DNA of 35,935 nucleotides from Synergistaceae bacterium (GTDB lineage Bacteria; Synergistota; Synergistia; Synergistales; Synergistaceae). Under the pieces are notes generated by a model that worked only from the letters and a program-made list of their open reading frames with translations, ran no database searches and had not been told where the DNA came from. Where the stretch lies: the NCBI GenBank assembly GCA_031268885.1, contig JAIRWR010000036.1:1-35935 (forward strand). Reading direction: 5' to 3'. The translations under genes and the position numbers were made by a program. Of the stretch, positions 1 through 35,935 are shown in pieces; the first letter of the stretch is position 1, and each line of letters starts with the position of its first letter.

Positions 1-2
1 GT

Positions 3-137
3 GCACCCGGCGTACTTGAGAGTTCAAAGTTTGTAAATATCGTGCCGCATTCGGTAGGTCGGGATCGCCTCTTGAATCCATCCTGGGACGAATTATTTGC
101 AGTATGCCCAAATACGGCCGTTTCTGAAACTGCATAA
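3..137 (+). CDS. C-terminal end of an unidentified protein (5' end outside window)
   Basis: Frame 3 is open from the window edge for 44 codons and stops at TAA 135-137. The other two plus frames stop within the first 36 bases. The translation has ordinary protein composition and contains ...NPSWDELFAVCP... near its end. I do not recognise the family; a WDELFA-type tail is seen in some small antitoxins, but this is too little to name one. It could also be chance openness, so confidence is low. It lies upstream of an Rpn-type gene in what looks like an accessory region. Confidence 0.3.
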   Translation, partial: APGVLESSKFVNIVPHSVGRDRLLNPSWDELFAVCPNTAVSETA

Positions 138-163
138 AAAAATCGCGTCTCAAAAACTGAGAC
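136..163 (-). terminator. Rho-independent terminator-like hairpin, minus-strand orientation
   Basis: A perfect 6-bp stem (GTCTCA 147-152 with TGAGAC 158-163) encloses a 5-nt loop. Read on the minus strand it is followed after GCGA by seven Ts (A136-A142 on the plus strand), the classic intrinsic terminator layout. On the plus strand no T-run follows. No supported minus-strand gene lies just to its right, so what it terminates is unclear; it may be left over from a rearrangement. Confidence 0.4.
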
Positions 164-190
164 ATACTCGCTTCTGTGAATATCTTTTGC

Positions 191-225
191 GAGGCTGTTC
201 TCAGCCAGCTAAAACTGCTCCTCTC
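191..225 (+). repeat. 35-bp imperfect direct repeat, copy 1
   Basis: This segment matches 1259-1293 at 29 of 35 positions in the same orientation, with the last 17 bases (209-225) identical except for one base. The two copies bracket the frameshifted Rpn-type gene at 325-1213. I see no third copy in the window. It may be a small dispersed element or a duplication that came with the insertion. Confidence 0.6.
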
Positions 226-238
226 AGGCTTCTCATGT

Positions 239-267
239 TTGAAGATAATCAGCCGATACGTTACAAT
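239..267 (+). promoter_or_regulatory. Candidate sigma-70 promoter of the Rpn-type gene
   Basis: TTGAAG (239-244) and TACAAT (262-267) are separated by 17 bp, giving 4/6 and 5/6 matches to the -35 and -10 consensus. Transcription would start near 274, about 50 bases before the ATG at 325. It lies just downstream of repeat copy 1. Confidence 0.45.
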
Positions 268-324
268 GTTTGCTGAAGAGTGGTATATTAAAGACAGATG
301 CATTGCCGAAGGGAGACAAGTTAT

Positions 325-1213
325 ATGGGCCTTCTGCCAATGGACATTGATATACTTCCGCCGTCTGACGACCGGATTTTTAAGCTGCTCTTGACCTCAC
401 CGGAGGGCAAACCGGCGCTGATGGACTTGATCTCAGCGACGATAAAGCGCCCCGTTGTCGACGTAACCGTGCGTAACAACGAGCTTCCGCTTTGGGACAC
501 CGATGAAAAAGCTGAGCGCTTGGATGTGAACTGCAAAATCGACGACGGCTCTCAGGTCAATTTAGAGATGCCAAGCGAGCCGTATCGAAGAAGATTCAGA
601 CGGCGGACACAAGAATCTCAAGGGAAAGAGCATCTACTACCTGTGCGATCTGCACTCTTCGCAACCCTCGAAAGGATTGCGGAGATACGATAGACTGGCC
701 CAGACTTATCAGGTGACGTTTTGCTCCTATACCGTTTTCCCGAATCTGCCGGATTACGCAAACTCGTTTTCCGTGCGTCACGATACCAACAATGAGTTGC
801 TGTCAGACGCTATTCATGTAATATATGTGGAATTGAGCAAACTCGGCGATATAATAAGAAAATCCGTTGACGACATGACGGACTTGGAAAAATGGGCGTT
901 GTTCCTTCAATACGCCAATGTCCCGGAGTACCGAGAAGCCGTCAACAAGGTCATTGACTCGAAGGAGGCGTTGCAGATGGCCGGGAATCTGTTAATGAGC
1001 GTAAGCAAAGATGAACAGGAACGCGCGGTATACCGCAGCCGCAGGATGTTTCAGACCGATATGCAGTCCAATTTAGCCACTGCTGAGGACAGAGGAGAAC
1101 AAAGAAAAGCATTAGCCATAGCCAGTAATATGCTTAAACGCAACAGACCAATTGATGAAATCATTGAAGATACTGGTTTGACCCGTGAAGAAGTGGAGAA
1201 TTTGGACGTGTAA
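325..1213 (+). pseudogene. Rpn-family PD-(D/E)XK nuclease / putative transposase, frameshifted
   Basis: Two reading frames together make one protein of the Rpn/PD-(D/E)XK nuclease-family transposase group (about 295 residues). The ATG at 325 follows a GGGAG Shine-Dalgarno (311-315). Frame 1 gives the N-terminus with DDRIFKLLLTSPEG and the catalytic run ERLDVNCKIDDG...VNLEM. In the intact family the next residue is Gln (E-x-Q), and QASRIEED continues in frame 2 from 572. Removing one C at 571 restores a continuous frame through YDRLAQTYQVTFCSY to the C-terminal helices ending near DTGLTREEVENL at 1213. Family members are metal-dependent DNA nucleases linked to recombination, and some act as phage-defence toxins. 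The break falls inside the active-site motif, so the full enzyme should be dead unless ribosomes shift frame. A separate C-terminal product could start at ATG 677. A sequencing error cannot be excluded. Confidence 0.8.
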
Positions 1214-1548
1214 CCTTACTGAATGTCTTGTTGGTTCTATATGGCATGTATTTTTCCTGAGGACGTTCAAAGCCAACTAAAACCGCTCCTCTCCCGTATA
1301 AATAGTATCAGCACAAATAAATTCAAACTTGACTCTTCGATCTGTGAGAGATCGCTGATAGCGATGTCGAAAACGTCAAGATATTCATGGCCACCCAAAT
1401 CTCCACTCCGGTCAATCAAAACATGCTCTATATAGAAGGCCAAGGTACAAATGGGTGAAAGTTCGATCTTGCGTGATATGACTCTATTACAGGATTCAAC
1501 GCTGTTGTCAGACATCCAGCCTGTGATTTGAGGGCATTTGTGAACCGA
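1214..1548. other. Intergenic stretch without a supported gene
   Basis: This lies between the broken Rpn-type gene and the rpiR-family promoter. It contains repeat copy 2 (1259-1293). A minus-strand open frame (1267-1560, TTG start) spans most of it but has no well-placed ribosome binding site and no family I recognise; its last codons are the repeat itself. I see no RNA gene or terminator here. Confidence 0.4.
1259..1293 (+). repeat. 35-bp imperfect direct repeat, copy 2
   Basis: This is the partner of 191-225 (29 of 35 bases identical, same strand), located 46 bases after the stop of the Rpn-type pseudogene. Copy-to-copy distance is 1068 bp, and the whole gene with its promoter lies between them. 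Confidence 0.6.
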
Positions 1549-1578
1549 TTGACATTTCAACCTACTAAAGGTTAAAAT
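1549..1578 (+). promoter_or_regulatory. Sigma-70 promoter of the RpiR-family regulator
   Basis: A perfect TTGACA (1549-1554) is followed after 18 bp by TAAAAT (1573-1578, 5/6 match). Transcription would start near 1585, leaving a leader of about 40 nt before the ATG at 1627. A TATAAT at 1601-1606 has no good -35 and would leave almost no leader, so the upstream pair is preferred. Confidence 0.6.
1559..1573. promoter_or_regulatory. Palindrome inside the rpiR-family promoter, candidate operator
   Basis: AACCT (1559-1563) and AGGTT (1569-1573) form a perfect inverted repeat around ACTAA. It fills the spacer between -35 and -10 and touches the -10 box. A regulator bound here would block RNA polymerase, so this is a natural site for autoregulation by the RpiR-family protein encoded just downstream. 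The binding itself is inferred. Confidence 0.35.
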
Positions 1579-1626
1579 TATATTTAGTTCTGATTAAATT
1601 TATAATGATACTGGGGGAGATACGTG

Positions 1627-2493
1627 ATGGATGGCTCGGATTTGCAGAGTATGATGTTGCAAAAGATATCTACCATGCCGAACAAGGCAAGGAGAGTTAC
1701 CGAATACCTCCTCACGAACATGAGGGAAGCGGCGTTCAAGTCCATAGGCGAAGTAGCCGACGAGTTGAATGTCTCAAAGGCTCAATTGGTTCGAGTTGCC
1801 AGATTTCTCGGCTTTAAAGGGTACTCCGACCTCAAGGAGTGCCTGCAAAACGCGATACTTGAGCAGGTCAATCCAGCCGCGATGCTAACAAAAGCCGTCG
1901 GCATGAAGGAGGAACTTCCTCACAAAATACTCCAGACAGAACACGCGAATATCGAGGATACGTGGACTCAGTTTGACATCAGCAAGGTCGATGAATTCTG
2001 TAAATTGGTGAAGTCGGCGCGAAGTTCCGCAATGGTTGGCTGGGGGATATCATCGCTTGTCATGGAACTGGCGCACACGAGGTTCTGCGTGATGGGCCTC
2101 CCGGCAATTCTCGTCAAAAGAGGCAGCTTATCCCTTGTGGAGCAGGCGCGCGCTATTTGCGACGGCAGTCTCATTATTGTATGCGAAATGCCGAGCTATT
2201 CGATTGACGTAACGGAGGCTGTGGAGGAAGGACGCAAGCGAGGCGCGCGCGTGGTAACAATTACGGACAGCCCAGCGGCTCCGGTCTGCCGCTATGCGGA
2301 CCTGTCGTTCTTTGTATCGGCGGCGAGTCCAACCTTTGGAAGCAGCATAATCGGCGCTGTATTCATGATTCACATTCTGACTTCATCGCTTGTGGTTCAC
2401 ATTGGAGACGCGGCCAGGGAGGCTCTTGAAAAACAGGCTGAATATCTGCACGATGAGCGTTTCTTTCACCCGATATTTGGTCTGAAATACTAG
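1627..2493 (+). CDS. MurR/RpiR-family transcriptional regulator (HTH + SIS)
   Basis: A 288-residue protein with the two-domain layout of the RpiR family. Residues about 1-80 form the N-terminal helix-turn-helix, including SIGEVADELNVSKAQLVRVA and the typical GFKGYSDLKECL. Residues about 125-260 form a SIS domain that usually binds a phosphosugar (GWGISSLVMELA; IIVCEMPSYSIDVTEAVE; VVTITDSPAAPV). Family members regulate sugar, amino-sugar or sialic-acid use, but no sugar genes are adjacent, so the ligand cannot be named. The ATG at 1627 was chosen because GGGGGAG (1613-1619) is spaced 7 nt from it; the GTG at 1624 would be too close. It has its own promoter and a terminator after the stop, so it appears monocistronic and may control distant genes. 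Confidence 0.85.
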   Translation: MDGSDLQSMMLQKISTMPNKARRVTEYLLTNMREAAFKSIGEVADELNVSKAQLVRVARFLGFKGYSDLKECLQNAILEQVNPAAMLTKAVGMKEELPHKILQTEHANIEDTWTQFDISKVDEFCKLVKSARSSAMVGWGISSLVMELAHTRFCVMGLPAILVKRGSLSLVEQARAICDGSLIIVCEMPSYSIDVTEAVEEGRKRGARVVTITDSPAAPVCRYADLSFFVSAASPTFGSSIIGAVFMIHILTSSLVVHIGDAAREALEKQAEYLHDERFFHPIFGLKY

Positions 2494-2496
2494 AAA

Positions 2497-2520
2497 GCCG
2501 GGCCACTGCCCGGCATTATT
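2497..2520 (+). terminator. Terminator after the RpiR-family gene
   Basis: A perfect 7-bp GC stem, GCCGGGC (2497-2503) and GCCCGGC (2508-2514), with a CACT loop begins three bases after the TAG stop and is followed by ATTATT. The T-tract is weak but position and stem strength fit an intrinsic terminator between convergent genes. Confidence 0.6.
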
Positions 2521-2621
2521 CATGATTGAACGCTCTGGGGCGCGGGTAATAATCGCTCTTGTACGTCCATGAGTCGGGACTGCCCAGCCCCGGAGCCTCG
2601 CTACCGGTTGTGAGCTGTGAG

Positions 2622-3866
2622 TTATGTAAGTATACTCGCGCGCTTTGCTTCTTTGAGCCATTGCGGAAACTCTGACAGCATGCGGGAATAGAGAATCGCG
2701 TTATCGATGCGGTCAATATCATCAAGAGCAAAGAAATTCGCGTTATCGACTTTCCGGCCAGTCATTGTATCCAGATCCTCTAATATGCCATAAGAACTTC
2801 CACCGATGCCGATGAACTGCCAGAAAATCGGATAGGACGACGCGCTCTTAATTAGGTCTTTTACTTGTTTGCCGTTACTTGTTCCGCCGTCCGTTATGCA
2901 GAGAACATACGCGGGCAAGTTGCCATGTTTGTATTCCTCAACTACCTCTTTAATCGCTGGAAAGAGATTTGTTCCGCCTCCGCAGCTGGACATTATCTTC
3001 TTCCAATTCAGGGTTGCTTGTTGATAATTTTTTGTAGTTACGGAATCCATTCGTTTACAACTACTCCCGAAATACCACAGTTCAAATTCACCATTATCAT
3101 CGAATTGCATTGCGAGAGGGACGATCTTGTCGATAACTCGTTGTACTATCCCACTGCTAAAGGATGATGACATCGAACCTGAAATATCAATCAGTAAGGC
3201 CACCTGCGCGATAACTTCAGTTAAATTATGTTTTTCAAGCGAAATCTTTAATGGCTTTGCAAGCGAAACTAACTGCGGCGCTTCTTTTTCGAGACGCTTT
3301 TCAAGCGACACCTTAGTTGGCGCTGGCGGCGAAGACGCGGACGCGGCGGGAGCGACCTCTTCTCCGCCATAATGTTTCAGCAATTCGGACAACCCGCCGT
3401 TGAACCCACTGGCAACAGCATTGAGCCGCCATACGTCTTTACGGTAAATTTCTACAGCGATTACGGCGCGCTCACTCTGGAAGTGTGAACCGTCGAGGTT
3501 GAGCATAAGTGTTTTGCCCTCTTGGGAGACCTTCACGGTGAACTGCTTTATCTGGTTCATCACTCCGCTCCCATCAATGCTCAAAGTAAACACTAACTTC
3601 TGGATTTTATCCGGGAGTTTTGTGAGGTCCACACTATATGACGTGTTAGCGCCGCTTCCGCTTAAAATAATCTCCCGGTTAGGCGATGTAGTCTGATTAA
3701 AAAAGACCATATAGCTCTCATCAGAGAGTTTATCGGAAGAATCTACGCCAAAGCAGCATGAATCATACTCGCTATCGCCTGTTGCCGATATAGAAACCGT
3801 GATTCCACTTGCGGAGTTGAAGTGGTCGTCTATTTTGCATCTAAACCCGCGTTGCATTTCGGTCAT
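2622..3866 (-). CDS. TerD domain - von Willebrand A domain fusion (TerF-like)
   Basis: A 414-residue cytoplasmic protein. Residues about 1-165 are a TerD domain: N-terminus MTEMQRGFRCKI, acidic DSEYDSCCFGVD, and the closing GFNGGLSELLKHYGGEE signature. An Ala/Pro/Ser-rich linker follows (about 170-205). A vWA domain then has a complete MIDAS motif DISGSMSS (Asp near 227) and later ITDGGTSNGKQ. TerD domains bind Ca2+ and belong to tellurite/stress (Ter) systems; the TerD-vWA combination is the TerF arrangement. The start is the inner ATG at 3866, preceded by GGTGGAG at about 8 nt and matching the family N-terminus, rather than the upstream ATG at 3896. It follows the hydrolase gene on the same strand by 66 bp, but its base composition looks more AT-rich than the genes to its right. 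The nearest functional relatives in the window are the kinase/TerY/PP2C genes at 32-35 kb. Confidence 0.85.
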   Translation of the reverse strand: MTEMQRGFRCKIDDHFNSASGITVSISATGDSEYDSCCFGVDSSDKLSDESYMVFFNQTTSPNREIILSGSGANTSYSVDLTKLPDKIQKLVFTLSIDGSGVMNQIKQFTVKVSQEGKTLMLNLDGSHFQSERAVIAVEIYRKDVWRLNAVASGFNGGLSELLKHYGGEEVAPAASASSPPAPTKVSLEKRLEKEAPQLVSLAKPLKISLEKHNLTEVIAQVALLIDISGSMSSSFSSGIVQRVIDKIVPLAMQFDDNGEFELWYFGSSCKRMDSVTTKNYQQATLNWKKIMSSCGGGTNLFPAIKEVVEEYKHGNLPAYVLCITDGGTSNGKQVKDLIKSASSYPIFWQFIGIGGSSYGILEDLDTMTGRKVDNANFFALDDIDRIDNAILYSRMLSEFPQWLKEAKRASILT

Positions 3867-3932
3867 CTGTTTACTCCACCCCTTTGCCGGCATCACCTGA
3901 TCTCGGATCGAATAACGATAATCGGCTATTCC

Positions 3933-4616
3933 TTAAAACGTCAGACTCTCTCCCGGTTTCATAATCGTGACCAGCGCCAGGTTCACCGCCTTGGCGGCGA
4001 AGTCCTGGGGATCCGCCTTTATCGGCGGAAAGGTGTTGTAGTGCATCGGAACGACCCTTCGGGGTTTGATAAAGCCTACGGCCCGCACCGCGTCGTCGAT
4101 GTCCATCACATAGTATCCGCCGATCGGCAACAGCGCTATCTCCACTCCCTCTGCCTCAAGGAGGGTCATCTCCACCGTCAGCCCTGTGTCGCCGGCATGA
4201 TAGATCTTCTTGCCGTCAACCTCGATGAGAAATCCGCACGGTATGTCGGAGTAAATCATCTTTCCCCCTTCAAAGACCGACGAACCGTGAAATGCCGGCG
4301 TCAGTTTCACGCGGCCGAACGGAAACTTCGACCTCCCCCCGATGTGCATCCCCTCGGCATTCAACCCCTTGCCCCCGAGCCAGGTCGCGAGTTCGTTAGT
4401 CGCGATGACGGTGGCCCCGGTACGCTCCGCGATAGCGACCGTGTCGCCGAGATGATCCCCATGAGCGTGAGAGACGAAGATGTAGTTCAGGTCCGAACGA
4501 ACGCCGGGATCCTCCGACGCGCTCGGGTTTCCCGAGAGGAACGGGTCGATTAACGCCCTTATTCCGCTGCCTTCAAGATAAAACGCGGAGTGACCGAGAT
4601 ACTGCAGCCTTCCCAT
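3933..4616 (-). CDS. UPF0173-type metallo-beta-lactamase-fold hydrolase
   Basis: A 227-residue MBL-fold protein of the UPF0173 (YtkL-like) group. The N-terminus LQYLGHSAFYLEG, the metal motif SHAHGDHLGD (about 49-58), HAGDTGLT and the late MHYNTFPPIKADP are all present, so the di-metal site looks intact. The family's substrate is not established. It follows aspS by 38 bp on the same strand, with GAGG before its ATG, and is probably the last core gene of the spoVS-hisS-aspS transcript. Length is normal for the family. Confidence 0.85.
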   Translation of the reverse strand: MGRLQYLGHSAFYLEGSGIRALIDPFLSGNPSASEDPGVRSDLNYIFVSHAHGDHLGDTVAIAERTGATVIATNELATWLGGKGLNAEGMHIGGRSKFPFGRVKLTPAFHGSSVFEGGKMIYSDIPCGFLIEVDGKKIYHAGDTGLTVEMTLLEAEGVEIALLPIGGYYVMDIDDAVRAVGFIKPRRVVPMHYNTFPPIKADPQDFAAKAVNLALVTIMKPGESLTF

Positions 4617-4654
4617 ACGAAAACCTCCTCAAAAAATATAGTCTTAACCGTGAA

Positions 4655-6454
4655 TTACGCGCCGTCTTTCTCCGGGGCGGTCGAGAGTATGTACAACTGT
4701 TCGACCTGGGATTTATCTACGGCGGATGGAGCGCCGGTCATCGGACACTGCGCCTTTTGGTTCTTTGGAAAGGCCATCACGTCGCGAATGGACTTTGCCC
4801 CGCAGATCATCATGACAAGCCTGTCGAGGCCAAAGGCGATCCCGCCGTGAGGGGGAGTGCCGAAGGAGAGCGCATCCAACAGGAATCCAAATCTCTCGCG
4901 CGCCAGCTCTGGAGAGATATTCAGCGCGTCGAAGATCAACGACTGCGTCTTGGGGTCGTGTATCCTTATGGAACCGCCCCCAAGCTCTACTCCATTCAGC
5001 ACCAGATCGTACGCGCGCGAGCGCGCCCGTCCGGGATCGGACTTGAGATACTCGATGTCCTCGTTCATAGGGGCGGTGAAGGGGTGGTGAACCGGCGACC
5101 ATCGCTTCACTTCGTCGTCCCACTCAAACAGCGGAAACTCCGTGACCCAGAGGAACTTCCAACCGCCGCCGACCAATCCGCGGGCACGGGCTATCTCCAG
5201 CCGAATCTGTCCCAGCAGCTCACATGCTCGCGTCCACTTCTTGTCCGCCATTATGAAGAATATGCTCTCCGGCGTCAGGCCGGAGAGTTCGATAAGCCTG
5301 GATTGCGCGTCACCAGACAGAAACTTGACCAGAGGCCCGCGAAGCGCTCCGTCCTTTATCTGAAAGTTGGCCATGCCCGCGCTTCCCAGCTCCATCGCCC
5401 GAGCTTCGAACTCGGCAATCTCCTTGCGGGAGAGGGACCCTCCGCCCGGAACCAGAAGTCCCTTTACGGCTCCGCCGCTGCCGACAGTCTCGGAGAATGG
5501 GTTCTCTCCGCTTGCAAAGATGCCGGTGACATCGGCTATCTCCATTTCAATCCGCATGTCCGGTTTGTCGCTGCCGAAGCGCTCGATGGCCTCCTTCCAT
5601 GTAACTCGCGGTATTGGAAGGGGTATCTCCGCATTGGCCGTCTCGCTGAAGACGCCAGCGATGAAAGGCTCTATCAAGCCGATAATGTCATCCTCCGTTA
5701 TAAAGCTCATCTCCACATCTATCTGGGTGAACTCGGGCTGCCTGTCGGCTCGCAGGTCTTCGTCGCGAAAACACTTCGCTATCTGAATATATCTGTCACA
5801 CCCGCTTATCATCAGGATCTGCTTGAAGAGCTGAGGGGACTGCGGCAGCGCGTAAAAATCACCTGGGTTGACCCTGCTCGGTACCAGATAATCGCGCGCG
5901 CCCTCAGGAGTTGATTTGGTCAGGATGGGCGTATCCACCTCCAGAAAACCGTTCTTATCGAAGTAGTCACGCGTGAACTTCGCTATCTCATGCCGGATTC
6001 GGAGATTGCGCTGCATATCGCCGCGCCTGAGGTCGATGTAGCGGTGCTTCATGCGGAGATCCTCATTCACGCGTTCGGCTTCGTCGGGGTCGAAGGGAGG
6101 CAGCTTCGACGGCGAGAGCAGCAGGAAATCCTCCGCCAGGAGCTCGACGCCGCCGGTGTTCAGGTCAGGGTTTTCAGTCCCATCCGGCCGAACGCGCATG
6201 GTTCCCTTGACGGCGAGGACATATTCGCCGCGCAGGTCCTTTGCGCGCGCGTGCGTCTCGGGGATGATCTCGGGGTTGAAGACTATCTGGACAACTCCCG
6301 TGTGGTCCCAGAGCTCCACGAAGATAATTCCGCCAAGGTCGCGGCGCGCGCGAAGCCAACCGTTCAGTACAACGCTCTGCCCAGCGTGTCCGCATCTCGG
6401 CTCGCCGCAGTATAAGGTCCTCTTCCATTCATCTGAGAAAACAGACACCGTCAT
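4655..6454 (-). CDS. aspS: Aspartyl-tRNA synthetase
   Basis: A 599-residue bacterial-type class II synthetase that charges tRNA-Asp with aspartate. The N-terminal OB-fold anticodon domain is seen in GWLRARRDLGGIIFVELWD. Class II motif 2 appears as YIQIAKCFRDEDLRADRQ, the bacterial GAD insertion occupies the middle, and motif 3 is GIAFGLDRLVMMICG near the end, followed by IRDVMAFPKN. In this protein the OB-fold loop reads RRDLGG rather than RRDHGG; one residue is not enough to decide whether it also charges tRNA-Asn. It starts 12 bp after hisS, which suggests co-transcription. Confidence 0.95.
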   Translation of the reverse strand: MTVSVFSDEWKRTLYCGEPRCGHAGQSVVLNGWLRARRDLGGIIFVELWDHTGVVQIVFNPEIIPETHARAKDLRGEYVLAVKGTMRVRPDGTENPDLNTGGVELLAEDFLLLSPSKLPPFDPDEAERVNEDLRMKHRYIDLRRGDMQRNLRIRHEIAKFTRDYFDKNGFLEVDTPILTKSTPEGARDYLVPSRVNPGDFYALPQSPQLFKQILMISGCDRYIQIAKCFRDEDLRADRQPEFTQIDVEMSFITEDDIIGLIEPFIAGVFSETANAEIPLPIPRVTWKEAIERFGSDKPDMRIEMEIADVTGIFASGENPFSETVGSGGAVKGLLVPGGGSLSRKEIAEFEARAMELGSAGMANFQIKDGALRGPLVKFLSGDAQSRLIELSGLTPESIFFIMADKKWTRACELLGQIRLEIARARGLVGGGWKFLWVTEFPLFEWDDEVKRWSPVHHPFTAPMNEDIEYLKSDPGRARSRAYDLVLNGVELGGGSIRIHDPKTQSLIFDALNISPELARERFGFLLDALSFGTPPHGGIAFGLDRLVMMICGAKSIRDVMAFPKNQKAQCPMTGAPSAVDKSQVEQLYILSTAPEKDGA

Positions 6455-6466
6455 CTCCTCGCCCCT

Positions 6467-7723
6467 TCACGCAGTCAGCCTGACCAGAACTTCATCGCGA
6501 GGAATCAATTCCTGATCGCCGCTTGCCATGTTCTTAAATCCAACCATCCCAGACTTCATCTCGTCCGAACCGATTATGCAGGCGAATTTAGCGCCGACTG
6601 ACGAGGCTTGTTTCATCTGAGCCTTCAACGCACGGTTCATGTAATCCATGTCGGCGGATATTCCCACCGAGCGAATTTCATGGACCAGTGAGACAGCTTC
6701 CAGGCTCGCGTCGGAGGATACCGCAATGACATAGACATCCGTCGCCGGCCTCTCCCCCGGATATGCCCCCTGTCCTTCCATGGTCAGAACAATCCGCTCG
6801 ATCCCGGATGCAAAGCCGACGCCTGGAACGTTCGGCCCTCCAATAGCCTCGGCCAGGTTGTCATAACGGCCGCCGCCGCATACCGCGTTCTGGGCCCCAA
6901 GCTCCCCAGCCAGGATTTCGTAGGCTGTCTTCGTGTAGTAGTCGAGACCTCGGACAAGTCTGTTGTCGGTTCTAAAGTTCGCGCCTATGCGGGAGAGCCC
7001 TGTCACAACCGTGTCAAAGTGAACGCGGCAGTCGTCACAGAGCGAATCAAGCACCAGAGGAGCCGATTCAGTCAGCTCCCTGCACCCAGGCTTCTTGCAG
7101 TCGAGCACTCGAAGCGGGTTGCGCTCGAATCTGTCCTGGCACGTCTCGCAGAAGTCGCGCAGCCTGTCGCCTAAAAAATTCTGAAGGGCGGAACGGTAGA
7201 CCGGCCTGCACTTAGGGCATCCGACGGAGTTTATGAGCACCTGAAGGTTGGAGATCCCAAGCCTTCTGTACAGCTCGATTGAAGTGTCTATGGTCTCGAC
7301 GTCCGCAAGCGGGTTCGCCGCTCCCAGCGTCTCGAAATCGACCTGTTGGAACTGCCTGTAGCGCCCCTTCTGAGGCCGTTCATAACGGAACATCGGCCCA
7401 TGTCCCCACAGTTTTACAGGCTGCGGCTGATGAGCCATGCCGTGTTCAAGATAAGACCGCACCATCGACGCTGTCAGCTCAGGCCTCAGGGTTATGCTGC
7501 GGCCGCCCCTGTCGATAAACGTGTACATCTCCTTCTCGACGATATCGGTAGTATCGCCGATACCCCGGGAGAACAGCTCGGTGTGCTCGAAGATGGGCAG
7601 CAACACCTCGCTGTAGCCAAAGTCACGGGCAACATCGCGGCAGACATCCAGAACGTGCGCCCACTTCCATGATTCGTCGCCCAGTACGTCGCGCGTACCT
7701 CTCGGCGCCTTTATCGCTTCCAT
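6467..7723 (-). CDS. hisS: Histidyl-tRNA synthetase
   Basis: A 418-residue class II synthetase that charges tRNA-His. It starts with the family-typical IKAPRGTRDVLGDE and has FEHTELFSRGIGDTTDIV and TLRPELTASMVRSY (motif 2 region). The two histidine-binding signatures are GLDYYTKTAYEI and GGGRYDNLAEAIGGP, and the HGTP anticodon domain is C-terminal. Four CxxC/CxxxxC-like cysteine clusters (CPKC, CETC, CKKPGC, CDDC) lie in the insertion at about 165-235, suggesting a bound metal. It lies between spoVS (22 bp upstream) and aspS (12 bp downstream), the common hisS-aspS pairing. Confidence 0.95.
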   Translation of the reverse strand: MEAIKAPRGTRDVLGDESWKWAHVLDVCRDVARDFGYSEVLLPIFEHTELFSRGIGDTTDIVEKEMYTFIDRGGRSITLRPELTASMVRSYLEHGMAHQPQPVKLWGHGPMFRYERPQKGRYRQFQQVDFETLGAANPLADVETIDTSIELYRRLGISNLQVLINSVGCPKCRPVYRSALQNFLGDRLRDFCETCQDRFERNPLRVLDCKKPGCRELTESAPLVLDSLCDDCRVHFDTVVTGLSRIGANFRTDNRLVRGLDYYTKTAYEILAGELGAQNAVCGGGRYDNLAEAIGGPNVPGVGFASGIERIVLTMEGQGAYPGERPATDVYVIAVSSDASLEAVSLVHEIRSVGISADMDYMNRALKAQMKQASSVGAKFACIIGSDEMKSGMVGFKNMASGDQELIPRDEVLVRLTA

Positions 7724-7745
7724 AATCTTCCCCTCTTCCGACGAT

Positions 7746-8033
7746 TCAATCAGCGCTTATTTGAGGTCCCCTGTTTGCGGAATATACGTGAAATTTTATA
7801 GCTGTTTTTTCCTCATCTCCAACGAGAATTTTGATAAACGCCGGAGCGCAGACAAGTTCAATTCCGTCTGCCACAACGTAACTCCTAGCTATCGCGATGG
7901 ACTTCACGGCTTGATTGACAGCTCCGGCGCCTATCGCGCGCACATCCACGCTGTCGCTATTCCTCAGTATGGACGCAATAGCGCCGGCAGCCAGCTTTGG
8001 CTTTGAACCGGATGAAATTTTGAGAACCTCCAT
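7746..8033 (-). CDS. spoVS: SpoVS-family protein
   Basis: A 95-residue protein matching stage V sporulation protein S nearly end to end. The first part is EVLKISSGSKPKLAAGAIAS, the core is VDVRAIGAGAVNQAVKSIAI, and ELVCAPAFI and EEKTAIKFHVY follow. SpoVS is a small nucleic-acid-binding-like (Alba-related fold) protein that affects sporulation and septation in Bacillus, but it is also widespread in bacteria that do not form spores. AAGGGG lies at the usual spacing before the ATG. It heads the hisS-aspS operon behind its own promoter. The family name is secure; the role here is not known. Confidence 0.88.
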   Translation of the reverse strand: MEVLKISSGSKPKLAAGAIASILRNSDSVDVRAIGAGAVNQAVKSIAIARSYVVADGIELVCAPAFIKILVGDEEKTAIKFHVYSANRGPQISAD

Positions 8034-8155
8034 AATCAGCTACCCCTTGTCTCGCGAACAAATACAAAGGCACGTCCCATAAATATCAGTAACAGGAAAC
8101 ATTCTTAATAGAGCAGCAAGGAGCTTGCGCTTTTAAAATCAACCCCTCATATGAT

Positions 8156-8184
8156 AATATATAGGTGTTGCGCGTTTTTTGCAA
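8156..8184 (-). promoter_or_regulatory. Candidate promoter of spoVS-hisS-aspS
   Basis: On the minus strand TTGCAA (8184-8179) and TATATT (8161-8156) are separated by exactly 17 bp. Transcription would begin near 8149, about 115 nt before the spoVS ATG at 8033. This lies in the divergent space between spoVS and the L,D-transpeptidase gene. Confidence 0.5.
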
Positions 8185-8275
8185 GCCATAATATATGCCG
8201 TCGATTATGACGTAAGGTAAAGGCGGCTGTTGGGTGCGGCGATGAACGCTAACAACATCAAAATTATAGTGATAT

Positions 8276-8285
8276 GGAGGAGGAG
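8276..8285 (+). promoter_or_regulatory. Strong ribosome binding site favouring a TTG start
   Basis: GGAGGAGGAG ends 5 nt before the TTG at 8291. The first ATG (8306) is about 20 nt away, too far for efficient initiation, so this site points to TTG as the start of the L,D-transpeptidase. Confidence 0.6.
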
Positions 8286-8290
8286 AAAAG

Positions 8291-8851
8291 TTGCGTTGGG
8301 TTAGCATGAAATATACCGTGCTTATGATTGTGTTTCTCTTCTCGTTTGCGCTCGCCGCGAGTATCGAGAAGAACGCTGAGGCCGCTAACAGGGAGTTTTC
8401 CCCAAAAGAGGGCGAGATGTGGGTCAAAATAGACAAAAACAAGCTCCGCATATATCTGTGCAAGGGGAGCGGCGAAGTGCTGAAAAATTATCCGATAGCG
8501 ATAGGCAAGGGAAAGGGAAAGAAAAAAACGCGCACCGACCTGATTACGCCAGCCGGCGTGTTTAAGATCTGGAGGGTGGTCGAGGACGCGACCGAACTCG
8601 TATACGATCCGCAGTGGTTCGGCGAGCCCGGCGAACCACAGAAGGGCGCCTATGGAGCGAAGCTGATATCCTTCTACAACCCGTGGCAGATAGCGATACA
8701 TGGCACAAATGCCCCGCGTTCGGTCGGTCAGCGTGTGACCCACGGATGCGTTCGGCTTTACAACAAAGATATTGTGGAACTCTGTAAATATATTAAGCCT
8801 GGTATGAAGCTGTGGATAGTTGAGAAGGATATCATTCGCGACACAATCTGA
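8291..8851 (+). CDS. L,D-transpeptidase (YkuD/ErfK family), exported
   Basis: A 186-residue protein with an N-terminal signal segment (MKYTVLMIVFLFSFALAAS, then NAEAAN as a likely cleavage region) and one YkuD domain. The catalytic signature is complete: IHGTNAP followed by VTHGCVRLYNKD, where His and Cys are the catalytic residues. Such enzymes form 3-3 peptidoglycan crosslinks or attach proteins to peptidoglycan in the periplasm. WVKIDKNKLRIYLC and TPAGVFKIWRV are typical of the family. It is the only plus-strand gene between 2.5 kb and the right end. It stands alone, convergent with the gspF end and divergent from spoVS. The TTG start is chosen from the strong upstream GGAGGAGGAG. Confidence 0.9.
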   Translation: MRWVSMKYTVLMIVFLFSFALAASIEKNAEAANREFSPKEGEMWVKIDKNKLRIYLCKGSGEVLKNYPIAIGKGKGKKKTRTDLITPAGVFKIWRVVEDATELVYDPQWFGEPGEPQKGAYGAKLISFYNPWQIAIHGTNAPRSVGQRVTHGCVRLYNKDIVELCKYIKPGMKLWIVEKDIIRDTI

Positions 8852-8910
8852 ATTCGCTTCGCCATACAGGCTTGATGACGTTCGTGAGTTTTGAGCGCGA
8901 AGCTTGCCCG

Positions 8911-10074
8911 CTAGAGTCCGGACAGCTCCGACAGGCTGAATATGGGGACTAAGACCGCCATGATGACAAAGCCGACGATCACGCCCATTACGATGATAAT
9001 GATCGGTTCGGCGAGGCTGGACCATTTTTGCATGGAGAGCTGAGCGAACGTCCACAAGTTGACCGCTACCCTTTCGAGGCAGTCCGGCAGATTTCCGCCG
9101 ACCTCTCCGATGCGGACTATTGCTATGGCGTCCTCTGAGAAAGTACCCTGCCGTTCGAGGCTCTGGGAAAAACGATAACCCTTCCGAACCTCTTCGGCTA
9201 GGAATTTTATCCTTCCCTTCTGCGTATCCAGGGGTTCTGAGAGCTCTAATGCCTGGACGAGAGGGATGCCTGATCTGATGAGAGTTGACAGTTGAGAGAA
9301 TATCAGCGACATGGTAAGCATGTTCCGTATTCCTCCAAACAGTGGGATTGAGATTTTCTTTCCCCTCCGCCTCAACTGAATATAGACGAGCAGGCCGATC
9401 AAGATCGCGGGCAAGGCGCCAACCCTCACGGCATACGAGACACTGAGCAGCGCGCGCGTTATGAGTGGAAGTTCCTTGCCCGATGATACGACTATTCCGG
9501 TGAGCTGCGGGACGACGTATGCCAGAAGAAACGCGACTACGCCGACTCCGACTATGAGCATAAAGATAGGGTATGTCAATGCGGACCGGAGCTTCTGCCT
9601 GAGGGAGATCTCGCTCTGCAGGAGTTCGGCGGCCTTGTCGAGGATGTTGGGAAGCGACGACGACCGTTCTCCGGACTCGATCATACCCACCAGAGACTCC
9701 CTGAATACTCCCTGTGTCCTCATGGACTGGGCGAGTGATCTGCCCGATTCCACCAGATCCTTCAACTCTCCGAAGAGGGGTTGAAGACGTTTGTCTCTCG
9801 TCTGACTCTGCAACAGACCAAGCACTTCAGTCATAGAGAGCCCCCCCTGCAGAAAGGCGGACAGCATAGTGCAAAAGAGGTGCTGGTCGGTGAGTTTGAG
9901 CGGCTTCGCGGCGGCTGAGGAAGAGGAGCGCCTGCTCTTCTCAACTACAAAAGAGACCGGAACATAGCCTTCGAGGCTCAGCGACCTCAACAGCTCATCC
10001 TCCGTGTTGGACTCCCTGCGAAGTGTCTTCAGGTCGCCCTTCGAATCGTATGCCTTAATCTTGAAGAATGGCAT
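8911..10074 (-). CDS. gspF: Type II secretion inner-membrane platform protein GspF
   Basis: A 387-residue protein of the GspF/PilC family, the polytopic inner-membrane platform with which the GspE ATPase engages. Two repeated cytoplasmic domains are visible (FCTMLSAFLQGGLSMTEVLG near 70-90 and FSQLSTLIRSGIPLVQALEL near 265-285), each followed by the ESGERSSSLP / RIGEVGGNLP type signature. Membrane segments lie around 165-190, 215-230 and 360-385. It is the last gene of the operon, 8 bp after gspE. The order D-E-F and the neighbouring C, L, M, N and K genes favour T2SS over type IV pilus PilC. Confidence 0.92.
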   Translation of the reverse strand: MPFFKIKAYDSKGDLKTLRRESNTEDELLRSLSLEGYVPVSFVVEKSRRSSSSAAAKPLKLTDQHLFCTMLSAFLQGGLSMTEVLGLLQSQTRDKRLQPLFGELKDLVESGRSLAQSMRTQGVFRESLVGMIESGERSSSLPNILDKAAELLQSEISLRQKLRSALTYPIFMLIVGVGVVAFLLAYVVPQLTGIVVSSGKELPLITRALLSVSYAVRVGALPAILIGLLVYIQLRRRGKKISIPLFGGIRNMLTMSLIFSQLSTLIRSGIPLVQALELSEPLDTQKGRIKFLAEEVRKGYRFSQSLERQGTFSEDAIAIVRIGEVGGNLPDCLERVAVNLWTFAQLSMQKWSSLAEPIIIIVMGVIVGFVIMAVLVPIFSLSELSGL

Positions 10075-10082
10075 GAGACCGG

Positions 10083-11582
10083 CTAAACCTCTCCAACCAC
10101 GCGGATCATCTCGAACGCGGTAGTCTCGCCTGCCGCGACGCTGGCAACTCCGAGATCGATGAGGCTTCTCATTCCATTCGACCTGGCCATACCCTTGAGT
10201 TCTACGGAAGAAACCCCTCTGGAGATAGCATCCGCAATGTCCGGCGTCATGTCGAACTGTTCATAGAGGCCGAACCTTCCCCTGTAACCCGACCCATTGC
10301 AGAACTCGCAGCCTTCTCCCTCGAATTCACGCTCCAGCCCGTATCTCCTCATGGCGGCTGACGCGGGCTTCTCCTTCCTGCATCTGGGGCAGATTTTGCG
10401 CACAAGCCGCTGAGCGACGACACCCAAGAGACAGCCGGATATCAGATATGGGGCTATCCCCATGTCCACCAATCTCGATACCGCGCTGACTGAGTCGTTC
10501 GTATGAAGGGTGGACAGGACCAGATGTCCCGTCAGCGACGACTGGACTCCGATGTGTGCCGTCTCGAAGTCCCTCATCTCGCCTATCATGATTATATCAG
10601 GATCCTGCCTCAATATTGAACGCAACGCGCTGGCGAATGTCACTCCCGCCTTCTCATTCTCCTGTACCTGTCCAACTCCGGGGAGGTCGTATTCTATGGG
10701 GTCCTCAACCGTTATGATATTCACCTCCGGCCGGGCAAGCGCCTGAAGTATGGCGTACAGCGTCGTGCTCTTTCCGGAACCCGTGGGGCCGGTGAGCAGA
10801 ATCATGCCATGAGGATACCGTATCAAGTTTTCGAGTTTAGCCTGCTCTTCCGCGGCCATTCCAAGGTCCTCTAGCGTCAGGAGCCCCCTTGCCTTGTCAA
10901 GGATGCGCATCACCATTCGCTCTCCATGCTGCGTGGGCAATGAGCTGACACGAATGTCGATCGCCCTGTCGCCAAGCGCTATTCCTATTCTCCCATCCTG
11001 CGGGACAAATCTCTCGGCGATGTCCATCTTTGCCATGACCTTTATACGGCTCGTCACAGGCGACTGGTGCCCTTTGGTGAGCTCATACCGGTCGCCTAGC
11101 ACACCGTCCACCCTGTATCTCACAAGCAGCTTGTCCTCAAACGGTTCGAGGTGAATATCCGTCGCGCGATCCTTGACCGCCTCAAGCAACACGCCGTTCA
11201 CCAGCCTTATGACTGGGGCGTCCACCGTGTCGCTCAAGACCTCCTGTCTCGCTAGCTGAGAGAGATCGTCAACGGACTCTATCGCGTTCAGCGTATCCTC
11301 GGCCACGCCGCTCTTAAGATCGTATAGAGAGCGGATCAATCCGTTGATCTGGTTCTCTGGAAAGATCGTCACCTGCGCGGTCTTGCCAGCGCCGACGGCA
11401 AGCAACTGAGCGTCGGGAAGGGAAGAAAGACTCGAAACAGCCACCGTGAGCGTGCCGCCTCGCAGTTCTATCGGAAGGATGCCCTTCTCGCGAAGCGCGT
11501 CTATACTGACGCCTCTGGGGATCAGCTCCATTACCAACTCTGCCGCCGGAAGCCTGTTTGTGCTCGCGATAGTGGTCTCCAT
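10083..11582 (-). CDS. gspE: Type II secretion ATPase GspE
   Basis: A 499-residue secretion ATPase that powers pseudopilus assembly from the cytoplasmic side. An N-terminal MshEN-like domain (about 1-100) precedes the N2 domain with ATDIHLEPFED. The Walker A motif GPTGSGKSTTL is near 265. The Asp box ITVEDPIEYDLPGVGQVQ, Walker B DPDIIMIGEMRD and the His box STLHTND follow. A tetracysteine zinc motif (CPRC...CEFC) lies near 410-440, as in true GspE/PilB. It sits 26 bp after gspD and 8 bp before gspF. All catalytic elements are present. Confidence 0.95.
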   Translation of the reverse strand: METTIASTNRLPAAELVMELIPRGVSIDALREKGILPIELRGGTLTVAVSSLSSLPDAQLLAVGAGKTAQVTIFPENQINGLIRSLYDLKSGVAEDTLNAIESVDDLSQLARQEVLSDTVDAPVIRLVNGVLLEAVKDRATDIHLEPFEDKLLVRYRVDGVLGDRYELTKGHQSPVTSRIKVMAKMDIAERFVPQDGRIGIALGDRAIDIRVSSLPTQHGERMVMRILDKARGLLTLEDLGMAAEEQAKLENLIRYPHGMILLTGPTGSGKSTTLYAILQALARPEVNIITVEDPIEYDLPGVGQVQENEKAGVTFASALRSILRQDPDIIMIGEMRDFETAHIGVQSSLTGHLVLSTLHTNDSVSAVSRLVDMGIAPYLISGCLLGVVAQRLVRKICPRCRKEKPASAAMRRYGLEREFEGEGCEFCNGSGYRGRFGLYEQFDMTPDIADAISRGVSSVELKGMARSNGMRSLIDLGVASVAAGETTAFEMIRVVGEV

Positions 11583-11608
11583 CTCGTCTCCCCTGGTCCG
11601 CTCGCCGG

Positions 11609-13645
11609 CTATTTGGATGGTTCTTCCTGTTTCTCGCCGGCCGGAGGCTCGACCATATTTATTGTCTCGTGGCTGACGCCCTCTTGACTGTTCGACTTGA
11701 TGAATTGCTCGTAGTTATTCATGATCGTCTGGGTTTCGCCGGTACTGAGCCCCTGAGAACCGGTAGTCACTTCTATGGTGGCTTCCGTCGCCTGATTGGG
11801 CGTCTCTATTATCCTGGGAGTGAGAAAGACCATGAGATCAACCTTCTCCCTCTGCCTCTCCTGCTTGGTGAAGAGATTGCCTATAAGGGGAATGTAAGAT
11901 ATGCCCGGCACCCTGTTTTTAAGCGTTCTTTCGACCTCTCTTATCAATCCGCCGAGTATTATAGTCTCATTGTTGCCGACCAGCACGTTGGTTTGAATCA
12001 ACCTCTTTGATGTCACGGGAGTTGTAGAGCCGGAGGTGCTCACGACATCCTCAATGGTCTGTTCGATATCGAGCGCCACCAGGTTTCCGCTTCGTATGTG
12101 CGGGGTGACCTTGAGGATTAGACCGGTGTCCTTGTATTCATAACTGCTCTGTATGGCGGACGGATTGCTCAAGTCCGACGTCTGTCCCCTGAGCTGAGGT
12201 ATGACCTGTCCGACCTGCAGGGAGCTCGACAGGTTGTCCGTGCACATCAGCCTGGGCATGGACAGGACGTTGATGGCGTTGAATGTGTTAAGCATCTTGA
12301 TATACGCGTAGATCAAGCCCATACCGTTGACCGTCGTCACTGTGCCGATGGCGTTCCCGTTGTCGTTGGTCACGGTCTCGGTCGTCCTGGTCATCTCCAT
12401 GAACCACTGCTGAAATTGAGCTGGAACGCCGGCCGATCCAAGCTCGGACATTCCTCCTATCAGGAGGTTGTTCGAGGCGTCGCCGCCCCAGGCCGCCCAA
12501 TCTATGCCGGCGCTGTTCAGCTTGTTCAGGTTGACCTCGGCGATAAGTCCCCGGAGAAGAACCTGTTTGGGCTGAATATCAAGCTCGTCGAGTATGCCGG
12601 AGATGGCGGCGAACTGCTCCTTTGACGCTGTGAGTATGAGGCTGTTGGTCGGCAGGTCGGGCACTACGCTCGCGGGAGTCGCGTTGTTGGGATCGGCCTG
12701 CAGTCTCACCGCGACGGCGAGTATCTGGCTTAACTGCTCGGCGATCGTTTTGGCATCCGCGTTCTTCAGCCTGTATATGTGGAAGTTGTCCACCGTTGAC
12801 GGCACATCCAGTTCGCCCAGTATCTTCTCTACTTTCTCCATCGACCTGCGCTCTCCGACGACTGTTATTTTGCCGCTTCTATCATCGCCTATCGCCATTA
12901 TCCCCGCGAGAATAGAGCCAGGATCCTGAGCGAGCGCGTTCAAGTGGCCTTCTGCCAGTTTCGCGGACGTGTTCGTCATCGTGAATACATTTACTATCCT
13001 GATGCTGTCCGGAACGTCAATCGCCCTTATCAGCGTCGCCGCCTTGTTCAGGAGAACAGCCTTTCCAGCCAGCAGCACTCCGTTTCCGCTGGAGAGAGGA
13101 GCCACAGTGAGCCCCTGAACGCCTATTCTGAGCGGCTCGACGACATACATGGCGTTAACGTAATCAAGCGGGACTATCTGAACAACCAGCTGTTCGCTGG
13201 GAACAATGCTCTGAGGCCCCTTTATGACCTCGTTCGTAGTCGACGGGCCTGTGTTGATCGGCCCCACCTTGGAGTAACTGCCCATCCCTTGAAGCGACAG
13301 CCCGTTCATCTCCAGAATGGAGAGCATAATCTGACGCGCCTCATTAATTGTCACCTGCTTTGGCGACACGACCGATACTGTCCCCCTGACGCCAGGGTTG
13401 ACGACGATGTTCTCTCCGAGCAATTCCGACATGAAACGGACAAAGAGTATTATCTCAAGGTCCTTGAAGTTCAACTGAACCCTGCCCGTCGATCGCATTG
13501 CCCGCGCTGCCCTTACCAGATTCTGTTCGTCATTCGTCTTTTCCTCGCCCGAGATTGCCTCATCGGCTGCCCATAGCGCCACGGCAGATACCGTCATGAG
13601 CAATAAAAGGGTCATCGCAAACACCGCGATCTTTCCTGGCTTCAT
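11609..13645 (-). CDS. gspD: Type II secretion outer-membrane secretin GspD
   Basis: A 678-residue secretin that forms the outer-membrane channel. The start is the ATG at 13645, preceded by AAAGGAG (about 13654-13660) and opening a signal peptide (MKPGKIAVFAMTLLLLMT, cleavage near ALWAADEA); the upstream start at 13687 is rejected. An N0 domain (LNFKDLEIILFVRFMSELLG) and N1-N3 repeats follow. The C-terminal secretin core shows ETIILGGLIRE and VPGISYIPLIGNLFTKQ, ending in LMVFLTPRIIETP. The last about 60 residues are polar (TGSQGLSTGETQ... GEKQEEPSK) and may bind a pilotin. It confirms an outer membrane in this organism. Confidence 0.95.
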   Translation of the reverse strand: MKPGKIAVFAMTLLLLMTVSAVALWAADEAISGEEKTNDEQNLVRAARAMRSTGRVQLNFKDLEIILFVRFMSELLGENIVVNPGVRGTVSVVSPKQVTINEARQIMLSILEMNGLSLQGMGSYSKVGPINTGPSTTNEVIKGPQSIVPSEQLVVQIVPLDYVNAMYVVEPLRIGVQGLTVAPLSSGNGVLLAGKAVLLNKAATLIRAIDVPDSIRIVNVFTMTNTSAKLAEGHLNALAQDPGSILAGIMAIGDDRSGKITVVGERRSMEKVEKILGELDVPSTVDNFHIYRLKNADAKTIAEQLSQILAVAVRLQADPNNATPASVVPDLPTNSLILTASKEQFAAISGILDELDIQPKQVLLRGLIAEVNLNKLNSAGIDWAAWGGDASNNLLIGGMSELGSAGVPAQFQQWFMEMTRTTETVTNDNGNAIGTVTTVNGMGLIYAYIKMLNTFNAINVLSMPRLMCTDNLSSSLQVGQVIPQLRGQTSDLSNPSAIQSSYEYKDTGLILKVTPHIRSGNLVALDIEQTIEDVVSTSGSTTPVTSKRLIQTNVLVGNNETIILGGLIREVERTLKNRVPGISYIPLIGNLFTKQERQREKVDLMVFLTPRIIETPNQATEATIEVTTGSQGLSTGETQTIMNNYEQFIKSNSQEGVSHETINMVEPPAGEKQEEPSK

Positions 13646-13719
13646 CAAGTCCACTCCTTTTGCCGGCCAAGCGGGCTGACCGTACAAAAATAATAAGGGC
13701 AGTCAAACTCACGAGTATC

Positions 13720-13728
13720 ATTATCGCA
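13720..13728 (-). promoter_or_regulatory. Possible extended -10 promoter before gspD
   Basis: In the only large gap of the secretion operon (126 bp between the GspI-like gene and gspD) the minus strand reads TGC-GATAAT, an extended -10 element (GATAAT at 13725-13720). No convincing -35 is seen. It could give gspDEF extra transcription, which would suit the high copy need of secretin and motor. The evidence is weak. Confidence 0.25.
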
Positions 13729-13771
13729 TACTTTACGCGATTCTTTCATTGTCGGGATGTTCAATATGCCG

Positions 13772-14224
13772 TCAGTTTCTCGCCATATCCAGGGACAAGC
13801 CGCCGTCACCGGATCTATTCGCGGCCGCTTCCTCGGAATACGGCAAAAACAGCATTATCGACTTGCCGTCTCTCTTGATCTCGATCTCTCTCCATCTGTG
13901 CGGATCGTTCATAAGCGCGCTCAAGTCGATTGGCTCCTCGCGGCCTCCGAGTCTGAGTCCGTTCATGGCCGACAATCGCTCCAGCCACGAGTTATCCTCC
14001 ATATCTTCGACGTTCCACTCAATATCGCCGCTCTTGCCGAACGTCTTCATCGGATCCAGCATCAACTCCGTCTGCATCTTGTAAGCCTCCTCAATGATCG
14101 CCTCTCTCTCCCGGACCTGTGAAAGCCCCTTTCCGGAGAGCGCGGCGAGCTTCAGCGAGGCGGCGACCACCAGGGACATCACGGCGAGCGAGACAAGTAC
14201 CTCGACCAGAGTAAATCCCTTCAT
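13772..14224 (-). CDS. Type II secretion minor pseudopilin, GspI-like
   Basis: A 150-residue prepilin-type protein. The class III leader is very short (MKG|FTLVEVLVSLAVMSLV), with processing expected after Gly3, then the N-methylated Phe and Glu5. The hydrophobic helix runs to about residue 30. The C-terminal domain is short and charged, without the GspG or GspH signature that I would expect, so GspI is the best fit by size and operon place. Its start overlaps the end of the GspC-like gene by 4 bp (ATGA), indicating translational coupling. It requires a prepilin peptidase that is not encoded in the window. Confidence 0.7.
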   Translation of the reverse strand: MKGFTLVEVLVSLAVMSLVVAASLKLAALSGKGLSQVREREAIIEEAYKMQTELMLDPMKTFGKSGDIEWNVEDMEDNSWLERLSAMNGLRLGGREEPIDLSALMNDPHRWREIEIKRDGKSIMLFLPYSEEAAANRSGDGGLSLDMARN

Positions 14225-15180
14225 TGCACCACGTAGCCGAGCCTTCCTTCCTCCTGGCCCCTGTTCAGCGAAACATCGAACCTCGGGCTGGACATCAGAG
14301 AGTTAATCACATTCACTACATCCATGCCGCCCTTGATCGGAATGTCGTTGATGCCCTTCAGAACGTCCCCTCTCTTCAGACCGAGCCGGTACAGGATACT
14401 GTCGGATCTTATCCTCTGGACTGTCATCTCGCCGTTTTCATTTGGAGCGAGCCTGACCTTTCTGAGCTCGTCCATCGGATTCAGCACGAGCTCATTGACG
14501 AGTTCGCGCGGTATTGTTCCCTCGTTGCCGTTGAAGCCGGCGGCCATAATATCACCCAACGCGAAAGTTCCTCCTTCCGGCTGGGGGGGGACTTGTGCCT
14601 CCGGCGCCTCCCTTGGGGGAGGATTTTTTGTAACCAGCGGATCGTAGAAGGTCAGGTAAAGCGGGTAAAGCTCCTTATCCCTTGCGAGCATCACCTCTCC
14701 CGGCGAGACGCTGTCTAAAACATATCCGTTGAACTCTTGATCGCGAAGCACGAGCGATGTAGCGCTGTCAACGGTTATCCATGCCCCAATATCTGGGAGC
14801 GTTCCGGCGAGGCGAAATTGATCTATCGAAAGCGCTTCCGGGACGACATCGCCGGAGACATCCTCCGATACGGCGCCCGCCGCGTCAATCACGTTGAACG
14901 CGTCGAACTTCATATTGGCCTGTTTGGGAAGGAGGCTCGCGATATTTTGCGTGAACGAACTGGCCGAACGCCCTCCGACGACCTTCGCGAGTGTCTCCTG
15001 GATCCGGACAGCGCGCGCCGTTAAAAGTCCCTCAAATAACAGACAGAGCGTCACAGCGGCCAGGACGCCAGCCAGGATCGAATGCAAGCACCTCGATTGC
15101 GAGAGTTTCGCGATAAAGAGCGTTATACCTCCAGCGTTGGCTTTGAGTGAGTTGTTTCTGTTATTTTTTAGGAGCGGCAT
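14221..15180 (-). CDS. Type II secretion inner-membrane linker protein, GspC-like with PDZ domain
   Basis: A 319-residue single-span protein. A cytoplasmic N-terminus (to about 30) leads into a membrane segment (CLHSILAGVLAAVTLCLLF, about 31-49). A periplasmic homology region follows (DQFRLAGTLPDIGAWITVDS, LRDQEFNGYVLD), then a Pro-rich linker and a C-terminal PDZ domain (IRSDSILYRLGLKRGDVLKG, INDIPIKGGMDVVNVINSLM). This is the GspC plan: it links the inner-membrane platform to the secretin. The ATG lies inside the end of the preceding gene (20-bp overlap) with GGAGGAT upstream. The family call is strong from architecture and context. Confidence 0.85.
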   Translation of the reverse strand: MPLLKNNRNNSLKANAGGITLFIAKLSQSRCLHSILAGVLAAVTLCLLFEGLLTARAVRIQETLAKVVGGRSASSFTQNIASLLPKQANMKFDAFNVIDAAGAVSEDVSGDVVPEALSIDQFRLAGTLPDIGAWITVDSATSLVLRDQEFNGYVLDSVSPGEVMLARDKELYPLYLTFYDPLVTKNPPPREAPEAQVPPQPEGGTFALGDIMAAGFNGNEGTIPRELVNELVLNPMDELRKVRLAPNENGEMTVQRIRSDSILYRLGLKRGDVLKGINDIPIKGGMDVVNVINSLMSSPRFDVSLNRGQEEGRLGYVVQ

Positions 15181-15808
15181 CTTGTTTTATCCTCCATTCT
15201 CCAGGACCACTGGATTCGATATAGCGGCCGATCCCCGAGATCTCACCGCCGAGACGCGGGTTCGAAACCACCATGGATAGGGCCGAATCTATATCCTCCG
15301 GCACCCTTAGCAGAAGAGAACTGCCTATGATGTTCCCACTCGACATGTTATATACAACGCTTCCGGTGACGTTTACATCTCCGCCAATCCGCGCGTTCGA
15401 AGCGGCCAGCAGACTGCCTGACGCGGTCAGATTGAGACTCCCCCCGCCGATGTTCAGTCTTTTGCCGACTATGGTATTGATCTCGCCGTCGCCGAATTCG
15501 ACAGCACAGCTCCCTCCGCGAGCCAGCAGACTCGACCATGGCAGCAGCTTTACGCTGACATTCGAGAGCGACAGTTTGACGAATCTGTTTTCGGCATCGA
15601 CGCCGCTCACGTTAAAAGTGGGCGTAAGATAGCCGTTCTTCTCAATGCTCTGATATGTCACAAATATTCCCCTCCGAGCCGCCTGCAGGCGAATTAGGTC
15701 GAGCGCGTACACTCCAGCGGACCTCCAGGGTCCGAGAAACCACGCGGCGGTTGTAAACGACGCTGCGAATAACACGGCAAAGAGGACGAACCATAATACG
15801 CGTTTCAT
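15161..15808 (-). CDS. Type II secretion protein, GspN-like
   Basis: A 215-residue protein with one N-terminal membrane anchor (VLWFVLFAVLFAASFTTAAW) and a periplasmic beta-rich body. The body has repeated short hydrophobic strands such as VKLSLSNVSVKLLP, GGSLNLTASGSLLA and DVNVTGSVVYN. This fits the GspN-type component of T2SS operons, whose exact role is not settled. It starts one base after the GspM-like gene and overlaps the GspC-like gene by 20 bp. The call rests mainly on topology and operon position; residue-level similarity is moderate. Confidence 0.65.
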   Translation of the reverse strand: MKRVLWFVLFAVLFAASFTTAAWFLGPWRSAGVYALDLIRLQAARRGIFVTYQSIEKNGYLTPTFNVSGVDAENRFVKLSLSNVSVKLLPWSSLLARGGSCAVEFGDGEINTIVGKRLNIGGGSLNLTASGSLLAASNARIGGDVNVTGSVVYNMSSGNIIGSSLLLRVPEDIDSALSMVVSNPRLGGEISGIGRYIESSGPGEWRIKQDAAPKK

Positions 15809-15809
15809 C

Positions 15810-16283
15810 TCAGTTGCTCTCCATCTGAAGACTGATGCCTAAAAGCCGTTCTCCTCCGCTTGGCAGTGCTTTTATCTCCGCCATGCTCACCCTAAGCCCT
15901 CTGCTCTCCATGGTGGTCAGGAGATCCTTCAGCTCATTTCCATAGAGGCGGTCCAACTGAACCGATATCCTGGATTGGTCGGAACGAATCGACATCCTCT
16001 CCCCCATGCCGAGCGCCTGAACAACTCCCGTTATAACTGACATTGGATCCTTCTCGACCGGACGAGGCTGATCTGTCCCCCTCTTGGGGTAAGACCTGTA
16101 AACCGACGCGGCGTTTATAATCCTGTCGCCGGACTCCAGACTCTCGTTCAGACTCACGTTGATATTAGCCGTCCTGTACATCAAGACCCCGGCAGCTGTC
16201 CAGACAGCCAAGGCTAACGCCACAAGGGCGAATAATCTTCTGGAATCCGGTATCTCCCTTATCTCACTGAAATTGATCATCAC
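15810..16283 (-). CDS. Type II secretion protein, GspM-like
   Basis: A 157-residue bitopic protein. After a short cytoplasmic N-terminus comes one membrane span (LFALVALALAVWTAAGVLMY, about 18-37). A short coiled region and a periplasmic domain follow (RISVQLDRLYGNELKDLLTT, then RVSMAEIKALP), which resembles the ferredoxin-like fold of GspM. GspM pairs with GspL at the inner membrane. It overlaps the GspL-like gene by 4 bp and precedes the GspN-like gene by one base. Sequence similarity is too low for a firm symbol; topology and order carry the call. Confidence 0.7.
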   Translation of the reverse strand: MMINFSEIREIPDSRRLFALVALALAVWTAAGVLMYRTANINVSLNESLESGDRIINAASVYRSYPKRGTDQPRPVEKDPMSVITGVVQALGMGERMSIRSDQSRISVQLDRLYGNELKDLLTTMESRGLRVSMAEIKALPSGGERLLGISLQMESN

Positions 16284-17431
16284 TGGTTACCTCTCGATAT
16301 ATTCAAGCTAAATCTCAAATCGCCGCCCGCGGATATCGTATTGATATTGTCCGTTCGGGCGGAAAGTCCCTCGTTCTCAATCAGGCGCTGCAAATTTCGG
16401 ATCGCCTCGTTGCTCTTGGCCGTCCCGATTATATTGGTATTCTCGGTCCCAAATCTCAACGTTTCGATGTAAACGTCCGCCGATGTTCCGATCTTATCCC
16501 AAACCGACGAAACACCGCGCAGCATATCATACAATGTCGTTTCGCCCTCCTGGCCGTTGAGGGAGCGCAGTTTTTCGTTGATGGACCGGAGCGGCTGCGA
16601 CGACGTCTCCCCAAACGAAGCGGAGTATATCGCCTCCATATCGCTGTTGGCCGCGCCCGCTACGGATGAATTGTACGCGTACACGCCCCCCGCGGCAAGC
16701 AGTACAACCGCGCCGACTGCCGCGGCGAACCTGGCGGCCCTCGACAGCGCGCCGACTATCCTCTCCCGCTTTTCGAGGATGCTCGCTCCCCTCCTCGACA
16801 GATCAAGCTGCTCATACGCGGGGCACCGCGCAAGCGTCTTGGAACCGTACTCCTGCGCGTCGGAGTCCGTAACGCCAGCCAGATTGACAGAGAAGACCTT
16901 CTCGACTTCCTTCCCCTGTCCAGAGGCGTACTGAACGGCAAGCTTCTCCTCGGCGTCCTCCGTGCTCTCGCCCGCTGGGACGGTCTTATAAAATCTCGGA
17001 GTCCATTCGTCTAGCCAGACGGTCGTTATGAAGTCCTCGCCCGTCACGATTATAAGCCCTGTGCCATCCACTTCGCCGGCGAAGGCCAGGGCATCCGGCC
17101 AGATCTGCAGAGCCGCGTCTACGCCGATATCAGTCTCCGCAGTGTCGATCTCCTCGCCGAAAAGCAGAAAGACACAACCGGTCGATGATTTCTTCTCGCT
17201 ACTGACGAGAAAGGGGACGATGGATACCCGCTCCGACGCGTCGCCAAGAAGAGGCCTAAAGCGAATGCGGAGCGCCTCTCTAATCTGCGAGATGCCGGAG
17301 AAGGGGTATGAAAAACCCTGAACGGATATCCCCCTGAACGGATAGAGCAAAATTCCGCTTCCGCTTAGAGGAGCCCGCGGAAGACCTTCCCTGTAAAGTT
17401 TGAATTTGTGCGATCCAGTCGTAGGTTTCAT
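16280..17431 (-). CDS. Type II secretion protein, GspL-like
   Basis: A bitopic protein of 383 residues from the ATG at 17431. The large cytoplasmic part (about 1-235) resembles the actin-like GspL domain that holds GspE. A membrane span (FAAAVGAVVLLAAGGVYAYN) and a periplasmic domain with TLRFGT and NEAIRNLQRLIE follow, the latter similar to the ferredoxin-like fold of GspL. The ATG at 17431 comes 5 bp after the stop of the GspK-like gene, with GGAGAGAG upstream. A GTG at 17464 behind GGGGGA is an alternative that would add 11 residues and overlap GspK. Confidence 0.8.
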   Translation of the reverse strand: MKPTTGSHKFKLYREGLPRAPLSGSGILLYPFRGISVQGFSYPFSGISQIREALRIRFRPLLGDASERVSIVPFLVSSEKKSSTGCVFLLFGEEIDTAETDIGVDAALQIWPDALAFAGEVDGTGLIIVTGEDFITTVWLDEWTPRFYKTVPAGESTEDAEEKLAVQYASGQGKEVEKVFSVNLAGVTDSDAQEYGSKTLARCPAYEQLDLSRRGASILEKRERIVGALSRAARFAAAVGAVVLLAAGGVYAYNSSVAGAANSDMEAIYSASFGETSSQPLRSINEKLRSLNGQEGETTLYDMLRGVSSVWDKIGTSADVYIETLRFGTENTNIIGTAKSNEAIRNLQRLIENEGLSARTDNINTISAGGDLRFSLNISRGNQ

Positions 17432-17436
17432 ATGGG

Positions 17437-18354
17437 CTACTCTCTCCAGTTTATTATCTGACACGTATCCCCCGAACGCTTGAGGAAGATCTTGAAATTA
17501 CGCTCGGAGTTAGCGTGTTCCACCTTTATATCTATGGCAAAGTAGTTGCTCTTGTATCCTATGACGTTGTTCAGCCGAGCCGTAGCGGATACCGGAAATC
17601 CAGGTATCCTGATGAGATCCTTGTTATTCTTGATGTTCTCCGCCGCGCGGAACATCATTATCGAATTAATGACCCCTACGTCAATCTGCGGATCAAGAAC
17701 GCTCAGAACCTGCTCTGTCGCGAGATTTATATTTATCTTGTCGTCAGTGTATATAGTAAAGAACGTATCTATCGCGATTCCATCGGAGACATCTTCGTAG
17801 AGGATCCTCGGCGTAACCTCCGGCAGATTCAACAGCTCGCTCATATCACTTATTTTTCTGTTCAGAAAGAAATCCTCCTCGCGGCTGCCAGGCCTTGGAA
17901 CGTTGTCCCTGTCGAGAAAATCAAGAATAACCGGCGACAGCAGAATCGCGTCAAGCCTTGTCCATATCCTGCCCCAGGGATACTCATATTCGTTCCTGAG
18001 AGTCATGCCGTCCGGCAGAAAGATCCCGTTTATGGAAAATTGACTGTCGAGCGGCGTTATCTTTATGATGACGTTCCAATCGTTGAATGAGAGAGACAGC
18101 GGAATTTCGCCGGAGTAGAGCTGCTCCAGCTTAGAATCGTATTCGTTGCCGTCTCCGGCTATCCACCCCGCGACTTTGATACATACGACATCCACGAGAC
18201 TCCTTGAAACCATCGCGAACTCCTCGTCGGATACTCTCCTCATCTCAAGCCTCGCAAACCAAGCCAATGAAGTCGCGGCCGAGAGAATGAGCACCGAAAT
18301 AAACATCACAACGACGAGGATAAACCCCCTAGAACCGCGGCAACCAACGCTCAT
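17437..18354 (-). CDS. Type II secretion minor pseudopilin, GspK-like
   Basis: A 305-residue pseudopilin with a prepilin-type N-terminus (GSRGFILVVVMFISVLIL). Position +5 is Val rather than Glu, which is the hallmark of GspK, the tip subunit. The large C-terminal region contains the GspK saposin-like/helix-hairpin-helix part: INLATEQVLSVLDPQID, and earlier SDMSELLNLPEVTP. GspK caps the pseudopilus in a GspI-J-K tip complex, consistent with GspI-like and GspJ-like genes nearby. Its ATG overlaps the GspJ-like gene by 26 bp. Confidence 0.85.
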   Translation of the reverse strand: MSVGCRGSRGFILVVVMFISVLILSAATSLAWFARLEMRRVSDEEFAMVSRSLVDVVCIKVAGWIAGDGNEYDSKLEQLYSGEIPLSLSFNDWNVIIKITPLDSQFSINGIFLPDGMTLRNEYEYPWGRIWTRLDAILLSPVILDFLDRDNVPRPGSREEDFFLNRKISDMSELLNLPEVTPRILYEDVSDGIAIDTFFTIYTDDKININLATEQVLSVLDPQIDVGVINSIMMFRAAENIKNNKDLIRIPGFPVSATARLNNVIGYKSNYFAIDIKVEHANSERNFKIFLKRSGDTCQIINWRE

Positions 18355-18934
18355 AAGTCACATCCATGCTGCCGTACTCAAACATCACGCGGAACGCGCG
18401 CGGCAATGCGCCAGAATAATCATTCTTCCAGTCCGAACCGCCCAAAACATTGAAGGCAACGCCCGTAACCCCTGGTATGAGCATATTAGCCTCTTCTTGC
18501 TTCAAATCATCTTTCGTTATCGAAACCGGTTGTTTGTCTCCAGACAAAACCCACCGATAAAGGCCTGTTTCGAAGGCATCACTCAGGACGGTCGTCTCGG
18601 GGACTCCATAGACCACGCTCCCCATGGGAACAAATCCGTATGACGGAGTGCTGGTCCACAGAATCAGATAATCGGCATTCCCCTCCAATCTATCGTCATG
18701 CATAACGCGAAACGGCGACTCCATATTGATACGCGCAATCCCCATCACATCCGTGAGCATTCTGTCTACGGCAACTATCTCCCTACTGTCAGCCGCGAAC
18801 GACTTCCTCGCGTTATCAAGGGATCGTACCGTCTTCATTAGAGGAACTATGCCAGTCATGACTATTATACCAGTAATCGCGATTACTACCAGGATCTCGA
18901 CAACTGTGAACGCTTTCTTTTTACTCGTCTTCAA
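18329..18934 (-). CDS. Type II secretion minor pseudopilin, GspJ-like
   Basis: A 201-residue prepilin with a basic leader (MKTSKKKA|FTVVEILVVIAITGII) and Glu at +5. A beta-rich C-terminal domain of GspJ size follows (FVPMGSVVYGVPE; FETGLYRWVLSG; AFRVMFEYGSMDVTYERW). The leader residue before the cleavage site is Ala instead of Gly, tolerated by some prepilin peptidases. It lies 40 bp after the O-antigen-ligase family gene and overlaps GspK. The identity follows from size, domain pattern and order. Confidence 0.75.
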   Translation of the reverse strand: MKTSKKKAFTVVEILVVIAITGIIVMTGIVPLMKTVRSLDNARKSFAADSREIVAVDRMLTDVMGIARINMESPFRVMHDDRLEGNADYLILWTSTPSYGFVPMGSVVYGVPETTVLSDAFETGLYRWVLSGDKQPVSITKDDLKQEEANMLIPGVTGVAFNVLGGSDWKNDYSGALPRAFRVMFEYGSMDVTYERWLPRF

Positions 18935-18974
18935 CGCCTCATCCTCTTCGCCTGACTGCCGCGATGTCTTTGCG

Positions 18975-20894
18975 TTATAGTCCGGAGTCGGCCGAGTCTG
19001 GAGGTCTGATCTCCCTCATGTAGACAGAGACGGCCTCGGCAAATCCCGTCAGGTTGCTGTCGCGTGAATCCCGGAAGATATTGAAGAGCAGCCTTGACGT
19101 CGGCCTGCGAAGAAAGGCCCTGTACAGAAGCTGGAAACCCTCCTCTAGAATCTTTTCGTCGTTCTCTCGCTTTCCAACCTCGACAAGAAGCTCCCCCATC
19201 TGCTCCCTGGCGTCATCCTTAGACATCAGATACCCCTCGGCCGTGCGAAGCTGTCCTTGCTTGAGCGAAACGCTGCCTGGCGTCGCGATTACCCTGTAAA
19301 TCAGCTTGTCCCCCATGATTCCGCCATAGAGGAAGACGAGGCCATAGATCGAGATTCCGGCCATGAGCGCTCCAAAAAATCTGTAGATCATGTCACTGTC
19401 GATCAAGGGTTTTTTAAGCCTCTCTGGCATGATCTCCCTGTTGGAAAGGGCGAAAGCGAGAGCCATCCACACGGAGTTCTCGATTCTGTGAAACGGCCTG
19501 CTGAACAGGGCGTCAAACCAAAGAAGGAAGACCATGGAACAACCCCATAGCGCCTCCATGGAGAGATACCCGCCCTTTTTCAGGGTTCTGACAAGATTAT
19601 AGAGCCACAAGGCCGCGAGCGCGAGCAGAATAACCGACCCTATCAGTCCCGTTTCACATGCCCATTGTATGTATTCGCTGTGAGCCCAGTACGTATACTG
19701 CCATTCATATCCGGGCATGTCGTAGAGTCCGGGGTTTTTCCCATACATTATCCTCTGCCCGTCGAGGAAGTGCCACTTGTACTGGCCGAGCCCGACGCCG
19801 GTCAGAGGTTCCTTGAGATAGACCTCGAGGCTCGTTCTCCATATGCTTATCCTTCCGCCGATCGACGTCGGATTAATGATCATGTCCATGAACTTGCTGA
19901 CGAGCGCGTTGCCTCTGCCGGTGCCTATGGACATGCTCACGCCGAGGAAGACCGCGAGGACGAGAAGGACGACCGTGAAAAGTTTCGCGACCATCTTCAG
20001 AGTCTCCGCCTTGCCGCTTCTGAGGAGCCCGATGACCAGTACTAAGAAAGCGACGAGAAGCGACGCTATCGCCCCTCTTGTCGTCGAACTCCAGAGTCCC
20101 CAGGCGTTAATCAGCAGAAACGCGAAGTTTACAATCACGATCGACCATCTGTGTACGCTGATCCCCCGCATTTTGCCGCCGGCAAAGACAGCCTTTGCCG
20201 TTATCCTGATCCATCTGAGAAAACCTGTCTCGCGCTGTGCCTCGCCGACGTAGAACATATGTAAGAACAGCGCGTTCAGCACGGACATCGCCATCCATAG
20301 GCCGAACATCTCCTGTTGCGCGGTATTGCCGATGTAGTTTCCCGGGACGTTTAAAATGAACGGAATACCACTGTTGAGACCGCGGGTGAGAAGCTCGGCG
20401 AAGAGGACGTTTATCGCCGCGTTTATACTGCCGCCCCAGAGCAGCGCCCTGTGGAGGCGGCTGCTGTCGCAGAGGTTGAAAGACAGAACGTAAACCGCGA
20501 AGAGACAGGCGAAGTAGAACCATTCCTTGACGAATGTCGAAATGGAGGATAGCTTGACGAAGAAGAGCTGACACGTGACGAGGAGGACTAAGATCAGCCA
20601 GACCGCGCCGAAAAGATCCAGCGAAAAAGAGACCTTCCTGGCGCCCCGCAGAAAAATTTGTACTCCGGCTACCGCTGAGAGCAACGCTATCGGAACCATC
20701 GCAACGGTCCACTTCATTATGTGCAGCGTGTCAAACCAGCGCTCTCCGGAGAACACGAGGTTCGGTAGCGAGAAGGAGATCATGAAGGCGACGCAGACAA
20801 GCCACCCCGGCGCAAGACGATGAGCTTCCGGCACACGGGATTTCGCGATGCCCTTGAACTTCACCTCGCTCTTCTCGCCGTGAGCGTTACTCAT
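18975..20894 (-). CDS. O-antigen ligase / Wzy-family membrane protein with helical C-terminus
   Basis: A 639-residue polytopic protein with about 12 hydrophobic segments between 28 and 520. The Wzy_C/O-antigen-ligase signatures are present: STTRGAIASLLVAFLVL, GVGLGQYKWHF in the large periplasmic loop, and YWAHSEYIQWACETGLIGSV. Such proteins join glycan to lipid A core, polymerise O-units, or glycosylate pilins. The last about 110 residues are soluble and helical (QLRTAEGYLMSKDDAREQMG...), resembling a TPR-like tail. It is the first gene of the secretion operon, 40 bp before the GspJ-like gene, so a role in modifying a pseudopilin or secreted substrate is conceivable but unproven. Confidence 0.8.
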   Translation of the reverse strand: MSNAHGEKSEVKFKGIAKSRVPEAHRLAPGWLVCVAFMISFSLPNLVFSGERWFDTLHIMKWTVAMVPIALLSAVAGVQIFLRGARKVSFSLDLFGAVWLILVLLVTCQLFFVKLSSISTFVKEWFYFACLFAVYVLSFNLCDSSRLHRALLWGGSINAAINVLFAELLTRGLNSGIPFILNVPGNYIGNTAQQEMFGLWMAMSVLNALFLHMFYVGEAQRETGFLRWIRITAKAVFAGGKMRGISVHRWSIVIVNFAFLLINAWGLWSSTTRGAIASLLVAFLVLVIGLLRSGKAETLKMVAKLFTVVLLVLAVFLGVSMSIGTGRGNALVSKFMDMIINPTSIGGRISIWRTSLEVYLKEPLTGVGLGQYKWHFLDGQRIMYGKNPGLYDMPGYEWQYTYWAHSEYIQWACETGLIGSVILLALAALWLYNLVRTLKKGGYLSMEALWGCSMVFLLWFDALFSRPFHRIENSVWMALAFALSNREIMPERLKKPLIDSDMIYRFFGALMAGISIYGLVFLYGGIMGDKLIYRVIATPGSVSLKQGQLRTAEGYLMSKDDAREQMGELLVEVGKRENDEKILEEGFQLLYRAFLRRPTSRLLFNIFRDSRDSNLTGFAEAVSVYMREIRPPDSADSGL

Positions 20895-21079
20895 AAGAAC
20901 TTACCTCCACTCGTTGATTTGATGTTATCCCTCGATTTCGCCGATATTCCGGCGACAAAAGCATTGTGACCCATCTATCTAGCCCTCCATTATCACGTAT
21001 CCGGTGATTGAGATATCTTCGCCGCGACCGATTCCATAACCGCAACCTGAAGCGTGCACACACGCCGCTATTATTCAAT

Positions 21080-21109
21080 ATTTTACGTCCATACGGCAGG
21101 AAAATACAA
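21080..21109 (-). promoter_or_regulatory. Candidate promoter of the secretion operon
   Basis: In the 243-bp gap between dnaB and the O-antigen-ligase family gene the minus strand has TTGTAT (21109-21104), 18 bp, then TAAAAT (21085-21080). Transcription would start near 21073, leaving a leader of about 180 nt. The same gap carries a 7-bp inverted repeat (TCCATAC / GTATGGA on the minus strand) around the -35, and CGCCG...CGGCG (20939-20954). These are moderate matches only. Confidence 0.3.
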
Positions 21110-21137
21110 CATACTGTATGGATACATAACACGACGG

Positions 21138-22493
21138 TCAGTACGCGAGATTTTCAAAACGAGAGTACTCCTTGTAGAACATCAGGTCAATCTTGCCAGT
21201 GGGGCCGTTTCTGTGTTTAGCTATAGCCAGTTCCGCTGTTGGGTCAGATGATTCCCTCTCTTGCTGGTAGTACGCGGGTCTGTAAAGAAATGCCACGATA
21301 TCCGCATCCTGTTCTATAGCCCCGCTGTCCCTGAGATCGGAGAGCACGGGGCGCTTGTCGGAGCCCCTCTTCTCAACTTCTCTGGAGAGCTGTGAGAGCG
21401 CTATCACGGGAGCGTCGAACTCCCTTGCCACTCCCTTCAGCGCCCTTGATATATCGGACACCTCCTGCTGTCTGTTCTCGACCCTCTTGTTGTTCGCCAT
21501 GAGCTGGAGGTAGTCCACTATTACAAGGCACTTTTCATTCTTGTGTTTGCTGAAAAACCTCCGGCTTCTCGATCGTAGGTCGAGGGTGGAGAGCGTGGAG
21601 CTATCGTCTATGAAGATCGGCGCCCGGCTCAGCCTCGCGACGGCGTCGGTCAGAGCGTTCCACTGATCTTTTCTGATGTTCCCGTCAGTCGAGAGCTCTC
21701 TGAGGTTAACTCGCGCCTCCGCGGAGAGCAGCCTGCCGGCGAGCTGCTCTGCTGACATTTCGAGGCTGAATATCAAGACCGGGACGTTCTGCGAGACGGC
21801 GACGCTCTGAGCTACGTTCAGGGCAAACGCCGTCTTACCCATGGATGGCCGGGCGGCAATTATGTTCAGGCTCCCGGGCTGAAACCCTCCGATCAGCTTG
21901 TCTAGATCAGAAAACCCTGACGACAAGCCGCTGGTCGTCGCTCCCTCCCGGAGGCTCCTCTCTATTTTTTCGAACGCGCTGACTATGATGTCCGATATGT
22001 CCTTCAGATATGACCGCGGCCCATGCCTCGCGATTTCAAAGACGCGCTGTTCGGCTCCCGCAAGCGCTTCGTCAGCGTCGATCTCCTCCGCGAAGCCGTT
22101 CCGCGCGATGTCAGCGCCTACTCGTATCAGCTCGCGATGTATCGACTTGTCCCTGACTATGGAGCAGTGATGTTCTATATTCGCCGTCGTCGTCACCGAA
22201 TCCAGCAGCATCGCGACGAACGATATTCCCCCAATCCTGTCCAGCATGGAGCGGCGGGCCAGCTCCTCCTGGAATGTGAGGGAGTCAACCGCCCTATCCC
22301 TCGACGCCATCTCCTTCATCACTTCGAACGTCAGGGCGTGTCTCGGTTCGTAGAAGTCATCCGGATTCAACGATTCCACCACCAGCATCAGCGCCTCGCG
22401 CTCGAGCAGGCAAGCGCCCAACACAGCCCGTTCGGCCTCAAGATTGTTCGGTGGAATCCGCTCCGCCATCTGGCCGCCATACTCGCCGGGCAA
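21138..22493 (-). CDS. dnaB: Replicative DNA helicase DnaB
   Basis: A 451-residue hexameric helicase that unwinds DNA at the fork. The N-terminal domain has IPPNNLEAERAVLGACLLE. The RecA-like domain has Walker A ARPSMGKTAFALN and VPVLIFSLEMSAEQLAGRLL. Walker B is CLVIVDYLQLM, then DAPVIALSQLSREVEKR and SDLRDSGAIEQDADIVAFLY. The start is taken as TTG at 22493, 2 bp after the rplI stop with GGAGGCGGAG just upstream; an ATG at 22469 is a possible alternative with a poorer binding site. It is last in the rpsF-ssb-rpsR-yybS-rplI-dnaB cluster. Confidence 0.93.
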   Translation of the reverse strand: MPGEYGGQMAERIPPNNLEAERAVLGACLLEREALMLVVESLNPDDFYEPRHALTFEVMKEMASRDRAVDSLTFQEELARRSMLDRIGGISFVAMLLDSVTTTANIEHHCSIVRDKSIHRELIRVGADIARNGFAEEIDADEALAGAEQRVFEIARHGPRSYLKDISDIIVSAFEKIERSLREGATTSGLSSGFSDLDKLIGGFQPGSLNIIAARPSMGKTAFALNVAQSVAVSQNVPVLIFSLEMSAEQLAGRLLSAEARVNLRELSTDGNIRKDQWNALTDAVARLSRAPIFIDDSSTLSTLDLRSRSRRFFSKHKNEKCLVIVDYLQLMANNKRVENRQQEVSDISRALKGVAREFDAPVIALSQLSREVEKRGSDKRPVLSDLRDSGAIEQDADIVAFLYRPAYYQQERESSDPTAELAIAKHRNGPTGKIDLMFYKEYSRFENLAY

Positions 22494-22495
22494 GC

Positions 22496-22942
22496 TTACT
22501 CCGCCTCCACGATCAGCGACAGTTCCACATCCATTCCACCGTGAAGTTTTACCTTAAAAGGATATATTCCAAGCTGCTTTACCTGTTCCTCCAGCCTGAC
22601 GTCCTTCTTGTCGATTTCGACGCCGTACTGTTCGAAGACCGCCGATGCCAGATGCGCGCTGGTTACGCTGCCAAAGAGCCTCCCTTCTCCTCCGCTGCTC
22701 ATCTTTATCAGGACTCTCTTCCCGCCAAGCCTCTTTTTTATGTCGATCGCGGTCTTTTCGAGCTTAACTTCCCTGCCGCGCTTTGTCCTCTGCTGCTCCT
22801 CCCACTCCTTCAGCCTGCCGCCAATCCCCTCGACGGCAAGCCCCTTCTTGAAAAGGAAGTTGCGCGCATACCCGTCGGAAACCTCTACGAGGTCTCCCTT
22901 GTTCCCGACCTTACTGACATCCTGAATGAGAATGACCTTCAA
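22496..22942 (-). CDS. rplI: 50S ribosomal protein bL9
   Basis: A 148-residue protein with the classic bL9 N-terminal domain (MKVILIQDVSKVGNKGDLVE, VSDGYARNFLFKKGLAVE) joined by a long charged helix (about 42-75). The C-terminal domain has GRLFGSVTSAHLASAV and IYPFKVKLHGGMDVELSLIV. It is a full-length structural component of the large subunit. Its ATG overlaps the end of the YybS-like gene by 4 bp, and dnaB follows by 2 bp. Confidence 0.95.
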   Translation of the reverse strand: MKVILIQDVSKVGNKGDLVEVSDGYARNFLFKKGLAVEGIGGRLKEWEEQQRTKRGREVKLEKTAIDIKKRLGGKRVLIKMSSGGEGRLFGSVTSAHLASAVFEQYGVEIDKKDVRLEEQVKQLGIYPFKVKLHGGMDVELSLIVEAE

Positions 22943-23895
22943 CGCGGTTTCCCCCCAACTTTTTTTCTCAAGTCGAACCCCATGTCACAGATCCCAACGA
23001 TTACGCATATATTGCCCACTGGAGATATGAGCGGCGCCAGCGCCACAAGCGCGACTCTCATAAACTTCGGAACTTCGCTCGCGCCCAAGATGTGATATAT
23101 GACCGAAAGCCCCTGAATTATGAACAGGCTTCTCGTGACCGCGTCAAGATTTGCCCCGACCTGCTTGAGCAAGTGCGCGCTCGAACTGCCCTCCGATACT
23201 ATGTTGCACAAAAAACCGACGACGAAAGCAATCAGTATATTTCTTGGAAATGACCAGCTCCCAAATGGAGGAAGCGAAAAGAACGCTCCCTTGCCCATCC
23301 TGGCGCGGATATAGGATGACAGCGAAAGGCAGGCAACAATTTCAGCGGCCGAGAAGAGCATCATAGTATACGGCGTCAGCATAATCGCGTAATTTACCAT
23401 TTCGACTATCATCTCCTTGAACTTTAGCGCGTCTCCTCCGGATAGAGAGCGTAAACTGGAAGAACCAAGGGCCATGATATAGCGTTCCATCTCAGCCGCG
23501 TCGGGGGCCAGAAGATTGAATCCCGTCAGCCTCCACGTCACGAACGCGGCCGCGATCTTGAGGACGACGCATACCGTAACACCCACGATCAGGAGATCAT
23601 TGCGCTCCTCGATTCTGCGTGAGAGGACGCCTAAAAACGCTCCCGAAAGCCAGAAGGCAAGAAAACAGGTGACAGCGAAGAATGGAGGCAAAAACAGCGT
23701 CAGCGCAAGAGAGACGATGAGACCACCGGAGAGCGCGCGTAACAGACCTTGTTCATGAGAGAGCAGGAGCGCGGGACATGAATAAATTAACATCAGCGGG
23801 ATAGATAGCACAGGCATGATAGTTCCAATGATGAATAAGACATAACCACTGACAGTGCATAATATCCAGATTTTTAGCGCGGAATCAACACGCAT
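22939..23895 (-). CDS. YybS-family (DUF2232) membrane protein
   Basis: A 318-residue membrane protein with about eight hydrophobic spans, ending in a short basic tail (FDLRKKVGGKPR). Its position between rpsR and rplI, its length and its topology match the YybS/DUF2232 family commonly found there in Firmicutes and Synergistota. PF/GSWSFPRN and the late LSVIYHIL...VPKFMRV segments fit the family. No function is established; the fold resembles small-molecule transporter S-components, which is only a suggestion. The 60-bp gap before it carries a GC-rich hairpin. Confidence 0.75.
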   Translation of the reverse strand: MRVDSALKIWILCTVSGYVLFIIGTIMPVLSIPLMLIYSCPALLLSHEQGLLRALSGGLIVSLALTLFLPPFFAVTCFLAFWLSGAFLGVLSRRIEERNDLLIVGVTVCVVLKIAAAFVTWRLTGFNLLAPDAAEMERYIMALGSSSLRSLSGGDALKFKEMIVEMVNYAIMLTPYTMMLFSAAEIVACLSLSSYIRARMGKGAFFSLPPFGSWSFPRNILIAFVVGFLCNIVSEGSSSAHLLKQVGANLDAVTRSLFIIQGLSVIYHILGASEVPKFMRVALVALAPLISPVGNICVIVGICDMGFDLRKKVGGKPR

Positions 23896-23917
23896 TCAGA
23901 CTTTCCCACCAAACCGC

Positions 23918-23946
23918 GGCAGGGGGGATGGAAACCCCACCCTGCC
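23918..23946 (-). promoter_or_regulatory. GC-rich hairpin between rpsR and the YybS-like gene
   Basis: GGCAGGG (23918-23924) pairs with CCCTGCC (23940-23946), extendable by three G-C pairs past a bulge. On the minus strand no T-run follows, so it is not a normal intrinsic terminator. It begins 9 bases after the rpsR stop and could act as an mRNA 3'-end stabiliser or partial attenuator, separating heavily expressed ribosomal genes from the membrane protein. Confidence 0.45.
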
Positions 23947-23955
23947 TGATGATAC

Positions 23956-24192
23956 CTAATCAGATGTAAAAGGCAGGAGCGCGAGAAATCTTGCCCGCTT
24001 TATCGCTCCGGTCAGTTGTCTCTGATGCTTGGCGCATGTGCCTGTAACGCGCCTCGGAATTATCTTGCCTCTGTCAGTGATGTATTTTTTCAGCTTTTCG
24101 ATTTCCTTATAGTCCACGCGCGCTATCTTATCCACGCAATAGTGACATACCTTTGGACGGCGCTTGCGGCGTTTTCTAAATTGACTGTCCAT
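23956..24192 (-). CDS. rpsR: 30S ribosomal protein bS18
   Basis: A 78-residue protein of the small-subunit platform, partner of bS6. The basic N-terminus [15 protein letters not shown] is followed by [20 protein letters not shown] and [20 protein letters not shown], diagnostic of bS18. CxxC plus CxxH suggest a zinc-binding version. The start is the ATG at 24192 with GGGAGGG about 8 nt upstream; a TTG at 24213 is rejected. It lies 45 bp after ssb. Confidence 0.95.
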
Positions 24193-24237
24193 AAACCTAC
24201 CCTCCCTGATCAATCACCATAAATAACCGGCCTCTCC

Positions 24238-24792
24238 TCAAAACGGAACTTCCACATCGCCCCCGCTCTCTCCAGAGTCGCCCAGTTCGGAGAAATCAAG
24301 CGGAAAATCCTCTTCGAAGTCTATTTCATCCCTCAAACTGCCCACATCACCGTCTCCATACGAGGGAGCCTTCGGCTGCGCGCGCGCGGCCGGCTTTGCC
24401 TGCGTCTGCTGCGGCCTTGGCGGTGGGAGGTCTCCATATTCATCATCCCTCCTCCCTCCCGGGAGGAGCGTGAGGTTTTCAGCAATAACCTCAGTCACCC
24501 ACTTGTGTATACCGGTCTTCTGGTCGTCATAATCGCGTACCTGCATACGGCCTTCAACCAGGACGGGCTTACCCTTGCGGAGGTATCTGTCGCATAAATC
24601 CGCAAGCACCGTCCATGCCACAACCGGTATAAAATCGGTCTGACTCTGAACTTCCCCTGTGAGCTTGTTTCTCCACTGCCGTCCCACGGCCACAGTGATA
24701 CGCGCGACCTTCTGTTTGCTCGGCGTATGCCTGATATCAGGGTCGCGGGCCAAGTTGCCCATCAGAATTACTTTGTTAAATCCCCTGGACAT
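24238..24792 (-). CDS. ssb: Single-stranded DNA-binding protein
   Basis: A 184-residue SSB. The OB-fold starts FNKVILMGNLARDPDIRHTP and includes QTDFIPVVAWTVLADLCDRY and GKPVLVEGRMQVRDYDD. A flexible Pro/Gln/Ala-rich linker (about 115-150) leads to an acidic tail ending VEVPF, a variant of the usual DDDIPF protein-interaction tip. It coats single-stranded DNA during replication and repair. Its place between rpsF and rpsR is the standard one, 17 bp after rpsF. Confidence 0.95.
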   Translation of the reverse strand: MSRGFNKVILMGNLARDPDIRHTPSKQKVARITVAVGRQWRNKLTGEVQSQTDFIPVVAWTVLADLCDRYLRKGKPVLVEGRMQVRDYDDQKTGIHKWVTEVIAENLTLLPGGRRDDEYGDLPPPRPQQTQAKPAARAQPKAPSYGDGDVGSLRDEIDFEEDFPLDFSELGDSGESGGDVEVPF

Positions 24793-24809
24793 GGCTATAA
24801 CCTTTCCGT

Positions 24810-25094
24810 CTACTCTTCATCCGTCGTCACAACAAGATGTCGGATTATCCACTGTCTCAGGCTCAAAACCCTGTCGAGCTCCCGAACCTGATCCGGCGGC
24901 ATCTTCATGGTAATCAACGCGTAGAAACCTTCCAGCTGTTTCTTGATAGGATACGCCAGACGTTTTTTGCCCCACAGGTCAATCTTCTCAACCTCGGCGC
25001 CCAATCCGCGCACGACCTCCGCGACCTCCTCAGCCGACGCCTTGTGATCCTCTATATCGGCTGTCAATATAACAGTCAGCTCATAATGCCGCAC
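24810..25094 (-). CDS. rpsF: 30S ribosomal protein bS6
   Basis: A 94-residue small-subunit protein. It has YELTVILTADIED at the N-terminus, then KIDLWGKKRLAYPIKKQLEG and FYALITMKMPPDQVREL, all bS6 signatures. The C-terminal RQWIIRHLVVTTDEE is typical. The GTG at 25094 is chosen as start: GGGAGGAGG lies 7 nt upstream and the protein then begins at the family-typical RHYE; the longer frame to 25142 is not supported. It is first in the rpsF-ssb-rpsR cluster, behind a strong promoter and structured leader. Confidence 0.95.
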   Translation of the reverse strand: MRHYELTVILTADIEDHKASAEEVAEVVRGLGAEVEKIDLWGKKRLAYPIKKQLEGFYALITMKMPPDQVRELDRVLSLRQWIIRHLVVTTDEE

Positions 25095-25124
25095 GTATGT
25101 CACCTCCTCCCTATGGTCTTTATG

Positions 25125-25165
25125 GGCTCCAGCAGGAGCCACTGGCCTCTCCCTTCCGAAGAGGC
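25125..25165 (-). promoter_or_regulatory. Structured leader of rpsF, candidate bS6:bS18 autoregulatory RNA
   Basis: Two perfect 6-bp hairpins lie in the leader: GCCTCT/AGAGGC (25145-25150 with 25160-25165) and GGCTCC/GGAGCC (25125-25130 with 25135-25140). On the RNA the first arm (GCCUCUUC) could also pair with GAGGAGGU of the rpsF ribosome binding site (8 pairs, two G-U), so hairpin and blocked site would exclude each other. Many bacteria control rpsF with an S6:S18-binding leader; whether this is one is inferred from place and structure. Confidence 0.4.
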
Positions 25166-25186
25166 AGGGATAAACAACAGCAAATT

Positions 25187-25215
25187 ATTATATCTTCACA
25201 TCAATTATCGCGCAA
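25187..25215 (-). promoter_or_regulatory. Promoter of the rpsF-ssb-rpsR cluster
   Basis: On the minus strand TTGCGC (25215-25210) and a perfect TATAAT (25192-25187) are exactly 17 bp apart. Transcription would begin near 25180, giving a leader of about 85 nt. The -35 overlaps the last codons of the preceding DivIC/FtsB-like gene. Confidence 0.6.
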
Positions 25216-25500
25216 GCCGTCAGGTGAGATTATTTCTATCCTGTATATCTTCTCCCCGGACCTGACGAGGTTGTACTCGTCGATCGCGAGGAAGGTTATG
25301 CCGGATGGCGTCTGATAATAGCTGATCTTCTCCTGAATCTCCTGGCTGCGCCGCGTCACCTCCTCGAACTCCTCCATCCTCGATTCCAACGAATTCGCGA
25401 GGCGGTCGATCCTGTGGCGTTCCTTATAAAAAGTCACAACGGTCACCGCGACTATGAATGCGGTTACCGCATAAAATAAAACCCAGCGAAGCTTCGGCAC
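25201..25500 (-). CDS. DivIC/FtsB-family septum formation initiator
   Basis: A 99-residue bitopic protein: a short cytoplasmic start, one membrane span (about 7-24, VLFYAVTAFIVAVTVVTF), then a coiled coil (ERHRIDRLANSLESRMEEFE onward) and the family-typical end YYQTPSGITFLAIDEYNLVR SGEKIYRI. FtsB/DivIC proteins join FtsL and FtsQ in the divisome. It lies 2 bp after argS, so it is co-transcribed with it, and the rpsF promoter overlaps its end. Sequence and size fit the family well; which subfamily cannot be told. Confidence 0.82.
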   Translation of the reverse strand: MPKLRWVLFYAVTAFIVAVTVVTFYKERHRIDRLANSLESRMEEFEEVTRRSQEIQEKISYYQTPSGITFLAIDEYNLVRSGEKIYRIEIISPDGLRDN

Positions 25501-25502
25501 TT

Positions 25503-27179
25503 CTACATCTTCTCTGGGGCATCTATACCAAGGATGCGGAGCGTATTGGCTATCGTTATCCTTGCGGCCTCCACCAGCAGCAATCTCGCCTTCATAACTT
25601 CATCTCTTGCCCCAAGCACCTTTACGCTGTTATAAAAAGTGTGAAACGCCTCCGCGATATCTGTCGCAAAGAACGCGATCCTGTGCGGCTCGAGGTTTTT
25701 CGCGGCCTTTAGGATCTCCTCGGGAAAGCGGGATATTTCCATCGCGATCTTTGCCTCAGACGATTCGGCGAGCAGACTCAGGTTCGCGTCCGCGACGGGC
25801 GGAATCACGGCGCCCCTTGCCGCCGCCTCCCTCAATATGCTGCATATCCTAGCGTGCGCGTATTGAACGTAGTAGACCGGATTGTCAGAGGAGGTTTGCT
25901 TCGCGACCTCCAGGTCGAATTCGAGATTGGAGTCGCACTTCCTGTTTACGAACGAAAACCTGGTCGCATCCCTGCCGACCTCATCCATAACCTCCCTCAG
26001 CGTGACGAAGGTGCCGGCCCTCTTGGACATCGACACGGGAACTCCATTGCGGAGCAGACTCACGAACTGTATCAACAGGAACTCCAAGTTCTCGTCCGAT
26101 TCTCCCAACGCCTTGTTGATCGAGCGCAGCCTCGGGACATATCCGTGATGATCCGCTCCAAAGATGTATATCAGGAGGCCGAAACCTCTCTCGTACTTGT
26201 TCTGAAGGTACGCGACGTCAGACGTAAAGTACGTTGGGATCCCGTTGTTTTTTATCATGACCCTGTCCTTGTCGTCTCCAAACGCCATGGATCTGAACCA
26301 CATTGCGCCATCCTTCTCGTAAGCGTAGCCGCGTCCCTCCAGCCTTGAAATTGTTCTGGGAACGAGATCATCGTCGTACAGGGACTTCTCGGAGAACCAT
26401 GTGTCGAACCTGACTCCGAAATCAGACAGATCCCTCCGTATCATCTCAAGTATGGATTTGGACGTCTCATCACGAAAGAGAGGCAGCGTCTCCTCCAACG
26501 GCTTCGATGAGAGAGAATCGCCGTGCTCCTCCAGGATCTTTCCGGCTATGCCGTCGATATAATCGCCGGGATAGCCATCCTCTGGAAACGGGGCCGTCTC
26601 ATCCATGCCAAGGCGCGCGAAGTATCTGGACTGTGTGGACTTTCCAAGGTTATCCATCTGAAGCCCGGCATCATTTATATAATACTCGCGCTCGACATCC
26701 CAGCCGGAAAACTCGAGTATGGAGGACATTATGTCGCCGACAGCGGCTCCCCTGCCATGTCCGAGGTGTATGGGACCGGTCGGGTTCGCGCTGACGAACT
26801 CCACCTGTACCCTCTGGCGGGCCCCGAATTCATTTCTCCCGTAGTCGCCGCCCATGGTTATGACATTAGTTATAACCTCCTCAATCCAGTTGGAGGTCAT
26901 CTTGAAATTGATAAAGCCGGGTGGCGCAACCTCGACGGCGTCTATATCGACGCCCTTGTCCACGAGAGAGGCTATCTCCCTCGCAAGCTCCATCGGAGGT
27001 GTTCCGAAGAGCTTTGTCAGCTTCATAGCCGTGTTCGTCGCCCAGTCTCCCTGACTCTCGCGCTTGGGTCTCTCGATCAGAACGGAGAAACCCTCCGGCA
27101 ACGCGATTTTTTTGGACAGAGCCACCTCCCGTATCGCCTTCGTTATAACGGACGAGAGAAGTTCTTTTTTATCCACCAT
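25503..27179 (-). CDS. argS: Arginyl-tRNA synthetase
   Basis: A 558-residue class I synthetase that charges tRNA-Arg. The N-terminal Arg-specific additional domain (about 1-85) precedes VSANPTGPIHLGHGRGAAVG, holding the HIGH motif as HLGH. The KMSK-equivalent is VSMSKRAGTFVTLREVMDEV. The C-terminal DALR anticodon domain includes VQYAHARICSILREA and ends VEAARITIANTLRILGIDAP. GGAGG lies 8 nt before the ATG. Length and motifs are normal. Confidence 0.96.
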   Translation of the reverse strand: MVDKKELLSSVITKAIREVALSKKIALPEGFSVLIERPKRESQGDWATNTAMKLTKLFGTPPMELAREIASLVDKGVDIDAVEVAPPGFINFKMTSNWIEEVITNVITMGGDYGRNEFGARQRVQVEFVSANPTGPIHLGHGRGAAVGDIMSSILEFSGWDVEREYYINDAGLQMDNLGKSTQSRYFARLGMDETAPFPEDGYPGDYIDGIAGKILEEHGDSLSSKPLEETLPLFRDETSKSILEMIRRDLSDFGVRFDTWFSEKSLYDDDLVPRTISRLEGRGYAYEKDGAMWFRSMAFGDDKDRVMIKNNGIPTYFTSDVAYLQNKYERGFGLLIYIFGADHHGYVPRLRSINKALGESDENLEFLLIQFVSLLRNGVPVSMSKRAGTFVTLREVMDEVGRDATRFSFVNRKCDSNLEFDLEVAKQTSSDNPVYYVQYAHARICSILREAAARGAVIPPVADANLSLLAESSEAKIAMEISRFPEEILKAAKNLEPHRIAFFATDIAEAFHTFYNSVKVLGARDEVMKARLLLVEAARITIANTLRILGIDAPEKM

Positions 27180-27236
27180 ATTTTCAACCTCCGGGAATGA
27201 TTTATACCAACATTCATGATCACCTATCGCGCGATG

Positions 27237-29081
27237 TTATCTTCGCAGCGGTATGGTCGTCTGTGACCACCTTTCCGCAAGGTTTGACTGCTCGCGCACC
27301 CTGCCGGAGGCTATCGAGTCGATCTGAGCCGACCTGACCGTCCATACCGCGGATGCCTCGACGCGGCCTTTTTTGACCCAATGCACCACCGACTCCGTAA
27401 ACATCGCCTTGGAATCGCCGTTCTGAAGGCTGCCAGGAAGCATCAGGGCTCTGTATCCGGCCGGCGTTGAAATAATGGCGTCCTGTTCGAAGACAAATGG
27501 AAATCCGAAGGAGAAAGGCTCCGCGTTCGCAGGAATGTCATCAAACCCCCTGGGTCTGCCTCCCGGTATTCGAATCAGCATGTCGTTTCCCGACACGATC
27601 CCGAGCTGTGTCTTTACGTTAAAACTGAGTTTATATCCGGAACTCAGATTTTTGAGGGACGACGGTTCGATGGAGAGTCCCGAAACATCAAAATTCATCT
27701 CGGTGAGAAACGCGCTCGCCAGGTCGCTGGAGGAAGCTCCATCGCCGCGCAGCAATGTGTCAACCCACGCGCCGGTAATCGTCAGATCCAACGATCCGGT
27801 AGCTATGCCCATTTTATCGAGATCGAGACGCCATACCTGGCTTAGGTTATGCTCCGACGCCGTTCCCTTTGGAAGCGTCGGCCGCTCCAACTCCGTCCCG
27901 TTGACCCGAAATATCGCTCTTCCATACAAAGACGGAGAGAGCTTGCCGAAGCCAGCCGACTGATCCGCCGTGAAGTAAACATCCTTGCCTCCTTCTGTTA
28001 TCCGAAGCAGAGGCTTGTCCCACAAGTCCAAAGAGGCCGGACCGTCCGCTCTTATCGGCAGCTTTTGCAGCCAGTATACCTTGACGTTCCAACCCAACTC
28101 CCGCAACCACCTTCCGGCAATTATGGTCCGTTCGTGGCTGGTCCACGGTCCTTCGGGGGAAGCGTTTCCGCCGGATCTCACCTGCGCCGGTTCATATCCA
28201 TCGAGAAGCATACGCCTGTCCGACAGATACTTCGCTATTCTGCCCCCCGCCTTTATCAGGCTTGATCCTCCACGAACCTCCTCTGGAATCGGCGGCGCTG
28301 TAAACGCGTTCTCCACTGCCTCCAAGTCCTTCAGCCCCCTCATGATTCCGCTGCGCTGGCTGAAGATCAGCATGGGGCGCGCCTCTTCGATAATGCTCGA
28401 TTTACGCCACGCCGGCTGATTTATCACAGTCCACGTGAAATATTCCAGGCCCGACTCCTCCCGTCGCTGGGGAGCTCTCACGCCTACACCCTCCCACTGC
28501 AGGTTCACCCCCTCCGGCACCTCCACCTGAACCTTCTGCTCCCAGACAGGAAGGTCTCCGGCCAGAGGGATGACATCATCGATGAAAAACCTGCGAGGGA
28601 TCTCCGTCACCGTTTCTATCACAGCGAGGCCGCCATTTATATCCGCGGGGAGACGGATGGCCATCACGCGGACTCCATCCCGCTCATATTGAACTACGGA
28701 AAGGTCCCCGGTTCTCTCGGCGGTCGACGGGTCGTACAGGGAGGCCTCGGCGACAGTCAATGACGCGCCGGGATCAAGGGGATACGGCTGGATCATCAGA
28801 TGATTGAGCGGGGATTTTTCATCTCTCCTAGCTGACATCACAATATATCTGCGCGTCCTGGTGGCCGTACCGTTTATCTTCATGTTGTAAATATACGAGT
28901 CCAACCACACGCCGCCGCCAGCGCCGCTAAAGGCCTCGGTTGACGGAACCTGGCCGCCGAGACGAAGGATCTCTCCGGCTATGTCCCAGTCTCCGTCGTA
29001 GCTCTCCGCGTCTCCTGCCATAACAAAGCCGAGCGACAGAAACAGCGCGACGATAACCATAAATGATTTAACGTGTTTCAT
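27237..29081 (-). CDS. Exported protein with degenerate transglutaminase-like (DUF3857-like) architecture
   Basis: A 614-residue protein with a clear signal peptide (VKSFMVIVALFLSLGFVMAG, cleavage near AGDAES). The layout is a beta-rich N-terminal part (about 60-250), a helical middle and a beta-rich C-terminal part. The middle (about 305-385) looks like a transglutaminase core: GPWTSHERTIIAGRWLRELG and WNVKVYWLQKLP where active enzymes have G-x-C...LL...G-A, and YFTADQSAGFGKLSPSLYGR where they have a D-P/T-x-G-x-LP motif. The catalytic Cys position appears to be Trp or Thr, and the whole protein contains no Cys. It is thus a probable pseudoenzyme or binding protein in the periplasm. It lies 47 bp after secA on the same strand. 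Identity with DUF3857 proteins is my reading of the pattern, not a search result. Confidence 0.5.
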   Translation of the reverse strand: MKHVKSFMVIVALFLSLGFVMAGDAESYDGDWDIAGEILRLGGQVPSTEAFSGAGGGVWLDSYIYNMKINGTATRTRRYIVMSARRDEKSPLNHLMIQPYPLDPGASLTVAEASLYDPSTAERTGDLSVVQYERDGVRVMAIRLPADINGGLAVIETVTEIPRRFFIDDVIPLAGDLPVWEQKVQVEVPEGVNLQWEGVGVRAPQRREESGLEYFTWTVINQPAWRKSSIIEEARPMLIFSQRSGIMRGLKDLEAVENAFTAPPIPEEVRGGSSLIKAGGRIAKYLSDRRMLLDGYEPAQVRSGGNASPEGPWTSHERTIIAGRWLRELGWNVKVYWLQKLPIRADGPASLDLWDKPLLRITEGGKDVYFTADQSAGFGKLSPSLYGRAIFRVNGTELERPTLPKGTASEHNLSQVWRLDLDKMGIATGSLDLTITGAWVDTLLRGDGASSSDLASAFLTEMNFDVSGLSIEPSSLKNLSSGYKLSFNVKTQLGIVSGNDMLIRIPGGRPRGFDDIPANAEPFSFGFPFVFEQDAIISTPAGYRALMLPGSLQNGDSKAMFTESVVHWVKKGRVEASAVWTVRSAQIDSIASGRVREQSNLAERWSQTTIPLRR

Positions 29082-29128
29082 GACTCACCCCCGTCACTGA
29101 AGTTTTAAAAAGCGCTGATTATGCCAAC

Positions 29129-31891
29129 TTAAAGCGGACGCTCCGCCGACCCGCTTCCAACCGCCGAACGGGACAACCGCGCGCGGTCGCCGGTCGGAGA
29201 GCGGTCCTCGGCTGGGACTGCCGATACCCTGCCATGACAGTGCTTGTACTTCTTACCGCTTCCGCATGGGCATGGAGCGTTTCTCCCAATCTTCTGGCCT
29301 CTCTGTGCCGGCCTCTGCTTGGAACCGTCTCCCATAAGTTCGGCGGCTCCCGGAGCGGCGTGTCTCACCGGGATGAGCATACCGCGGCTTTCGCGGCCCT
29401 CCCCGCTTGCTGGCACATCCTGGTTCTCCGCCACTATCATCACGCGGAACGCGTACTCGGCCACCTTCTCACGGACGCCCTGCAACATCTCCTGAAACAG
29501 GTTGTAGGATTCGAACTGATATTCGAGGAGCGGATCTTTCTGCCCTATGGCGCGCAGTCCGATTCCTCTTCTGAGCTCGTCCAGCCCGAGAAGGTGCTCC
29601 CTCCAGTTTTTGTCTAAAACCTGTAGTAGAATGTGTCGGAATAATTTGCGCGACGTCTCCTCTCCTATCTCGGATATCTTACCGTCAAACCGCTCCCGGA
29701 GTTCGGTTCTGACCTTCTCCCCCGCCTCCGCAAGTCCCTCCGCTGTGTCTATGCCGCTCAGATGGCGCTCAATCCCCATGCCAAAAAGGGACTTTATTTT
29801 AAGCGAGGTTGCCGAAAAGTCTCCATCCGTCTCCCCGACACTCGCTCTCTCCAATATATTCGACAGCGTGTCGTCTATGATGTCCCACGTGTGGTCCTCT
29901 ATGCCGTCGTCCTTGAGGATGCCATCCCGCTCCCTGTATACGGCTTCGCGTTGCTTGTTCATCACATTGTCGTACGATAGAAGCTGCTTTCTTATGTCGA
30001 AGTGCATGGCCTCGACCTTCTTCTGCGCTCCTTCGATAGTCCTGCTCAGGAGGGGATGCTCTATGGATTCACCCTCCTCCATGCCAAGCTTCGTCATTAT
30101 ACCCTGAACTCTTTCTCCACCGAAGAGCCTGAGCAGATCGTCGTCGAGCGCCACGTAGAATCTGCTCTCGCCGGGATCCCCCTGACGACCGGAACGTCCT
30201 CGAAGCTGGTTGTCTATCCTTCTGGATTCGTGCCTCTCTATGCCGATTATCCGCAGGCCTCCCAACTCGACAACCTTCTTGTGCTCCTCGTCGCACTCCG
30301 ATCTGAGGCCGGCGAGGATCTCGGCGTATTCGGGCGACCCGGGCTCGACGCCCCTCTTTCTCGCCGCTTCCTTCGTCATGAATTCGGCGTTGCCCCCCAG
30401 GACAATGTCGGTCCCGCGGCCAGCCATGTTAGTCGCGACGGTCACGGTCCTCAGCCGGCCGGCCTGAGCGACTATCGCCGCTTCCTTGTCGTGAACCTTC
30501 GCGTTCAGCACGTTATGCGAAATTCCGCGGGCCTTCAGTATTTTGCTCATCTTCTCGGAGTTCTCTATCGATGACGTGCCAAGCAGAACCGGCTGTCCCC
30601 TCGAAAAGCTCTCCTCCACCTCGCTTGCGGCCGCGGCAAACTTCTCCTGTTTTGTCCTGTAGATGACGTCTGAATTATCGATTCTGATCATATCGAGGTG
30701 TGTCGGTACGCTCACCACCTCCAGACCGTAAATCTCCTTGAACTCCGCGGCCTCCGTGAGCGCGGTGCCAGTCATGCCAGAGAGCTTCTTATACATTCTG
30801 AAGTAGTTTTGAAGCGTTATCGTCGCTAACGTCTGGTTCTCACGCCCGATCCGGACACGCTCCTTCGCCTCTATGGCCTGATGCAGCCCCTCTGAATAGC
30901 GCCTGCCTATCATGGGCCGTCCGGTAAATTCATCTATTATTATGACTTCCCCGTTCTCCACCACATAGTGGATGTCGCGCTGGAAGAGATTGTAGGCCTT
31001 CAAGCTCTGCGTTACCTTGTGAGCAAGCTCGGTATTCGCGTAGTCGGTAAACAGATCCGGGAGGTTCAGCAGCTTCTCGCAGTGAGCTATGCCATCCTCC
31101 GTGAGCGCGACGTTGCGCTCCTTCTCGTCAACCTCGAAATCAACCCCTTTGTGAAGGGAGCGCGCGACGGAATCGGCCCTCTTATAGGGTTCTACGTTGT
31201 CCTCCGAGGGGCCCGATATTATGAGCGGAGTTCTCGCCTCATCGATCAATATCGAGTCCACCTCGTCGACTATGCAGTAGCTGTGTCCGCGCTGCACCTG
31301 AGCGTCAGCCGAAAGGGCCATGTTGTCCCTCAGGTAGTCGAAACCAAATTCGCTGTTAGTCCCATAGGTGATGTCGGCCGCGTATGCCTCCGCTCTATCG
31401 GTCTGGTTCATGAATGGCGAGATCACCCCAACCGAGAGCCCCATCCCCGAGTAAATGGGTCCCATCCACTCGGCATCCCTTTTGGCGAGATAGTCGTTTA
31501 CAGTGACAACGTGAACCCCGTTGTCCTCCATAGCGTTTAAGACGACCGCAAGGGTCGCCACCAGAGTCTTTCCCTCGCCTGTCTTCATCTCGGCTATCTT
31601 GCGTTCGTGGAGAGCGATCCCGCCTATGAGCTGTTCGTCGAAGTGACGCAGACCCAGGGTTCGCCGCGATACCTCCCGGACCCTGGCGAAGACCTCCGGT
31701 AGGATTTCATCGAGCGTCTCACCCTCGAACAGCCTCTCGCGAAAAAAATCCGCCGAATCCTTCAGATCGGCGTCATTCATCATTTGAACGTCGCGTTCAA
31801 GGAGCCCTATGTCGGACGCCCTCTCCCTGTATCTGGCCACCAATCTGTCGTTTGGATCAAGCCCCAGAATTTTCAGTATTCCCTTTAACAT
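29129..31891 (-). CDS. secA: Preprotein translocase ATPase SecA
   Basis: A 920-residue motor of the Sec export pathway. Walker A is [15 protein letters not shown] near 100-115, DEAD-like Walker [21 protein letters not shown] near 208-227, and the NBD2 motif [40 protein letters not shown] is also conserved. The C-terminus has the SEC-C zinc motif [14 protein letters not shown], which binds SecB and lipids, followed by about 35 extra polar residues. TTTGGAGG precedes the ATG. It lies between the PP2C gene (57 bp upstream) and the secreted protein gene. Confidence 0.97.
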
Positions 31892-31948
31892 TTATACGCC
31901 TCCAAAGACCGCTTCGCGCAGATTCATGCCAACATCCAACAATCAAGG

Positions 31949-32836
31949 TTATTTTACCATACCGCGGCCTGACTCTGGCACTCGCCGCGCCAAGCTACGC
32001 CCTCCGCCGCGCGGCGTCGTATAAAACAGCACGGATATGTCATCCCCGCAGCCCATCTCGCTAGTCTCTTGGAGCCAATTTTTCAGATTCTTCGCCACTT
32101 CGGCGGCGCCATGTTCCTTGATCATCGCGTAGTATTCGAGGCATGATCTTTCGTACTCAGCGGTGCTGACAAAACTGTTCAGGAAGCCGTCTGTAGAGAG
32201 CATATACGCGTGAGGAACACCCTTGCCCACGTTGCGCCAACCCGTAAGGCACATCACGTTCTTCCACGAATGAACGCGGCTCAGTGAATAAGTCTCGTTT
32301 CCGAGTATCTTGTCGGGAAAGATCACGGGCTTCAAACCGGAGTCGTCGAGAAAGACGATGTTCCCGTCGCCGATCTGAAGTGCGAAAAAAAACTCCGGCG
32401 TCAGCAGCAATCCCGCAAGGGTGCTTCCGTATTTTACGAATATCGATGAACGGTCCTCCCTTCGGTCGGGCTGGCAGGCGCTGCCAAAGTGCCACTTGAG
32501 AACCCGGCGCTTCCACTCCGCCTCTATCGACTTCGCGACGGCAACCTCTCCCTCCCTGTTAAGGAAGGTATACAGGGAGCCTGCTCTGGCCATGTCATTG
32601 CGGCAAAATCTCTCGATGATGTCACAAAACGTGTAGATCGCGATGCTCGATCCTATTTTGCTGTGCGGACACGCTTCACTGCCGTGGCCATCAGCCACCG
32701 CTAGCGCCACGGAACCGCACCGCTCTATTGTCTTGTACCCCCAGCTATCCTGACACTCCTTTCCACTCCGCGCGTGAGAAGCTCCGCGTACGCTCTCTCC
32801 TATAATGCACGGTCTCATGTCAGGCTCTTGGAACAT
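31949..32836 (-). CDS. PP2C-family Ser/Thr protein phosphatase (TerY-P triad)
   Basis: A 295-residue cytoplasmic phosphatase. SHARSGKECQDSWG, then the metal-binding VALAVADGHGSEACPHSKIG (Asp49-Gly-His-Gly) and GDGNIVFLDD, LSTDGFLN and CGDDISVLFY give the full set of PP2C aspartates, so it should be active. It removes phosphate from Ser/Thr, most likely reversing the kinase encoded two genes upstream. Its ATG directly follows the TerY-like stop (TAGATG), indicating translational coupling; an ATG six codons later is possible. The phosphatase/vWA/kinase set is the TerY-P triad known from Ter stress systems. Confidence 0.9.
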   Translation of the reverse strand: MFQEPDMRPCIIGESVRGASHARSGKECQDSWGYKTIERCGSVALAVADGHGSEACPHSKIGSSIAIYTFCDIIERFCRNDMARAGSLYTFLNREGEVAVAKSIEAEWKRRVLKWHFGSACQPDRREDRSSIFVKYGSTLAGLLLTPEFFFALQIGDGNIVFLDDSGLKPVIFPDKILGNETYSLSRVHSWKNVMCLTGWRNVGKGVPHAYMLSTDGFLNSFVSTAEYERSCLEYYAMIKEHGAAEVAKNLKNWLQETSEMGCGDDISVLFYTTPRGGGRSLARRVPESGRGMVK

Positions 32837-33550
32837 CTACCATACATCGCCGGTTACGACTTCATCCGGGCTCGGGACATTGTTGAAGCCGACATACAGG
32901 CGCTCTTCCTCGCCGCCGCTGATCTCCGTCGGGCGGCTCGACGGCGACGACACCATCGATGCCACGGTGGAAGCCCACTTGATCATCTTCGCAAGGGCCG
33001 GCGCGTTTTTAGCTGGCAGGATGAGGTCACTTCTGCCGGTGAACTCGCATAACACGTCGTCGTTCGCGTCCTGCCCTATCGATATGGCAATGCGCACGGA
33101 CTTCCTGCCCCACGGCAGGCTCAGCAATCTTTCCAGCGCGCTCTTGTAATCGTCCGTAGGCTGTCCGTCTGACAGCAGAACCAGCACGGGCGGAAGCGCG
33201 CGGTCCGACATAGGCGGGATCGTAAGTTGCTCCGAGAGCAGATCGAAAGCCATGCCCAGGTTTGTAATGCCATCGGTTTTCAGATCATCCCAACTAAAAT
33301 CCTCGATTCTCACTGGTTCCTCCGTCATCCACTCCGCGCCGGACGAGAATCTCAGAGTCCGCACCATGAGCTGAGCGTTCGGGTTGTCGTCCGCGGCCTC
33401 CCTCATATCCGGAATGGCCTCCTGAATGGCATGATTCACTGTGCTTATCTTTTCGCTCGACATAGAACCGGAGCAATCGACGATCCAGAAAAAGTGCAGA
33501 GGCCTGCTGGCTAATTCGCCGCCCGGCCTTCTCAATTGCGCTACTGTCAC
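32837..33550 (-). CDS. TerY-like von Willebrand A domain protein
   Basis: A 237-residue cytoplasmic vWA protein. The MIDAS metal site is complete: IVDCSGSMSSEKI (Asp25, Ser27, Ser29), the Thr loop DGITNLGMAFD, and VLLSDGQPTDDY. The last about 50 residues are polar. TerY proteins bind metal and serve as adaptors between kinase and phosphatase partners. The start is GTG at 33550 with AAGGAGGG 7 nt upstream. It lies 41 bp after the kinase and touches the PP2C gene. No C-terminal zinc ribbon is seen, unlike some TerY proteins; here the kinase carries one. Confidence 0.88.
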   Translation of the reverse strand: MTVAQLRRPGGELASRPLHFFWIVDCSGSMSSEKISTVNHAIQEAIPDMREAADDNPNAQLMVRTLRFSSGAEWMTEEPVRIEDFSWDDLKTDGITNLGMAFDLLSEQLTIPPMSDRALPPVLVLLSDGQPTDDYKSALERLLSLPWGRKSVRIAISIGQDANDDVLCEFTGRSDLILPAKNAPALAKMIKWASTVASMVSSPSSRPTEISGGEEERLYVGFNNVPSPDEVVTGDVW

Positions 33551-33591
33551 ATTAAAACCCTCCTTAAAACCAACCGGCTGGCGGCATGCCG

Positions 33592-34893
33592 TCAGCGAAA
33601 TTCCCCCGTCGCCTGGCCGAAGTCTATCCTCGCGTCTTTCACAACCGCGGCCGTCCTCCCTATTGGCGCTTGAATCCGCGTCCCATCCATCCTTATGTAA
33701 GTCCAGTTTTCCCCGCTCTCGTTTCTGATGCCCAACAGCTTTGGATTGTTCGGATTCTTGATGACACTCCCCACTACTGTGGACATGTCATAATCGCCAT
33801 ACAAATGGTGAGAAAACAGCTTGGCCTGGCTGGTTATCAGAACCCTGTTCCTGCCGATCACGATCGACGGCGGAACCTGCGCTTGTTTCCGGCAGTTCCA
33901 GCACGAATGGCCAACGTTAAATTGCTCCTTTAATTCATCGTAGAAGACTTCAGCGCCGCAGTTCGGACAGAAGAAGATGCCGCTTATGAGATTAGCGAGG
34001 GCGTCGAGCCACTGTCTCTCCGTAACCCGTTTGTTAGGCTGCTTCAGCCCATCCGTGAACGACTGTATAAACAGTCCTCGCAAGGATTCTGGATATATCT
34101 TCCAGTATATGATGGCATTGTCATGATATCGTTCAACAGGCCTGTTCGTCTCGTCATTTGGGTCAAATATGAAAACCGGCCTGTCGCCGTACAGTTGTCT
34201 CATAGCGTGCAGGTCCAGGCACTTTATCTCGGCCTCCAGTCTTCCATCCAGCGGGTGGTTCAGCATGAACATATAAAACAGGAGGACGGACAGGGAGTAC
34301 AGGTCGGTGTTCCTGGACGGCTTTTCCCCTCTCGTAACAATCTCGGGCGCCATGAAGCGGGGGGTGCCGTAAACAGGGCTGTCGTTCTGATCGTTCACCG
34401 AGACATTGTCGTTGTCGCATATCAGCACATCGCCGGTGTCGGGGTTGAAAAACAGGTTGCCGAAGGAGATGTCCCGGTAGCTGTAGCCCATGCGATGCAG
34501 CTTCTGATAGCCTCGCGTCAAGTTGAATGCCGCCCGGCAGACGGCGTGAAAGGATGGTTCCACCCTGCGCTTCATCATGTCCACTACGCTCCTGTAATTT
34601 CCGGAGCGCAGTTCCATTATGTATCCAAATGGCTCGCCTGGCAGAGTGGATATGATATCTCTGGGCCACAGGAAGGTCGAGTCAGGAGCGCCCTTTGCCA
34701 CGAGATTATCTATGATGTTTTTTTGCGAGGGCGTGGCCATATGTCTGAAAAACCATTTAAGGGCGTATCTTCCGCCCCCGTGCTCGACCTCGTACACTTC
34801 GCCCTGCCCTCCAGCCCCGAGTAACTTTATGATCGCATATCTGTTCCCCGCGTCAGATGTCAGGACAGAGCCAACCTTTAAATTGCCCTCCAT
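33592..34893 (-). CDS. Ser/Thr protein kinase-like protein with zinc ribbon (TerY-P triad)
   Basis: A 433-residue cytoplasmic kinase. The glycine loop GAGGQGEVYEV (26-36) and Lys46 (YALKWF) are intact. The catalytic loop reads YRDISFGN (Asp141, Asn146), Tyr replacing His of HRD. The metal loop is CDNDN (Asp160-Asn-Asp) instead of DFG, and APE is 182-184. The key catalytic residues remain, so activity is likely. After about 320 comes a zinc ribbon (CPNC ... CWNC), then a beta-rich tail of about 85 residues resembling a small recognition domain (VIGRNRVLITSQ...). It is first in the kinase/TerY/PP2C set and follows the repeat-bearing gene by 86 bp. Confidence 0.88.
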   Translation of the reverse strand: MEGNLKVGSVLTSDAGNRYAIIKLLGAGGQGEVYEVEHGGGRYALKWFFRHMATPSQKNIIDNLVAKGAPDSTFLWPRDIISTLPGEPFGYIMELRSGNYRSVVDMMKRRVEPSFHAVCRAAFNLTRGYQKLHRMGYSYRDISFGNLFFNPDTGDVLICDNDNVSVNDQNDSPVYGTPRFMAPEIVTRGEKPSRNTDLYSLSVLLFYMFMLNHPLDGRLEAEIKCLDLHAMRQLYGDRPVFIFDPNDETNRPVERYHDNAIIYWKIYPESLRGLFIQSFTDGLKQPNKRVTERQWLDALANLISGIFFCPNCGAEVFYDELKEQFNVGHSCWNCRKQAQVPPSIVIGRNRVLITSQAKLFSHHLYGDYDMSTVVGSVIKNPNNPKLLGIRNESGENWTYIRMDGTRIQAPIGRTAAVVKDARIDFGQATGEFR

Positions 34894-34979
34894 ATTGGGA
34901 ATCCTCCATCAGTACAAGAGACTGTGAACCTCGTCACAGCCCATCATGGGAAGGCCGCGGCATAGATACCGGCCCAGCT

Positions 34980-35935
34980 TTACGCATCGCGATACTCCGC
35001 GCGCCTTGCGCTTATGTCACACTGTTTACCGAGCGCGCGCTTTCCATAGTACTCGCACCATACAGAGACGGCCCACTCCGCGTAATTTTGGGCTATACCG
35101 TATTCCTCCGTCAAGCGTTTTTCAAAGCGAAACGCAAATGCGCTGTCTATTCTCTGGGAGTCTTCGATCTCAGACGCTATCCCAATCTCGTGCAGAATAG
35201 ACAGCAGGTTTGTCTGTAATCGATGCTGAGGGAATATATCCCGGAGCAGTCCAAAAAACTTTTGGCGGGTCTGGATGGATTCGGAGTAATTCATCAGAAA
35301 CCTGCCAAATCTCTCTTCGAATCGCAATGACTCTTCCTCGTCTTGTTCCAGCCGCCCGCCTCTCTCCGAGAGCAGGGGTCCAGCGGCTGACAGATCCATC
35401 AGCTTATCCTGACTCTTCCAGTCTTCGCGGCGTTCGTCAGCTAAACCTTTAGACGAGGTAAGATTGTCGTAGTAATTATAACTTGCGCCCAGGCATTTAT
35501 AAAATCCATCGCCCAGCATCTCGAATACCTTGGGCTTATTTCGCTTGTCCGCCGCGCCATATATTAGATTATAACAGTAGTCGCCGGGGCGGATCGCAAC
35601 GAAGTCCGTTCCATACCTTCCGTTTATGAACCGCACTATCTCGACCTCGGAGACGACATGACCGAATCCGAACAACCCGACCATCTCTTCGGCAAAGCGT
35701 ACGATCTGTTCGTCAATCGCGCCGGAACTATCAGAACTCTCCTCAAAGTTCTGACCGCCATTATTATTATACTCCGATTCCGAAGAACCCTTGGAAAAAG
35801 CGCCACCGGGTTCGGGATCCGGCACAAGCGGTTTTGGATCTGGCACAGGCGGTTCGGGATCCGGCACAGGCGGTTCGGGGTCCAGCACAAGCGACTTTGT
35901 GTCCGGCATAAGCGGTTCGGGGTCTGGCACAAGCG
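34980..35935 (-). CDS. Ter-associated protein with PDPEP repeat stalk (5' end outside window)
   Basis: The frame is open across the right edge, so the N-terminus is missing; 318 codons are visible. The first about 42 residues are a seven-residue repeat, (L/P)VPDPEP, a rigid stalk. A Ser/Gly/Asn-rich linker follows. Next comes a small domain (IVRFAEEMVGLFGFGHVVSE, then AIRPGDYCYNLIYG and KVFEMLGDGFYKCLG), whose DYCYN and Y-x-x-LG pattern recalls DNA/RNA-system accessory domains. A helical C-terminal region ends YAEWAVSVWCEYYGKRALGK, resembling helical tails seen in Ter-type and other stress systems. I cannot name the family. It is on the same strand as the kinase and likely in its operon. Confidence 0.6.
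   Translation of the reverse strand, partial: LVPDPEPLMPDTKSLVLDPEPPVPDPEPPVPDPKPLVPDPEPGGAFSKGSSESEYNNNGGQNFEESSDSSGAIDEQIVRFAEEMVGLFGFGHVVSEVEIVRFINGRYGTDFVAIRPGDYCYNLIYGAADKRNKPKVFEMLGDGFYKCLGASYNYYDNLTSSKGLADERREDWKSQDKLMDLSAAGPLLSERGGRLEQDEEESLRFEERFGRFLMNYSESIQTRQKFFGLLRDIFPQHRLQTNLLSILHEIGIASEIEDSQRIDSAFAFRFEKRLTEEYGIAQNYAEWAVSVWCEYYGKRALGKQCDISARRAEYRDA
35808..35933 (-). repeat. Six tandem 21-bp repeats coding for PDPEP stalk
   Basis: Six units of exactly 21 bp (35808-35828, 35829-35849, 35850-35870, 35871-35891, 35892-35912, 35913-35933) follow each other without gaps. The unit reads CGGTTCGGGATCCGGCACAG plus one base on the plus strand. Each encodes seven residues such as LVPDPEP. 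The unit at 35892 is the most divergent (MPDTKS). More units probably lie beyond the window edge. Confidence 0.9.

Follow-up and report, generated by a model that had tools for sequence, protein, structure and literature searches.

Does a gene of no obvious family that adjoins a TerY-P triad belong to that system and, if so, what could it contribute? The TerY-P triad consists of a vWA protein, a PP2C-like enzyme and a Ser/Thr kinase with a C-terminal zinc ribbon, and it has been proposed as a metal-sensing phosphorylation switch (PMC11090510); stand-alone TerY-P is reported to protect against phages (PMC7699616, PMC10889362). The targets of the switch are not established in the literature searched. 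The window analysed here, a stretch of 35,935 nucleotides that makes up the whole of contig C55 in a Synergistaceae genome of 2.44 Mb and 136 contigs, closes with four minus-strand genes: a fourth gene, a kinase, a vWA gene and a PP2C gene. A scan with the kinase places Synergistales MAGs as the nearest named relatives of this genome. A first-pass annotation had recognised the triad and had described the gene just upstream as a new element, with a PDPEP stalk, a DYCYN-containing domain and a helical tail, which it could place in no family and suggested might be the sensor or effector of the phospho-switch. We asked what this gene encodes, how far its parts follow the triad in other genomes, and which role its distribution favours.

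Results

The kinase, vWA and PP2C genes

All four open reading frames lie where the first-pass annotation had put them (Table 1), and both the Pfam matches and the published definition (PMC11090510) fit its naming of the three proteins: judged by sequence, these genes are a TerY-P triad, a system of an already known kind. They share with the TerY-P of Type II and III-A CoCoNuTs and of the stand-alone antiphage form the same three proteins, their adjacency, the kinase zinc ribbon and the intact MIDAS, and no CoCoNuT genes were found at the window. PADLOC assigns no TerY-P name, and it names neither the vWA protein nor the PP2C of the window. The reported coupling of the vWA and PP2C genes can be read directly at their junction, where the vWA stop codon TAG (32839-32837) abuts the PP2C ATG (32836-32834).

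Table 1. Features at the right end of the window, with positions, strand and supporting matches
Feature	Position	Strand	Evidence
PP2C phosphatase	31949-32836	(-)	PF13672 E=5e-32; metal-binding residues conserved
TerY-like vWA protein, intact MIDAS	32837-33550	(-)	PF00092 E=3e-6
Ser/Thr kinase with C-terminal zinc ribbon and further C-terminal domain	33592-34893	(-)	PF00069 E=2e-16
Kinase zinc ribbon (C309, C312, C331, C334)	33892..33969	(-)	four Cys in 83/83 relatives
Fourth gene, 3' part, 317 aa readable	34980..35935	(-)	ORF open at contig end
T domain, ~92-104 aa, all-helical	35010..35321	(-)	profile matches; AlphaFold2 pLDDT 94.4
DUF7225 (PF23870), the DYCYN domain	35469..35717	(-)	Pfam E=2.2e-10; second search E=6e-11
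21-bp tandem repeat, PDPEPPV-type linker	35809..35935	(-)	TRF score 147, 6 copies

The active sites of the triad are intact. The MIDAS residues D/S/S/T/D are identical in all 66 vWA proteins compared and the aspartates that serve as metal ligands are kept in at least 60 of 61 PP2C proteins, which bears out the earlier description of both proteins. The same description had called the HRD and DFG motifs of the kinase modified; they do read YRD and DND, but Lys46, Asp141, Asn146 and Asp160 are nevertheless identical in 83 of 83 relatives, as are the four cysteines of the zinc ribbon (a Pfam DZR match at E=0.09, under the cut-off). Because the catalytic residues are invariant among relatives, we take YRD and DND to be family traits and see no sign of a dead kinase; by these residues the enzyme looks active. 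Comparison with the sister species indicates purifying selection on the kinase (dN 0.08, dS 0.83).

Other genes of this genome touch on the same families. A TerD domain fused to a TerF-type vWA (2622-3896, minus strand; PF02342 E=5e-26, PF10138 E=2e-68) lies on the same contig about 28 kb from the triad, with no PF05099 TerB in the genome, and a second PP2C_2 phosphatase (G000:C51:13405-14166, L011) has no obvious kinase or vWA neighbour. At 8911-18934 of the window, on the minus strand, runs a set of genes resembling those of a pilus or type II secretion system, with an ATPase, an inner-membrane protein, a secretin and pseudopilins named by eye.

A fourth gene divided between two contigs

The stalk, DYCYN domain and helical tail of the fourth gene are present as described, in a gene that is incomplete: it enters the contig from the right end, inside a 21-bp repeat that runs to the last base. 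Its missing 5' part, about 200 codons, is found at C17:1-693 of the same genome, where the contig end carries a related repeat whose orientation fits (87% over 70 bp, E=3e-18) and, behind it, a 231-aa open frame starting MNERVKAIYEDIW. In the sister species (G001), whose kinase is 86% identical to that of the window, a single uninterrupted gene of 390 aa (L012:13952-15124) adjoins the triad and secA; it matches the C17 part over its N-terminus (69%) and the C55 part over its C-terminus (74%). From these pieces we infer that the full protein would comprise an N-terminal domain, the PDPEP linker, DUF7225 and the tail domain, in that order. The N-terminal domain is rich in helices, and its single-sequence structure model is poor (pLDDT 53); an identification as TerB, prompted by a short ADG-like motif, found no support (hhalign probability below 1%, with three-sequence profiles).

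The PDPEP and DUF7225 stretch is absent from the G001 orthologue, and it is thus either a lineage-specific insertion or a segment lost in G001. What is conserved in the fourth gene is its C-terminal tail, which is under purifying selection relative to the sister species (dN 0.11, dS 1.00), and neither of the stressed features, the stalk and the DYCYN domain. Nor is the DYCYN domain without a family, since it is DUF7225, at 40.6 bits against a curated cut-off of 27. DUF7225 also occurs without the triad, in a B. subtilis control and in a frame of about 104 aa in another genome (G250), and no phage relatives or phage origin for it appeared in viral contigs or phage records.

The helical tail is a new domain

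A profile and structure search of the fourth protein, the check proposed by the first-pass annotation, thus yielded DUF7225 and left the tail (residues ~205-310), which we call T, with no match in Pfam, NCBIfam, PADLOC or PHROG. When 31 diverse T sequences were compared with Pfam-A, no family was matched by more than one of them; the T profile found nothing at a meaningful E-value among PDB sequences, and Foldseek found nothing at E<=0.001 for the T model in the PDB or in the viral library BFVD, some recombinase helical domains being among the insignificant matches. The model itself, made with AlphaFold2 from a 60-row alignment, is compact, with seven helices (pTM 0.88); among the conserved features of T are an L-x-D-x-F-P, an N-L-L, an R..K pair and G, A and W positions. 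T is therefore a domain new to the libraries of protein families and structures that were searched.

T accompanies the kinase in most loci

No stretch of a six-row T alignment was conserved enough for genome scanning; the kinase served as bait in a scan of GTDB species genomes, which gave 80 loci. Most are from Lachnospiraceae, so the counts that follow are not independent. The vWA gene is present in 68 of these loci and the PP2C gene in 65. A first T profile, drawn from six members of the window's family, detected T in 64 loci at E<1e-4, rising after iteration to 71 across all sources searched, and matched none of the reversed-sequence controls. In 63 of the 80 loci T and kinase are no more than 6 kb apart; 64 loci carry a T, and in 63 of these the copy closest to the kinase shares its strand, with a median gap of 24 bp. 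Where at least 2.5 kb could be read on both sides of the kinase (57 loci), T was present in 50 and absent from 7, so it is a usual but not an obligatory neighbour. T-kinase loci span Synergistales, many Clostridia, a Coriobacteriales MAG and an Ignavibacteriales MAG, and ten loci carry at least two T proteins.

Because these loci had been picked by their kinase, the converse was tested from the T side. Of 393 class-mates of Blautia, 6 carry the kinase; T was found in 4, every one of which belongs to those 6 (hypergeometric ~1e-8, or ~1e-6 minus the centre genome, by hand and with relatedness ignored). A Lachnospiraceae sample of 397 family-mates held 13 genomes with a real T, and in 10 of them triad genes lie in the same stretch or contig as T (for G191, with its kinase in L080); the other three (G852, G869, G964) have no triad gene in the stretch read. 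G950, G913 and G805 gave weak matches (E 1e-4 to 1e-3) that the open reading frames there did not bear out, and were set aside. Twelve triad genomes hold 17 T copies between them; by coordinates, 16 map to the triad locus, and the remaining copy (G193:C132) adjoins a second triad. T is found in 5 of 188 genomes of the window's own phylum, all five with this kinase. Starting from the tail, then, homologues do not routinely occur without the triad; routine occurrence of that kind is what the first-pass annotation had named as evidence against a link.

In two loci (L037, L099) T adjoins the kinase while the sequence read contains neither vWA nor PP2C, an indication that the kinase is the partner of T; two similar loci (L047, L101) end at a contig edge and are uninformative. 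Variants of the triad were also seen: the sister species carries an additional, divergent pair of kinase and vWA genes (L013, G001:C30), with a kinase 38% identical and its own T-ankyrin protein within 3 kb, and some divergent triads (L145, L147, L184, L185) encode a PP2C of 503-542 aa, about 230 aa above the usual length.

T is joined to many different partners

T is N-terminal in 69 of 79 cases, and most T proteins start straight with it, leaving no room for a signal peptide. The module joined to T changes from locus to locus. In most loci it is a BspA-type LRR (LRR_5); elsewhere it is ankyrin (G033, L013), GYF plus LRR, Sel1, HIRAN, a DEAD, UvrD or SNF2 helicase, RNA_pol_A_CTD, YARHG, RCC1, FGE-sulfatase or DUF4261, and in the window DUF7225. 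One genome (G024, L033) fuses T to a BrxL-like ATPase, named by eye from an open reading frame that clusters with BrxL proteins. The T profile matches no kinase, vWA or PP2C open reading frame.

Genomic settings and BREX

Many Lachnospiraceae carry the order kinase, T-LRR, vWA and PP2C, often followed by a TerY_C-domain gene, with rnf genes alongside. BREX genes adjoin in 13 loci, usually in the order BrxL, T-LRR, a 169-aa protein, kinase, vWA and PP2C, and then usually a transglutaminase-like gene. In Blautia massiliensis, PADLOC identifies BrxC, PglX, PglZ and BrxL before T-LRR, the 169-aa protein, the triad and the transglutaminase-like gene, all on one strand. This resembles Type 1 BREX placed ahead of a T-triad cassette, whereas BREX genes are missing from the surroundings of the triad in the window.

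Several features of these neighbourhoods deserve record. The conserved protein of about 169 aa (L085:2115-2624 and 21 other loci of the kinase scan) lies either in the interval from T to the kinase or immediately ahead of the latter, and has no match in Pfam, PADLOC or PHROG. The transglutaminase-like gene after PP2C (for example L087:11919-12956 and L190:12677-13696) is present in 17 of the 80 kinase loci, both BREX-linked triads and some others. On two contigs of G024 (L015 on C19, L033 on C47), BREX-like genes immediately precede the T proteins and the kinase; on C47 the T-BrxL-like fusion sits beside BrxC-like and PAPS-reductase-like genes, an arrangement resembling type 4 BREX, again as named by eye.

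Discussion

Our analysis suggests that the fourth gene of this locus belongs to a family of clients of the TerY-P switch, in which T would dock varied proteins to the kinase and phosphatase; we regard this as the likelier account, with real room for doubt. T would most likely bind the kinase rather than the vWA protein or PP2C and hold its clients within reach of both kinase and phosphatase. Recognition modules (LRR, ankyrin, Sel1, RCC1, GYF, FGE, DUF7225) and DNA-handling enzymes (DEAD, UvrD and SNF2 helicases, the BREX protein BrxL) could in this way be wired into one and the same switch, the kinase phosphorylating the clients, PP2C resetting them, and the vWA protein supplying a metal-dependent step, as proposed for TerY-P (PMC11090510). 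T thus probably plugs recognition and DNA-handling parts, phage-defence proteins included, into the switch. Given the antiphage activity of TerY-P (PMC7699616, PMC10889362) and the BrxL and helicase partners, the output expected would be a stress or phage-defence response, and for the window genome itself such an output is suggested only by analogy.

The earlier proposal of a sensor or effector under the phospho-switch survives in part, in that the tail is linked to the switch. If T proteins were upstream sensors, their repeats would detect a ligand or a phage or stress protein, T would activate the kinase, and the substrates would lie elsewhere. The commonest partners are indeed recognition modules typical of sensors (LRR_5, ankyrin, Sel1, RCC1, FGE), and the T-kinase or kinase-T gene order is tight; yet DEAD, UvrD and SNF2 helicases and BrxL look like effectors or targets, and in some loci several T proteins accompany one kinase, which leaves this reading unlikely, if the most credible of the alternatives. 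A swappable docking adaptor with varied modules fits better than a single dedicated sensor.

We think it improbable that T acts merely as a nucleic-acid-binding or oligomerisation domain of co-operonic DNA-handling proteins, with no kinase contact. Helicases, HIRAN and BrxL act on DNA, and recombinase helical domains turned up among the insignificant structure matches, but protein-binding repeats, not DNA enzymes, are the commonest partners, and T is hardly ever seen in a genome that lacks this kinase, an association that DNA binding by itself would not require. A last reading would make the fourth gene a bystander of the triad, retained by chance or through hitch-hiking, and could appeal to the lineage-specific PDPEP and DUF7225 of the window and to the local character of the gene order beside secA. 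Against this stand the proximity of T to the kinase in most kinase loci, the occurrence of the T-kinase pair in at least two unrelated settings (rnf genes and BREX) and the T-side results (the kinase in 4 of 4 class genomes, the triad in 10 of 13 family genomes), which together make chance very unlikely indeed.

The adaptor logic that we propose for T has precedents in EADs and GAAD (PMC7159879). Like EAD-type adaptors, T is a small helical domain attached to varied effector, sensor and recognition modules and tied to a single core system; in contrast to them, its 31 sequences match no Pfam family. EADs, moreover, pair homotypically, whereas the core triad proteins carry no copy of T; such pairing is unavailable here, so by that test T is not an EAD, and it stands closer to GAAD in logic. 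The same enzyme set, a kinase with zinc ribbon and beta domain together with PP2C and vWA, has been described beside GAP1-N2 GTPase systems (PMC7159879), which differ in that T is present here and no GTPase or GAP1 genes were noted on reading through the T loci. A T-type partner goes unmentioned in those passages of the TerY literature that were searched. The main text of a 2026 BREX survey (PMC12839542) mentions neither PP2C, TerY nor LRR, and a BREX/phospho-switch link is absent from the literature texts searched. Both T as a regular modular partner of the triad and the BREX-T-triad cassette therefore appear undescribed in the literature searched, the main Ter paper lying outside that search.

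As T is absent from Pfam and without a PDB match, proteins that bear it are likely annotated only by their other domain. Gene order, and in one genome also a domain fusion, ties the phospho-switch to BREX, common gut Lachnospiraceae included, and learning what T binds ought to disclose the substrates of the switch as well as its trigger. More tentatively, and with the balance of our judgement still against so broad a statement, T may define a four-part phospho-switch in which a single kinase-phosphatase pair governs interchangeable clients, BrxL and helicases among them; protein phosphorylation would then turn some of the BREX-type defence of gut Firmicutes and Synergistota on or off.
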